Origin: a virus
Virus record (IMG/VR): IMGVR_UViG_3300036944_000945
Coordinates: 1-43,882 of that record
DNA: 43,882 nucleotides
Direction: 5' to 3' (one strand)
Part shown: piece by piece, positions 1-43,882 of the stretch
Numbering within the stretch: position 1 is the first letter of the stretch
How the letters are laid out: the number at the start of each line of letters is the position of its first letter
The notes under the pieces: generated by a model
What the model saw: only the letters and a program-made list of their open reading frames with translations
Database searches by the model: none
What the model was told of the DNA's origin: nothing
Made by a program: the position numbers and the translations under genes

Positions 1-220
1 GGCGGGCACGGTCATCGTCGTTCGGCAGGCTGTCGTTCCACGAAACCATGAACGCCGTGATGAGCGGGCAGGTGCAGGCCGGATGATCGGACCACGGCTC
101 GCCAGCAACATAAGCCACGGCTTCCATAACGCAGAACGCCGCGCCATCGTTCGGTCGATGCGATCCGCTCTTGAGCGTCGTGATGCGCGACAGGCGGTCG
201 GAAAGGATCAGGTCGGTCAT
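1..220 (-). CDS. N-terminal part of a conserved phage protein (cut by the window edge)
   Basis: The leftward reading frame starts at the ATG at 220 and is open to position 1 (73 codons plus one base). It contains CVMEAVAYVAGEPWSDHPAC and SWNDSLPNDDD, which I recognise as the N-terminus of a phage and actinobacterial protein family of unknown function. Members of that family end in long Ala/Trp/Asp/Arg repeats. The matching C-terminus lies at the other edge of the window (43882 to 43379), so these are two parts of one gene on a circular molecule. The start lies just after the stop of the upstream TM peptide gene. Function is unknown. Confidence 0.8.
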   Translation of the reverse strand, partial: MTDLILSDRLSRITTLKSGSHRPNDGAAFCVMEAVAYVAGEPWSDHPACTCPLITAFMVSWNDSLPNDDDRAR

Positions 221-221
221 A

Positions 222-314
222 TCAAGCAATCCAAAAGAGCGAGAGAACACCAGCCACCACGGCCAGCAGGATGATGGAGCGAGGGCGGAACACCTCGGCC
301 AAGGCGGCGGTCAT
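222..314 (-). CDS. Small single-pass membrane peptide (30 aa)
   Basis: This 30-residue frame overlaps the upstream gene by an ATGA junction at 311-314 and ends two bases before the next gene, so it fits the tightly packed leftward operon. Residues about 12-29 (ending SLFWIA) are a hydrophobic stretch long enough to span a membrane, preceded by an Arg-containing N-terminus. Function is unknown. Small membrane peptides in lysogeny operons can act in superinfection exclusion, but nothing here shows that. Confidence 0.55.
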   Translation of the reverse strand: MTAALAEVFRPRSIILLAVVAGVLSLFWIA

Positions 315-523
315 GCGAACACCGCCCGGCCGCAATCGACCGCCGGCCGCGAGCGCGGCGTGTAGATCTTGCGGGCGACCAGGCTGATTTCCTGCAGGTG
401 CAGGCCGGCGTGGAGACTGGCGTTGTCGCGGACCCATGCACGAGCGCGGGGCAGATCGTTGAATGTGCGGACCTGCACGCCGCGGCTGTTGTAGGCGGCG
501 TAGTCGGTGCGAATGATCGTCAT
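311..523 (-). CDS. Hypothetical protein (70 aa)
   Basis: I chose the ATG at 523 because it forms an ATGA overlap with the stop of the upstream gene, the pattern used throughout this operon. The protein starts MTIIRTDYAAYNSRGVQVRT, is soluble and basic, and has no membrane segment or recognisable motif. The region ARAWVRDNASLHAGLHLQEI suggests a small alpha/beta fold. Function is unknown. Confidence 0.65.
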   Translation of the reverse strand: MTIIRTDYAAYNSRGVQVRTFNDLPRARAWVRDNASLHAGLHLQEISLVARKIYTPRSRPAVDCGRAVFA

Positions 524-747
524 GACAGGCTCCAGATTGCGGCCGCACGAAGCTCGGCGTTGACGCGCTCGGCCTCCCACGCGGCGGTTGCCTCGGCTTC
601 CCAGCAGTCGCCGCACATGATCTCGCCGGTCTCCTCGAACGCCTCAACGTCGGGGCTGAACTCGTCGTCGTCACCGCAGACCTGGCACCCGCCAGAGTGA
701 GACTGAACGGCGTCGTAGAACGCCCATGCTTTGCGGTGCGCGCTCAT
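520..747 (-). CDS. Small protein with paired CxxC motifs, possible zinc binding (75 aa)
   Basis: Two Cys pairs, CQVC near residue 21 and CGDC near residue 45, are spaced like a zinc ribbon or zinc finger. An Ala/Glu-rich helix follows (EAEATAAWEAERVNAELRAA). The start overlaps the upstream stop by ATGA at 744-747. It is probably a small zinc-binding phage protein, but its target is not visible. Confidence 0.7.
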   Translation of the reverse strand: MSAHRKAWAFYDAVQSHSGGCQVCGDDDEFSPDVEAFEETGEIMCGDCWEAEATAAWEAERVNAELRAAAIWSLS

Positions 748-1028
748 GCCGCACGCTCCAGCATCCGCTCGCTGATCTCGGCATGACGGCGGCGGGTGCC
801 GATCTCGACAGCCAGGGTCGCCGACGCCGACATAAGGTCGACGACGGACAGTCCGTCCAGTTCCGACGGCACGTCATCCGCGTCGGATGCCAGCACGTCG
901 ATCGCCTCGGTCACGAACTCGAGTTTTTCACTGAGCCGCGCAACGGCGACCGTGTCCGACAGCCAGTATGACTGGTCGATCCAGCGAGATACGGCGACGG
1001 GAAGCGCCAGTTGATTGGGGTGCGACAC
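744..1028 (-). CDS. Hypothetical protein, first gene of the leftward lysogeny operon (94 aa)
   Basis: The frame starts with GTG at 1028, preceded at a suitable distance by AGGAGGG on the minus strand, the best ribosome-binding site in this operon. The protein is soluble and mostly helical, with an acidic middle (ASDADDVPSELDGLSVVDL). It is the first gene downstream of the operator palindromes at 1059-1098, so transcription of this gene and the rest of the leftward operon, through to xis and int across the window break, is probably repressor-controlled. Function is unknown. Confidence 0.7.
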   Translation of the reverse strand: MSHPNQLALPVAVSRWIDQSYWLSDTVAVARLSEKLEFVTEAIDVLASDADDVPSELDGLSVVDLMSASATLAVEIGTRRRHAEISERMLERAA

Positions 1029-1058
1029 GCTGTGCCCTCCTGTGTTGAGGAGGTCAGG

Positions 1059-1073
1059 CTCGCAGAATGCGAG
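1059..1073. promoter_or_regulatory. Operator palindrome OL1 (CTCGCA-N3-TGCGAG)
   Basis: This is a perfect 6-bp inverted repeat with a 3-bp spacer, 31 bp upstream of the first leftward gene. The same half-site recurs at 1084-1098, 1463-1477 and 1519-1533 around the repressor gene, so this is probably a CI- or Cro-like binding site controlling the leftward operon. Confidence 0.7.
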
Positions 1074-1083
1074 GATGCTGTCT

Positions 1084-1098
1084 AGCGCAAAATGCGAG
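1084..1098. promoter_or_regulatory. Second leftward operator, one degenerate half-site
   Basis: This site reads AGCGCA-AAA-TGCGAG, one perfect TGCGAG half and one partial half. Its centre is 25 bp from the centre of the palindrome at 1059-1073, which would suit cooperative repressor binding. Confidence 0.5.
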
Positions 1099-1130
1099 GT
1101 ATTGTTCCGACTACCACCGCAGGCCGCGAC

Positions 1131-1448
1131 TCACGCGCGCTTCTTAAAGGTCTCGATGATTGCCAGAACCTGCGCGCGATCCTCGGCCGGAACCGCCATG
1201 ACGGCGTCCAGAAATGACGTGTCCATATCGTATGGGTCGTGATCCAACAGGAAGCCGGGCGTGGTTCCGAGAGCGGGTGCCAGTCTCAGCAGCCATTTAT
1301 GGGACAGTCCGCGCTCGCCGCTCTCGAGCAAGCCGATCACGTTGCCGGCGGTGCCAATCGAATCGGCAAGCTGTTCCTGGGTCATGCGCCGGAACTCCCT
1401 CCATGCGCGGAGGTGGTTTGCGGCGAGCTTTACGGGCGATCTGGCCAT
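1131..1448 (-). CDS. CI-like repressor, XRE-family helix-turn-helix
   Basis: The protein has a classic XRE helix-turn-helix: LRAWREFRRMTQEQLADSIG then NVIGLLESGERGLSHKWLLR, followed by a hydrophobic APALGTTPGFLL segment. There is no LexA-type cleavable peptidase domain, so it is a short repressor whose induction must work without self-cleavage. It is transcribed away from the Cro-like gene and flanked by repeated operators, which supports a role in maintaining lysogeny. I chose the ATG at 1448 because an operator palindrome (1463-1477) would otherwise lie inside the gene. ATGs at 1484 and 1571 are in frame, and none of the three has a clear Shine-Dalgarno sequence. Confidence 0.85.
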   Translation of the reverse strand: MARSPVKLAANHLRAWREFRRMTQEQLADSIGTAGNVIGLLESGERGLSHKWLLRLAPALGTTPGFLLDHDPYDMDTSFLDAVMAVPAEDRAQVLAIIETFKKRA

Positions 1449-1462
1449 GCGCTGACTGGTAG

Positions 1463-1477
1463 ATCGCAGGCTGCGAT
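1463..1477. promoter_or_regulatory. Operator palindrome near the repressor start (ATCGCA-N3-TGCGAT)
   Basis: This perfect inverted repeat shares the TCGCA-N3-TGCGA core with the sites at 1059 and 1519. It sits 15 bp upstream of the preferred repressor start, a position suited to autoregulation. Confidence 0.6.
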
Positions 1478-1507
1478 CGTCCATGTCGATTTTGCGAGGA
1501 TTAAGCC

Positions 1508-1536
1508 TTGCCGTTAACCTCGCATTCTGCGATGTT
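1508..1536 (+). promoter_or_regulatory. Putative rightward early promoter (PR-like)
   Basis: A possible -35 TTGCCG (1508-1513) and a weak -10 GATGTT (1531-1536) are 17 bp apart and overlap the operator at 1519-1533. Transcription would begin near the ATG at 1543, giving an almost leaderless cro mRNA. That would explain the lack of a ribosome-binding site. The match to consensus is weak. Confidence 0.3.
1519..1533. promoter_or_regulatory. Operator in the repressor/cro intergenic region (CTCGCA-N3-TGCGAT)
   Basis: One half matches the OL1 half-site exactly and the other differs at one base. It lies just before the Cro-like gene, where bound repressor would block rightward early transcription. 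An extra half-site TGCGAG lies at 1493-1498. Confidence 0.6.
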
Positions 1537-1542
1537 TCAAAT

Positions 1543-1749
1543 ATGGACAACGTCGATCCCTCATTTGCCAAGCAGTTACAGGACAGCGGCGTCGCCCGTG
1601 GCGGCTATGCCTACGACATTGCCAACGGCCGTCGCGTTCCGAACCAGAAGCTGGCTCTCCGCATATTCCGTGCCACCGGCCGCAAGATCGGGCCCATCGC
1701 CAATCTGCCGGACGAGACCATTGCTGTTCTTGAGCAGGTGTCTCTGTGA
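1543..1749 (+). CDS. Cro-like (YdaS-type) DNA-binding protein (68 aa)
   Basis: The 68-residue protein contains a compact helix-turn-helix, GYAYDIANGRRVPNQKLALR, followed by IFRATGRKIGPIANL. This resembles Cro/YdaS-type phage regulators, which typically have an A-Y-x-I-A-N-G-R core. It is divergent from the CI-like repressor and starts the replication operon, the normal place for a Cro protein. The start at 1543 has no Shine-Dalgarno sequence. It presumably binds the TCGCA-N3-TGCGA operators and favours lytic growth. Binding is inferred, not shown. Confidence 0.75.
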   Translation: MDNVDPSFAKQLQDSGVARGGYAYDIANGRRVPNQKLALRIFRATGRKIGPIANLPDETIAVLEQVSL

Positions 1750-2318
1750 CCGCCGCTCGTATTTGCCCAATCGCAGAGGCTGCCGACTACGCGGCCCTCA
1801 ACAATCCCGGTGCGGTTTCCGTATCAGGGGTGCGCCAGCAGGCGGGGGCGTCATCCCCCGGCGCTCCCGCCTGCACCACGCTCACCATTCCCGCGCCGCC
1901 TAGCGTCAACAACCTGTTCTCGAACAGCGTCCGCGGTCGCTTCAAGACGCCGGCATACAAGGCATGGCTGGCTGAGGCCGGCTGGTCGGTGCGTGAGCAG
2001 ATGACCCGCGAGGGCTGCGACCGCGTGCCGGGCAGGGTGGTCATCGTCATGGGCGTGGAGCGCGCGAGCCTGCGTGCGGATCTGGACAACACCGCCAAGG
2101 CCGCAATCGACCTGCTCGTGTCCTGCAAGGTCATCGACGACGACCGTTTCGTGACCGGCCTGGTGCTGGCGTGGATGCCGCAAGGCAATCACCGGACGCC
2201 GCGCGCCCGCATCATGGTGCGCCCCGCCGATCCGATCACGCTCAACTTTCACCCCTCGCCAGACGGCGCAACGGGCGGGTGGTTTCTGGATGCGCCGGAA
2301 GATGATGGAGAAGTTTGA
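1746..2318 (+). CDS. rusA: RusA-family Holliday junction resolvase
   Basis: The core has the RusA signatures: LTIPAPPSVNNLF (residues about 46-58), RADLDNTAKAAID with the catalytic-type aspartates (about 110-122), and KVIDDDRFV (about 128-136). RusA enzymes are dimeric, Mg-dependent endonucleases that cut Holliday junctions, useful for resolving recombining or branched phage DNA before packaging. Translation starts at GTG 1746, overlapping the cro stop. The first 45 residues precede the usual start of the family and are low-complexity, so they are either an extension or the real start is internal. Confidence 0.88.
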   Translation: MTAARICPIAEAADYAALNNPGAVSVSGVRQQAGASSPGAPACTTLTIPAPPSVNNLFSNSVRGRFKTPAYKAWLAEAGWSVREQMTREGCDRVPGRVVIVMGVERASLRADLDNTAKAAIDLLVSCKVIDDDRFVTGLVLAWMPQGNHRTPRARIMVRPADPITLNFHPSPDGATGGWFLDAPEDDGEV

Positions 2319-3112
2319 TGGCTATTTCGTTGGCCAGTTTGCGCAAGGTCCGCGCCGACCAACCGCCCCGCCTGCTGATCTACGGCCCCGAGAAGATGGG
2401 TAAGACCACGCTGGCGTCCGAGTTCCCGGCGCCCGTGTTCCTGCAGACGGAGCGCGGCGAGAGCGGCGATCTGGTGCTGGACAGCTTCGGCAGCCTCGAC
2501 AGTTTCGAGTCGGTCATCGAGGCGATCACGTCGCTGGCATCCGAGCCGCACGAGTTTCTGACCGTCGTGCTCGACTCGGTCAGCGCCCTGCAGAAACTGG
2601 TCTGGGACAAGGTCTGCCGCGACAGCAACGTCAAGTCGATCGAGCTGGCAGGCGGCGGCTACGGCAAGGGCTACATCGAGGCGGACAATCTCTGGCTCGA
2701 GGTGCTCGACGGCCTGAACTACCTGCGCAACGAGCGCGGCATGGCTGTCGTGCTGGTCGGTCACGCGATCATCAGCCGCTTCGATGACCCCGAGACCCAG
2801 TCCTACAGCCGCTACGACATCGACCTGCACAAGCGCGCCGAGGCCCTGCTCAAGCGCGAGGTCGACGCCATCCTGCTGGTCAAGAAGGACGTGACGATCA
2901 AGACCGAGGGCAAGGGCGAACGCGCCCGTGCTGACGGCGGCGACACGCGCTGGATCTACACCGAGGGCAAGCCCGCGTTCACCGCTGGCAACCGCTACAA
3001 CATGCCCGCGCGCATCATCTACCAGAAGGGTCAGGGCTTCGCCGCCCTCGCTCCATTCTTCCCGCAATCGGCCGTTGGCGCGGTCGATCAACCCGTCGCT
3101 GAGGCGGCGTAA
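2318..3112 (+). CDS. AAA/RecA-like ATPase of phage recombination (AAA_24, Sak4-like)
   Basis: A Walker A motif, GPEKMGKTT (residues 23-31), is followed by a Walker B-like strand, TVVLDS (82-87), and KREVDAILLVKK in the C-terminal half. This is the AAA_24 phage nucleotide-binding family, related to RecA-like Sak4 annealing proteins. It probably works with the DUF669 protein and the exonuclease downstream in single-strand annealing recombination or replication. The ATG at 2318 overlaps the rusA stop (TGATG) and is preceded by GGAGAAG, so I prefer it to the TTG just before it. Confidence 0.85.
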   Translation: MAISLASLRKVRADQPPRLLIYGPEKMGKTTLASEFPAPVFLQTERGESGDLVLDSFGSLDSFESVIEAITSLASEPHEFLTVVLDSVSALQKLVWDKVCRDSNVKSIELAGGGYGKGYIEADNLWLEVLDGLNYLRNERGMAVVLVGHAIISRFDDPETQSYSRYDIDLHKRAEALLKREVDAILLVKKDVTIKTEGKGERARADGGDTRWIYTEGKPAFTAGNRYNMPARIIYQKGQGFAALAPFFPQSAVGAVDQPVAEAA

Positions 3113-3136
3113 CGCTCCCGAAAGGAGACACTGACT

Positions 3137-3604
3137 ATGGCCGAACTCGGCTCATTCAACCCCGACGCCGTCACCGATGATCGCGAGATCCTTGAGGCCG
3201 GAAACTACGTCGCCCAGATCATCGAGTCCTCGCTCGCTGACACCCGCACGGGCGGCAAGATGCTTCGCCTCACGTGGGAGATCATCGACGGGCCCAAGGC
3301 CAAGCGCCGGGTCTGGGAAAATCTGAACATCATCAACTCCAACCCCGACGCGCAGGCCATCGCCGAGCGTTCGCTCAAGCGCATCTGTGCGGCCGTCGGC
3401 CACGCGGGCGTGCTGTCGAACAGCGAGAGCCTGCACTTCAAGCCGTGCGAGATCACCGTCGCGATCCAGCCGGCAAAAGGTGAGTACGGCGAGAGCAATA
3501 CGGTCAAGGGCTACAAGGCCGTCGGCGCTGCCGGGCCTGCGACTGCCGGTGCCGCAACGACCACCACCAAGCCCTCGACCCCCTGGGGTCAGAAGGCTGC
3601 CTAA
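3137..3604 (+). CDS. DUF669 family protein, probable single-stranded DNA-binding partner
   Basis: The N-terminus (ILEAGNYVAQIIESS) and the central KMLRLTWEIIDGPKAKRRVW match the DUF669 phage family. These genes usually follow an AAA_24 ATPase, as here. The C-terminus is a low-complexity tail of Ala, Thr and Pro ending in TPWGQKAA, similar to the flexible tails of single-strand DNA-binding proteins. A clear AAAGGAGAC ribosome-binding site precedes the ATG at 3137. A role in binding replication or recombination intermediates is inferred from family and context. Confidence 0.82.
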   Translation: MAELGSFNPDAVTDDREILEAGNYVAQIIESSLADTRTGGKMLRLTWEIIDGPKAKRRVWENLNIINSNPDAQAIAERSLKRICAAVGHAGVLSNSESLHFKPCEITVAIQPAKGEYGESNTVKGYKAVGAAGPATAGAATTTTKPSTPWGQKAA

Positions 3605-3613
3605 CTCGACCAA

Positions 3614-3652
3614 CGCCCGGCGGCTCTAGCTTCCAACCCGAACCGCCGGGCG
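3614..3652 (+). terminator. Intergenic hairpin (attenuator-like)
   Basis: Inverted arms CGCCCGGCGG (3614-3623) and CCGCCGGGCG (3643-3652) can form a strong stem with a 19-nt loop after the DUF669 gene. No T-run follows, so this is more likely an attenuator, processing site or mRNA-stabilising stem than a full terminator. A second small stem (GCTGT/ACAGC) follows. Confidence 0.4.
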
Positions 3653-3699
3653 TCCTTCCAACCCGCTGTCTTCCAACAGCATCGCAGGAGCCCCTGACG

Positions 3700-3918
3700 A
3701 TGACCGAACAACTGCGTCCTGTCGACACCGACTACGCCGCCGACCTCGCGGCCCGCATCCAGCCCCATCAACCCCAGATCGACCTGCTCACTCAGGTCGC
3801 CGACATCGTCCGCCAAGCCAAGGTCGAGTTCCAGGGCGGATATGCCGTCGCCGCTCGCCTCGAGATCACGCAGGCACAGCGCCTGCTGGACCGCGCGTTT
3901 CATGGCGAGGCGGTTTGA
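3700..3918 (+). CDS. Hypothetical early protein (72 aa)
   Basis: This small, acidic, helical protein follows a GCAGGAGCC ribosome-binding site and overlaps the next gene by TGATG. Two helices are likely (PQIDLLTQVADIVRQAKVEF and AVAARLEITQAQRLLDRAF). No known motif is visible. Its place between the DUF669 and exonuclease genes suggests an accessory role in DNA metabolism, but that is only context. Confidence 0.7.
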   Translation: MTEQLRPVDTDYAADLAARIQPHQPQIDLLTQVADIVRQAKVEFQGGYAVAARLEITQAQRLLDRAFHGEAV

Positions 3919-4205
3919 TGACGGTCGCAGCTACCACCACGTTTGAGGTCGAGATCGACTTGTCCGGCTCGCTCCAGCCCGGCGAGCGCCGGACGCTCAA
4001 CGACCCCGGACATGATGCCTTTGTGGATGACGTCGAGGTCGAGGGCGTGTTTGGCCTGCGCCGCGTCGACGGCAAATGGCTCCGCGTCAGCCTCACGGCA
4101 GGCATGGACCCTGCGTCCCCCTGCACGAAGGCATTTCTGGCGAACGTCGCGGACTACCTGGGCGATGACGCGGACGATGCATTGCTCGCGGCAGGTTCCG
4201 AATGA
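3918..4205 (+). CDS. Hypothetical early protein (95 aa)
   Basis: The ATG at 3918 overlaps the previous stop (TGATG), and the end overlaps the next gene by ATGA, so it is translationally coupled on both sides. The sequence looks like a small beta-rich domain (FEVEIDLSGSLQPGERRTL, then VEGVFGLRRVDGKWLRVSL) with an acidic C-terminus. I do not recognise a family. Confidence 0.7.
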   Translation: MTVAATTTFEVEIDLSGSLQPGERRTLNDPGHDAFVDDVEVEGVFGLRRVDGKWLRVSLTAGMDPASPCTKAFLANVADYLGDDADDALLAAGSE

Positions 4206-5134
4206 CCGCGCTCCCCGTCACCATCCCCGCAACCGCCCGCGCGATCTTCGCCGCGCTGGAAAGCAAACAGCGCCGCGACATGCACCCGCGCCTTGCCGCG
4301 TCGGGCCTGGGTGGCTGCGAGCGGCAACAGTGGGACAAGTTCCGCTGGCTGTTCCCGGCTGAGATTTTTGACGCCCAGAAGCTCTCGATCTTTGAGACCG
4401 GCGAGCACTGGGAGACCCGCCTCGTTCAGCGGCTCCACGACGCCGGCATGATCGTCTCTGACCTCGACCCTGAGACGGGCGAGCAATGGCGCATCGTGTT
4501 CGCAGGTGGCCACGCATCCGGCCGCACCGACGGCAAAGTGATGGGCGTGCCTGAGGCACCGAAGACCATGCACGTCTTCGAGGCCAAGAGCATGAACGAC
4601 CGCGCGTTCAAGGCGCTGCTCAAGGCGGGCTGCGTTCGCGAGGGCAAGCCTGAGCATTTCGCCCAGGTTCAGACCTACCTGCACTGTCAGGGCCTGACGC
4701 GGGCGCTGTATCTTGGCGTCAACAAGAACACGGACGAACTGTACTGCGAGCGCATCGAGTACGACGCCCTGTTCGCCACTCAGTTGATGCTGAAGGCCGA
4801 GCGCATCGTCACCTCTGATCGCCGCCCCGCCTGTAGCTGCCCGGTCTATTTCCTCAAGGCTGGCTACGGCTGCGCTCCGAACGACGGGCTCATGCCGGCG
4901 AGGACTTGCAGGTCGTGCATGTTCAGCACAGCGTCGCTCGCGGGCGATGCGCTCTGGATATGCGAGCGCCACAACCGCGAGCTTGCGCTTGAGGAGCAGC
5001 GCGTCGGTTGCCCCCAGCACATGATGAACCCAACCGCGGTTCCGGGCGAGCAAATCGACGCCGCCGAAGACGGCTCGTGGGTCATGTACCGCCTGCCCGA
5101 CGGGTCTGTCTGGAAAGACGGAGGCCAAGCATGA
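4202..5134 (+). CDS. PD-(D/E)XK exonuclease, RecB/Cas4-like, with Cys cluster
   Basis: The nuclease core is visible as GRTDGKV (D at residue 110), FEAKS (126-130, the E-x-K motif) and QVQTYL (155-160), the order expected of RecB-type PD-(D/E)XK nucleases. A Cys-rich C-terminal region (C211, C213, C224, C236, C239, C254, C270) plus C40 could hold an iron-sulphur cluster or zinc, as in Cas4/AddB-type nucleases. It probably resects DNA ends for annealing recombination with the upstream ATPase and DUF669 protein. The start overlaps the previous gene by ATGA. Confidence 0.83.
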   Translation: MTALPVTIPATARAIFAALESKQRRDMHPRLAASGLGGCERQQWDKFRWLFPAEIFDAQKLSIFETGEHWETRLVQRLHDAGMIVSDLDPETGEQWRIVFAGGHASGRTDGKVMGVPEAPKTMHVFEAKSMNDRAFKALLKAGCVREGKPEHFAQVQTYLHCQGLTRALYLGVNKNTDELYCERIEYDALFATQLMLKAERIVTSDRRPACSCPVYFLKAGYGCAPNDGLMPARTCRSCMFSTASLAGDALWICERHNRELALEEQRVGCPQHMMNPTAVPGEQIDAAEDGSWVMYRLPDGSVWKDGGQA

Positions 5135-5643
5135 CCTGGTCAAGGGCGGCCGACTTGATCGGCGAGACCTTTTCCCGGCTGACGGTCATTGAGCGTGCCG
5201 GCTATCGCGGTTCTCGGGCCAGATGGCTGTGCGACTGTGAGTGCGGCGCGCAAACCCACGCCACCACCTCAGACCTTCGGTACGGATCGGTGGCTTCCTG
5301 CGGGTGTCTGTTGGTCGGGGGGACGGCAGCCAACGCGCGGCACGGCCATTCAGCGAGAAGCGGCCCATCTTCATCCTACAACACATGGCGCGGCATGGTG
5401 GAGCGTTGCACCAATCCGGGGCACGTCAGCTACGCCCGATACGGCGGGCGCGGGGTCACAGTGTGCGATCGCTGGCGGACCTTCGCCAACTTTGCCGAGG
5501 ACATGGGTGAGCGTCCTGCGGGGTTCTCGATCGATCGCATCAACCCGGACGGCCACTACGAGCCTAGCAACTGCCGATGGGCGACTGCACTCACGCAGCG
5601 CCACAACCGCAGCGCCGCCCCATACGCAGGTGTGGCCGCATGA
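5131..5643 (+). CDS. HNH-type (His-Me finger) endonuclease with N-terminal zinc motif
   Basis: The N-terminal part has clustered cysteines (C34, C36, C38 and C57-G-C59) like the zinc-binding tag common in phage HNH nucleases. The C-terminal part carries YNTWRGMVERC and SIDRINPDGHYEPSNCRWAT, the typical core of free-standing phage HNH enzymes with D, H142 and N147. It is coupled to its neighbours by ATGA overlaps and lies between exonuclease and helicase. It could be a homing endonuclease or a genuine part of the replication module. The intact operon overlaps argue that it is integrated, not a recent insertion. Confidence 0.82.
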   Translation: MTWSRAADLIGETFSRLTVIERAGYRGSRARWLCDCECGAQTHATTSDLRYGSVASCGCLLVGGTAANARHGHSARSGPSSSYNTWRGMVERCTNPGHVSYARYGGRGVTVCDRWRTFANFAEDMGERPAGFSIDRINPDGHYEPSNCRWATALTQRHNRSAAPYAGVAA

Positions 5644-7268
5644 CCACTCTCCGCCCGTACCAATCCGCCGCCATCGACTCCGTCCTCAACTACTGGACCG
5701 CGGGCGGCGGCAACCCCCTCGTCGACATGGCGACCGGCCTCGGCAAGTCCGTGACGATCGGCGACCTGACGCAGCGGCTCATGGGCGCCTACCCCCAGAT
5801 GCGCGTGCTCATGCTCGTGCATGTGCGGGAGTTGGTTGCCCAGAACGCCAAGGCGCTGCTCTCCCTCTGGCCGCAAGCCCCTGTCGGCATCTACTCGGCG
5901 GGTCTCGGCCGGCGCGACACCTCGCAGCGGATCATCTTCGCCAGCATCCAGTCGGTGTATCGCCGCGCCAAGGAGTTGGGCGCGTTCGACCTGGTGCTGA
6001 TCGACGAGGCGCATCTCGTGCCGTCGGCGGGCGAGGGCATGTACCGCGCGCTGCTCACCGGCCTGCGTGAGATGCGGCCGGACCTGCGCGTTGCAGGCTT
6101 CACCGCCACACCGTTCCGCATGGACACCGGCCGCCTCGACGACGGCAACGATCGCCTGTTCGACGAGATCGTCTATTCGTACGGCATCGGCAAAGGCATC
6201 GACGACGGCTGGCTGTCGCCGTTGGTGTCGAAGCGGGGCGCGACTGAGATCGACGTGTCCTCCGTGGCCAAGCGGGGCGGGGAGTTCGTCTCCGGCGCGC
6301 TTGAGGCCGCGGCGGACAACGATGTCGTCACCCGCGCCGCGGTGTCGGAGATCATCGAGTACGGGCAGGGGCGTCGATCCTGGCTGACGTTCTGCGCCGG
6401 CGTGAAGCACGCGCACCATGTCCGTGACGAGTTCGTGCGGCAGGGCGTGTCGTGCGAGGTCATCTCCGGCGAGACGGATGCCGGGTCGCGGTCGAAGTTC
6501 ATCGACGACTTCAAGGCTGGGCGGCTGCGGTGCCTGACTAACTGCAACGTCCTGACGACCGGGTTCGACGCTCCCGGCCTCGACATGATCGCGCTGCTGC
6601 GTCCGACCCTCTCGCCGGGCCTGCTCGTGCAGATGCTCGGCCGCGGCACGCGACTGGCGGACGGCAAGACCGACTGTTTGGTTTTGGATTACACGGGGAC
6701 GATACGTCGCCTCGGCCCCGTCGACACGCTCACCGTCGACCGGCGGCCCGGCAAGAAGGGTGCGCCTGACGCGGCGAAGATCTCGGACGTCCGCGCCAAG
6801 GAATGCCCCACCTGCAAGTCCCTCGCCGCGCTCAACGCCCAGACGTGCGCTTTCTGTGGCCACGAATGGACGCTCGACAAGGCCCGGCATGACGCGGAGG
6901 CGGACGACGTCGCGATCCTCAGCCGGGATCTGAAGGCTCAGGCGCCGGAGGAGATCGCGGTCGTGACCTGGATGGCGCGTCGGCACGTGAAGGCCGGATC
7001 GCCGGATTCGCTCAGGGTGACCTACTCGGCGGGGCTGATGTCGTACCCCGAATGGATACTCCTGCAGCATTCGGGGCCCGGTCGATACCGCGCCGAGAAG
7101 TGGTGGCAGGCGCATGGCGGGAAGTTTCCGGTGCCTGACACGGTCGAGGAAAGCCTCGTGCGTTGGAGCGAGCTTTCGCAGCCCGCCTTCATTGGAATCC
7201 AAAAGAACGGCAAGTGGCACAACATTGTGTCCCGCCGCTTCACTCAATCACAGGAGCAAGCGGCATGA
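5640..7268 (+). CDS. Superfamily 2 DNA helicase (DEAH type)
   Basis: Motifs appear in order: RPYQSAAI (Q-like motif), DMATGLGKSV (Walker A, residues 29-38), LIDEAHL (motif II, DEAH), GFTATPFRMD (motif III), LTTGFDAPGLD (motif V) and QMLGRGTRLAD (motif VI). This is the RadD/phage SF2 helicase group, which also has a C-terminal zinc ribbon, here CPTCKSLAALNAQTCAFC. The enzyme would unwind or remodel DNA during replication or recombination. The start at 5640 overlaps the HNH stop by ATGA. Confidence 0.92.
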   Translation: MTTLRPYQSAAIDSVLNYWTAGGGNPLVDMATGLGKSVTIGDLTQRLMGAYPQMRVLMLVHVRELVAQNAKALLSLWPQAPVGIYSAGLGRRDTSQRIIFASIQSVYRRAKELGAFDLVLIDEAHLVPSAGEGMYRALLTGLREMRPDLRVAGFTATPFRMDTGRLDDGNDRLFDEIVYSYGIGKGIDDGWLSPLVSKRGATEIDVSSVAKRGGEFVSGALEAAADNDVVTRAAVSEIIEYGQGRRSWLTFCAGVKHAHHVRDEFVRQGVSCEVISGETDAGSRSKFIDDFKAGRLRCLTNCNVLTTGFDAPGLDMIALLRPTLSPGLLVQMLGRGTRLADGKTDCLVLDYTGTIRRLGPVDTLTVDRRPGKKGAPDAAKISDVRAKECPTCKSLAALNAQTCAFCGHEWTLDKARHDAEADDVAILSRDLKAQAPEEIAVVTWMARRHVKAGSPDSLRVTYSAGLMSYPEWILLQHSGPGRYRAEKWWQAHGGKFPVPDTVEESLVRWSELSQPAFIGIQKNGKWHNIVSRRFTQSQEQAA

Positions 7269-7639
7269 CGCCGAACGAAGAAACCCTCCGCGCTGAGGTC
7301 GAGTACCTGCGCGCTCAACTGGCTGGCCTGACCGGCAGTATCGACTACCAGTCGCGCCTCCGCATGGAGTTTGGCCTGACGCCCAAGCAGGCAGGCATCC
7401 TCGCCCTGTTCATGAACACGTCGCGGCCCGTGTCGCAGTCGATCGTTTACTCGAACGTCTATGAATATCCGGGCGGCGACGGGCCTGAGTTCCCCATCGT
7501 CAAAGTCGGCATCTCACAACTGCGCCGCAAACTGGCGTCGTTCAAGGCGCCCGGCCGCATCGCCAACTCCTACGGGACCGGCACCTATCAACTGTCCGAC
7601 GACCTGCGCGCCTGGGTGGCGGAAAGGGTCGCGGCATGA
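7265..7639 (+). CDS. OmpR/CtrA-type winged-helix DNA-binding protein without a receiver domain
   Basis: After a short helical N-terminus (residues 5-22), residues about 35-110 form a trans-reg-C winged helix: LTPKQAGILALFM, then IVKVGISQLRRKLASF as recognition helix, then YGTGTYQL as the wing. In alphaproteobacteria this pattern is closest in layout to the CtrA DNA-binding domain (IIDVFICKLRKKL, WGRGY), but there is no phospho-receiver domain. It lies directly upstream of a GcrA homologue with an ATGA overlap. A role as a phage transcription factor that competes at OmpR/CtrA-type sites is an inference. Confidence 0.75.
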   Translation: MTPNEETLRAEVEYLRAQLAGLTGSIDYQSRLRMEFGLTPKQAGILALFMNTSRPVSQSIVYSNVYEYPGGDGPEFPIVKVGISQLRRKLASFKAPGRIANSYGTGTYQLSDDLRAWVAERVAA

Positions 7640-8097
7640 CCGGCTGGAACGAGGGAACCGCGCGCGATCTGTGGCGAGAGGGCAAGTCGGCGACTGAGAT
7701 CGCCATGTACTTGGGCATGACCCGGAACGCTGTGTGCGGGCGGCTGTGGCGCATGGGCCTGAAGCGCGAGGGTCCGGCATCGTATGGCATCCGCCAGCGC
7801 GCGGTGCCCAAGCCGCCGCGCGTCAAGAAGTTCAAGGTGGTCAAGCCGGTGAAGCTGGCCAAGCCTGCGCGCGTTGAGGCGGTTGTCGTGGTGCCGGTCG
7901 TCATCGACATCATGGCCGCGCGACCGTTCCTGTCGCGGACCATGCACGAGTGCTCGTGGATTCTCGAAGGCGGCGATGCGTGCTGCAATCCGGTTGACGG
8001 CAACGGAAGCTACTGCGCCGGCCACCGCGCGATCGTCTATCGCCCGACGGGCAAGCCCAAAGACTACGAGCGGTCCCTGCGGAGGTACGTCGCATGA
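7636..8097 (+). CDS. gcrA: GcrA-family cell-cycle regulator homologue
   Basis: The N-terminus aligns well with GcrA: MTGWNEGTARDLWREGKSAT, then EIAMYLGMTRNAVCGRLWRM (compare the GcrA pattern W-x-x-G-x-S-A-x-x-I-A and T-R-N-A-V-x-G). A Lys/Pro/Val-rich linker follows. The C-terminal domain keeps the GcrA Cys-His pattern (C106, C116/C117, C127, H130) and the Y-x-P ending. Host GcrA binds sigma70-RNA polymerase and activates promoters carrying CcrM-methylated GANTC. A phage copy could retarget polymerase to methylated phage sites such as those at 14400-14578. The retargeting is inference; family membership is firm. Confidence 0.88.
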   Translation: MTGWNEGTARDLWREGKSATEIAMYLGMTRNAVCGRLWRMGLKREGPASYGIRQRAVPKPPRVKKFKVVKPVKLAKPARVEAVVVVPVVIDIMAARPFLSRTMHECSWILEGGDACCNPVDGNGSYCAGHRAIVYRPTGKPKDYERSLRRYVA

Positions 8098-8264
8098 CCC
8101 GCTACAACGCCAAGATCACGGGCGGATACATGACACGCGACGGTGAGTTCGTCCTGAACGTGAAGCCCGACAAGGGTGATCCGGTGCAGGTCAAATACTG
8201 GGAGGCGCTGCCCGACGGCAAGCGCGTGCTGCTGGTCGGCAATGAGATTGTGGGGGTTCAGTGA
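8094..8264 (+). CDS. Hypothetical small protein (56 aa)
   Basis: This gene lies between the GcrA homologue (ATGA overlap at 8094) and the next small gene (TGATG overlap at 8262). It starts MTRYNAKITGGYMTRDGEFV and appears to be a small beta-strand domain (DPVQVKYWEALPDGKRVLLV). No family is recognised. Coupling on both sides is the main evidence that it is real. Confidence 0.65.
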   Translation: MTRYNAKITGGYMTRDGEFVLNVKPDKGDPVQVKYWEALPDGKRVLLVGNEIVGVQ

Positions 8265-8467
8265 TGCAGTTTCTCACACTCGACGACATCAAGCGCGCGT
8301 CCGAGATCGGCGGCGCGCACCTCGACGCACTGGGCAAGTTCGACCTGCGCACCCTGTCCGCGGACGAGTACGTCACCTTCTGCCTGATCATCGTCAATGA
8401 GGCGAACAAGGCCGCGGGCGACCGCATCGTGTCGGCGTGGACGATTCCGGTGGGGGGTCTGGGGTGA
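8264..8467 (+). CDS. Hypothetical small protein (67 aa)
   Basis: The ATG at 8264 overlaps the previous stop by one base. A GTG three bases earlier is an alternative start. The protein is helical and acidic at the start (FLTLDDIKRASEIGGAHLD) and ends GGLG, overlapping the primase start by GTGA. Function is unknown. Its place directly before the primase suggests a replication accessory role. Confidence 0.68.
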   Translation: MQFLTLDDIKRASEIGGAHLDALGKFDLRTLSADEYVTFCLIIVNEANKAAGDRIVSAWTIPVGGLG

Positions 8468-10875
8468 GTTCTCCCTTCTCCGCATCTGCCTCCGACCTGC
8501 AGGCGCTCGGCTACTCTGTCCTGCCGCTGATCCCGGCGGACTGGGCCCAGCACCAGGGTCGCGGGAAATGCCCCGGCGAGTATCGCTCGGGCGGCTGGAA
8601 GGGCATGTCCAAGTGGCAACGGTTCCGTGACACCACGCCGTCGGCGTTCGAGTTGGGGCTGTGGGCCAAGGCGCCGGGCGCGAACATCGGCCTGCTCATG
8701 GGCACGGTGGCGCGCAAGGATCTGCACGTCGTCGTTCTGGATTTTGACGCCCAGGACGCCGACGTGCTGGACACCCTGCTGCGCTCGGCACCCGCGAGTC
8801 CGATGGTCAAGCGTGGCGCAAAGGGCGAGAGCCGGTTCTATCTGGCACCCAAGACGCTGAAGACCGCCTCGTACGACGGGCCCGACGGGCGCCTGCTCGA
8901 TCGCCTGACCGGGTTCGACACGCGCCAGACCGTCGTGCCGCCGTCGATCCACCCGGAAACCGGCAAGCCCTACGTCTGGCTGGCCGGGCCCGTGCGCGCG
9001 GACGAGTTGCCCGTCCTGACAGATGACGACATGACGGCGCTGGAGGAGGCGCTGGAGGTGTGCGGGTGGTCGCGGGAGCGTGTGTCGGCCGGCAAGGATC
9101 GTGCGCCGCGCGCCCCACGTTGCGGCGAGATCGACCCCGATGACATTTGGTCTGAGACGAAGGCGGCGGCGCTTTCTCACCTAGACCAGTGGGTGCCGGC
9201 GCTCGACCTGTACGGATGCAGGCCTGCACGCGGCGGGTTTGAGGCGGTCGCTACATGGCGGGCGTCCAGCACCGGGCAGGCGAACCCGGACCGCAAGCGC
9301 AACCTCTCGATCCAGCGCGACGGCATCAAGGATTTTGGTACGAACGAGACCTATTCGGCGATCGACCTGGTGATGGCCGCTCGGGACTGCGAGCAAGCGG
9401 CGGCGACGGACTGGCTGCGTGAGCGACTGGGCCTGAAGGATGACAGCGTGGTGATCGCGCTCGATATGCCGACGGTGGGCAACGACGACCTGCCTGAGCC
9501 TTTGCGCCCCGTGCCCGTTATCACCCTGCAGGAGTTCGCGGACACGGTGGTCGCGCCCGCTATGGACCGGCTCAAGGTCGAGCACCCTGAATACGCAGAC
9601 GCCCCGCCCGCAACGCCCACCTCCGAGCTTCCCGACGCGCTCACCCGCGCACCCGGCCTTGTCGGCTCGATCACGGACTGGATCTGCGATACGGCGCGCA
9701 AGCCTCAGCGTGCCGGCGCGCTCATGGCGGCGCTTGAGATCGTCGGAACGGCTGCAGGACGCACGTTTTCGGGCCCTACACGCACCGGAACGCACCTGTA
9801 TGGGCTGTTTCTGGCACCGTCTGGCGCGGCCAAGGATCACCCGCTCAAGGCGATCGACCGCGTGCTGCGTGCGGCAACGCTCGGCGCGCATGTCGGGCCC
9901 GGCGAGTTCATGTCCATGTCGGCGCTGGTCTCGCGTCTCAATCGCCAGCCGCTCACGCTCACCTGCATTGACGAGTTCGGCGGCTATCTCGGCCGGATCA
10001 ATGGGCGCAAGGCCTCGCCGCATGAGAAGGCGATCACCCGCACCCTGCGCTCGGCCTGGGGCTCCAGTTTCGACACGATGGCCACGCCTGAATGGGCGGG
10101 CAGGGTAGGGGAGCCGATCTTTTCACCCGCCCTCTCGATCTACGGCGTGTCCACGCACGAGGAGTTCTTCGCCAACCTCGACGGCGCGGACGTGTTCAAC
10201 GGCTTCCTCAATCGCTTTCTGATTTTCTCGACGCACGCCCGTGTTGAGGAGCGCGAGCCGCTGCTGGACAAGACCGCCGTGCCGGATGCGATCGTTGACG
10301 GGCTGGTCGCGATCGTTGCGTCCCTGCCTCCGCTCAGTCGCGCCACCTCGCACAACTCCGCCTCGGACGGCCCCTCGATCGTTGTGCCTTGGGACGACAA
10401 GTATGCGCACCAGGCCTACATGGCATTCGGGCAGGAGTGTGAGCGGCGCGAGCAGGACGCGGTGTTCTTCACCCGCTCGGCGGAGATGGCGCAGCGCATG
10501 GCCACGATCAGGGCGATCGGTCGCGACGGCGCCGCGGCAAAGGTCACGCTCGAGGACATGGACTGGGGTATCGCGCTCGCACGGTGGTCCGCGGAACAGA
10601 CGGTCGAGATGGCCTCGGATTATATGGCCGAGACGCAGCACCAGGGCGAGGCGCAGCGTGTCATTCGTGCGCTGCAGGGGCGCGGCTGGATGACGTTCCG
10701 GGAAATATCCCAGTCGCTCAAGAACCGGCTGAAGGCAAAGGAGTTGCGCGACATGCTGGACGGCCTTGTCGATGGCGGGGATCTGGACCGGCGCGAGGAT
10801 CAGCCGCCGGCAGGGGGGCACAAGATCAAGTCGTATCGCGTGTCCGTCGAGCGGCCGTCTCCCGGCGCGTCCTGA
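8464..10875 (+). CDS. Bifunctional primase-polymerase fused to a DUF3987-like helicase region
   Basis: The N-terminal domain matches the prim-pol family: a basic, Trp-containing region (residues about 35-55), then GANIGLLMG and the metal-binding VLDFDAQDAD (aspartates at 93 and 95). The second half resembles DUF3987 phage helicase/primase proteins, with a P-loop-like LAPSGAAKDHP and a Walker B-like CIDEFGGYL. The Walker A lysine is followed by Asp rather than Ser/Thr, which is unusual and could affect ATP use. At 803 residues it is the main replication protein of the phage. The GTG start at 8464 overlaps the previous stop (GTGA). Confidence 0.87.
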   Translation: MSSPFSASASDLQALGYSVLPLIPADWAQHQGRGKCPGEYRSGGWKGMSKWQRFRDTTPSAFELGLWAKAPGANIGLLMGTVARKDLHVVVLDFDAQDADVLDTLLRSAPASPMVKRGAKGESRFYLAPKTLKTASYDGPDGRLLDRLTGFDTRQTVVPPSIHPETGKPYVWLAGPVRADELPVLTDDDMTALEEALEVCGWSRERVSAGKDRAPRAPRCGEIDPDDIWSETKAAALSHLDQWVPALDLYGCRPARGGFEAVATWRASSTGQANPDRKRNLSIQRDGIKDFGTNETYSAIDLVMAARDCEQAAATDWLRERLGLKDDSVVIALDMPTVGNDDLPEPLRPVPVITLQEFADTVVAPAMDRLKVEHPEYADAPPATPTSELPDALTRAPGLVGSITDWICDTARKPQRAGALMAALEIVGTAAGRTFSGPTRTGTHLYGLFLAPSGAAKDHPLKAIDRVLRAATLGAHVGPGEFMSMSALVSRLNRQPLTLTCIDEFGGYLGRINGRKASPHEKAITRTLRSAWGSSFDTMATPEWAGRVGEPIFSPALSIYGVSTHEEFFANLDGADVFNGFLNRFLIFSTHARVEEREPLLDKTAVPDAIVDGLVAIVASLPPLSRATSHNSASDGPSIVVPWDDKYAHQAYMAFGQECERREQDAVFFTRSAEMAQRMATIRAIGRDGAAAKVTLEDMDWGIALARWSAEQTVEMASDYMAETQHQGEAQRVIRALQGRGWMTFREISQSLKNRLKAKELRDMLDGLVDGGDLDRREDQPPAGGHKIKSYRVSVERPSPGAS

Positions 10876-10901
10876 TTCGCGATCAGTTTCCGCCCAAGCA
10901 A

Positions 10902-10941
10902 AAGGCCCGGCCGGTGATTTCACCAGTCGGGCCTTGGTTTT
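10902..10941. terminator. Bidirectional Rho-independent terminator between convergent operons
   Basis: Outer arms AAGGCCCG (10902-10909) and CGGGCCTT (10928-10935), plus inner arms GGTGA and TCACC, form a long stem. A T-run (GGTTTTCT) follows on one side and an A-run precedes it on the other, so it can stop both the rightward replication operon and the leftward accessory operon. Confidence 0.82.
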
Positions 10942-10971
10942 CTGATCACGGTTCGCGCCGGCACGCGCGGT

Positions 10972-11172
10972 TCAGTCAGGCTGCGAGTCCTGTGCGCGCG
11001 CGCAGGCGATCGCGGCCCGGATCGCGGCCTGCAGCGTGCCATGCCGGGCGATCAGGGAGTCGAGATCGGCCGCCATATCAGGCGAGGCGCGAAACGTGAC
11101 CTTGCGCCACCCCTCGCCCTGTAGCTTCGATTCATGGGCGGCTGCAGCCTTGCGCCGGGCGGGGCTATTCAT
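10972..11172 (-). CDS. Small basic protein, possible ribbon-helix-helix DNA-binding protein (66 aa)
   Basis: The N-terminus is Lys/Arg-rich (ARRKAAAAHESKL). A WRKVTFRASPDMAADLDSLI segment follows that looks like a ribbon-helix-helix strand and first helix, with TLQAAIRAAIACAR as the second helix. It is the last gene of the leftward island and overlaps the XRE gene by 8 bases. A transcriptional or antitoxin-type regulator is plausible. The family match is structural impression only. Confidence 0.65.
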   Translation of the reverse strand: MNSPARRKAAAAHESKLQGEGWRKVTFRASPDMAADLDSLIARHGTLQAAIRAAIACARAQDSQPD

Positions 11173-11386
11173 TGCGCCAACCGTCCGGCCGGAAGCCGGT
11201 TAGGAATGCCTCAACACACACTGTGACGGGCCCGGATATGTCGCGGGCGCCGGACTCCATATCCCGCACGCGGTCCGGCCCCTTTGTCTCGACCTGGGCA
11301 AGGCGCAAGGCGCGCGCCATATCGCGGAGGGACCATCCCAGGCGGAGGCGCGCGGCCTTTAGATCGGCGGGCGTGGTGATCGTCAA
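11165..11386 (-). CDS. XRE-family regulator at the end of the accessory island (Aca-like position)
   Basis: The 73-residue protein has a helix-turn-helix: LKAARLRLGWSLRDMARALR, then DRVRDMESGARDISGPVTV. Small HTH genes at the end of phage anti-defence operons (aca genes) repress those operons by binding inverted repeats near the promoter. The three transcription units here each have an inverted repeat just before the first gene, which fits that model. Aca identity is not proven: XRE proteins are common. The overlap with the upstream gene is four bases (ATGA). Confidence 0.72.
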   Translation of the reverse strand: MTITTPADLKAARLRLGWSLRDMARALRLAQVETKGPDRVRDMESGARDISGPVTVCVEAFLTGFRPDGWRNE

Positions 11387-11625
11387 AACAGACTCCCCTG
11401 ATTCATGGCCGTTTCATCCCATAGGCCGCCACAAGGCAAGCCTGCAGCCCCTCGCCTTGCCTCGCGCCGGGCGCGCTCTTGTGCGAGTTGGCGAGCGGTT
11501 AGAGGGACGGCCGCGACACCGGGAATCAGGGATTGATCCGCCGCGCCGTCGGCTAGGGTTACAGTTTCGGAGGCGGGGTTAACCGCCTCCGAGTCGTTGC
11601 GCATAGCCCAGGCTGCTAGGTTCAT
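11383..11625 (-). CDS. Hypothetical protein (80 aa)
   Basis: The ATG at 11625 overlaps the upstream stop (TGATG). A GTG at 11628 is an alternative. The middle is an Arg/Ala-rich helix (LTARQLAQERARREARRGAA), and the C-terminus is GLPCGGLWDETAMNQGSLF. No known domain is visible. It is coupled in the leftward accessory operon. Confidence 0.6.
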   Translation of the reverse strand: MNLAAWAMRNDSEAVNPASETVTLADGAADQSLIPGVAAVPLTARQLAQERARREARRGAAGLPCGGLWDETAMNQGSLF

Positions 11626-12338
11626 CACCGCACCTGCAGGGTATGGGACTCGGCGCCCGTCATAGCGTCAACGAATCGGATTGTGCGAACCGGCTCAACA
11701 ATCGGCGCATCCTCCGGCCACGTTTCCGCATAGACCGAGTCATAATCCTCCGGTTCCGGTTCAACGTATGGCGCCCAGTCCGACTCGGCCGGATAGCAGG
11801 GCGTTCCGCTGATCTCGCGCTCAATCGCCTCTAACAGGGCACCAACGCCCAGACGGTGCAATTCGTCATCCCGATCCGCGCCCATGCCCAGTGACGGCGA
11901 CGCATAGCCGGACACATAGCCGCGCTCGCAAGCGAGATCGGCCGCATAGTCGAGCGCCAACCCCTGATCCGTCACTAGCTTGCGCCGGAATGCGCCGCGA
12001 CGGTGCCATAGATGCGCGCCCATTGCCTGCAGATCGCCGCCGGTATCGCGAAGGCCGCCCGCCCGTGACAGAAACTCGCAAAGGGACATAGGGGCGCGCT
12101 CCGGCTTCACCGGCGCCGGTGCGGGCGTGATGCCCTGCAGGGCGTTTGCAAGGGCTTTGGCCGCTATGCGCCAGTCGGCGCGCTTGTGTGTCGTCTGGGC
12201 GGTCTCAAAGGCCTGCCGGGCGGCCTTGTCCGTCACAAGGGGGGCGAGGGCATGACAGGCCACGCGCCAGCGTTTGCGCGCGCCCGGTTGTCCGGCGCCG
12301 GATTCGGCGGCCTGATAGAGTTTGAGGGCGGGGCTCAT
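11625..12338 (-). CDS. Hypothetical protein with a polyvalent-protein-like domain (237 aa)
   Basis: The N-terminal 70 residues are helical and basic. The middle segment, MSLCEFLSRAGGLRDTGGDL, then MGAHLWHRRGAFRRKLV and ALDYAADLACERGYV, resembles a domain I associate with large polyvalent proteins of phages and plasmids in alphaproteobacteria. Such proteins are often injected with DNA to counter host defences. The C-terminus is acidic. The resemblance is from memory of the pattern, so function stays open. It sits between a 53-residue gene and an 80-residue gene with overlapping stops. Confidence 0.65.
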   Translation of the reverse strand: MSPALKLYQAAESGAGQPGARKRWRVACHALAPLVTDKAARQAFETAQTTHKRADWRIAAKALANALQGITPAPAPVKPERAPMSLCEFLSRAGGLRDTGGDLQAMGAHLWHRRGAFRRKLVTDQGLALDYAADLACERGYVSGYASPSLGMGADRDDELHRLGVGALLEAIEREISGTPCYPAESDWAPYVEPEPEDYDSVYAETWPEDAPIVEPVRTIRFVDAMTGAESHTLQVR

Positions 12339-12496
12339 TGTCCGGCCTCCGACTCGCGGGCCCGCTCAATCGCCTCCGCCAATGCGTCGCGCTGATATGC
12401 GGTTGACGGGCGGCCTTGTGCGAGATTTTCGGCGAGGCGATCAAGAACGGCCGCCAATGCCGGGCCGGACATTCCGGGCCAATTTGTGTGTGTCAT
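12335..12496 (-). CDS. Hypothetical small protein, first gene of a transcription unit (53 aa)
   Basis: It begins MTHTNWPGMSGPALAAVLDR and forms mostly one long helix (AYQRDALAEAIERARESEAG). A good AAGGAAA ribosome-binding site precedes the ATG at 12496, and the palindrome at 12513-12525 lies just upstream. The end overlaps the 237-residue gene by ATGA. Function is unknown. Confidence 0.62.
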   Translation of the reverse strand: MTHTNWPGMSGPALAAVLDRLAENLAQGRPSTAYQRDALAEAIERARESEAGQ

Positions 12497-12512
12497 AGCG
12501 TTTCCTTTCGGC

Positions 12513-12525
12513 GCCCAGTCTGGGC
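12513..12525. promoter_or_regulatory. Palindrome GCCCAG-T-CTGGGC before the 53-residue gene
   Basis: This perfect 6-bp inverted repeat lies 17 bp upstream of the start. The same palindrome, differing only in the central base, precedes ardA at 13161. It could be an operator for the island's XRE protein or a stem at the 5' end of the mRNA. Confidence 0.6.
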
Positions 12526-12551
12526 AATGCGGACTCTAACCGTCCGGCAAA

Positions 12552-12574
12552 CCCGCCCGCGTGATGCGAGCGGG
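12552..12574 (-). terminator. Hairpin downstream of ardA
   Basis: On the minus strand CCCGCTCG pairs with CGGGCGGG (one G-T pair) around a 7-nt loop, followed by a short T-run (TTTG). It lies just after the ardA stop and separates ardA from the next leftward unit. Confidence 0.5.
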
Positions 12575-12586
12575 AAATCGGGGCGG

Positions 12587-13141
12587 TTAGCGCGAGTGAA
12601 GAACGATGATCCCGGCGCTTGCGCTCGAGACGGTGAAGATCTCGCCGCCTAGACGCATATCCCGCGCCCATGCCTCAAAATCGAAATAGCGCGCCACGTC
12701 GTCCGGGACGCCTTCAAGAAAGCCGGTTTCTTCAAGATAGGACTCGGCCCAGTCGGCGAGGGTGTCGCCTTCGCCCGCGTAACAATCATTCCACCAGTCG
12801 GCGACGTCGACGGAGTCCAGGTCGTCAATCCGTTGCGGACAGACGTTGTCCGTATATGCGTCAAGTGCCGGTTCCGCGTGATCGCCAAGCGACTCGGCGC
12901 TTTCCTCAAAGGCTGCAGCAATGGCTAGGGCGGCGGCGCTCGCATATTCGCCTAGCAGATAGGTGACGGCCTTCGGGCCCTCATAGTCAGCTATAAAGTG
13001 TTCCTCCGCGCCGGGCGTGCCTTTCGCCAGCGCGGACGCGATCATCGCCGCGTTTTCGTCCGCGTCCGTCGAGACGTCGCACCAGTCGCCGACTAGGCGG
13101 CCGTTGTTATAACTGGCAAGGCAACCGATCCATGCACGCAT
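12587..13141 (-). CDS. ardA: ArdA antirestriction protein
   Basis: The sequence has the ArdA hallmarks: IGCLASYNNGRLVGDWCDV at the N-terminus, HFIADYEGPKAVTYLLGEY near the middle, and YAGEGDTLADWAESYLEETG, then DVARYFDFEAWARDM at the C-terminus. At 184 residues it is the usual length. ArdA is an acidic DNA mimic that dimerises and inhibits type I restriction-modification enzymes, protecting incoming DNA. The ATG at 13141 follows a GGAGAG ribosome-binding site. The gene is flanked by hairpins and has its own palindrome upstream, so it is probably a separate transcription unit suited to early expression. Confidence 0.93.
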   Translation of the reverse strand: MRAWIGCLASYNNGRLVGDWCDVSTDADENAAMIASALAKGTPGAEEHFIADYEGPKAVTYLLGEYASAAALAIAAAFEESAESLGDHAEPALDAYTDNVCPQRIDDLDSVDVADWWNDCYAGEGDTLADWAESYLEETGFLEGVPDDVARYFDFEAWARDMRLGGEIFTVSSASAGIIVLHSR

Positions 13142-13160
13142 ATCAATCTCTCCAATAGGC

Positions 13161-13173
13161 GCCCAGACTGGGC
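13161..13173. promoter_or_regulatory. Palindrome GCCCAG-A-CTGGGC before ardA
   Basis: This perfect inverted repeat lies 20 bp upstream of the ardA start and matches the one at 12513-12525. Both are followed on the minus strand by GCC and then the ribosome-binding site. Confidence 0.6.
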
Positions 13174-13200
13174 AAACAGAACGCACTGGCGTTCAAGAAA

Positions 13201-13221
13201 CCGGCCGCCATTGACGGCCGG
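13201..13221 (-). terminator. Terminator upstream of ardA, ending the first island unit
   Basis: On the minus strand CCGGCCG pairs with CGGCCGG around a 7-nt loop and is followed by GTTTCTT-like T-rich sequence. It lies 17 bp beyond the stop of the 134-residue gene. Confidence 0.65.
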
Positions 13222-13237
13222 AAACTAGAGCGTCGGC

Positions 13238-13642
13238 TTAGCGGGTGAACTCCCAGGCGACCGCGTGGGCGTTGACGACACCGGTTCCGCCCGTCGGGAC
13301 AAAGCGAACCGCCACGCCCGTCCATGGCGTGAAGTCATCCGCGCTCTTGCCGCAAAAACGGTGCGGCTCGCCGATCACCACGACTCCCAGTCCCTTTGCG
13401 CCCGGCGCGATAAGCGAACCGGCGGCGCCCATGGGGATTGAGAGAGACCAGCCCCTTTCCCATGCAAGCCGCTTAACCCGGTTCGCCTGCGATTCTTCGC
13501 CGCGATCTGCAGCGTCCCAGGTGTAGGGGTTGCGATCCAAGCCATAGCCATGGGCTCGAGCGTCGGCACCGTCGGCGTTGAACGGTGCGGGATCAAACGG
13601 GGCGCAATAGCGAGGCGCGCGGGCGGAGATTGAAGCTGTCAT
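13238..13642 (-). CDS. Hypothetical protein (134 aa)
   Basis: I chose the ATG at 13642, which follows a GGGCGGGG ribosome-binding site inside the end of the upstream gene. A TTG at 13648 is possible. The sequence (HGYGLDRNPYTWDAADRGEE, then LAWERGWSLSIPMGAAGSL) is mixed alpha/beta with a Gly-rich middle and no membrane segment. No family is recognised. It is the last gene of the first island unit and is followed by a terminator, just upstream of ardA, so an anti-defence role is possible by association only. Confidence 0.65.
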   Translation of the reverse strand: MTASISARAPRYCAPFDPAPFNADGADARAHGYGLDRNPYTWDAADRGEESQANRVKRLAWERGWSLSIPMGAAGSLIAPGAKGLGVVVIGEPHRFCGKSADDFTPWTGVAVRFVPTGGTGVVNAHAVAWEFTR

Positions 13643-13644
13643 AA

Positions 13645-13854
13645 TCAATACCCCGCCCAGGCTTTCATCGCGCCCGGCGCCGTGAACGTCGGCCGCTCAA
13701 AAGTCTCGCTCCCGTCACGATGCGAGACGCTGCAGCAAAGGCCGGACATTACGCCCGCCTCGCTCATTACCGCCCGGCGCCCCCAGTCATGCGAGCGAGC
13801 CCATAGCAGCCAGCCCAGGCGGGCGTTGGGCGTCATATCGGCGAAGGGAGTCAT
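13645..13854 (-). CDS. Hypothetical small protein (69 aa)
   Basis: It is coupled to the upstream gene by an ATGA overlap (13851-13854). The sequence is Trp- and Met-rich (LGWLLWARSHDWGRRAVMSE) with a CCSVSHRDGSETFERPTF strand region. No known motif is seen. It is one of four small genes in the first island unit. Confidence 0.62.
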   Translation of the reverse strand: MTPFADMTPNARLGWLLWARSHDWGRRAVMSEAGVMSGLCCSVSHRDGSETFERPTFTAPGAMKAWAGY

Positions 13855-14039
13855 TGCGCCCGCTCCACAACATACAGCGATCCGTTAGCGGCGAAGGCGT
13901 CGGCCGCATCGTGGTCCGCGTCATAGTCGGACTGAACGAGCGGGAACGGGATAGCCTGCAGGGCATCGGCAATAGTGGCGAAGGTGCCGAGATAGCGGCG
14001 GCGGTATGCGCAATCGGCGTTCAAGAGATCGTATGCCAT
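13851..14039 (-). CDS. Hypothetical small acidic protein (62 aa)
   Basis: The protein is acidic (LVQSDYDADHDAADAFAANG) and ends SLYVVERAQ, overlapping the next gene by ATGA. Acidic, small and encoded beside ardA, it fits the general look of anti-defence proteins, but nothing in the sequence identifies a target. Confidence 0.62.
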   Translation of the reverse strand: MAYDLLNADCAYRRRYLGTFATIADALQAIPFPLVQSDYDADHDAADAFAANGSLYVVERAQ

Positions 14040-14042
14040 AAC

Positions 14043-14270
14043 CTAGCACTCCCCATAAAGAGCGCCGCCCATGAGCGGCTCGCTCCAAACGTCCCAGGCC
14101 GCGACATAGGCGCCGCCCTGATCCGTCGTCACGGTCACATTGAGACGGACAATCTCAATCCCGTCGTCACTGGCGAAAATCGCCGCGCCTTCAATGTCGG
14201 CCGTCTCGCCGCCGCGGGCGTGCCAATCGGTGACATAGGCTTTTGCGCTTTCGATAGTCAGCACTTGCAT
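14043..14270 (-). CDS. Hypothetical protein, first gene of the accessory island (75 aa)
   Basis: The ATG at 14270 has a GGAATGAG ribosome-binding site and follows the strong sigma70-like promoter at 14316-14345. The protein is acidic, with a beta-rich second half (GIEIVRLNVTVTTDQGGAYV, then AAWDVWSEPLMGG). No family is recognised. As the first gene after a strong promoter facing away from the iteron region, it is probably expressed early and strongly. Confidence 0.65.
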   Translation of the reverse strand: MQVLTIESAKAYVTDWHARGGETADIEGAAIFASDDGIEIVRLNVTVTTDQGGAYVAAWDVWSEPLMGGALYGEC

Positions 14271-14285
14271 CGTCTCATTCCATTT

Positions 14286-14305
14286 CAGGCGCCCCGCATC
14301 GGGGC
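14286..14305 (-). promoter_or_regulatory. 5'-leader hairpin GCCCCG/CGGGGC of the island's first unit
   Basis: On the minus strand, GCCCCGATGCGGGGCGCC lies between the predicted transcription start and the ribosome-binding site. The layout (hairpin, GCC, ribosome-binding site) matches the GCCCAG palindromes before the other two units, though the arm sequence differs. Confidence 0.5.
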
Positions 14306-14315
14306 TGACACCCCG

Positions 14316-14345
14316 TATATGCCAGCACATATCAGGCCCCGTCAA
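14316..14345 (-). promoter_or_regulatory. Sigma70-like promoter of the accessory island
   Basis: On the minus strand a -35 box TTGACG (14345-14340) and a -10 box CATATA (14321-14316) are separated by 18 bp. This is the best consensus promoter I can see in the window and it points to the 14270 gene. Confidence 0.65.
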
Positions 14346-14391
14346 TCCCCCTCATTCACATTGCCCATACTTTCAACGCCGACGGGAAAAC

Positions 14392-14660
14392 CGAGTGAGG
14401 ATTCAACCTTCCCCACTCGATCCTCACTTGGATAGTCTAGGGTTGCAAAGCGGCCAGCTCACACCTGCAGCGTGGGCAAGTGGGGTCGAGTGAGGACTCG
14501 TGAATCCTCACTCGATATTTCCAGATTCCTCAATCAATCCAGCACCTTCTCTCTCTAAAACCGAGCGAGTGAGGATTCATAGGGGGGGGGTATATATATA
14601 TCGATAAACGATAAGGGGATGGGTATATACTCCCCCGTCCTCACTCGATCGCCTCACTCG
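14392..14660. repeat. Iteron-like cluster: seven copies of GAGTGAGG, candidate origin or packaging site
   Basis: The core (C)GAGTGAGGA lies on the plus strand at 14392-14404, 14487-14499 and 14566-14578. On the minus strand it lies at 14422-14430 (one mismatch), 14502-14514, 14638-14647 and 14652-14660. Two of them form an 11-bp perfect inverted repeat (14486-14496 and 14505-14515). Three copies end in GATTC or GACTC and one minus copy in GAATC, all GANTC methylation sites. There is no gene here. The site is 0.5 kb before the small terminase gene and between divergent operons, so both replication origin and terminase-binding (pac) site are reasonable. Confidence 0.8.
14581..14636. other. AT-rich segment inside the iteron region
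   Basis: A G-run, then TATATATATATCGATAA, a short direct repeat CGATAA, and GGGTATATACTCCCCC form an AT-rich island in otherwise GC-rich DNA. Its ends are partly complementary (GGGGG-TATATA against TATATAC-TCCCCC). It looks like a DNA-unwinding element beside iterons. Confidence 0.55.
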
Positions 14661-14758
14661 ACAAAAAGCGATTACCAGCCGCTAACCCGCAACCCGCATA
14701 TTGACCTTGCGTTGGCGCGCCCCGGTCACTGATCCCGCCCCGTTTACAGGGGGTGACG

Positions 14759-15154
14759 ATGAACCATTGCGAACAGATAGAACCGGCGGCGGAGGCGCGC
14801 CCCGTCCGGTATGCGGACCAGGCCTATCGGATCACCGGCCCCGTCATCGTTCATTCGCGCGCCGATATCGCCAGCCTCCTCCGCGCGCACCGGATCGCCA
14901 GCAATGAGACGTGCGAGCAATTCGACGGGCGAGCTGGATGGTCCGATCGCTACGTGACGAAAGCGGAACACGGTTACAGGGCCCGGATCACCATTGATCC
15001 GCCGTCCGACGCTTCACCTGCTGGCGAGATCGCCCTTTCATTCATGGCGGAGGTTTGGCTCGAGACGGCCGGGATCGCCCTCGTGCTCATGCCTGCAGAG
15101 CTTGCCCAGTCGATCGGCGCGGTTCCGGCGCCTAAGCGGGATTGCACGCGTTGA
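14759..15154 (+). CDS. Putative HTH regulator at the start of the late region (131 aa)
   Basis: Residues about 35-70 look like a helix-turn-helix: DIASLLRAHRIASNETCEQF, then GRAGWSDRYVTKAEHG. The C-terminus is hydrophobic (WLETAGIALVLMPAELAQSI). Proteins with this layout occur in alphaproteobacterial prophages. The ATG at 14759 follows AGGGGGTGA. Located between the iteron region and the terminase, it is a good candidate for a late-gene or iteron-binding regulator. That role is inference. Confidence 0.7.
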   Translation: MNHCEQIEPAAEARPVRYADQAYRITGPVIVHSRADIASLLRAHRIASNETCEQFDGRAGWSDRYVTKAEHGYRARITIDPPSDASPAGEIALSFMAEVWLETAGIALVLMPAELAQSIGAVPAPKRDCTR

Positions 15155-15690
15155 GCGCCGATGCGCACCCGATCATTGACGAAAAGGCGAGGGCGGCCGT
15201 TGCGATTGCACGCGCGCCACAGATTAGGCCGCGATTGCAAGAGGCTTGCACCCTCATTGTGACAGAGGGGCTATCGCAACAAGATGCCGCCCGCCGTGCC
15301 GGTATGACGCCGCACAGTCTCAACGTGGCGATGAAAAAGCCTCACGTTCGGGCGTTCCTTTCCTCTGTCAAACACGCGTGGTTGGAGTCTCGGACGTCCA
15401 AGGCGTGGTTGAACGTGGCCCAGTTGGCCGACTCCGCGTGCTCGGAGGACGTCCGGCTAAAGGCGAACCGAGTATTCCTAGAGGCTGCAGGCGAGCTTGG
15501 CGCGAAGGGTGCGGACCCTAACGCTACGGCCCGGACCCTTGTGCAAATCGTGGTCAATGCGGCGCAAGGCATAGGGCATCTGCCTGCTAGTCAGATGCCC
15601 GGCGTCATAGAAGCCCCGGCGTATCAACCGATTCAGCCGGACACGTCCAACTCATGGGCAGTTGGATGCGATGAGTCGGACGATGGATAG
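15151..15690 (+). CDS. Terminase small subunit-like protein
   Basis: The N-terminal half has a helix-turn-helix, LSQQDAARRAGMTPHSLNVA, followed by KKPHVRAFLSSVKHAWLESR and a helical oligomerisation-type segment (DVRLKANRVFLEAAGELGAK). This order is typical of small terminases that recognise packaging sites. The start is uncertain: TTG at 15151 overlaps the previous stop (TTGA), and TTG at 15142 is also in frame. The iteron cluster 0.5 kb upstream is a natural candidate for its target. The large subunit is unusually far away, at 21332. Confidence 0.75.
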   Translation: MSADAHPIIDEKARAAVAIARAPQIRPRLQEACTLIVTEGLSQQDAARRAGMTPHSLNVAMKKPHVRAFLSSVKHAWLESRTSKAWLNVAQLADSACSEDVRLKANRVFLEAAGELGAKGADPNATARTLVQIVVNAAQGIGHLPASQMPGVIEAPAYQPIQPDTSNSWAVGCDESDDG

Positions 15691-15800
15691 GCCCCTAGTG
15701 CCCCCGGTTAACGGCCGTCCGTTTGGGGGCGCCCGTTCCCGATCGGCCCCCTGCCGGGCGCCTCGCATCGCCGGGCAGGTTCCGCCCAGGCCGGGGGGCC

Positions 15801-15813
15801 GGGGGGGGGGGGG
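15801..15813 (+). repeat. Homopolymeric G13 tract
   Basis: Thirteen consecutive G residues, preceded by another G6, lie between the small terminase and the first structural-type gene. Such tracts are slippage-prone in replication and sequencing, so the exact length is uncertain. Confidence 0.85.
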
Positions 15814-15823
15814 TAATCGCGGC

Positions 15824-15885
15824 GGGTGTCGGACCCGACAGGTGTCACCCCCGCATTTTTTCCAAGCCGGACCTCATTTTTTTTT
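15824..15885 (+). terminator. Probable terminator with two T-runs after the small terminase
   Basis: GGGTG (15824-15828) and CACCC (15846-15850) enclose an inner stem GTCGG/CCGAC. T6 (15856-15861) and T9 (15877-15885) follow. Together they would end transcription from the terminase gene, although the first T-run is separated from the stem by a few bases. Confidence 0.55.
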
Positions 15886-15903
15886 CAGCCCCCGGAAACG
15901 CCC

Positions 15904-16506
15904 ATGACCACTGTTCGCCGCGGCATACCGACGAGCTTGCCGGTTGAGATTGACGAAACTGCTCGCAAGCTCCGCCGCACTCTGCAGGGGAAAGAGAACT
16001 TCACGGGCATCAAGGTCGAGAACCAGCGCGTCGAGGATTTTCTGGCCAAGACGGACGGCTCTAAGCTGACGAGCGCATCGGGGCTGAACACAGCGGTGGT
16101 TGAGACCGCTGCGATCGAGTTGGCGGGTGCGTCGGCTTACCTGTCGGCATTTCAGGACACGGCGCAGACGCTGTCGACGACGGAGCAGAACTGCCAGGGG
16201 GTGACGTTCACGACGACGGGCGAGAACCTGGAGGTTTTTTTCAGCTTCTACATGAACGTCTGGCACCCGGCGGGTGGGGACATCGACATTACGCTGCGGC
16301 TTTATCGGCAGGGCACGCTGATCTGGGACTTCGTCGTTGAGGCGACAGGCGGTGACTTTGCCTTTGGCTGGCAGTCGGTGGTGGTGACGGATGCGCCGGC
16401 TGCTGGGAGTTACCTGTATCAACTGACCACGCAGACATCTGTCGCGACGTTCTCCACGGCGACGGCGTCCTCGAGGTTCCTGAGTGTGACGGAGCGCAAG
16501 CGATGA
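15904..16506 (+). CDS. Probable structural protein, beta-rich (200 aa)
   Basis: After a helical N-terminus (LPVEIDETARKLRRTLQGKE), the protein is a Thr/Ser/Gly-rich beta sandwich type (ITLRLYRQGTLIWDFVVEAT, then GSYLYQLTTQTSVATF). This resembles phage virion surface or fibre-associated proteins. The start at 15904 follows GGAAACG. It opens the late cluster together with the small gene at 16503. No specific family is recognised. Confidence 0.65.
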   Translation: MTTVRRGIPTSLPVEIDETARKLRRTLQGKENFTGIKVENQRVEDFLAKTDGSKLTSASGLNTAVVETAAIELAGASAYLSAFQDTAQTLSTTEQNCQGVTFTTTGENLEVFFSFYMNVWHPAGGDIDITLRLYRQGTLIWDFVVEATGGDFAFGWQSVVVTDAPAAGSYLYQLTTQTSVATFSTATASSRFLSVTERKR

Positions 16507-16754
16507 GCCGGGCGATGGTGGTTGAGACGGCGACGGGGGCCATACAGCGCGTGCTGGTTGGCGACCCGACGATGATGGCGGATCAGGTTGCTGCGGGCCA
16601 GTCGCTGTGGGTCATGGGTGAAGGCGACGACGGGGCCAAGATCAACGATCGGTGGCTGGTGGTTGGCGAGGCCGGGGAGTTCGAGATCCTGCCGGGCGCG
16701 CCTGCCGGTCTTGGAGTGCCGGCGGGTGCGATCCATTTCGTGATGTCGGAATGA
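16503..16754 (+). CDS. Hypothetical protein (83 aa)
   Basis: It is coupled to the preceding gene by ATGA. The sequence begins MSRAMVVETATGAIQRVLVG and is a small beta-rich domain ending VPAGAIHFVMSE. The pairing with the upstream structural-type gene suggests a virion or chaperone role, but no motif confirms it. A GTGCGTTGAG motif follows at 16759. Confidence 0.65.
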   Translation: MSRAMVVETATGAIQRVLVGDPTMMADQVAAGQSLWVMGEGDDGAKINDRWLVVGEAGEFEILPGAPAGLGVPAGAIHFVMSE

Positions 16755-16758
16755 CCTT

Positions 16759-16768
16759 GTGCGTTGAG
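16759..16768 (+). promoter_or_regulatory. Late-region motif GTGCGTTGAG, copy 1 (before the lysis cassette)
   Basis: Exact copy of the repeated decamer. It lies 40 bases before an ATG at 16799 (a possible 14-codon leader) and 75 bases before the TM/coiled-coil gene. Confidence 0.6.
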
Positions 16769-16833
16769 GGCGCGCGGCCTGCTGGGCGAGGTGCGGGGAT
16801 GCAAACGCGCGCTGTGACCACCCGCATTGAGGC

Positions 16834-17067
16834 ATGCCTGTGACCCTGCACTCTGATGCCCGCAAGCTGAACTGGGCCATGATTGGCGTGATTGTTGCGC
16901 TGGTCGCTCAGGCCGCGACGTTGGTCTTCTGGGGTGGTGGGATCAACCAGCGCGTCTCCACCCTTGAGCGCGCGGTTACGCCGCTGGAGGACGGGACGCT
17001 TGCCCGGCTGGATGAGCGGACAGAGGCGATGCAGAAGCAGCTTGACCGCATTGAGCGCGCCCGATGA
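16834..17067 (+). CDS. Lysis-cassette membrane protein with TM and coiled coil (holin/antiholin-like)
   Basis: One transmembrane segment is clear at residues about 14-34 (WAMIGVIVALVAQAATLVFW). A heptad-like coiled coil follows (VSTLERAVTPLEDGTLARLD, then MQKQLDRIERAR). This one-TM plus coiled-coil layout is like XhlA-type haemolysin or pinholin/antiholin proteins. It is coupled to a second small membrane protein and the endolysin, so it is probably part of the holin system. Which of the two forms the lesion is not decided by sequence. Confidence 0.72.
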   Translation: MPVTLHSDARKLNWAMIGVIVALVAQAATLVFWGGGINQRVSTLERAVTPLEDGTLARLDERTEAMQKQLDRIERAR

Positions 17068-17303
17068 CTGACCACACTGCACTGCCGGATCACCCCATGC
17101 GGGCGCACTGGGCATGGCAGATGTTTGACCGCCTGTGGCGTCCGTCTGCTGGTTGGGTCGTGGTGGTGGGTCTGGCCTACGCCGGCGTGATTGGCCCCGC
17201 GATCGAGAAGCCGATGGCCGAGGGTTACCTTGTCGCCTGGCTCACCTTCTGCGCGGCGATGCTGGGCTTGAAGACGATTGAGAAAATCCGGGGGGTGGCG
17301 TGA
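17064..17303 (+). CDS. Putative holin (79 aa, two transmembrane segments)
   Basis: Two hydrophobic segments are visible, about residues 31-48 (GWVVVVGLAYAGVIGP) and 54-71 (GYLVAWLTFCAAMLGL), separated by a short charged loop. The C-terminus is basic (KTIEKIRGVA). Size, topology and the TGATG overlap with the endolysin gene support a holin that permeabilises the inner membrane to release or activate the endolysin. Confidence 0.78.
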   Translation: MTDHTALPDHPMRAHWAWQMFDRLWRPSAGWVVVVGLAYAGVIGPAIEKPMAEGYLVAWLTFCAAMLGLKTIEKIRGVA

Positions 17304-17728
17304 TGCCGTACCGTCTGTCCGACCGCTCCAAGCGGAACCTTGCTGGTGTGCATCCTGACATGGTTGCGGTCGTGGCTCGCGCCATTGAGATCAGCCCTGC
17401 TGACTTCATGGTGATTGAGGGTGTCCGCACGCCGGAGCGTCAGGCCGAGTTGTATGCGCAGGGGCGCACCAAGCCGGGCAAGAAGGTGACGTGGACGTTG
17501 AAGTCCAACCACTTCAAGCAGGCGGATGGGTTTGGCCGCGCGGTCGACCTGCTGCCGGAGCCGTATGACTGGAAAGACCCTGGCCAGTTTGACAAGGTCG
17601 CGCGGGCGATGCGTGAGGCCGCTCAGCAGTTGGGCGTGAAGATCCGCTGGGGTGGCGACTGGGATCAGGACGGCCGGGCCCGCGAGAAGGGTGAGACCGA
17701 TTCACCCCACTTTGAGCTCGCCAAGTGA
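17303..17728 (+). CDS. Endolysin, M15-family peptidase (L-Ala-D-Glu type)
   Basis: The zinc-binding peptidase signature is complete: SNHFKQADGFGRAVDLLP gives the H and D ligands in the S-x-H...G-x-A-x-D pattern, and DSPHFEL gives the second His. FMVIEGVRTPERQAELYAQG is the typical N-terminal part. At 141 residues it matches phage T5-type endolysins. There is no signal peptide, so it depends on the holin. It cleaves the peptide stem of peptidoglycan. I use the ATG at 17303 (TGATG overlap) over the GTG at 17300. Confidence 0.92.
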   Translation: MPYRLSDRSKRNLAGVHPDMVAVVARAIEISPADFMVIEGVRTPERQAELYAQGRTKPGKKVTWTLKSNHFKQADGFGRAVDLLPEPYDWKDPGQFDKVARAMREAAQQLGVKIRWGGDWDQDGRAREKGETDSPHFELAK

Positions 17729-18054
17729 CCCGCGCCCTGCTTGCCCTGCTGGCTGTGGCGGTGCTGGCGACGGGCGTGCAGACGTTCCGTGCTGATCGAC
17801 TGAAGGCGGCGCTGGCTGTTGCCAATGCCGAGTTGAAACTGCTGCGTGAGTACCGCGACACTGCAATGGCGGATGCGCAGATCCAGGCCGACCAGTGCCT
17901 GTCCCGCGTGAACGAGGCCCGCAAGTCGGCCCGGCGCATCGAGACCATCATCGAGAGGCCGACCCATGTTGACCCCCAAGGCTGCGCTGTGCGCGAGCTT
18001 GTTCCTGCTGGCGAGTTGCGCGAAGCCCTCCAGCCCGCCGCTCCTTCCGCCTAG
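17725..18054 (+). CDS. Inner-membrane spanin (Rz-like)
   Basis: It has an N-terminal membrane anchor (LLALLAVAVLATGVQTF) and a periplasmic coiled coil (ADRLKAALAVANAELKLLRE, then QADQCLSRVNEARKSARRIE). This is the layout of i-spanins, which span the periplasm with an o-spanin and fuse the membranes at the end of lysis. The GTG start overlaps the endolysin stop. The o-spanin gene begins inside it in another frame. Confidence 0.85.
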   Translation: MTRALLALLAVAVLATGVQTFRADRLKAALAVANAELKLLREYRDTAMADAQIQADQCLSRVNEARKSARRIETIIERPTHVDPQGCAVRELVPAGELREALQPAAPSA

Positions 18055-18232
18055 CCTCTGCACTGAGGTCCGGGCGGAGCCGGGGTTGCCGGACGGCGCC
18101 GGCGTTGTTGCTCCCGTTACTGATGCCGAGCGCGACGCGACCCGCGAACTGCTGGGGTGGGTCGCCGAGGTGCTGGACTGGGGCCGGGAGAATGAGGCGA
18201 GAGCCCGGACGACGAAGGGGCTGTGCGGATGA
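17966..18232 (+). CDS. Outer-membrane spanin lipoprotein (Rz1-like), nested in the i-spanin gene
   Basis: The protein starts MLTPKAALCASLFLLASCAK: a signal peptide with a lipobox LLASC, so the Cys would be lipidated. It is followed by a Pro-rich stretch (PSSPPLLPPSLC), usual for Rz1. The first 89 bases overlap the i-spanin gene in a different frame. At 88 residues it is somewhat longer than typical Rz1, with a C-terminal helix (ERDATRELLGWVAEVLDWGR). Confidence 0.85.
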   Translation: MLTPKAALCASLFLLASCAKPSSPPLLPPSLCTEVRAEPGLPDGAGVVAPVTDAERDATRELLGWVAEVLDWGRENEARARTTKGLCG

Positions 18233-19440
18233 CCGGCCTAAGGTTCACCCCGCCGCAGGACGCGATCCCGACGGAGGAGCTGCTGGCGTTCTGCGAGACG
18301 GAGCGTCAGCGCGAGTGCGTTCAGGCCCTGATCGACATCCGCAGCATGGCTCATGCGGCCAAGCACCTGAACACGGACGAGCGGAACTTCCGCCGCCTGA
18401 TCTCCCAGATCCGGGCGCGTGCGGCGGTCGGGGGGTATGCTCCAAACTCTGACAACATGCGGCACCCCACGCCTGAGGGCTTCACGGTCAAGCGCCGATC
18501 TGCCCGGTTTGACAAAGAGGGCGCGCCTGCCGGCGGGTGGGTCATCTCCGAGCCCGACAAAGAGCGCCAGGCCGAGATGCTGCGCGAGTGGATCGAGCAC
18601 CTGTCTCTTGGCGCCCGCGGCCTCTCGCCGATGGTGCCGGTGCCCGCGTACACGATCAAAAGCATGCTGGTCAGCTACAAGTTTGGCGATCCACACTTCG
18701 GCATGGAGTCGGGCCCCGAGGCTGGTGGCGACAAGTTTGACCTGGACGAGGCAGACCGGATCACGCGCGCCGGCATTGACCGGCTCGTGCAGGTGGCCCC
18801 CGCCGCTGAGACCTGCATCGTCGAGGTGATTGGCGACGCCATGCACGCGAACGACGGGTCCAACCTGACGCCGCAACACAAGAACCCGCTGGACGTCGAC
18901 AATCGCGGCTTCCGGCACGCCCTGCTCAAGTCGGCGGAGGCATGGCGCTACGTCATCCTGCGTGCGCTTGAACGACACGACCGCGTCGTGGTCTGGTTCC
19001 TTGAAGGCAATCACGACCCTGAATCATCCGCGGCGATTGCCCTGGCTCTCGCCTTCTACTTCGACAACGAGCCGCGCGTGGAGATCGACCTGTCTCCGGC
19101 CGTGTTCCGCTACCTCCGCTTTGGCAAATGCCTGCTTGGCGCGCACCACGGCGACCGCGTGAAGATGCAGGACTTGCCCCTGCTCATGGCGGTCGACCGG
19201 CCGGTTGACTGGGGGCAGACAGAGTTCCGCTACATCTCGACCGGGCATATCCACCACGACGTCGTCAAGGAGGTGCAGGGTGTCAGGGTCGAGAGCCTGC
19301 GCACACTGGCCGGCAAGGACCCCTACCACGCCTTCAAGGGCTACCGCTCGCTCCGCGACACGCGCTGCGTTGTCTATCACGAGGACTACGGCGAGATCGA
19401 ACGGTACACCGTGGGAGCGGCAATGCTGGAGGCGGCATGA
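18229..19440 (+). CDS. Metallophosphoesterase with N-terminal HTH-like domain
   Basis: The calcineurin-like phosphoesterase motifs are all present: GDPHFG (residues 153-158), GDAMHAND (202-209), GNHD (260-263), GAHHGD (304-309) and GHIHHD (339-344), supplying the two-metal site. The first 70 residues contain an HTH-like segment (SMAHAAKHLNTDERNFRRLI), so the protein may bind DNA. Related phages carry such enzymes near the terminase. A nuclease or phosphatase acting on DNA or nucleotides is likely, but the substrate is unknown. The start at 18229 overlaps the o-spanin stop by ATGA. Confidence 0.87.
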   Translation: MTGLRFTPPQDAIPTEELLAFCETERQRECVQALIDIRSMAHAAKHLNTDERNFRRLISQIRARAAVGGYAPNSDNMRHPTPEGFTVKRRSARFDKEGAPAGGWVISEPDKERQAEMLREWIEHLSLGARGLSPMVPVPAYTIKSMLVSYKFGDPHFGMESGPEAGGDKFDLDEADRITRAGIDRLVQVAPAAETCIVEVIGDAMHANDGSNLTPQHKNPLDVDNRGFRHALLKSAEAWRYVILRALERHDRVVVWFLEGNHDPESSAAIALALAFYFDNEPRVEIDLSPAVFRYLRFGKCLLGAHHGDRVKMQDLPLLMAVDRPVDWGQTEFRYISTGHIHHDVVKEVQGVRVESLRTLAGKDPYHAFKGYRSLRDTRCVVYHEDYGEIERYTVGAAMLEAA

Positions 19441-19616
19441 CCCCCGGCGCGCCCGAGCATGTGGCCTGGGTGGCCGAGCAGTTGGCCAAGAACAAGCGCG
19501 CCTCCGCCAAGCGCGCACGATGGGCCGCGCGCCTTGGCCGCCCGTTCCCGAGATCTGCTACCGACCTGCGGCCGGACCCCGGCACGCTGGATGACCGCGA
19601 CCCGGAGATGGGCTGA
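19437..19616 (+). CDS. Hypothetical basic small protein (59 aa)
   Basis: The frame is coupled by ATGA to the phosphoesterase and by TGATG to the next gene. The middle is basic (LAKNKRASAKRARWAARLGR) and the C-terminus acidic. No family is recognised. The overlaps on both sides are the main support for it being a gene. Confidence 0.6.
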   Translation: MTPGAPEHVAWVAEQLAKNKRASAKRARWAARLGRPFPRSATDLRPDPGTLDDRDPEMG

Positions 19617-19819
19617 TGGACGACTGGGACGACGAAGACTGGCTGCCGTGGTTTGAGGTTGGTTCCAGTTGTGAACTGAGCGGGCAGGAGGAGCCGCCGC
19701 GGTTCAGGTCCGTAAGCCCCGCCGCTCACCGCGCCTTTCAGATCGGCAGGGCCATAAAGGCGCAGGAGGATGCCGCCTCGCAATGCGTCCCCATTGGCTT
19801 TCACCGCCCCGTGCGTTGA
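19616..19819 (+). CDS. Hypothetical acidic small protein (67 aa)
   Basis: It starts with MDDWDDEDWLPWFEVGSSCE, a strongly acidic, Trp-rich N-terminus, and ends with a Val-Arg-stop that lies inside the GTGCGTTGAG motif at 19811. No known motif is seen. It is coupled to the preceding gene by TGATG. Confidence 0.6.
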   Translation: MDDWDDEDWLPWFEVGSSCELSGQEEPPRFRSVSPAAHRAFQIGRAIKAQEDAASQCVPIGFHRPVR

Positions 19820-19820
19820 G
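19811..19820 (+). promoter_or_regulatory. Late-region motif GTGCGTTGAG, copy 2
   Basis: Exact copy overlapping the end of the preceding gene. It is 36 bases before an ATG at 19847 and 51 before the better-supported ATG at 19862. Confidence 0.55.
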
Positions 19821-19861
19821 CGCAGGCCAGCCCGGACGCCTCCTCCATGCAGGAGGGGCGC

Positions 19862-20215
19862 ATGCTGAAAACCCTGATTGCAGCCTTGGCTGTCACATTC
19901 GCACCCACCATGTCAGGCCCCTCCGCCTCCATGCAGGACGTCCGGATCTTTGTGCCGAGCCCTGAAGCGGTCGAGGCACCGCCGGCGCAATACGACCGCG
20001 CCCCCGACGCCCCGTTCGTCGTCATCGTCGGCACGCCCCATCAGGTGCACGGCGCCTGCGGCGGCGCATCCCTGCCGGCCCGCGACATCATCATGGCCTG
20101 CACCTTCATGCCCAGGCGCGTGATCGTCATGCCGCACTGCACGCCCGCGCAGGATGCCTATTGCGGCAAGCTCCTTCGTCACGAGATGGCGCACCTGAAC
20201 GGCTGGGTTCACTGA
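19862..20215 (+). CDS. Predicted secreted protein with an HExxH metalloprotease motif
   Basis: The N-terminus (MLKTLIAALAVTFAPTMSGP) looks like a signal peptide. Near the C-terminus RHEMAHLNGW contains HExxH, the zinc and catalytic signature of many metallopeptidases, followed by a third possible ligand in GWVH. Cys residues in the mature part could form disulfides. The ATG at 19862 follows a strong AGGAGGGG ribosome-binding site, whereas the in-frame ATG at 19847 has none. A periplasmic protease role during infection or lysis is possible. The substrate is unknown. Confidence 0.72.
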   Translation: MLKTLIAALAVTFAPTMSGPSASMQDVRIFVPSPEAVEAPPAQYDRAPDAPFVVIVGTPHQVHGACGGASLPARDIIMACTFMPRRVIVMPHCTPAQDAYCGKLLRHEMAHLNGWVH

Positions 20216-20217
20216 CG

Positions 20218-20227
20218 GTGCGTTGAG
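20218..20227 (+). promoter_or_regulatory. Late-region motif GTGCGTTGAG, copy 3
   Basis: Exact copy just after the HExxH gene and 63 bases before the next ATG (20281), which also has its own GGAGA ribosome-binding site. Confidence 0.55.
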
Positions 20228-20280
20228 GGTGATGGCGGTCTGCGGCGTGGTGCGATGAAGTATCGCGACCGGAGACACCT

Positions 20281-20685
20281 ATGCCCCTCTACAAAAGCGC
20301 CAGCGGAGCCGAGTTCGAGGTCGACTCGGTCGAGCAGCGCACCGGCAACACGGTCAAGTCCCGCGTGCCGGCGGTTGTCGTTGTAGGCGAGGACGGCACA
20401 CCTGCCGGCATTGCCGCAAGCGCCTATTCCGACCAGCAGGTTGTGACCGCCAGTGCCGTTGCGCTGACGGCGCGGGCGCTGGTGAACGGCCTTGTCCTCC
20501 GCGCCAAGGAGACGAACGTCGGCAAGGTGTTCGTCGGGGCCTCTGGCGTTACCGCGACCGACGACGGCACCGGCAACGGCTGGGCGCTGCCTGCCGGTGC
20601 AGCCATCAGCCTGCCGGTCAGCAACGCCAGCGCCGTGTTCATTATCGGCACCCCCAACGACGTCGTCTATGTGACGGGGAACTAG
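20281..20685 (+). CDS. Putative virion surface/decoration protein (134 aa)
   Basis: The protein starts MPLYKSASGAEFEVDSVEQR and its second half is a Gly/Ala/Val-rich beta domain (LVLRAKETNVGKVFVGASGV, then NASAVFIIGTPNDVVYVTGN). The N-K-V-F-V-G-x-x-G type strand recurs in phage decoration and tail-associated proteins. It precedes another beta-rich Ser/Thr/Ala protein. Assignment to the virion is inferred from composition and location. Confidence 0.62.
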   Translation: MPLYKSASGAEFEVDSVEQRTGNTVKSRVPAVVVVGEDGTPAGIAASAYSDQQVVTASAVALTARALVNGLVLRAKETNVGKVFVGASGVTATDDGTGNGWALPAGAAISLPVSNASAVFIIGTPNDVVYVTGN

Positions 20686-20686
20686 G

Positions 20687-21286
20687 ATGCTGCCCGCCTA
20701 TACGCCCCCGCCCGCGTTCGTTCCTGTCGCGCCCGTCGTTGGAAACTATGTGCTGGTACGCTGCGGCGGCGTGACCCAGGGCACGGCAACGACGGCCGGC
20801 CTGATCCGCGCCTCGCCGTTTGAGGTCCATCGCCCGATGAAGATTTCGGAGCTTGGCGCAGCCCTCGCAATCGGTTCGGCCTCGGGCCTGTTCCAGTTGG
20901 CGATCTATGCCAACAATCCGGCGACCAACACGCCGGGCGCTGTTCTCGCCTCGATTGGCAGCATCTCGACCACGACGGCGGGCCGACTGAGCGCAGACAT
21001 TACCGGCGCTGATGTGACCCTGCCTGCTGGCACCTATTGGCAGGCCGTGAACGTGGATGCGTCGGGTGCCTCTGCTATCTTCCTCGGCCCGAACCCGGCC
21101 GGCGCTCTGGGGGCAAACGTCCTCGGCTCCCCGACTCTCGCGCTGGCTGTCGCTGGCAACCTCGGCGGTGCGAACCTGACCTATACGCAGGCATTCGGGA
21201 CGTGGCCTGACCTGACGGGTGTGTCCCCGACAAGTTTCAGCGCCTCGACCAGCAACTCGGCAGCTCTGATAGTGAAGGTCGCCTAA
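20687..21286 (+). CDS. Putative virion protein, Ala/Gly/Thr-rich beta sandwich (199 aa)
   Basis: It follows the decoration-like gene by one base. The composition is typical of fibre or head surface proteins (VLASIGSISTTTAGRLSADI, then TYWQAVNVDASGASAIFLGP). There is no membrane segment or catalytic motif. The start at 20687 follows GGGGAACTAGG. No family is recognised with confidence. Confidence 0.65.
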   Translation: MLPAYTPPPAFVPVAPVVGNYVLVRCGGVTQGTATTAGLIRASPFEVHRPMKISELGAALAIGSASGLFQLAIYANNPATNTPGAVLASIGSISTTTAGRLSADITGADVTLPAGTYWQAVNVDASGASAIFLGPNPAGALGANVLGSPTLALAVAGNLGGANLTYTQAFGTWPDLTGVSPTSFSASTSNSAALIVKVA

Positions 21287-21291
21287 CCGCC

Positions 21292-21301
21292 GTGCGTTGA
21301 G
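21292..21301 (+). promoter_or_regulatory. Late-region motif GTGCGTTGAG, copy 4 (before the large terminase)
   Basis: Exact copy, 40 bases before the terL ATG, with a C-rich leader and no ribosome-binding site in between. Confidence 0.65.
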
Positions 21302-21331
21302 GCCCGCCGCCCCGCCGCGCCTTCTCCACGC

Positions 21332-22957
21332 ATGGCCCGCAAGGCAGCATCCCAACCACCGCGCGAGCCGATCCGCTTTGAGCCTGATGGCCGCATCCTG
21401 TCGGCGTTCCTGCTTGCGGACAGTGAGTTCGACATCATCCAGGGGCCGATCGGCTCAGGCAAGACGGACGCTGCGATCATGCGGCTGTTCCGGCACGCGA
21501 GCCAGCAGCCGCCGCAGGGCGACAAGGTCCGACGCTCCCGCTTCGCCATCGTCCGCTCGACCTTCCCTGAACTGAAGACGACGACGATCCCCTCGTTCGT
21601 GAACCTGTTTCCAGAGGGCACTGAGGCGCAGGGCGGGTTTGGCGAGATGTCGTGGTCGCCGCCGTTCACCTACCACATGCGCTACGGCGACATGGAGGCC
21701 GAGTTCATCTTCCTTGCGCTGGACAAGGACGACGACGTCAAGAAGCTGCGCTCACTGCAGCTGACCGGGATCTATTTCAACGAGCTTCAGTACATCAGCC
21801 TGATGCTGGTGACCGAGGGGCTGTCGCGTTGCGGCCGCTACCCATCCGTCAAGAACGGCGGGTGCAACTGGTCCGGCGGCATCGCGGACATGAACGCGCC
21901 TGAGAGCCTGCACTGGGCGCCCATCATGTTCGGCAAGGCACCCGTGCCGGACCACTTCACGCCGGACGACGTGCAGAAACACCGACGCCCGCCGGGCTGG
22001 TGCCTGTATGTGCAGCCGCCGGCGCTGCTGGTGCTGGACGATGCGCTGAAAGCCTCCGGGCTGGAGCCGCTGAATCCGGGCGACGAGGTCGAGTATTGCG
22101 TCAACCCCGGCGCCGAGAACCTGCGCTGGCTGCGCCCGGACTATTACCCCAAGAAAATCCACGGGGTGACGCGCCAGTGGATCGACGCCAACTGCCGCAA
22201 CATTGCCGCCAGCCAGATGAAGGGCAAGGCGGTGCACCCGCTGTTCCGCGGGGAGGGCGAGCGCAACAGCCACGTCAGCCCCAACGCGCTCAAGTTCAAT
22301 CCCGAGTTGGAGCTGTATGTCGGCATGGACTTCGGCCTGACGCCGGCAGTCGTGTTTGGCCAGACGATCCGTGGCCGCGTCTTCGTGCTGGGTGAGCTTT
22401 ACGCTGAGGGTGTCGGCGCGGTGAGCTTCGCCCCCGTGGTCAAGCGCGAGATCCTGCGCCGCTTCGGCGGGCTCGACCTGGCGCGCGTCAAGTTCATCGG
22501 CGACCCTGGCAGCGCCATCCGGTCGCAGACCGACGAGCAAACCCCGTTCGACATTTTCCGCCAGCAAGGCATGCCGGTCCGTCCGGCCCCAGGAGCCAAC
22601 CGATTTTCCAAGGTCGGTGGGCGCAAGGAGGTGGTCGACAGCCTGCTCGAGCGACAGGTCGACGGCTACCAGGCGCTGATGATCGACCCCGGCTGCCGCA
22701 TGCTGGTGCAGGGCCTGAGCGGCGGCTACCAGTTCAAGGTCACCAAGTCCTCATTCGGCGAGTTCGTTTCTGACGACGTCGTCAAGAACCAATACAGCCA
22801 CACGGCCGATGCGTTCCAATACCTCCTGCTAGGCATGGGCGAGGGCGGCAACCTGCTGTTTGGGGCGGGCCGCAACACCGCCGCGGTCCAGACAAAGGTG
22901 CAGGCGCGGGTGTTCGACCGAGGCTCGCGCGCGCCGCTGTTCCGGGCCCGGCGATGA
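21332..22957 (+). CDS. terL: Terminase large subunit
   Basis: The ATPase Walker A is GPIGSGKT (residues 38-45), and a Walker B-like strand with an acidic residue is IYFNEL (147-152). The C-terminal nuclease domain begins with YVGMDFGLTPAVV, whose Asp near residue 333 is a metal ligand. At 541 residues it fits short-tailed phage terminases, which package DNA through the portal and cut it. The ATG at 21332 has no Shine-Dalgarno but follows the GTGCGTTGAG motif at the usual spacing. Confidence 0.93.
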   Translation: MARKAASQPPREPIRFEPDGRILSAFLLADSEFDIIQGPIGSGKTDAAIMRLFRHASQQPPQGDKVRRSRFAIVRSTFPELKTTTIPSFVNLFPEGTEAQGGFGEMSWSPPFTYHMRYGDMEAEFIFLALDKDDDVKKLRSLQLTGIYFNELQYISLMLVTEGLSRCGRYPSVKNGGCNWSGGIADMNAPESLHWAPIMFGKAPVPDHFTPDDVQKHRRPPGWCLYVQPPALLVLDDALKASGLEPLNPGDEVEYCVNPGAENLRWLRPDYYPKKIHGVTRQWIDANCRNIAASQMKGKAVHPLFRGEGERNSHVSPNALKFNPELELYVGMDFGLTPAVVFGQTIRGRVFVLGELYAEGVGAVSFAPVVKREILRRFGGLDLARVKFIGDPGSAIRSQTDEQTPFDIFRQQGMPVRPAPGANRFSKVGGRKEVVDSLLERQVDGYQALMIDPGCRMLVQGLSGGYQFKVTKSSFGEFVSDDVVKNQYSHTADAFQYLLLGMGEGGNLLFGAGRNTAAVQTKVQARVFDRGSRAPLFRARR

Positions 22958-23382
22958 TCGACGCCAGCAGCGCCCTCTCCGGCATGCCGCCCCATTGGTA
23001 TGTCGCCTTTTACGACGGCGATCGGCGGTATTGGTGGTCGGGCCTGTGCCGCGCCGGCTTCCGCCACGTCGCCGCGTTTGGCTATTGCGCCGACCAGGCT
23101 GCGTGGCTGCTGTACGACGTCACCACCGCGCGCACGCTCATTCGCATACTGACGCCCAGTCAGATGGACGCATGGATCGCGGCCTTGCCCGACAACCGCC
23201 GCATCGTTGCGTTCGAGCCAGCCGGCGAGCCTGATGATCCGGGGCTGCGCTTGGGGTTCTGGTGCACGCCGGCGGTCGCACATCTGGTCGGCGCGCGGTC
23301 TCGTGCGTTGAGACCGGAGGCCTTCTACCGCGATCTGATTGCTCAAGGTGCGCGACCCGCGTTCGAGAGTAGGCAGGCATGA
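22954..23382 (+). CDS. Hypothetical protein between terminase and portal (142 aa)
   Basis: It is coupled to terL by ATGA. The sequence is Trp- and aromatic-rich (HWYVAFYDGDRRYWWSGLCR) with a helical, hydrophobic C-terminal half. No family is recognised. A GTGCGTTGAG motif copy lies inside its coding sequence (Arg-Ala-Leu-Arg region). A role in packaging or head assembly is suggested only by location. Confidence 0.65.
   Translation: MIDASSALSGMPPHWYVAFYDGDRRYWWSGLCRAGFRHVAAFGYCADQAAWLLYDVTTARTLIRILTPSQMDAWIAALPDNRRIVAFEPAGEPDDPGLRLGFWCTPAVAHLVGARSRALRPEAFYRDLIAQGARPAFESRQA
23303..23312 (+). promoter_or_regulatory. Late-region motif GTGCGTTGAG, copy 5 (intragenic)
   Basis: Exact copy within the preceding gene, 76 bases before the ATG at 23379. 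Its position inside coding sequence makes function less certain than for the intergenic copies. Confidence 0.4.
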
Positions 23383-23705
23383 GGACTCCGAAGGTCACGC
23401 TTCCCGAAGAAGATCCGGCCACGAAAGCCGCGCGCGAGCGTGAGCAAGCTCGGGCTGAGAACGCGCGCACCGAGGAGACCCAAGCCTGGCTGCTGGGTGC
23501 GACCGGCCGGCGTAACCGCCGCTTCGGGGCGCTGCCCGGCAGCGGCAGTGGCGGCTCGGTGCCGATCGTGGGCGGGCCGTCGGCAGGCGGCGGAGGCGGA
23601 GGGTCTGGCGGCCTCGCCTTCGGAAGCGGAGCGCCAACAAGCGGAGCCGGCGGCGGTGCCAACCGCTTCAGCCAGTTCAGTCGCAGCCTCTCGGCCATGT
23701 ACTGA
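23379..23705 (+). CDS. Gly-rich head-region protein (108 aa)
   Basis: The first 45 residues are a charged helix (DPATKAAREREQARAENART). The rest is Gly/Ser-rich and disordered (GGPSAGGGGGGSGGLAFGSG), ending in NRFSQFSRSLSAMY. It is coupled by overlaps to both neighbours, directly before the portal gene. Small Gly-rich proteins at this place occur in other short-tailed phages, but I do not know their role. Confidence 0.65.
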   Translation: MRTPKVTLPEEDPATKAAREREQARAENARTEETQAWLLGATGRRNRRFGALPGSGSGGSVPIVGGPSAGGGGGGSGGLAFGSGAPTSGAGGGANRFSQFSRSLSAMY

Positions 23706-25228
23706 TGACCACCGCCAAGCAGATTCTCGCCCGCATCGCCGCGGCGAAGCAGGACAAGGCGCGCCACGCCACATGGATTGATGAGACGCTGCGCCTGGCG
23801 CTGCCGACCTATCGCCGGTGCAACGAGCGATCCGACACCTCGCTCCGCATTGAGGAGCAGGACGACCAGTTCGACAACGAGCTTGAGATCGTTGCAGAGG
23901 ATTTTGCGTCGGACATGATCTCGACCTTCACCCCGCGCCATGAGCGGTGGGTGATGTTCGAGCCGGCGGACGACCTGTCGGAGGGTCAGAAGCGCGAGAT
24001 CGCGCCACAGCTTGCCGCGATCGGCGACGCCGTGTTCGCCGAGATCGAGCGTTCAAACTATTGGGACGCCGCCCAGGAGTGCTTCGCATACTGGGGCGTA
24101 TCGGCGATGGCGGTTGCCCTGTCGGACATGGGTCCGCTGAACCCGCTGCATTTCCAGCCCATTGAGATTCCCGACCTGCTGATGGAGCGCGGCCCCGACG
24201 GGTCCGTGACCGGCAAGTGGCGTGAGATGAAGCTGACGCAGGCGGAGCAGAACATGCTCTGGGGCGCGTCAATGGGAAATATTTTCCCCGCGTTCACTGG
24301 TGCCGGCAAGGACAAGAAGCAGCGGATCGTCGAGGGTTGCGACCGCGACTGGTCGACGCCGGGCGTTGAGCGGTGGAGCTACCGGATCTTCGTCGACGAC
24401 AAGGAGCGGGTGAACCTCACCTACGAGGGGGCCGGCTCCTGCCCGATCATCACCTGCCGATTTCGCCAGCAGGCCGATTCCGCGTGGGGCCCCGGCCCGT
24501 TCAAGAAGGCGACGCCGCGCGCTCGCGTGCTGGATGAGCTTGCGTACCTGAACCTGAAGGGGCTGGGCCGCACGATCGATCCGGCGTTCTCCTACGAGGA
24601 AGACGGCCTCGCCAACTTCGACGGCGGCATGGAGCCCGGCAAGGGCTTTGCCCGCGCGCCCGGCTCCAAGTCGCCCGAGGCCTTCCTGCCGGACGTGCGG
24701 TTCGATGCATCGTTCTTCGCCGCCGACGAGATGCGCAAGGGCATCAAGCGCGCCTGCTACCAGGACCGTCCCGAGCAGCCCGGCGATACGCCGCCGACGC
24801 TGGGTCAGTGGATGGACGAGAAGGCGTGGAACACCCGCCGCAAGGAACTGCCCCGCGACCGCTGCGTGCGTGAGTGGGTGCTGCCGATCATCGAGCGCGT
24901 GGCGTGGATTCTCGCCAAGCGCGGCGTGCTGCCCGAGGTCAAGCTCAAGGGCGGCAAGGTCGTGAACTGCCGGCCGATCAGCCCGCTGTCCAAGGCCAAG
25001 GATCTCGAGGACATGAACCTGACGGGTCAGGTACTGTCGATGGCTGCCAGCATCGGCGGCGCCATGCAGGTCGGTGTGCCGGTCGACGCCAAGGCCACGA
25101 TGGAGAACCTGATTGCCACGGCGAAGGAACGCCACATCGTCATGAAGTCCGACGAGCAGATCATGGCCGAGCAGGCCGCTCAGATGATGGCCCAGGGCGG
25201 AGGCATGCCAGATGTCGGGGGCGCGTAG
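23705..25228 (+). CDS. Portal (head-to-tail connecting) protein
   Basis: The 507-residue protein has the layout of podovirus head-to-tail connectors: an N-terminal helical region (WIDETLRLALPTYRRCNERS), a middle beta/helical body (NELEIVAEDFASDMISTFTP), and a helical C-terminus (AKERHIVMKSDEQIMAEQAA). It lies after terL and before the Bbp19-like, scaffold and capsid genes, the usual portal slot in BPP-1-like phages. The portal forms the DNA entry ring and tail attachment point. The start overlaps the previous stop. Confidence 0.88.
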   Translation: MTTAKQILARIAAAKQDKARHATWIDETLRLALPTYRRCNERSDTSLRIEEQDDQFDNELEIVAEDFASDMISTFTPRHERWVMFEPADDLSEGQKREIAPQLAAIGDAVFAEIERSNYWDAAQECFAYWGVSAMAVALSDMGPLNPLHFQPIEIPDLLMERGPDGSVTGKWREMKLTQAEQNMLWGASMGNIFPAFTGAGKDKKQRIVEGCDRDWSTPGVERWSYRIFVDDKERVNLTYEGAGSCPIITCRFRQQADSAWGPGPFKKATPRARVLDELAYLNLKGLGRTIDPAFSYEEDGLANFDGGMEPGKGFARAPGSKSPEAFLPDVRFDASFFAADEMRKGIKRACYQDRPEQPGDTPPTLGQWMDEKAWNTRRKELPRDRCVREWVLPIIERVAWILAKRGVLPEVKLKGGKVVNCRPISPLSKAKDLEDMNLTGQVLSMAASIGGAMQVGVPVDAKATMENLIATAKERHIVMKSDEQIMAEQAAQMMAQGGGMPDVGGA

Positions 25229-25472
25229 GTTCGACCGTCTCCGTGCGGCCAACGCACGGCCCTCCTCGATCGCCTCGCAAGAGGAGTCGATTGAGTCCGT
25301 GGTCCGCCGGCACATGCTGGTCAGTGCTGATGGTCAGCGCATCCTTGACTGGCTGATGGACGAGGTCAGCGACGCGACGCCCCTGGGGTGCAGCGAGGCC
25401 GCCCTGCGTGACGCCGAGGGTGCGCGCCGGATTGTCCAGAAACTGATCGCCAAGGGCACACCCACACCATGA
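25212..25472 (+). CDS. Bbp19-like phage protein (86 aa)
   Basis: It overlaps the portal end by 17 bases. The middle (RRHMLVSADGQRILDWLMDE, then CSEAALRDAEGARRIVQKLI) resembles the Bbp19 family of short-tailed phages, which is encoded between portal and scaffold. Function of the family is unknown; it probably takes part in head assembly. Confidence 0.72.
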   Translation: MSGARRFDRLRAANARPSSIASQEESIESVVRRHMLVSADGQRILDWLMDEVSDATPLGCSEAALRDAEGARRIVQKLIAKGTPTP

Positions 25473-25477
25473 GCCCC

Positions 25478-25487
25478 GTGCGTTGAA
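25478..25487 (+). promoter_or_regulatory. Late-region motif GTGCGTTGAA, copy 6 (before the scaffold)
   Basis: Nine of ten bases are identical to the others (final A instead of G). It is 41 bases before the scaffold ATG at 25519, with no ribosome-binding site between. Confidence 0.6.
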
Positions 25488-25518
25488 GCTCGCCGCCCAC
25501 GACCTCACGGTTCCGATT

Positions 25519-26217
25519 ATGACGGACCAAACACCCGCCCCCGCAGTTGTCGAACCGGCCGCCCCCGCGCCTGAGGCATCTGTTATGGCTGCCGCGCCGG
25601 AGGCTCCTGCCGCGCCGGCGCGCCCGGACGGCCTGCCGGACACCTACTGGGACGATGCCGCTGGCGTGAAGCCTGAGGCTTTCTCCCGTCTCGCCGAGCT
25701 TGAGGCCGCTGAACTCGCCCGCCGCGAGGGCGTGCCGGCCGCGGCTGACAAGTATGAACTCAAACTGAGCGAGGACATTGTCGGCCTGGACGGCAAGCCG
25801 GTCCAGTTCGACCCGACCGATCCTCTGGCGCAGGCCGTGCTGCCGGTGCTGCACGAGTGCGGCGTTCCGCAGGCGGGACTTGAGAAGCTGCTGGGCGCGT
25901 TCACCAAACTTGAGGTCGAGGCTGCGAAGGCCGAGCAGGCGCACATCGCCGCCGAGCAGGCCAAGCTGGGTTCCGAGCACGTCAAGCGCACCGGCGCTAT
26001 CCACTCGTCGCTTGTCGCCGCTGTCGGCACTGACGGGGCCAACGCCATTCGCCAGTCCATGCGCTCCGCTGACGCGGTGATCGCATTGGAAACTCTCGTC
26101 TCGAAACTAACCGGCTCGGCCATTTCGGCCGGTCCGCCCGCCACTCCAAGCTCAGACCTCGACGGCCTGTCCGGCCAAGCACTTCTCACCGCAATCCGCG
26201 CCCGCCAGGCCGGCTAA
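25519..26217 (+). CDS. Putative scaffold protein
   Basis: The 232-residue protein has an Ala/Pro-rich disordered N-terminus, then a charged, helix-rich body (AFSRLAELEAAELARREGVP, then LTKLEVEAAKAEQAHIAAEQ type sequence) and a C-terminal helix (DGLSGQALLTAIRARQAG). Such acidic helical proteins directly upstream of the capsid gene are normally scaffolds that guide capsid assembly. I prefer the ATG at 25519. A TTG at 25483 lies inside the GTGCGTTGA motif. Confidence 0.82.
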   Translation: MTDQTPAPAVVEPAAPAPEASVMAAAPEAPAAPARPDGLPDTYWDDAAGVKPEAFSRLAELEAAELARREGVPAAADKYELKLSEDIVGLDGKPVQFDPTDPLAQAVLPVLHECGVPQAGLEKLLGAFTKLEVEAAKAEQAHIAAEQAKLGSEHVKRTGAIHSSLVAAVGTDGANAIRQSMRSADAVIALETLVSKLTGSAISAGPPATPSSDLDGLSGQALLTAIRARQAG

Positions 26218-26232
26218 GGGGAATCGACCACC

Positions 26233-27156
26233 ATGACTGCTCAAAATCTCGTTGAATACTCCAAGGGCCTGCAGCCCGGCGTCGAAAAGGCGGTCGTTGA
26301 GCTCTACGCTCAGTCGTCCGACCTGCTGGCTGCCGTGCCGTGGAAAACTACCGGCGGTGCTTACCAGTACACGCAGGAGTCGACCCTGCCGGGCATCGCC
26401 TATCGCGGTGTGAACGAGAGCTACACGGCTGATACCTCGGTTGAGAACCCGCAGGTCGAGCAGGTGTTCATCGCCGGCGGCGAGGCCGACGTCGACAACT
26501 ACCTGCTGGCGCTGGACCCCGGCCGTCGTGCCCGCGAGGAAAGCCGCAAGATCAAGCAGATGGCCCGTGCGGTCACATCTGCCCTGATTACCGGCGACAA
26601 CTCGACCAACCCCAAGTCGCCTGATGGCCTGCAACGCCGCCTGACCGGCCGCGCCGTGATCGCCAACTCGGCTGCTTCGGGCGGTGCCGCCCTGTCGCTG
26701 GCCGCCCTGGACGAGGCGATCGCCAACACGGTCGACCCGACCCACATCCTGCTGCCCTTCGCCCTTCGCACCAAGTTCGGCGCGACGATGCGGAACCAGA
26801 CCCTGTCGGGCAACCTGCAACTCTCGCAGGACAGTTTCGGTCGTGAGGTCATGACCTACAACGGTCTGCCCTTCCTGGTCGGCTACGAGACCGGCCCGGA
26901 CACCGCCCTGCTGCCCTTCACCGAGACCGGCTCGGGCGGCGGCTCCGCTGTCACCTCCTCGATCTACGTCATGTCGCTGAAGGAAGGCCACATCTGCGGC
27001 ATTCAGGTCGCACCGATGTCGGTCAAGGATCTGGGCGAACTGCAGTCCGAGCCGAAGCACCGCACCCGCATCGAGTGGTTCAACGGCTTCTGCATCGAGA
27101 ACCCGTATGCCGCCACCCGCCTGACTTCCATCACCAACGCCGCGATCGTGGCTTAA
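26233..27156 (+). CDS. Major capsid protein (BPP-1 Bbp17-like)
   Basis: The 307-residue protein follows the scaffold gene and a strong AAGGGGA ribosome-binding site. The content is typical of HK97-fold capsid proteins: an N-terminal helix (LVEYSKGLQPGVEKAVVELY), a middle ALDPGRRAREESRKIKQMAR helix, and a C-terminal beta region (IYVMSLKEGHICGIQVAPMS). It is followed by a cement-protein gene, as in BPP-1-like phages. It forms the icosahedral shell. Confidence 0.88.
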   Translation: MTAQNLVEYSKGLQPGVEKAVVELYAQSSDLLAAVPWKTTGGAYQYTQESTLPGIAYRGVNESYTADTSVENPQVEQVFIAGGEADVDNYLLALDPGRRAREESRKIKQMARAVTSALITGDNSTNPKSPDGLQRRLTGRAVIANSAASGGAALSLAALDEAIANTVDPTHILLPFALRTKFGATMRNQTLSGNLQLSQDSFGREVMTYNGLPFLVGYETGPDTALLPFTETGSGGGSAVTSSIYVMSLKEGHICGIQVAPMSVKDLGELQSEPKHRTRIEWFNGFCIENPYAATRLTSITNAAIVA

Positions 27157-27169
27157 GGGGACACCGACC

Positions 27170-27613
27170 ATGGCCACCGCCACTCAGATCCGCTCCTACA
27201 CCTACGACTCGTCCCTCTCGCTCAAGGCGGCCGGCCTGGTCGCCGCTGACGCTGCCGGCTCGCTGGTCGTCAATGTTGGCAACGCCGTCTTCAAGGGCGT
27301 GGCCGTCATCGACGTGTCCGCAATCGAGATCGCCTCGAATGACGAACGCTACGTCATCTCGGTTCAGGGCTCGACGTCGGCGACCTTCGCCAGCGACGTT
27401 CAGAACCTCGCATCGCTCGAACTGGGCGCGACCGAGGTCCGCTCCGGCGGCGCTATCGACTCGCTGACCGGCCGCTACGAACTGTTCTTCCTGAACGAGC
27501 AGGATGGCATCGTGTACCCCTATGTCCGCATCTACACGGACGTCACGGGCACGATCGCCACCGGCATCAACTACGCCGCCTTCATCGGTCGCGACCATCT
27601 GACCAACGCATAA
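27170..27613 (+). CDS. Capsid cement protein (Bbp16-like)
   Basis: This 147-residue beta-rich protein matches the Bbp16 family by order and by pattern: SYTYDSSLSLKAAGLVAADA near the start, DERYVISVQGSTSATFASDV in the middle, and DGIVYPYVRIYTDVTGTIAT near the end. Bbp16 trimers cover the BPP-1 capsid and stabilise it. It has an AAGGGGACACC ribosome-binding site. Confidence 0.85.
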   Translation: MATATQIRSYTYDSSLSLKAAGLVAADAAGSLVVNVGNAVFKGVAVIDVSAIEIASNDERYVISVQGSTSATFASDVQNLASLELGATEVRSGGAIDSLTGRYELFFLNEQDGIVYPYVRIYTDVTGTIATGINYAAFIGRDHLTNA

Positions 27614-27623
27614 GGTGCTGCCG

Positions 27624-27941
27624 ATGGAAGTCGACAAGTTCGGAAACGCCCGCCTGATTGACCGGAACACCGGCAAGCCGCACGTCTGCTGCGCGGCTTC
27701 GGCCCGCGAGATCCTGCAGGTGGCGAGCCTGGCTGACGATGGCGCTCCGCGCTACGTCTGCGAGGCAGACTATGACGGCCTGTCGATTGCTGACTCCAAG
27801 GCGGCGAAGGTGGCGGCTGACAAGGTCGCTGCTGCTGTCGCCAAGGAGAAGGCCGAGGCTGAGGCTGCTGAAGCCAAGGCCCGTCTTGACGCCGCCGTTG
27901 ACGCTGAGATCGCCCGCCGCAAGAAGGCCGGCGCTCTCTAG
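27624..27941 (+). CDS. Hypothetical head-region protein with C-terminal coiled coil (105 aa)
   Basis: The N-terminal half (DKFGNARLIDRNTGKPHVCC) is a small globular segment. The C-terminal half is an Ala/Lys/Glu-rich coiled coil (KVAADKVAAAVAKEKAEAEA). I use the ATG at 27624, about eight bases after AAGG. It follows the cement gene and is followed by a terminator, so it closes the head operon. Function is unknown. Confidence 0.72.
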   Translation: MEVDKFGNARLIDRNTGKPHVCCAASAREILQVASLADDGAPRYVCEADYDGLSIADSKAAKVAADKVAAAVAKEKAEAEAAEAKARLDAAVDAEIARRKKAGAL

Positions 27942-27965
27942 CACTCTCTCCGGGTGAGGCTGGAC

Positions 27966-28002
27966 TGGACCCGTCGTTCTTCGGAGCGGCGGGTTCTTCT
28001 TT
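27966..28002 (+). terminator. Rho-independent terminator after the head genes
   Basis: CCCGTCG pairs with CGGCGGG (one wobble pair) around a GC-containing loop and is followed by the T-rich TTCTTCTTT. A GTGCGTTGAG motif begins five bases later, so transcription of the tail genes must restart or read through here. Confidence 0.7.
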
Positions 28003-28006
28003 GCCC

Positions 28007-28016
28007 GTGCGTTGAG
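28007..28016 (+). promoter_or_regulatory. Late-region motif GTGCGTTGAG, copy 7 (after a terminator)
   Basis: Exact copy just after a terminator and 39 bases before the tail gene ATG at 28046. The 39 bases up to the ATG match those before the tail fibre gene at about 30 positions. Confidence 0.68.
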
Positions 28017-28045
28017 CCACCACCGCCCTCGCGCAACCTGCGCCC

Positions 28046-28660
28046 ATGCCTGCCTTCTCCGCTCCCATCGAGGTCGTCCAGGCCGCCCTTCATCGCATTG
28101 GCGAGGAGGAGATCACGTCGCTTGACGATGACTCGTCCGGCGCCCGTGTCGCGTCCTCAAACTATGAGGGCATCGTCCGCAGCTTCTTCGCGCGCCACGC
28201 ATGGACGTTCGCCAAGCAGACGCTGGCGCTGACCTACCAGGGCGCGGTCACGCTGGGCCCATACCTGCACGCGTTCGTATGGCCGTCGACGGTCATGAAT
28301 ATCCGCTACGTCATGCAGGACGGCGTCCGGCTGCGCACGGGCGAGTACACGATCGAGAGCGGCCGGGTACTGACGCGCTCAGACCGCCCCCTGCAGGTCG
28401 TGGCCACGGTGCGCGCTGAGGAGGCGGACTGGCCGGGTGACTTCTCCGAGGCCGTGGTTGTGCGCCTTCAGGGGCTGTTCCTCGAGGCGCTGTGCGACAA
28501 GCCGCAGGACGCGCGACTAAAGATCCGCGACGCCGACGTCCTGATGCGCGACGCGATCATCCGCGACAAACGCCAGGAGCCGGGCGTCAGCATTGAGTTC
28601 GTCCCGCTGGCCGAGGCGTGGCGCGGCTCGCGTCCGTCGCGGACGGCGCTTCGTGGCTAG
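28046..28660 (+). CDS. Tail tubular protein A-like (T7 gp11-type gatekeeper)
   Basis: The sequence fits T7 gp11-type gatekeeper proteins: VQAALHRIGEEEITSLDDDS at the start, FFARHAWTFAKQTLAL, AFVWPSTVMNIRYVM, and a C-terminal helical region. It forms the ring between portal and tail nozzle. The ATG at 28046 has no ribosome-binding site but follows motif copy 7. The end overlaps the nozzle gene by 8 bases (GTGGCTAG). Confidence 0.8.
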   Translation: MPAFSAPIEVVQAALHRIGEEEITSLDDDSSGARVASSNYEGIVRSFFARHAWTFAKQTLALTYQGAVTLGPYLHAFVWPSTVMNIRYVMQDGVRLRTGEYTIESGRVLTRSDRPLQVVATVRAEEADWPGDFSEAVVVRLQGLFLEALCDKPQDARLKIRDADVLMRDAIIRDKRQEPGVSIEFVPLAEAWRGSRPSRTALRG

Positions 28661-30755
28661 GCGCTTCCCCTTCATCACCAGTTTCGCGGCGGGAGAGATC
28701 GCCGAGGAATACCAGATGCGGACCGACCTGCAGGTTCGCAACGAGGCTTGCCGCCAGTTCCGCAACGCGCAGACGCTCGCCGGCGGCGGGTTCCGTCGGC
28801 GCTACGGCACCAACCATGTTGCGAACCTGACGGCGTTGACCCGGCTGGAAACCTACGGCGTTGGCACCGACGACGCGCGACTGCTGCTGTTCAGCGCGGG
28901 CGTGTTCGAGGTCCGCGATCTGACCGGCGCGGTCATTCAGACGATCAGTTCGTCCGTGCCGTGGGTCGCCGCGGACCTGTTCACGATGCAGATCGCGATC
29001 GAGGACGGCAAGATCATCGTCTGCAGCCGGGCGTTTGCTCCGCGCATTCTGACCCTGACCGGCTCGACCTGGGCGATCGCAGCACTTGGTTTCGCCGACG
29101 GCCTGAACGGCACCAAGCTCCAGCCCTACTGGCGCTTTGCCCCGCGCGGCGTGAGCCTGACGCCGAGCGCATACACCGGGACGGGCGTGACCTTGACGTC
29201 CAGCGCCGCCTTCTTTGACGCCGATCATGTCGGCACGCGCCTGCGCTACACCAACGTCGAGATCACGGTCACGGGCTACACCAGCACGACCGTCGCCACC
29301 GGCACCGTGGTCGGCAACCTCTACCCCACGCTGACGGTGACTGTCGGCTCCTCGACCGGGTTCCTTGTCGGGCAGGAGGTGCAGGGCGAGGATACGCAGG
29401 TGACCGGCGTTGTTGCCGGCGTGCCGAGCAGCACCAGCCTGACCATCCAGCTTGTCGACGGCTACACATATTTCGACGCGACTGAGGATCTGGTCGGGCC
29501 TACCGCCAAAAGCACGATCAGCGCCCGCACACTGGCGGGAACGCCGGCTGCCACGACGGAATGGGATGAGGCGCTGATCGGCGTCGAGCGGGGCTATCCC
29601 GGCGCGTGCGCCCTGCACCGCAACCGCCTCATGCTGGGTGACTTCCCTTCGGCGCAGAACGTAATGGCCGCGAGCGCGACGGGCGACATTACCGATTTCA
29701 ACACCGGCAGCGGTCTGGAGACGGACGCGATCGTTGAGCGTGTCGGGCGCGAGACCTCGCTGGGCCTGAAGCATTTTGGCTCTACCGAGCAACTGCTGTT
29801 GTTCACTGAGGGCGGCGTCTATTACGTCCCCGAGCAGGTGGCTGCGCCCCTGTCGCCGACAAACTTTGAACTGTTGAAGGTCGGGCCGGAAGCCGCCGGC
29901 GACCCTGTGCCTCTGGACGTGACCGAGGGCAAAATGTTCATCGAGCGCGACAGCGGTCGCGCCATGATCTGTATTCCGACCGGCAACGTCCGCCGCTCGT
30001 GGGACATCACCGACCTCTCCGAACTGGCCTATCACCTGATGGGCACGCCGGTCGAGATGGAGTTGATGGCGGCCGGGACTGAGAGCGACCGCCTTGTGCC
30101 GGTGCTCAACAGTGCCGGCGACATGGCTGTGCTGACGTTCCGTCGCAGCGCGCAGTTCTCAGCCTGGGGCGTCTGGTCGACCGTCGGCTCGTGGCGCTCG
30201 ATCGTCTATGCGGGCGGCGTCCTGTACGCGGTGGCCGAGCGCACGATCAACGGCTCGACGACGTTCCGGCTGGAGAAGTTCAGCAGCACGGCATGGGCTG
30301 ACGGCATGATCTCGCTTGCGACGGTCACGACGCCGGTCACCCAGTACGCGGGCCACACGGTCGGGGTCTGGGACGGCAACAACAAGATCGGCGAGTACGC
30401 GGTCAACGGGTCGGGCGTGCTGCAAGGCGTCGATGACAGTTTCGGCGCCGTGCAGGTCGGTCTGGACTTCACCGTGACGGTCGAGGGTGTGCCTCCGGTC
30501 GATCAGCAGATGGGCCTGCGTCCGAACTACAAGATCACGCGCGTCGACGTGGATGCGGTCAACTCGACCGGCTTCACCGGCAACGGTCGCAACCCGGCGG
30601 GCTGGGCCACCGGCATCGGCGGGGCGACGGGTGCGCAAACCGGCGTGCGTCGCTTCCGTCCAATGGGTCGCAGCAAATACCCGACGTTCACGATTCAACA
30701 GGCCGTCGGCGGGCCGCTGCAGATCCGGTCTGTCACAATGGAAGTCACAAGCTGA
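28653..30755 (+). CDS. Tail tubular protein B-like nozzle protein (700 aa)
   Basis: The 700-residue protein begins VARRFPFITSFAAGEIAEEY, a start common in podovirus nozzle proteins (FNAGELSP-type), and RTDLQVRNEACRQFRNAQTL follows. The rest is beta-rich with repeated Thr/Val/Gly segments (TSTTVATGTVVGNLYPTLTV). Its place after the gatekeeper and before internal proteins fits the tail nozzle. I use the GTG at 28653 overlapping the upstream stop; an in-frame ATG at 28593 is deep inside the previous gene. Confidence 0.82.
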   Translation: MARRFPFITSFAAGEIAEEYQMRTDLQVRNEACRQFRNAQTLAGGGFRRRYGTNHVANLTALTRLETYGVGTDDARLLLFSAGVFEVRDLTGAVIQTISSSVPWVAADLFTMQIAIEDGKIIVCSRAFAPRILTLTGSTWAIAALGFADGLNGTKLQPYWRFAPRGVSLTPSAYTGTGVTLTSSAAFFDADHVGTRLRYTNVEITVTGYTSTTVATGTVVGNLYPTLTVTVGSSTGFLVGQEVQGEDTQVTGVVAGVPSSTSLTIQLVDGYTYFDATEDLVGPTAKSTISARTLAGTPAATTEWDEALIGVERGYPGACALHRNRLMLGDFPSAQNVMAASATGDITDFNTGSGLETDAIVERVGRETSLGLKHFGSTEQLLLFTEGGVYYVPEQVAAPLSPTNFELLKVGPEAAGDPVPLDVTEGKMFIERDSGRAMICIPTGNVRRSWDITDLSELAYHLMGTPVEMELMAAGTESDRLVPVLNSAGDMAVLTFRRSAQFSAWGVWSTVGSWRSIVYAGGVLYAVAERTINGSTTFRLEKFSSTAWADGMISLATVTTPVTQYAGHTVGVWDGNNKIGEYAVNGSGVLQGVDDSFGAVQVGLDFTVTVEGVPPVDQQMGLRPNYKITRVDVDAVNSTGFTGNGRNPAGWATGIGGATGAQTGVRRFRPMGRSKYPTFTIQQAVGGPLQIRSVTMEVTS

Positions 30756-31207
30756 TGGGCGACTCTACCCCCATTCTCAAGGCCGGAACGCAGGTCATGG
30801 CCGGCCGCGCTCAGGCCAAGCAGTACGGCATGGAATCCCTGATGCTCAAGCGTCAGGCGCAGGACGTTGACCTGCAGGCCGTGCAGATGGGCGAGCGTCG
30901 GCGCGAGGAGCTTCGCGCGGGCGTGGCCGCCTACATCGCCAGCCGAGCGGGCAAGGGCCTGTCCCTGGATAGCCCGAGCGGCATTGCGGTCGAGCGCGAA
31001 CTACGTCGGCAGGCTGTCCGTGACGAGGGCGTCGACCGCGTTGGCTTCGGCAATCAGGCTTACGCGCTGCGGACGTCGGCGACGATGCGCCGGCGCGCGG
31101 CCAGCAACGCGAACCTGTCGGGCTGGATCTCGGCGGGCGGCTCAATCATCGACGGCGCGGCGAATGCCGTGTCTGCCGGGGCAACGGGCGGCGGAGGCGG
31201 TCGCTAA
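30755..31207 (+). CDS. Putative internal virion protein, small (150 aa)
   Basis: It follows the nozzle gene by TGATG. The protein is helical and charged (QAKQYGMESLMLKRQAQDVD, then ERRREELRAGVAAYIASRAG) and ends with a Gly-rich tail (SAGATGGGGGR). The three consecutive genes from here resemble the gp14-gp15-gp16 series of T7-like phages that are ejected to form a channel across the envelope. Assignment is by order and composition. Confidence 0.68.
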   Translation: MGDSTPILKAGTQVMAGRAQAKQYGMESLMLKRQAQDVDLQAVQMGERRREELRAGVAAYIASRAGKGLSLDSPSGIAVERELRRQAVRDEGVDRVGFGNQAYALRTSATMRRRAASNANLSGWISAGGSIIDGAANAVSAGATGGGGGR

Positions 31208-32850
31208 TGGCTACTGGTCGGAGCGTTCAGCAAGGCCGCAGCGGCACCGTCTCCAATATCACGCCGGGTGCGGACTTCCGCACGGGCGAGGCTGAGGTCT
31301 GGCAGGAGGCGGAGCGCGTCGCCGACCGCTTTGCCGAGGCGGCCAAGAATGATCAGTTGCGGCGCGCCCAGTCGCTTGGTGCGGCCGAGGGTGTCGAGGC
31401 GGTCGAGACGGGAGCTCTGCCGTCGCGCGGCTTGATGTTCTTTGGTGACGTGGCACAGGCGCGCACGACCGCCATGCAGGCCGCATACAACGCCCGCATC
31501 CGCTCCGACATTGACACGCGCGAGGCCGAGCTTCGCCGCGACAACTCGCTAGATCCGGCTGAGTATGAGCGGCTGTCCAAGGAGATGATCTCCGGCTTCA
31601 TCCAGTCCGCGCCGCCTGAGTACGCCGTCGACGTTGAGAACTATGCGCGGGCCCGCTCCAGCCAAGGGCTTGAGCGCGTCGCTGACGCGGCAAGCGTGGC
31701 CGCCGACCGCGAGGCCAACCAGGCGCTGACCTTGCGCGCCGGTATGCTGCAGGAACGCCTGATCGCCATTGCGGCGGACCCGAGCTTGGGGCCCGAGTCG
31801 ATGGAGTTCATGCAGGCCGAGGTCGAGTACGTCGACGTGCAGGGGATGCGCGAGGCCAACCCCTCGATCCTCTACTCGACCGAGCAGCGCGATTTCGACG
31901 ACAAGAAACTGGGTCTCGACATGACCACGGCTGTCGTCGGGCGTGACGCGGTTGCGGCCTACACGGCTGCCGGCGGCGGCCTGCCGGGTATGTCTGCGGC
32001 GCAGCGGTTTATCGCAGACGCGATGATCAGTGAGGCGTTCGCGCTCGTGACGCCGGAGGACCGAGCCAAGATCAACCGCGACCTGCAGACGCAAATCAGC
32101 CAGTTCTCGCTCGTCGATCGTGCGCAGGCGCGTGAGGCGCAAGAGGCCGCGCGAGCGGCGGATGCCGCCCGGCGCGAGGTGCGCGGCGAACTGAGCCTGC
32201 AGATCGTGCTGGGCGAGGTGACTGAGGCAGACATTCAGGCGCGCACCGACCTGAACGATGCCGACAAGGCTCAACTGATCCGCGGCATACGCTCCCAGCA
32301 AAGCCAGCAAGCGACCGCTGACCGGGCAGCGGCTGCGCTGGAAACGGCTGGCCGCACGGCGCAATACAACACGTTCCGTGACGATGCGGACGCCGGAACG
32401 CTGACGGCGCAGGAGATTGCCGATGCGTTGGCTGCCGGGCAGATCACCCCCGGTCAGGCCCAGACGCTGCGGACCAGAAACGACCGCACGCTGAAGCCCC
32501 AGGTCGATGACGTTATGAGCGTGGTGCGCGACGTCGGAGAGCGGCGCCGCCAACTGGTGCCCGACTACAACGCGCGCATGGCTCGTGCTGAGGAGGGGGC
32601 CGCTGACTGGGTGCGCGCCAATCCGAACACGACGCTCGAACAGCGGCTCACGGCGGGGCGGTGGTACGCCGACCGCGCGTTTGGAACACAGACGCCGGCA
32701 CCGGGCGCGGGTGGCGCTGGTGGCAACCAGACCGTTGCCCAGCGCGTCGCGGCGGTAAACGCCCGCATTGAAGCCCGGCGCGCTGCCGGCAACCCCTATT
32801 CCACGACCGAGGCGAATCGTCTCCGCAACGAAGCACGACAGGGCCGATAG
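31207..32850 (+). CDS. Putative internal virion protein, large helical (547 aa)
   Basis: This mostly alpha-helical, Ala/Arg/Glu-rich protein (EVWQEAERVADRFAEAAKND, then QAREAQEAARAADAARREVR) is like T7 gp15-type ejected proteins. It has no signal peptide or TM segment. It sits between the 150-residue gene (TAATG overlap) and the 1343-residue protein. It probably forms part of the ejection conduit. Confidence 0.72.
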   Translation: MATGRSVQQGRSGTVSNITPGADFRTGEAEVWQEAERVADRFAEAAKNDQLRRAQSLGAAEGVEAVETGALPSRGLMFFGDVAQARTTAMQAAYNARIRSDIDTREAELRRDNSLDPAEYERLSKEMISGFIQSAPPEYAVDVENYARARSSQGLERVADAASVAADREANQALTLRAGMLQERLIAIAADPSLGPESMEFMQAEVEYVDVQGMREANPSILYSTEQRDFDDKKLGLDMTTAVVGRDAVAAYTAAGGGLPGMSAAQRFIADAMISEAFALVTPEDRAKINRDLQTQISQFSLVDRAQAREAQEAARAADAARREVRGELSLQIVLGEVTEADIQARTDLNDADKAQLIRGIRSQQSQQATADRAAAALETAGRTAQYNTFRDDADAGTLTAQEIADALAAGQITPGQAQTLRTRNDRTLKPQVDDVMSVVRDVGERRRQLVPDYNARMARAEEGAADWVRANPNTTLEQRLTAGRWYADRAFGTQTPAPGAGGAGGNQTVAQRVAAVNARIEARRAAGNPYSTTEANRLRNEARQGR

Positions 32851-35800
32851 ATGGCGATTGAGACCGAAGCAGAAGTCCGGGCCCGTCTGGCTGAGATCGC
32901 GCCGGGTGCGGTGGTGTCGAGTGCCGGCCGCTCGGTTGAGCGCAACGCGGCTGTCGGCGGCGTGCCCGGAAGCCTGCACACGCGACGCGACGCGGACGGC
33001 GGCTCGCGCGGTCTCGACATCGTTCCCGGCACGAGCGGCCTGAGCATGGGGCAACTCAACACCCGCCTCGCCAACTCCGGCCTGAACTTTCAGGAGCGGC
33101 TGAACGAGGGCGACCACGTCCATGTTGGCATTGATGGGCGACCGTCTGTGCCGCGCCAAATCCCTGCGTCTGCCGGCCCCGCCGATGTCCGCACCGACGC
33201 CAATGGCCGTCAGTACACTGTGGCGAATTCGCAGGGGCTTGCGCCTGAGGACACGCCGGAGAGCCTGACCGCTGCCGGTTACCAGCAAGCCGCCGACGGG
33301 ACGTGGTTCCGCTATGCCCCCGCCGCGCCTCAGGTGCTGGACAGCGCCTACGCCGAGCGTCAGGCCGCTCGCGAGTCCCTGGCGCTGGATCAGGAAGACT
33401 CCGAGATCATTCAGGCGTCGCTGGTGCCCGAGGGCGTCGTGAACGCTGCGGGCGCTATGGCTGGCGACATGGCCAAGGGCGTCTTCATGGAGGGGGCTGG
33501 CGCGGTCCTTTCTGGCATCGGTCGCGGAATAAACGAAACCGCAGACGCGATCGACGAGACGGGCGACTGGCTGGCGAATGCGCTGGGCGGCCCGACCTTC
33601 ATTACTGACGCCCGGACAGGCGTGAACCCCGGATTTTATTGGCTGCGTCCGGGTGAGTGGGAGGGGCTGGAGAGCCGGTGGGAAACGGCTACCGGAAAGA
33701 AGAATGACGTTTTTGGCTGGCGATTTTCTGTCCCCGAAGAAGGCCGCCCCGAGTCCGTCACCGGCCGCGTCATCGAGGGCGTGTCCCAGTTCGCCACGGG
33801 TTTTGCGGGCGGCGGTCGCGTACTGCGCGGCTGGAAAACTGCGACCAAGGCCGGTCAGATCGGCAAGTCGATGGTGCAGGGCGCGCTGGCTGACTTCACC
33901 GCGTTCGACGGCAACGAGGCGCGGCTAAGCAACCTGCTGGCCGAGCACTCACCCGACGCCATTGCACCCATGTTCGAGATCTTGGCTGCGAAGGAGGATG
34001 ACCCGGAGATTGTCGGGCGGTTCAAGAACGCGGTCGAGGGCACGATCCTGGGCGGCGCTGTCGAGGTTCTGGCGGGGGGCGTTCGCGCTCTCCGTGCCGG
34101 ACGTGTCGCGCGTGACGAAGCGCGCGCCGGCGCAGCCCGCGAGGGCCTGCAAGAAGACCCTGTCATGGCGATGGCTGAGGCCGAGGCTAAGGGCGTCGAG
34201 ATGCAGGCCGCCGTGCGTGAGGCGCTGGGCAATCCCGAGGGTCCGCGGTTCCGGGTGGCGCGTGAGGCTCCGGAGGACGCTGCCGCACGCGCCGACGACG
34301 CCCCCGAGGTCATCACCCCGTTCCAGTCCAAAGTCGACGACGCCTATGTGGCCACGTCGGGCACGACTCCCCGCGACGTCACCGCCTCCGCCGACAACGT
34401 CTTTGACCTGAACCTCGCGCGCATCAACACGCCCGAGGACGTCCAGGCGGCTATCGTCGGCATGGCGGATCGGATGGCGAAGGACGTCAACCTGGCTCGC
34501 CGGGGCGTCGTGACCGATGCGCAGGCGATCGAGTCCGCCAATGGCATGGACTGGGTTCAGTCGATGGCTGACCGTCGCCCCGGTCAGGCGATGAACAAGG
34601 AGGAGGTCATCGCCTATCGCATGGCGCTGAACTCGTCCGGCACGCAGCTGGTCAAGCTCGCCAAGGCGGTCGAGGACAACCCCTCCCTCGCCAATCAGTT
34701 CGCCTTCCGCCGCGCGACGTCCGTGCATGCGGCGATCCAGAACGAGTTTTTCGGCGCGCGCGCTGAGGCCGGTCGTGCGCTTGGCGCATTCAAGACCGAG
34801 GTCGGCACGCCCGCCTCATATCTCCGCAACGTCGACAGCCTGATTGCTGACATGGGTGGCGCGAACAGTGCGGTCGAGTTGGCGCGCAAGATCCGCGAGG
34901 CCGCAGCCAAGGGCGACTCCGAGCTCAACCAGATGGTCCGCGGTGGAGCGATGGCGCGGACGCGCGAGATCGTCAAGCTGGTCTATACGAACGCGCTCCT
35001 GTCCGGCGTCGGCACGCCCACGATCAACGTCGCAGGCAACGGCATGATGCTGGGCCTGAACCTGATCACCCGCGCCATTTCCCCCCGCATGGCGGGAATG
35101 TTTGGCGGCAACGCGACCACCAAGGTCGGCGAGGCGGCTGCGCTGGTGCACGGCTACCAGCAGGCGGTGCGCGATATCTTCCGGCTCAATCCGTTTGAGG
35201 CGGTCGAGCGGATCAAGGGGACCGACGGGCGCATGCTGCCGACCGCCTTGCGCGAGCAGGGGGTATTCCGCGGCATGGCGCCGGGCCTGGATGATGCGGC
35301 TCCTGCCGGCATCAAACTGCGTGCCGAGCGCGAGGAGGCCGGCATGGCGTCCGGGCGCCCGTTGAGCGCGGGCGCATGGCGCGTGAACGAGGACTCGCCC
35401 CTGGGACGCGTGCTCGACATCATGCAGATGGTGTTCGAGGCTCCCTCCAACATCAACTCCTTGACCGATGACGCCTTCAAGACGATCGCGGCGCGCGGCG
35501 AACTGCACGCTCAGGCCTTCCGCAAGGTGACGACTGAGGGGCTTGAGGGTGAAGTGGCCCGCGCTCGCATGGCCGAACTGCTGACCAATCCGACCGACGA
35601 CATGCTCAAGGCGGCCGAGTTTGAGATGCACGATCTGACGTTCACGCGTGAGACGCCGGGCATGGCTGCCGCACTGGGCGACCTGCGCCGGTTCATGGAC
35701 AACAACCCGACGCCGATCCCGTTCGGCACCGTCGTGTTTCCGTTCATCAAGACGCCAGCGAACCTCATTAGCACGGGCATCCGCTACTCGCCGCTGGCGC

Positions 35801-36882
35801 CGTTCATGCGCCGGTTCCGCGACGCAATGGCTGAGGGTGGTGCCGCAGCCGAGACGGCCAAGGCGCAGATGGCGCTGGGCACGGCTATGTACTCGCTGTT
35901 CATGGGCATGGCGATGGACGGCGACCTGACGGGTGCCGGGCCCGGCAACCCCGGCCAGCGTGACGCCCTGCAGCGTGTCGACGAGAACGGCGGCACGGTG
36001 TTCCAGCCGTACAGCGTGCGCATCAATGACCGCTGGGTTTCCTTTGAGCGTCTCGACCCGGTCGGTCAGGGCATGGGCCTGGTCGCCGATCTCGCCGACC
36101 TGTTCAAGAACAGCGACTGGGACTCCGACCGCAACGGCGAGGTGGACGAGGCGATCGTGCACGGCATCATGGCGATGTCGTCTGCCTTCTTCGACAAGAC
36201 CTCGCTGCGCGGCGTCATGGAGATCGTGCAGGCAATGGGCGACCGCACCGGAGCCAAGGGCGAAAAGATGATCATGGCCCGCGCATCCGGCGCGATCCCG
36301 TTTTCGTCTGCCCTGCGCATGACGCGCCGCGGCGAGGACGAGTATCTGCGCGAGACGCACAACGTCGTCACGGCCATGATGAACACGATGCCCGGCCTGT
36401 CGGACGACCTGCCGGTCCAGCGCGATCTTTGGGGCCGTGAGCGCACCTACCAGACCGGACTGGGTACGACCTACGACGCCATCATGCCGGTCCAGACCCG
36501 CGCCGCCGGAGGCTCGGCAATCGACCTCGAGATCCTGAACAACGGGGTGTCGGTGACGATGCCGCCGCGCTCGATCGACGTCATGGGTGAGAGCGTCAGC
36601 CTGAAGAACCGGCCGGACATCTACAGCGAGTTCGTGCAGTTGGCGGGCGCGCCCGCGTTCGAGCACCTGAACGCCGTCGCGTCGGGCACGCACCCGGACA
36701 GCGAGTTCTACTACGGCCTGACCGACGGTCCTGGTGGCGGCAAGGCCGAGTACATCAAGGACGTGGTCAGCGCCTACCGCTCCGACGCTCGCGCCCAGAT
36801 CCTCGACACCTATGCCGTCGACCTTCAGGAAATGGCGGCCCGGCGCACCCTGCGACGCGAGCAAGTCCGCGGCAGGGAATAG
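32851..36882 (+). CDS. Giant internal virion protein with N-terminal M15-like peptidase domain (1343 aa)
   Basis: The N-terminal 100 residues carry SLHTRRDADGGSRGLDIV and DHVHVGI, which give the zinc ligands of an M15-type peptidase (H43, D56, H89/H91). The remainder is a very long, mostly helical protein with hydrophobic patches (AAVLSGIGRGINETADAIDE type). This resembles the T7 gp16 arrangement: an ejected giant with a cell-wall enzyme at its N-terminus, although T7 uses a transglycosylase. It probably cuts peptidoglycan during entry. The ATG at 32851 follows the upstream TAG directly. Confidence 0.8.
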   Translation: MAIETEAEVRARLAEIAPGAVVSSAGRSVERNAAVGGVPGSLHTRRDADGGSRGLDIVPGTSGLSMGQLNTRLANSGLNFQERLNEGDHVHVGIDGRPSVPRQIPASAGPADVRTDANGRQYTVANSQGLAPEDTPESLTAAGYQQAADGTWFRYAPAAPQVLDSAYAERQAARESLALDQEDSEIIQASLVPEGVVNAAGAMAGDMAKGVFMEGAGAVLSGIGRGINETADAIDETGDWLANALGGPTFITDARTGVNPGFYWLRPGEWEGLESRWETATGKKNDVFGWRFSVPEEGRPESVTGRVIEGVSQFATGFAGGGRVLRGWKTATKAGQIGKSMVQGALADFTAFDGNEARLSNLLAEHSPDAIAPMFEILAAKEDDPEIVGRFKNAVEGTILGGAVEVLAGGVRALRAGRVARDEARAGAAREGLQEDPVMAMAEAEAKGVEMQAAVREALGNPEGPRFRVAREAPEDAAARADDAPEVITPFQSKVDDAYVATSGTTPRDVTASADNVFDLNLARINTPEDVQAAIVGMADRMAKDVNLARRGVVTDAQAIESANGMDWVQSMADRRPGQAMNKEEVIAYRMALNSSGTQLVKLAKAVEDNPSLANQFAFRRATSVHAAIQNEFFGARAEAGRALGAFKTEVGTPASYLRNVDSLIADMGGANSAVELARKIREAAAKGDSELNQMVRGGAMARTREIVKLVYTNALLSGVGTPTINVAGNGMMLGLNLITRAISPRMAGMFGGNATTKVGEAAALVHGYQQAVRDIFRLNPFEAVERIKGTDGRMLPTALREQGVFRGMAPGLDDAAPAGIKLRAEREEAGMASGRPLSAGAWRVNEDSPLGRVLDIMQMVFEAPSNINSLTDDAFKTIAARGELHAQAFRKVTTEGLEGEVARARMAELLTNPTDDMLKAAEFEMHDLTFTRETPGMAAALGDLRRFMDNNPTPIPFGTVVFPFIKTPANLISTGIRYSPLAPFMRRFRDAMAEGGAAAETAKAQMALGTAMYSLFMGMAMDGDLTGAGPGNPGQRDALQRVDENGGTVFQPYSVRINDRWVSFERLDPVGQGMGLVADLADLFKNSDWDSDRNGEVDEAIVHGIMAMSSAFFDKTSLRGVMEIVQAMGDRTGAKGEKMIMARASGAIPFSSALRMTRRGEDEYLRETHNVVTAMMNTMPGLSDDLPVQRDLWGRERTYQTGLGTTYDAIMPVQTRAAGGSAIDLEILNNGVSVTMPPRSIDVMGESVSLKNRPDIYSEFVQLAGAPAFEHLNAVASGTHPDSEFYYGLTDGPGGGKAEYIKDVVSAYRSDARAQILDTYAVDLQEMAARRTLRREQVRGRE

Positions 36883-36887
36883 CTCCT

Positions 36888-36897
36888 GTGCGTTGAG
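36888..36897 (+). promoter_or_regulatory. Late-region motif GTGCGTTGAG, copy 8 (before the tail fibre)
   Basis: Exact copy, 39 bases before the tail fibre ATG at 36927. The leader is C-rich and nearly the same as that of copy 7, with no ribosome-binding site. Confidence 0.65.
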
Positions 36898-36926
36898 CCA
36901 CACACGCCCACCCGCAATCTGACCCA

Positions 36927-39698
36927 ATGGCCAGATTGACGATCCCTGACGAACAGACGTTCGCGACGTTCACTGTCACCACGTCGACGTCCGCCTTCCC
37001 GATCACGTTCAGCCTGTTCGCCAAGGCGGACCTGACAGTGCTCGTTGCCGGCGCCACACTGGATCAGTCGGCCTTCACCTTCACGGGAACGCTGCTAGAG
37101 GGCGGAGGCTACGACGGCGGCACGGTCACGCTGAACACGGCTGTTGACGACGTCACCGTGCGGATCGAGCGCAACGTCGCCCCGACCCGCGCGAGCAACT
37201 TTGCGCCGGCGAACAGCGTGCCGGTTGGCTCTGTCGACCTGGCGCTGAATCGGCTGACGGCGAACGCTCAGGATCTCAAGCGTCGACTGGACGATACGGG
37301 CCCCGAGCAGGCCGCCGCGTCGGCGGCGGTCGCATCGGTTCAGGCCGCGATCTCTACTGCTTCAGCCGCTGCTGCGGTTGTTGCCGAGACGAACGCAGAG
37401 ACGGCCGAAACCAACGCGGAGACGGCACAGGCTGCCGCCGCTGCCAGCCAAACCGCCGCCGCCGCGTCTGCCGTAAGCGCAGAGGCCTCGGCAACGTCTG
37501 CTGGCCTTTCGGCTCTTGCCTCCGACTATTACGCAGCTGCGACCGCCAACGTCCCGCGCGGCATCATGTCCACGTCCGGCCTGACTGCCGGTTCCGGAGG
37601 CACCAACGGCACCTTCGCCCTGACCTATTCGGGCGGCAACTTCTCGGTCAACCCGACCGCCACCTTCACCGTGTCCGGTGGCGCACTGACTGCCGTGACC
37701 ATCACCGGGCCGGGCCTGTATATCGGCGCATCCCCGACCGCTCCGACCGCGACCTTCACCAACTCGGCGGGCCTGACCGGCGCTGCCGTCACCCTGGTCC
37801 CTGATTTCGTCATCACGTCGGGCAATGGCTACTGGACCGACCACGCCTCCGACACGACGAAAATCCAGCATTTCCGCAATGTGTCGGGCACGGCGACGAT
37901 CTCGACCGGCGTGACCCTGCCCAAGTCGCAACTGACGACGTTCACCGATGTGTGGCTGGAGTATCTGATCCCCTACACCGCGACGGGCGTAGGAGCGATT
38001 ACGGGCGGTTCGGGCGGAACCAATGGCACGTTCGCGCTGGCCTTCTCCGGTGGCAACTTCATCATCAACCCGACCGGCACGTTCACGGTCTCGGGTGGCG
38101 CGGTCACGGCCATCACCTTGGCGACTGCCGGGCGCTATGTCGGATCGTCCCCGACCGCCCCGACGCTGGTCTTTACGGCATCGGCTGGCCTGTCTGGCGC
38201 GTCCGCCGCTCTGACCACGGCCCTGACGCCGGGCACCGCCAACAACTACATTCTGCGGCCCCGGCGCTCGGACATCACGCTGACCGGCACCGCCACCCAA
38301 TACAGATTTGGGTGGGAGGCCCCCTTCGAGAACATCGCCGGCTCCTATAACGTCGAGATTTGCCAATATACCGGCGAAGCGTTCTCTGGGCTTGTGAACG
38401 TCCGAGCGGCGGATGGCACGTCTCAGGTCACGATAGGCGACATTCCTCAATACAGCCAACTGACTGCCGTGCGGAACCCTAGCAGCGGGTCCGGCTTCCC
38501 TGGCGCGGTCAATGCGTGGCGTCTGGTTGAAGCGCCTGACAAAATCACGGCGGTTCAGTCCAAGGTGGTCGGATGCCTGAGCGAGACGCCTCAATCCCCC
38601 TCGCCAATCCGCCCGTTCCGGGGGATCAAAGTCGAGGCCAATACGATCTTCTGTGACGTGTATCCCCATGCGGACCACTACAGCGGCGACGAGACGCACT
38701 ATCACGGCGACGTTGACAGGTTCGTCCTGTTTGACGCGGGCGAGGCGGCAGGCATTGAAAGCCTTCCCACGCTCAACAGCCACACGCCGCGCCGCTACGA
38801 TGCTCCATATAGCCTGTGGAACCACACGGTTACGGGTCTGGACGGCGGCAACCCCTACAACACCGGCCACTCGCCCTCGACCGTCGAGACCGTGCTGAAC
38901 TGCGGCATTCAAGGCGGTGCGGCTCCTGAGCTTGCAGGACGCGGCCACGGCCACGAAACCGCCGACGCGGGTGCATGGTCTCTGATCCTGACCAAGAACG
39001 ACGCCTCAACCGGAAACGTTGATAGCGCCAGCTCCAACCTTGCAGCGGCCCCGGTGAACTACCGTTTCGAGGGCGACAAGCTGGTATCGACCTGGACCGG
39101 CTATATGCAGACGCCGGGGGGCACGGCCACCAACGCCTTCAAGACCACCTACGTTCACACCTTCGCCTCGACCTCGCCCTACAGCGTCAACGTCCAGATG
39201 ACGATGGACGAGACCGACGCGGGCGTGACCTCCAACATCGTCGTCCGCAATGGCTCTTACGCCTGTATGCTGCCGGTGCGGAACGCGACCCGGATGCGCG
39301 GCCTGAAGGTCACGCCTTCGACCGGGGCGGTCACTGAGTATGGCCCGATCATCACGGTCGATCTGCGCGACAGTTCGTCGGTCTCGTTGAACACCAACCT
39401 TGCCGGTGGAGCAGAGCAGAACTGGAATGCCGTCGAGGCTTGGCATCACCGCCGCCCGCTGGTCCGCACTCGCATCGTGAACAACGCGGGGCCAGGCTAC
39501 ACGCACTGGCTGGGTGCCAAGATCGACGGAAACCGCGTGGCCCGTCGCGGTCCCTGGTTCGTCATCATGAACGACTGGGGGTCGAAGGCATACGACCACA
39601 TATTCGCTGACACGTCCTCGGCGGGCGAACTGGTGACGGGCGTTCTGCGGACCGATTTCAGCATCTACGCCGTGTTTGGCGACGACCCCGAAGCCTAA
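36927..39698 (+). CDS. Tail fibre / receptor-binding protein (923 aa)
   Basis: The N-terminus (RLTIPDEQTFATFTVTTSTS) resembles the T7-type tail fibre N-terminal domain that attaches to the tail. An Ala-rich coiled coil (residues about 130-200) follows with repeated A-E-T-N-A-E-T units. Two copies of a Gly/Thr-rich repeat (about 222-291 and 359-427; each starts G-S-G-G-T-N-G-T-F-A-L) come next, and then a large C-terminal domain ending IYAVFGDDPEA that probably binds the host receptor. It is the last late gene before attP. Confidence 0.88.
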   Translation: MARLTIPDEQTFATFTVTTSTSAFPITFSLFAKADLTVLVAGATLDQSAFTFTGTLLEGGGYDGGTVTLNTAVDDVTVRIERNVAPTRASNFAPANSVPVGSVDLALNRLTANAQDLKRRLDDTGPEQAAASAAVASVQAAISTASAAAAVVAETNAETAETNAETAQAAAAASQTAAAASAVSAEASATSAGLSALASDYYAAATANVPRGIMSTSGLTAGSGGTNGTFALTYSGGNFSVNPTATFTVSGGALTAVTITGPGLYIGASPTAPTATFTNSAGLTGAAVTLVPDFVITSGNGYWTDHASDTTKIQHFRNVSGTATISTGVTLPKSQLTTFTDVWLEYLIPYTATGVGAITGGSGGTNGTFALAFSGGNFIINPTGTFTVSGGAVTAITLATAGRYVGSSPTAPTLVFTASAGLSGASAALTTALTPGTANNYILRPRRSDITLTGTATQYRFGWEAPFENIAGSYNVEICQYTGEAFSGLVNVRAADGTSQVTIGDIPQYSQLTAVRNPSSGSGFPGAVNAWRLVEAPDKITAVQSKVVGCLSETPQSPSPIRPFRGIKVEANTIFCDVYPHADHYSGDETHYHGDVDRFVLFDAGEAAGIESLPTLNSHTPRRYDAPYSLWNHTVTGLDGGNPYNTGHSPSTVETVLNCGIQGGAAPELAGRGHGHETADAGAWSLILTKNDASTGNVDSASSNLAAAPVNYRFEGDKLVSTWTGYMQTPGGTATNAFKTTYVHTFASTSPYSVNVQMTMDETDAGVTSNIVVRNGSYACMLPVRNATRMRGLKVTPSTGAVTEYGPIITVDLRDSSSVSLNTNLAGGAEQNWNAVEAWHHRRPLVRTRIVNNAGPGYTHWLGAKIDGNRVARRGPWFVIMNDWGSKAYDHIFADTSSAGELVTGVLRTDFSIYAVFGDDPEA

Positions 39699-39699
39699 G

Positions 39700-39716
39700 C
39701 CGGCTAGGCTCGCCGG
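39700..39716 (+). terminator. Small hairpin after the tail fibre gene
   Basis: CCGGC (39700-39704) and GCCGG (39712-39716) form a 5-bp stem with a 7-nt loop immediately after the stop. No T-run follows, so termination strength is doubtful. Confidence 0.35.
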
Positions 39717-39723
39717 TCTAAAT

Positions 39724-39932
39724 CCGTCCAACTGGGTCGGTAAGTCTTTGATTTATCGACCACGAACAAACCGCTAACTGTTGGACGGACCTCAACGATT
39801 TCAACGGGGTTCGTCTGGTTTGGGACCAGAGGGTCGGAGGTTCGAATCCTCTCACTCCGACCAATCACCGCCTGGGTTTGCGGGGTTTGGGAAAGGCGGG
39901 CGTCCAACTCTGAAAGGGCCGGACGTCCAACT
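39724..39932. other. attP region: arm-type integrase sites flanking a tRNA-Pro core
   Basis: Four copies of CGTCCAACT surround the core. They are at 39724-39733 (plus), 39780-39789 (minus, as GTTGGACGGA), 39901-39909 (plus) and 39924-39932 (plus). Two lie on each side, the usual arm-site arrangement of tyrosine integrases. The integrase gene starts just to the right. Together with the tRNA-derived core, this is a convincing attP. Confidence 0.85.
39814..39863 (+). other. attP core: 3' half of a tRNA-Pro gene (anticodon TGG)
   Basis: The segment folds as the tRNA 3' half: anticodon stem TCTGG/CCAGA around loop TTTGGGA (anticodon TGG, Pro), variable loop GGGTC, T arm GGAGG/CCTCT with TTCGAAT, acceptor strand CACTCCG, discriminator A and CCA. 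The 5' half is absent, so it is not a functional tRNA gene. On integration it would restore the 3' end of the host tRNA-Pro gene. Confidence 0.9.
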
Positions 39933-39948
39933 TTTGTTTACGGAAGGT

Positions 39949-41106
39949 TCACGCCGAGACGATTCCCCGCTTCACCTGAGCCGCCCTCGCCACCGCCGTA
40001 TCGCGGGGCAGATACACGCTCAGGATCGAGTTCACGCTCGTCAGCGCATGGCCTGTGATGGCCGCGATCTCGGGCACGGTGCAGCCAGCCCGCGCCAACT
40101 GCACGATGCAGGAGTGCCGCAGTTGCTTGAGGATCAGCGGCCGGCCGCCAGCCTTGACCGCGGCGACGCGCACCCAGGCGAAGGTCTTGGACAGGCGGTT
40201 CTCGGTGTATGCCTTGCCGGTGCGGTCGTTGCGGAACAGGAACAGGTGGCCGTCACCAGCCTCAGCCAGCATCGCCCGCAGGCCCATCGAGACCTCGATC
40301 GACACCGGCTCGTCGGTCTTGGACTGGCGGAACGAGAAGACGCCGCGCTCGGCATCGTACTCGGCGCCCGGACGGAACGCGCGCACGTCGGTCAGGCGCT
40401 GGCCGATCTCCCACTCCAGCAGGATGATAAGGGCGATCGAGGGCACGCCCGTATCGCGCGCAGCCTTCACATAGCAGTCGACGTCCTTCTGTTCCCAGAT
40501 CGTCGCCTTGGTCTTTGGCACCTTGATGCGGATGCCGCGTGCCGGGTTGTCCGTACGCCAGCCCTTGTTGATCGCCTGCTCGAGCACGAGGCGCAGGACC
40601 GCAGCGGTGTGCTTCTTGGCCGTATGCCGTGCGACCCGCGCCGTGCCGTCCGGTTCTGTGCCCGCGTCAAAGCTGGACAGGAACTGCAGGATGGCGGAGC
40701 GGGGCAGGGCGCTCGGGTCTGGGTGGCTGCACGATTTCGACCATGCCAGGATCTTCTTGAACCCAGTCTCGTATCCGACGCGCGTCTTCTCCGACAGTGC
40801 GGCCCACTCAGGAGACCGCTGCAGGGCGTCCACAAGCGTCGACAGGCTGCGCTCAGGTGGTCGGACGATGTCGCCGGTCTTCGCTTGCATGAGGGCCCCG
40901 TACAGGGCCTCAGCGTCCTTCTTGATGGCAGCGACCTCAGCCGCGTCCAGCGTGCCGCGCCGTTCAGCCGTGCGAGGGAGCGGTATCGCTGGCGACCAGC
41001 CGGAGGGACGCAGGCGTGCCGGAACCTGAAAGTACGCGCGGCTCGTGCCGTCGGCGCGCTTCTTGAGGACGACGTATCTGCCCAGCGAGAGCGTCACGGT
41101 AGGCAT
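39949..41106 (-). CDS. int: Tyrosine recombinase (phage integrase)
   Basis: The catalytic set is visible in the 385-residue protein: R237 in GQRLTDVRAF, K327-x-x-R330-H in LKQLRHSCIV (Lys replaces the more common His of the HxxR box), H353 in GHALTSVNS and the nucleophile Y365 in LSVYLP. The N-terminus RYVVLKKRADGTSRAYFQVP is an arm-binding-type region. It recombines attP (adjacent) with the host tRNA-Pro attB. I prefer the ATG at 41106; 41148 is in frame but would overlap xis by 185 bases instead of 143. It is the last gene of the leftward operon. Confidence 0.92.
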   Translation of the reverse strand: MPTVTLSLGRYVVLKKRADGTSRAYFQVPARLRPSGWSPAIPLPRTAERRGTLDAAEVAAIKKDAEALYGALMQAKTGDIVRPPERSLSTLVDALQRSPEWAALSEKTRVGYETGFKKILAWSKSCSHPDPSALPRSAILQFLSSFDAGTEPDGTARVARHTAKKHTAAVLRLVLEQAINKGWRTDNPARGIRIKVPKTKATIWEQKDVDCYVKAARDTGVPSIALIILLEWEIGQRLTDVRAFRPGAEYDAERGVFSFRQSKTDEPVSIEVSMGLRAMLAEAGDGHLFLFRNDRTGKAYTENRLSKTFAWVRVAAVKAGGRPLILKQLRHSCIVQLARAGCTVPEIAAITGHALTSVNSILSVYLPRDTAVARAAQVKRGIVSA

Positions 41107-41323
41107 CGGGCTTGAATGTCCATGCATCGGCGGGGTCGGGGGTTTCATCCTGCGCCATCCCTAGAGCTCTGAGAACCGCGTCTCGGTCATAGATCCCGCC
41201 CCGGCCGCCGCGGTCGATCGGCATGGGCATGACGCCGGCGCGTTGGCGCGAGCGGAGCGTGGACCGGCTGTAGCCGGCGAGGGCGAGCACCTGGGGCAGA
41301 TGAAGGCGGGGAGGGAGGCTCAT
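40964..41323 (-). CDS. xis: Excisionase-like (AlpA/MerR-type winged helix) protein
   Basis: The N-terminal 55 residues are a MerR/AlpA-like helix-turn-helix (LHLPQVLALAGYSRSTLRSR, then GVMPMPIDRGGRGGIYDRDA), typical of excisionases and AlpA regulators. The start at 41323 overlaps the upstream stop (ATGA). The C-terminal half, rich in Arg, overlaps the integrase gene for about 143 bases in another frame, an unusually long overlap. The excisionase role is inferred from the domain and position directly before int. Confidence 0.75.
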   Translation of the reverse strand: MSLPPRLHLPQVLALAGYSRSTLRSRQRAGVMPMPIDRGGRGGIYDRDAVLRALGMAQDETPDPADAWTFKPDAYRDALAGQIRRPQEARRRHEPRVLSGSGTPASLRLVASDTAPSHG

Positions 41324-41625
41324 CCAGTCCCTCCGGCGTCTTCTCCTGTAAGGGCGGCTCGGACAGGCAAGCCGTCGCAGAACTTGGGCCACAATCCCTC
41401 GGCCACGATGAAGTCATCCCTGCCGTTAAGCAGGCGTTGCAGCCTCGCTATCTCAGCGGCTTGGCGTTCAAGGGTGTCGGCTATTTCTTCAAGGTCATCG
41501 TGAGGGACGATGCGGGTTAGAACGTCATTGGCTGACCACGCGGAAACGACGTAAGGGTTGTCGCTTTCGAGGTCCAAGCGATACCGCAGCCTCTCGCACA
41601 GACCGGCTATGTCAGGGGTGGTCAT
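41320..41625 (-). CDS. Hypothetical protein with coiled coil (101 aa)
   Basis: The protein starts MTTPDIAGLCERLRYRLDLE and has a central coiled coil (LEEIADTLERQAAEIARLQR), then LLNGRDDFIVAEGLWPKFCD. Related-looking short phage proteins with an initial helix and an A-x-x-I-x-x-L-x coil are frequent in early left operons. Function is unknown. It overlaps xis by ATGA. Confidence 0.72.
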   Translation of the reverse strand: MTTPDIAGLCERLRYRLDLESDNPYVVSAWSANDVLTRIVPHDDLEEIADTLERQAAEIARLQRLLNGRDDFIVAEGLWPKFCDGLPVRAALTGEDAGGTG

Positions 41626-41626
41626 G

Positions 41627-41848
41627 TCAGATGTTCCAATCTGGGCGGATCATCGCCCCCATGATGGCCAGCGCAGCCAGTATGATGACCGCGAGGCCGA
41701 CGAAGTGCGGCCACTCCCAAGGCTCAAAATCTTTGTGTGTCACGACGCTCAGGACGCAGCCGAAAACAAACAGGACCGCGAGCAGGACGCCCATCGAGGC
41801 AAGGCCCCAAGCGACGCAGATTGCAAACTGGATGGCTGCCTCGGCCAT
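41627..41848 (-). CDS. Small membrane protein with two transmembrane segments (73 aa)
   Basis: Two hydrophobic helices are clear: AAIQFAICVAWGLASMGVLL (residues 4-23) continuing to VLFVFGCVL, and FVGLAVIILAALAIMGAMI near the C-terminus, with a charged loop (THKDFEPWEW) between. The ATG at 41848 follows a strong GGAGGGAAGGG ribosome-binding site and overlaps the upstream stop. Superinfection exclusion or holin-like roles are both possible. Nothing decides between them. Confidence 0.72.
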   Translation of the reverse strand: MAEAAIQFAICVAWGLASMGVLLAVLFVFGCVLSVVTHKDFEPWEWPHFVGLAVIILAALAIMGAMIRPDWNI

Positions 41849-42264
41849 CACCCTTCCCTCCCTGTATCGGTGGCCCGCAAAATGGCCGCACAAAGCGCCA
41901 AGGCGACCGTCGCGCCGTCGTTCATAACGCCGCTGATCTTTTCGCCATGCTGCGAGAACACGAACCCCGCACCGGGTCTCCCCGTCTCCCGGCAGGCGCT
42001 ATCGGTCACAACGCGGACACCCGGCAGCACTCGCTCTGCCAGAGCAAGAGCAGCGTCGAGGGAGGTGGTGTAGGCGGGCGGATCGTATCGAACCTGCATC
42101 TCTCCGACAGGCATCGTGGCTGATCCGTCAGCCTGCCAAGTTAGTTCCACGCCGTATCCCGCAAACTCTTTCGGCAGGGGTCCGCCAAAGCGCCGGAACA
42201 CCAACGCATCCAACTCCCGGCTTCCGGCCTCGGCTTCTTCCAGCCGCTTGATGAGGTCAGTCAT
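41848..42264 (-). CDS. Conserved phage protein of unknown function (138 aa)
   Basis: It begins MTDLIKRLEEAEAGSRELDA and has a middle region, VRYDPPAYTTSLDAALALAE, then VLPGVRVVTDSA. The pattern P-x-Y-T-T-S-L-D-A-A is one I know from many short phage proteins of unknown function encoded in early operons. It overlaps the upstream gene by eight bases. Function is not known. Confidence 0.72.
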   Translation of the reverse strand: MTDLIKRLEEAEAGSRELDALVFRRFGGPLPKEFAGYGVELTWQADGSATMPVGEMQVRYDPPAYTTSLDAALALAERVLPGVRVVTDSACRETGRPGAGFVFSQHGEKISGVMNDGATVALALCAAILRATDTGREG

Positions 42265-42883
42265 GGTCGGCCCCCTTCGTGCCAAGGGCTGCGAGGATGG
42301 CGTCGGCTTTGGTGAGCGCCTTGTCCCGCTCGCCGTTGACGGAGTAGGGACTGGCTGCGCGGTGTGCCGTTTCGTTATCGGTCGAAAACAGACCCGGCTT
42401 GGCAATCAGCGCCGCAATCTGCTGGCGCTGTTCCTCCCCTACCGGAACGACAGGGGGTGCTGGCGGCATCACCGACAAGTCGATCAGTTTGGTCCAACCC
42501 GGCGTGTGAATGTTGCACGACCAGCGGCCACAGGGCTTGTCCTGCGTCTCGTAATCGACCACATCGCCGCAAAGCCCCGCCGCGATGTGCTGGGCAAGAG
42601 CGACAGGCTGGACGGCCTCAGCGACCCACGGAACGGCGATCAGGTCTAGGTCGCGCTCCATCGTCCCGTGAACGCCAACTGCATATCCGACCTCTCGGGC
42701 CAGCGAACGGATGCGGGCAATGTCGGGAAGGCCCGGCCACTCCCAGCCGCTGGCATCTTTGGCTAATGTGCCGCCGCATTTCTGGCACGGGTCTATCGCG
42801 CGCGGCGAGCTGCACTTTTTGCAATGCCAGCCGGACGGCGCAGCCGGGAGTGAACCCCCTTCATTCAGGTCAGAGGCAGTCAT
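42257..42883 (-). CDS. Conserved phage protein with N-terminal zinc ribbon (208 aa)
   Basis: An N-terminal zinc-ribbon-like motif (CKKC at residues 21-24 and CQKC at 33-36) is followed by IARIRSLAREVGYAVGVHGT, then MERDLDLIAVPWVAEAVQPV. The R-D-L-D-L-I-A-V-P-W segment recurs in many phage proteins and looks like the metal-binding strand of a nucleotidyltransferase fold. A conserved CGRWSCNIHTPGW lies further on. Function is unproven. The start overlaps the upstream gene by ATGA. Confidence 0.72.
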   Translation of the reverse strand: MTASDLNEGGSLPAAPSGWHCKKCSSPRAIDPCQKCGGTLAKDASGWEWPGLPDIARIRSLAREVGYAVGVHGTMERDLDLIAVPWVAEAVQPVALAQHIAAGLCGDVVDYETQDKPCGRWSCNIHTPGWTKLIDLSVMPPAPPVVPVGEEQRQQIAALIAKPGLFSTDNETAHRAASPYSVNGERDKALTKADAILAALGTKGADHD

Positions 42884-43068
42884 TGATCACTCCATGGATT
42901 GAAGCCCTTGCCGACGAGAAAGGCGCGCAGTTCGTCCCGCGCCTCGGTCATAATCCCTTTCATGCCGGTGACGTGGATGTTCGGCGGAAGCGGAAGGACC
43001 GTTGCGGCGACGCCGTTGTCGAGCTTATCGACAAGCAGGCCGAGGGTTTCGAGTTCATCGGCAGTCAT
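42880..43068 (-). CDS. Hypothetical small protein (62 aa)
   Basis: The start at 43068 overlaps the upstream stop (ATGA) and the end overlaps the next gene, so it is coupled on both sides. The sequence (LETLGLLVDKLDNGVAATVL, then GIMTEARDELRAFLVGKGFN) is a small alpha/beta domain. No family is recognised. Confidence 0.65.
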   Translation of the reverse strand: MTADELETLGLLVDKLDNGVAATVLPLPPNIHVTGMKGIMTEARDELRAFLVGKGFNPWSDQ

Positions 43069-43382
43069 TGAGATGATTCCTTGGCTTTCAGGGTGGCGCG
43101 AGCAAGGTCGCATTCAATGCTGTCAAAGCCCGGCAGGATGCGTTCAGCCATCGCGGTCGGAGACGGCTCGTCAGGGAAGTTCAAGCGCATATCGAGGTCG
43201 TCAGCCAAGAGCGCGCCTTCGAGGCGGCACAGATATTCCGCCGCCTCTCGCAACGCCCGTCCCCGCTCCTGGTAGTCGAGCAGGAGGGCGCGGAGGTCGG
43301 AAGTTCGTGTGACGGCGAGCCGGTCTTTTCCGGCAAACCGAAGGTCGCCCTCCAGCCGTCCCTCCATATCGTCGGGGCTCAT
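43065..43382 (-). CDS. Hypothetical helical protein (105 aa)
   Basis: It starts [20 protein letters not shown] and has a helical middle (LRALLLDYQERGRALREAAE), then a C-terminus with DEPSPTAMAERILPGFDSIE. It is coupled by ATGA to the repeat protein upstream. No known function or motif is recognised. Confidence 0.68.
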   Translation of the reverse strand: MSPDDMEGRLEGDLRFAGKDRLAVTRTSDLRALLLDYQERGRALREAAEYLCRLEGALLADDLDMRLNFPDEPSPTAMAERILPGFDSIECDLARATLKAKESSQ

Positions 43383-43882
43383 GCTGCTTCTCCCGTGGCT
43401 TCGTCAGTCAGCGCACACATACGCTTGACCAGATCGACGGCGCTTTCTTGTAGGGTGGTGACGGCCGGAGCGAGCGCAGCCCACGCCGCATCCCACGCCG
43501 CATCCCACGCCGCAGCCCACGCCGCATCCCTCGCCGCAGCCCCCGCCGCAGCCCACGCCGCATCCCACGCCGCAGCCCACGCCGCATCCCACGCCGCAGC
43601 CCACGCCGCATCCCTCGCCGCAGCCCACGCCGCATCCCCCGCCGCATCCCACGCCGCATCCCACGCCGCAGCCCACGCCGCATCCCTCGCCGCAGCCCAC
43701 GCCGCATCCCCCGCCGCATCCCCCGCCGCAGCCCCCGCCGCATCCCCCGCCGCAGCCCCCGCCGCAGCCGCGTCTTTTCGGATGGCGTCTAGCGTCGGCT
43801 TGAGCGACGGCACGGCGGCGAAGTCGGTAATCTCGGGAAACGCCTCAAGCGTCTCCGCTTGCGTGGTCAGTCCGGCGAGCCG
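43379..43882 (-). CDS. C-terminal part of the conserved phage protein, with an Ala/Trp/Asp repeat tract (cut by the window edge)
   Basis: The frame is open from the right edge (43882). It begins [20 protein letters not shown], which continues the family signature started at 1-220, and then runs through a tract of A-A-(W/G)-(A/D)-A-A-(R/W/G)-D units from about residue 38 to 138. The repeats would form a regular helix with Ala, Asp and Trp/Arg faces. The end ([20 protein letters not shown]) is a normal helix. The missing middle of about 40-50 residues lies between the window edges. Confidence 0.82.
43484..43766 (-). repeat. Short tandem GC-rich repeat tract coding for Ala-rich units
   Basis: Repeats of roughly 12 bases (variants of CACGCCGCATCC and CACGCCGCAGCC on the plus strand) fill about 280 bases. 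Each encodes four residues of the A-A-W-D/A-A-W-A type. Such tracts expand and contract by slippage and are hard to assemble. Confidence 0.9.

Follow-up and report, generated by a model that had tools for sequence, protein, structure and literature searches.

The HTH repressors known as Aca proteins sit at the end of anti-CRISPR operons, and one of them, Aca2, is said in work by Birkholz and colleagues from 2024 to bind RNA as well as DNA and to block translation via stem-loops in the mRNA. Among anti-restriction proteins, ArdA is a DNA mimic, and its characterised relatives inhibit type I restriction enzymes. A complex of Aca2 with RNA has been reported (PMC11239489). Anti-defence islands with the ssDNA promoters Frpo/ssi have been described in the leading regions of plasmids (PMC11541004), and cluster K mycobacteriophages carry the start-associated sequences SAS and ESAS, of which the ESAS arms lack compensatory changes (PMC3203893).

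The window analysed here is the complete IMG/VR virus record IMGVR_UViG_3300036944_000945 (43,882 bases). Ten leftward ORFs at 10972-14270 form a cassette flanked by a rightward primase gene (8437-10875) and by rightward genes from 14753 onwards. The rightward genes before the cassette encode RusA, a Sak4-like annealing protein, a Cas4-type exonuclease, a helicase and the primase, with annealing protein and exonuclease at 2315-5134; terminase and portal follow after it. Codon usage assigns the cassette to the minus strand (score 142 vs 0), on which its genes and leaders are given below, and three translation units can be distinguished, i.e. g1-g4, ardA and g6-g10. Homologues were found in related phages for nine of the ten genes, the exception being g6, and eight of them (g1-g4 and g7-g10) are under purifying selection with dN/dS values of 0.04-0.42, while for the ArdA pairs dN/dS is unreliable because dS exceeds 1.3, close to saturation. 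The cassette showed no DNA similarity to INPHARED phages, and the search with the primase against 385 Alphaproteobacteria genomes gave distant matches only, with no prophage or host found. The phage group is probably temperate, as suggested by a weak tyrosine-recombinase match at 40042-40434 on the minus strand. A separate HTH gene above the Pfam cut-off is located at 1131-1571 on the minus strand; its neighbours are early rightward genes and promoter-like sites in divergent orientation.

Relatives were gathered from IMG/VR by scans with g7, the primase, the leader patterns and g9. Where both markers are present, the cassette is found between the primase and a gene of the type seen at 14753, and in related phages its location is mostly between primase and terminase; the Sinorhizobium phage nearest by primase has no such island. 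The size of the cassette ranges from about 1 kb, in a minimal form without g9, to 3.9 kb. A recurrent framework consists of g7, g8, g9 and g10, often together with g1 and g2, and the other positions are swapped. Window and L014 share a g4 protein at 96% identity but reach only 36% in TerL, which argues that modules move between phage backbones.

The fifth gene of the cassette (12587-13141, 184 aa) is ArdA by PHROGs as well as by Pfam. It scores 102.5 bits with PF07275, for which the cut-off is 27 (4.6e-29), over positions 1-150 of the 155 in the model, starts at the ATG at 13141 and not at the GTG at 13186, and has a strongly acidic, DNA-mimic-like composition (pI 4.05); anti-restriction activity would be expected from its homology. 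Matches of the same protein to PADLOC Cas7e and Pfam Cas_CT1975 were below any threshold and were ignored. In other phages this position, slot 3, is an exchangeable one. ArdA occupies it in the window, L145 and L150, a truncated form in L143/L144/L165, and a second ArdA lineage is among the occupants in other phages; half-ArdA proteins are found in L148 and L157 (PF07275 8.6e-5, below cut-off; phrog_2059 1.6e-7). The initial clustering of a 54-aa gene with ArdA was traced to a fusion in L143 and is an artefact. Further occupants are n2 or n6 (L153, L147, L160, L162), the acidic n25 (L159) and n16, an acidic family of 130-140 aa with pI 4.1-4.25 (L014, L199). The acidic alternatives, with pI about 4.1, are unrelated to ArdA, and their position and acidity make them candidate inhibitors. 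In T7-like Prochlorococcus phages the first gene is an n16 homologue, and T7 keeps ocr at this position. The exchange at the ArdA position strengthens the reading as an anti-restriction cassette, and the best reading of these sequences is a cassette of this kind with unknown companion genes and an exchangeable slot for the putative inhibitor.

In the first unit, g1 (14043-14270, 75 aa, pI 4.05, start at ATG 14270) is 88-92% identical in L145, L153 and L150 with dN/dS 0.14-0.18, and is followed by g2 (13851-14039, 62 aa, pI 4.2, dN/dS 0.09-0.19). The next two positions are variable slots: g3 (13645-13854, 69 aa, dN/dS 0.11) is present in the window and L145/L007 only, and g4 (13238-13648, 136 aa) is weakly CrpP-related over residues 26-68 (NF041856, 2.6e-6, below cut-off). 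The third unit begins with variable slot 4, occupied by the 53-aa ORF g6 (12335-12496), for which a relative was not found, and continues with the conserved framework genes g7 (11625-12338, 237 aa, dN/dS 0.07-0.23) and g8 (11383-11628, 81 aa, dN/dS 0.04-0.14). The C-terminal domain of g7 also occurs in a polyvalent protein with LPD22 from Pseudomonas phage HU1, and in distant relatives g7 is replaced by a sliding clamp whose N-terminus is g7-like. At the end of the unit, g10 (10972-11172, 66 aa) is basic (pI 9.8) and RHH-like at best; its monomer model shows three helices, the second of which is preceded by an extended segment, and no assigned strand, and the best Z score was 3.7, to plant TCP domains. 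Searches of g1-g3 and g6-g8 against Pfam, PHROGs, NCBIfam and PADLOC gave nothing useful, and g1, g2 and g8 showed neither a match nor a positive sign of inhibitor function. The first-pass annotation had described ten leftward genes around ardA ending with an XRE regulator and an RHH-like protein. Genes, ArdA and XRE are confirmed, and the RHH assignment is consistent with the model of g10 but unproven. It had also proposed an anti-defence cassette in which the 62-134-residue proteins would be good candidates for new inhibitors. The anti-restriction part of this proposal gains from the slot exchange. The part on the small genes is not supported: g1, g2 and g7-g10 represent a conserved framework and are not swapped fast, g9 acts as a regulator, a domain of g7 is also found in a polyvalent phage protein, and g4 has only the weak CrpP match. 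Better candidates for new inhibitors are the genes which replace ArdA in the relatives.

The ArdA slot is bounded by two leaders of about 90 nt each, and these structured, gene-independent leaders, which the first-pass annotation had missed, are the new part of the system and its most unusual feature. Leader B (13142-13237) contains a terminator-like hairpin T1 (13221-13201), an inverted repeat H2 (13194-13179), the hairpin H3-2 (13173-13161) and the SD; leader A (12497-12586) has the same order of a terminator-like hairpin (12574-12552), an inverted repeat (12546-12530), H3-3 (12525-12513) and the SD. Short runs of T mark the end of the T1 hairpins, and the leader ends coincide with the stop codon on one side and the SD/start codon on the other. 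Leader B is conserved in nine further genomes and leader A in eight, in each case between unrelated genes. When the cassette was compared with eight relatives by BLASTN, isolated matches fell exactly on leader B in 8/8 and on leader A in 7/8, and the neighbouring genes were non-homologous on at least one side. Among ten sequences of leader B all three helices are paired in 100% of cells, six pairs show two-sided changes, and the covariation of 0.248, compared to 0.051 in shuffles, was reached in 0/500 of them. For leader A little covariation of its own was found, because its sequence hardly varies. A comparison with Rfam gave nothing at the curated level.

A hairpin of the form GCCCN-loop-N'GGGC-GC adjoining the ribosome-binding site is common to leaders A and B and to the leader of unit 1, where H3-1 (14291-14305, GCCCCGATGCGGGGC followed by GCC) lies behind the promoter P1. 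Pair five of H3 is A-U, G-C or C-G depending on the phage. Most of the covariation of H3 comes from a single base pair. Five-pair hairpins of the H3 form are common by chance at the composition of the window (shuffle mean 2.8), hence H3 is notable because of its position, GCGC tail and conservation and not for the hairpin form alone. Every GCGC-tailed copy precedes a unit start and has the orientation of the cassette: the window and each full cassette carry three, a deleted cassette two, L166 one, and loci lacking g9 or the cassette none. Several other interpretations of these elements were considered. Promoters inside leaders A and B were not adopted since a normally spaced start would fall inside a hairpin. 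The leader palindrome was also searched across genome contigs; among the matches listed, which came from many phyla, none of those checked matched framework genes, and they are regarded as chance. A role of H3 as a dsDNA operator is less likely, because its loop varies from 3 to 5 nt, which shifts the spacing of the half-sites while the pairing is kept.

The candidate promoter P1 (14316-14345, minus strand) consists of a -35 box TTGACG (14345-14340) and the palindrome TATGTGCTGGCATATA (14331-14316), a candidate operator over the -10 region. TTGAC and palindrome are conserved in seven aligned relatives, and a second copy of the palindrome is present upstream of the -35 box in L148/L005 and L150/L006. 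It was initially claimed that the island starts from the best consensus promoter in the window. This does not hold: a sigma-70 scan of the P1 area found no leftward promoter, and in a PWM scan the TTGACG site at 14345 ranks 16th on the minus strand, with a poor -10. Likewise, the island end at 14345 in the first-pass annotation is the -35 box and not a gene start, and the TTG there is not a start codon; conservation of the opening 20 codons of this TTG ORF extends even to relatives without g1. Adjoining P1, a cluster of CGAGTGAGGAYTC/GTGAGGA repeats (14384-14651, unstranded) may represent origin iterons or operators, and 6/6 copies of GTGAGGA in the window are within 14346-14752.

The proposed regulator is g9 (11165-11386), a 73-aa XRE-type HTH protein encoded by the second-last gene, which matches phrog_14076 (8e-8) and may be Aca-like. 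Its model has an HTH fold with mean pLDDT 92, and its nearest solved structures include Aca2 (7ezy, Z 9.3; 7vjo, 9.1), Aca10 (8.7) and Aca1 (7.7). However, the Aca structures are tied in Z with the unrelated HTH proteins HigA2 and MqsA, so that the fold alone does not make g9 an Aca protein, and no significant sequence match was found between g9 and the solved Aca chains in the PDB. A g9 HMM was positive in 11/22 searched records, exactly those with the H3 hairpin, including L166, a record with a primase of only 42% identity. Once the window and L199 are added to the 22, hairpin and g9 stand together in 13/13 records vs 0/11, a count in which the records are not independent by descent and three are near-identical. 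The best, out-of-sample test is L199, which was fetched by g9 alone; its TerL is 37% identical, and no matching primase adjoins its cassette. Its P1 region has TTGACA and a palindrome followed by a GCCCC-GCC-GGGGC-GCC hairpin, and hairpin-bearing leaders B and A precede the n16-family gene and g7, respectively. The record of L200 ends before its leaders, and matches to the P1-leader pattern in L206-L208 have no cassette genes and are attributed to chance. g9, P1 and the hairpins could also co-occur merely through joint inheritance of the module.

Taking these data together, we favour, with a probability of roughly 55%, a leftward, modular cassette against restriction, in which one slot is exchangeable and an operon-terminal HTH protein provides autoregulation in the manner of Aca2. 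The genes, the homology of ArdA, the exchange at its slot, the conservation and covariation of the leaders and the joint occurrence of g9 and hairpin are observed here; early expression, anti-restriction activity of this ArdA, function of the slot alternatives, binding by g9 and recombination at the leaders are inferred. After DNA entry, an early burst from P1 would provide ArdA and its companions. Shut-down would follow through g9, which would bind the palindrome overlapping the -10 element of P1 and, as reported for Aca2, may also bind the mRNA hairpins flanking the ribosome-binding sites, including that of its own unit. The identical leaders could moreover offer homology for the phage annealing protein and exonuclease, such that the inhibitor gene would be swapped while control stays intact. 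That the leaders double as recombination joints is plausible because the phage carries annealing genes, and it is compatible with regulation. A more far-reaching version, which we regard as speculative, takes g9 as a repressor that binds DNA and RNA alike without being related to Aca2 in sequence, leaders B and A as sockets which impose control by P1 and g9 on any gene between them, and n16 and n25 as new anti-restriction families.

The most serious competitor, still a doubtful one, is an ordinary moron-like accessory cluster with a standard DNA-binding XRE autorepressor, in which the leader hairpins act protein-free as passive terminators, mRNA stabilisers or translation insulators. The short T runs at the T1 hairpins would fit termination, the hairpin behind P1 is close to where the mRNA presumably begins, a place at which it would protect the transcript, and many XRE proteins bind DNA only. 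But passive hairpins are not expected to track g9 across different phage backbones, and a passive role would keep stem strength alone, yet the GCCC/GGGCGC identity of H3 is kept. It is less probable still that the leaders are mainly recombination linkers, i.e. short homologies with which the phage annealing protein swaps slot genes, and that regulation is secondary. Conserved blocks of about 90 nt between non-homologous genes, with genes for a Sak4-like annealing protein and a Cas4-type exonuclease nearby, support this view. Recombination, however, needs sequence identity only, yet the pairing in leader B is kept by compensatory changes, and the leader ends fall precisely at stop codon and SD/start codon.

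A control region for immunity or lysogeny, with g9 as lysogenic repressor, the operon expressed from the prophage and ArdA as a superinfection or host-benefit gene, appears rather improbable to us. The tyrosine-recombinase match and the XRE gene at the operon end speak in its favour, but the HTH gene at 1131-1571 is a better candidate for the repressor, and g9 stands at the operon end and is not promoter-proximal.

If the Aca2-like autoregulated cassette is the correct explanation, these phages would exchange counter-defence genes while keeping them under tight control, and a second lineage of HTH regulators possibly reads mRNA hairpins in addition to DNA. It would also provide a simple rule for finding new anti-restriction proteins, namely to inspect the gene between two leaders; the combination of hairpin and XRE gene has already served to predict how the cassette of an unrelated phage, L199, is laid out. 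The finding that the hairpin is kept while the genes behind it change suggests a common plug-in control for anti-defence genes.

Compared with published systems, the nearest layouts are the SAS/ESAS elements (PMC3203893) and the plasmid leading-region islands (PMC11541004), and by the tests made the cassette is a member of neither. Like SAS/ESAS (PMC3203893), its leaders form a conserved, repeated element that contains inverted repeats and stands directly ahead of unrelated, mosaic early genes, but they differ in sequence, show compensatory changes and occur in only three copies in one cassette. The 13-bp SAS GGGATAGGAGCCC is absent from the leaders and gene starts, with one two-mismatch match elsewhere in the window, at chance level. 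With the plasmid islands it shares ardA and unknown companions on a single strand, structured intergenic DNA and regulator genes, whereas it is phage dsDNA and its hairpin stems are without recognisable -35/-10 elements (PMC11541004). The C-terminal domain of g7 matches part of the LPD22-bearing HU1 protein of 1773+ aa, but unlike polyvalent LPD proteins g7 is small and stands alone. The slot-3 protein resembles other ArdA (PF07275) proteins in full-length homology, length and acidity, but in this phage cassette it shares a bounded slot with several alternatives.

The comparison with the Aca systems concerns the regulation. Unlike Aca operons, the cassette has no recognised anti-CRISPR gene, in a search where the PADLOC models cover defence and not anti-defence, g9 is without detectable sequence relation to solved Aca proteins, and there are three hairpin-tagged units with a swapped inhibitor. 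As in anti-CRISPR/Aca2 operons, a small HTH gene at the operon end is combined with a palindrome over the promoter, and as in Aca2 systems stem-loops stand beside the ribosome-binding sites, here as H3 in three leaders; the fold match of g9 to Aca2 is no closer than that to other HTH proteins. Aca2-like control, with putative binding by g9, fits the anatomy of the cassette.

Beside the leftward ten-gene cassette that includes ardA, the window carries a repeat cluster (14384-14651) in which copies of CGAGTGAGGAYTC run in both directions. The cluster adjoins an AT-rich stretch and resembles either the iterons of an origin or an array of operators. All six copies of GTGAGGA in the window lie within 14346-14752. 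Among the related phage loci from IMG/VR, the CGAGTGAGGAYTC cluster is kept in L145, L153 and L147, and different repeats take its place in L166.

The window phage and its relatives may be temperate, as suggested by a 399-aa ORF (39949-41148, minus strand) with a weak, below cut-off match to tyrosine recombinases and by a comparable signal in the relatives. A candidate for the immunity repressor is the HTH gene at 1131-1571 (minus strand), which exceeds the Pfam cut-off and adjoins promoter-like sites in both directions (1514-1517).

Minimal islands with a single leftward gene, n19 (159-204 aa), occupy the position of the cassette in L146, L149, L152 and L154, and n19 is also the first gene in L143. 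In L143 (about 10942-11286), L144 and L165, a shortened ArdA is joined in frame to the final residues of a 54-aa gene; the fusion point is a 13-bp common sequence, TGGATCAGGCGCG, and the deletion removed leader A and the framework genes g7 and g8. The cassettes of L159, L160 and L162 encode a leftward protein of 474-496 aa, in which a g7-like N-terminus precedes the beta sliding clamp of DNA polymerase III, present in full (PF00712, PF02767, PF02768). Slot 3, the exchangeable ArdA position, holds the acidic n16 family in L014 (6557-6979) and L199 (3508-3900). In Prochlorococcus P-SCSP1 phages an n16 homologue is the first gene, and further homologues occur in Brevundimonas, Erythrobacter and Thiohalocapsa phages.

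Follow-up and report, generated by a model that had tools for sequence, protein, structure and literature searches.

An array of short repeats at 14393-14659 of the window, by which we mean the whole 43,882-nucleotide stretch of viral DNA analysed here, is probably an iteron-type origin of replication, a reading to which we give a probability of roughly 85%. It is favoured because the iterons flank the most AT-rich DNA of the window downstream of the gene for a PrimPol-helicase, and because the repeated word changes together with the winged helix of that protein. From these sequence comparisons we infer that the initiator recognises the iterons through its C-terminal winged helix. The cluster of GANTC sites for which the region was singled out in the original prediction is, on the same comparisons, a by-product of the repeated word CGAGTGAGGA and no conserved feature.

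The iteron array and its genomic setting

The word CGAGTGAGGA is present in nine copies, in both orientations, between 14393 and 14659, where shuffled sequence yields at most three. Seven iterons lie to the left and two to the right of a G-run and AT-rich core (GGGGGGGGG TATATATATATCGATAAACGATA ... TATATAC, 14581-14637), which we propose as the unwinding element; the 50-60 base windows with the highest AT content anywhere in the sequence fall within 14510-14641. Relatives (L numbers) were collected from viral contigs, comprising nineteen TerL relatives, 15 primase relatives and others, and the near ones are all metagenomic. The left set opens with iteron 1 (GAGTGAGGA, 14393-14401, plus strand), which has GANTC 14400 at its end and is conserved in L007-L009. 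Iterons 2 (GAGTGGGGA, 14410-14418) and 3 (AAGTGAGGA, 14421-14429) are on the minus strand, each with one mismatch and no GANTC. Iterons 4 (14488-14496, plus strand, GANTC 14495) and 5 (14505-14513, minus strand, GANTC 14502) both read GAGTGAGGA and form a dyad. The degenerate iteron 6 (GATTGAGGA, 14527-14535, minus strand, GANTC 14524) is found in L008 and not in L007 or L009, and iteron 7 (GAGTGAGGA, 14567-14575, plus strand, GANTC 14574) ends the left set and adjoins the G-run. The right set is opened by iteron 8 (GAGTGAGGA, 14638-14646) and continues with iteron 9 (GAGTGAGGC, 14651-14659, one mismatch), both on the minus strand. GC skew gave no consistent mark of the array, its maximum in the window lying opposite the site and the relatives disagreeing; Rfam and tRNA scans gave no match, and no near-identical DNA was found in cultured phages.

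The array lies in the intergenic region between divergently oriented genes of a temperate phage, which has a TerL of phage families and a long late operon. To its left, a plus-strand replication module encodes RusA, Sak4, an SSB-like protein, a Cas4-like exonuclease, a helicase, a CtrA-like winged helix, GcrA and the PrimPol-helicase. The last of these, the proposed initiator (8437-10875, plus strand, 812 aa), combines Prim-Pol (Pfam E 7.7e-16) with a DUF3987-type helicase (E 6.8e-6) and matches the PHROG primase family (E 6.7e-70). Its C-terminal domain (about residues 731-805, 10627-10851, plus strand), the proposed iteron reader, was modelled with AlphaFold2 as a winged helix preceded by a long helix, with a mean pLDDT of 85; this model alone was used, the full-length one having a low-confidence pLDDT of 43. 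The best Foldseek matches of the C-terminal model were winged-helix proteins, none of them below E 0.001. A minus-strand ArdA operon lies between the replication module and the array, so that 3.5 kb separate the initiator gene from the array in the window, a distance that counts against the origin reading. To the right follow an HTH_31-like gene (14753-15154), a small-terminase-like gene (15142-15690) and the late genes, with TerL at 21332. The HTH_31-like protein had no relatives in bacterial genomes.

In the relatives that cover this region, an array lies in the same place around the conserved G-run and AT-rich core and is built from different words: CGAGTGAGGA in the window and L007-L009, CGAGTGAGG in L012, CGAGTGGGA in L050 and L094, CGAGTGGCC in L021, CGAGTGTCAT in L016, CGAGTGTCA in L010, TTTCCACA in L019 and GGTTAGTTA in L093. 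Counting each word in each region gave a nearly block-diagonal table. Most other genomes carry 3-10 copies of the same or other words in the same place, and copy numbers exceed those of shuffled sequence in nearly all relatives; word copies are few or degenerate in L012, L019 and L093, the last with just three, and L059 has no clear repeat in the region.

The position of the array relative to the initiator gene is more direct in other genomes. On a contig of a Brevundimonas metagenome-assembled genome (MAG), it starts about 110 bases 3' of the primase stop codon with nothing between, and in L094 and in the cultured Rhizobiaceae phages described below the proposed origin lies immediately 3' of the initiator gene. 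L044 and L045, which have only the primase in common with the window (43-45% identity), carry CGGTTGTCA and AGTGTCACG arrays flanking an AT-rich core soon 3' of the primase, possibly with one small gene between. In the cultured Sinorhizobium phage AP-16-3 and Rhizobium phage RHph_TM3_3_14B, with primases at about 28% identity, AT-rich DNA directly following the primase gene on its 3' side is surrounded by 8-10 copies of TTGGAATT-like words. NV1.1.1 carries weaker repeats of another word, which do not exceed the shuffle maximum, and Roseobacter phage CRP-902 lacks an intergenic space at this position. In RHph_TM3_3_14B, two methyltransferase genes (L106, 257-1893) lie upstream of the primase.

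Covariation of the word with the winged helix

The comparison of the window with L019 shows the word changing together with one domain. Their DNA is 82-100% identical in the helicase part (9649-10608) and 80-97% identical beyond the winged helix, but only 35-60% identical in the winged helix itself (10609-10863). At the protein level the helicase is 98% identical and the winged helix (last 75 residues) only 19%, and the L019 word, TTTCCACA, is entirely unlike CGAGTGAGGA. Conversely, the last domain of L012 is 100% identical to that of the window and the word is kept, in a shorter and degenerate array. Over 14 genomes, word sharing was correlated with winged-helix identity (rho 0.60, Mantel p 0.0005), the best value among the well-sampled proteins; such correlations over 14 related genomes partly reflect phylogeny and are supportive only. 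The partial correlation persisted when the PrimPol or the helicase domain was controlled for, while the reverse partials were close to zero (-0.05 and 0.18). The match is imperfect: the winged helix of L050 is 85% identical to that of the window, and its word is nearer to that of L094 (68%).

A second natural experiment is provided by L016 and L021. Rightward from the late promoter, L016 is 99.9% identical to L021 and L017 over 15 kb, while the words differ and the left modules are unrelated in detail, with a sharp recombination boundary at the late promoter (about 4860-4880 on the L016 contig, L056; L054 on the L021 contig). The L021 contig (60,786 bases; L059/L092) also holds a second related origin and HTH_31 region, and may be a tandem prophage, a mixed assembly or a chimera; in the relevant part it is matched at 100% identity by the independent contig L017. 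Since the right sides are identical and the words different, the word goes with the replication side, which speaks against a packaging site. The original prediction had offered an origin, a promoter or a packaging switch as alternatives, of which the origin is strongly supported. If the array were a pac or cos site recognised by the small terminase, its position just upstream of that gene (15142-15690) would fit, yet L016 and L021 have different words with identical small-terminase-like and TerL proteins, L008 and L009 share the window's word at 56-59% small-terminase-like identity, and the contigs continue across the site and have no end in common at it; we regard a packaging site as extremely improbable. 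The small terminase is thus eliminated as the reader, as is the HTH_31-like protein (14753-15154), also identical in L016 and L021.

In the divergent intergenic setting of the array, a transcription factor encoded in the left module, for example the CtrA-like protein (7262-7639), might regulate the leftward and rightward promoters from an array of operators, and the identity of the CtrA-like protein does correlate with word sharing (rho 0.54). Against this, L012 retains the word at just 58% CtrA-like identity, arrays lie 3' of the primase in L044, L045 and the Rhizobium phages, whose genomes are otherwise different, and the conserved 11-bp TAACC repeat at 14672 is a better candidate site for an OmpR-type protein. 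We therefore consider an operator array unlikely, and close-pair comparisons do not favour the CtrA-like protein as the reader. This protein is a CtrA/OmpR-like winged helix without a receiver domain (Pfam Trans_reg_C E 1.2e-6), encoded directly upstream of the GcrA homologue; homologues are also found in the L094, L040, L043 and L093 records.

GcrA is not favoured by close-pair comparisons either. Its identity to the window's protein is 81% in L007 and L009 and 79% in L012, which have the same word, and 79% in L019, which has a different one (the L008 contig has a gap at the GcrA and CtrA-like genes). The all-pairs partial rho of 0.76 (9 genomes) is driven by the divergent L010 and L021 proteins; on that correlation alone, GcrA could still be the reader. 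A 72-aa protein (3700-3918), which has no known domain, covaried with the word at first sight, the difference being mainly an N-terminal insertion.

GANTC sites and the methylation hypothesis

GANTC occurs at exactly 14400, 14495, 14502, 14524 and 14574, as the original prediction had listed. Its estimate of an eightfold density was right in direction and assumed one site per 300 bases; the actual background is one per 563, so that five sites in 179 bases are about 16 times the genome average. It had placed four of the sites in iterons: the link holds and the count does not, as all five lie in iteron copies, that at 14524 in the degenerate copy ATTGATTGAGGAATC on the minus strand. Five of the nine copies thus carry the site and four do not. 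In all, the window contains 78 GANTC, where base composition predicts 139 and a second-order Markov model 147. The stretch 14400-14578 proved to be the densest 179 bases, and random placement of 78 sites gave at least five in some 179-base stretch in 1.8% of trials. It is not the only cluster: five sites fall within 200 bases starting at 11591 and 13 within 1 kb starting at 10874, and the cluster at 10874-11786 is wider and denser than that of the iterons. When the region was shuffled with its own dinucleotides, it contained 2.3 GANTC on average and at least five in 8% of cases, so that, given the local composition, the excess is modest.

In each of the nine phage genomes or contigs examined, GANTC is depleted to 0.34-0.68 of the Markov expectation. 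Outside the L007-L009 clade, the relatives have 0-2 sites in the region, and L012 has none. GANTC as the functional unit is rejected on account of this loss, since the array itself stays. The cluster would arise simply where this clade's iteron GAGTGAGGA is followed by TTC or CTC, which happens to spell GANTC at the end.

The original prediction had proposed that CcrM-methylated GANTC, bound by host or phage GcrA, could gate an origin, promoter or packaging site. Several of its elements are present besides the five sites. A phage GcrA homologue was invoked and is encoded at 7636-8097 (plus strand; Pfam GcrA E 2.5e-14), GANTC tails are kept in L007-L009, and the one bacterial assembly that holds a relative, the Brevundimonas MAG, encodes a GcrA and a CcrM with a RAMA domain. 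Methylation of the five sites in the host is likely because this MAG encodes both proteins, the host being assigned indirectly from one binned contig. The presence of CcrM and GcrA in the probable host group and of a phage GcrA homologue, as in phiCbK, resembles GcrA/CcrM regulation in Caulobacterales (PMC7987155, PMC3556154). Unlike GcrA/CcrM-regulated sites, those of the array do not have the extended motif and show no conservation among relatives. This motif, YGAKTCK, is linked to GcrA activation in Caulobacter, no such preference being reported in B. subvibrioides (PMC7987155), and none of the five sites fits it. Relatives with other words have GANTC at background level or lack it, as does L012 despite having the same reader domain and a GcrA, and similarity of GcrA fails to separate same-word from different-word close relatives. 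No N6/N4 methyltransferase domain was found in the phage, and a search of the relative's MAG gave a single GcrA, of full-strength host type. Gating by GcrA and CcrM is, on this evidence, very improbable.

A milder variant retains the iteron origin and supposes that, in this clade, CcrM methylation of GANTC-tailed iterons tunes initiator binding. Dam methylation tunes initiator binding at the P1 plasmid origin. Although GANTC is depleted to 0.53-0.68 of expectation across their genomes, the window, L007, L008 and L009 have five to six such tails, and host CcrM is likely; L012, on the other hand, has the identical winged helix without GANTC, the four iterons without the site also count against tuning, and the excess has P=0.08 given local composition. 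We judge such tuning quite unlikely. A GANTC-rich stretch in the ArdA operon (10873-12896), which holds six of the 16 YGAKTCG motifs of the window, is a better place than the iterons to seek GcrA/CcrM effects.

Comparison with known origins and neighbouring elements

Returning to the proposed iteron origin, its operation would be as follows. The winged helix would bind the iterons and several initiator protomers would assemble as helicase rings on the two iteron sets; the intervening AT-rich core would melt and the helicase load, after which the PrimPol domain would prime bidirectional replication of the phage. Phage P4 alpha protein likewise unites primase, helicase and origin binding in one protein acting with ori/crr iterons, the origin binding being proposed in our case. 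The P4 alpha primase is bacterial-type (Toprim), whereas an archaeo-eukaryotic PrimPol is found here. By analogy, the array may work like the Rep-ori of phage-inducible islands (SaPI/PICI), where the Rep C-terminal domain recognises iterons 3' of its gene in both SaPI and Gram-negative PICI origins (PMC7581432, PMC6092414). The likeness extends to the primase-helicase type of initiator, the proposed origin 3' of the gene and words that vary between elements (PMC6092414, PMC7581432), and to the multiple short iterons in two sets (7 + 2 in the window) that flank an AT-rich region. SaPI and PICI are satellites, whereas these temperate phages have their own terminase and virion genes and are thus no PICI, only similar in the layout of their proposed origin. 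Other differences are the archaeo-eukaryotic PrimPol fused to a DUF3987 helicase, the extra G-run and, in the window, the ArdA operon between gene and origin. Plasmid pRN1, with which P4 has been compared (PMC4234260), encodes in ORF904 an archaeo-eukaryotic PrimPol, a helicase and a C-terminal winged helix in one protein with the origin 3', but its origin is a long stem-loop without iterons and its helicase is SF3 and not DUF3987 (PMC4234260). The PrimPol-DUF3987 class has been predicted, not tested, to be replicative (PMC5862659).

More tentatively, replication specificity in this Caulobacterales phage family might be a swappable cassette, the winged helix and the iteron word being replaced together by recombination while other replication genes and late genes are kept; we hold this to be possible but doubtful. 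If true, sister phages would have mutually incompatible replicons and might, for example, escape origin-hijacking satellites or superinfecting relatives. Temperate alphaproteobacterial phages, like the cultured phages of Rhizobium and Sinorhizobium, have this layout with an archaeo-eukaryotic PrimPol-DUF3987 initiator. From the layout, origins can be predicted for a large class of phage primases, and from the natural domain swap, the residues responsible for reading each iteron; both predictions are testable in cultured phages.

Several elements adjoin the array. Between the origin and the HTH_31-like gene, a TTACC-N6-TAACC direct repeat with 11-bp spacing (14672-14687, plus strand) is followed by TTGCGTTGGCGCGC, and both repeat and region (14672-14720) are kept in nearly all relatives. 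From its sequence, this region looks like an activator-dependent rightward (late) promoter that an OmpR-type protein could bind, adjoining the origin and distinct from it. On the other side, TATATGCCAGCACATA at 14316-14331 forms an imperfect dyad spanning a likely leftward promoter (TTGACG, minus strand) and is the probable operator of the ArdA-side operon; L050 has two copies of it 35 bases apart, and in L016 it is inverted. A CI/HTH_3-like regulator (1131-1571, minus strand), which diverges from the replication operon, is a candidate lysogeny repressor. In L012 (1990-2632) and L054 (about 4150-4567, minus strand), a gene for a winged-helix-like protein replaces the ArdA-side operon beside the array, and the left iteron set is shorter.
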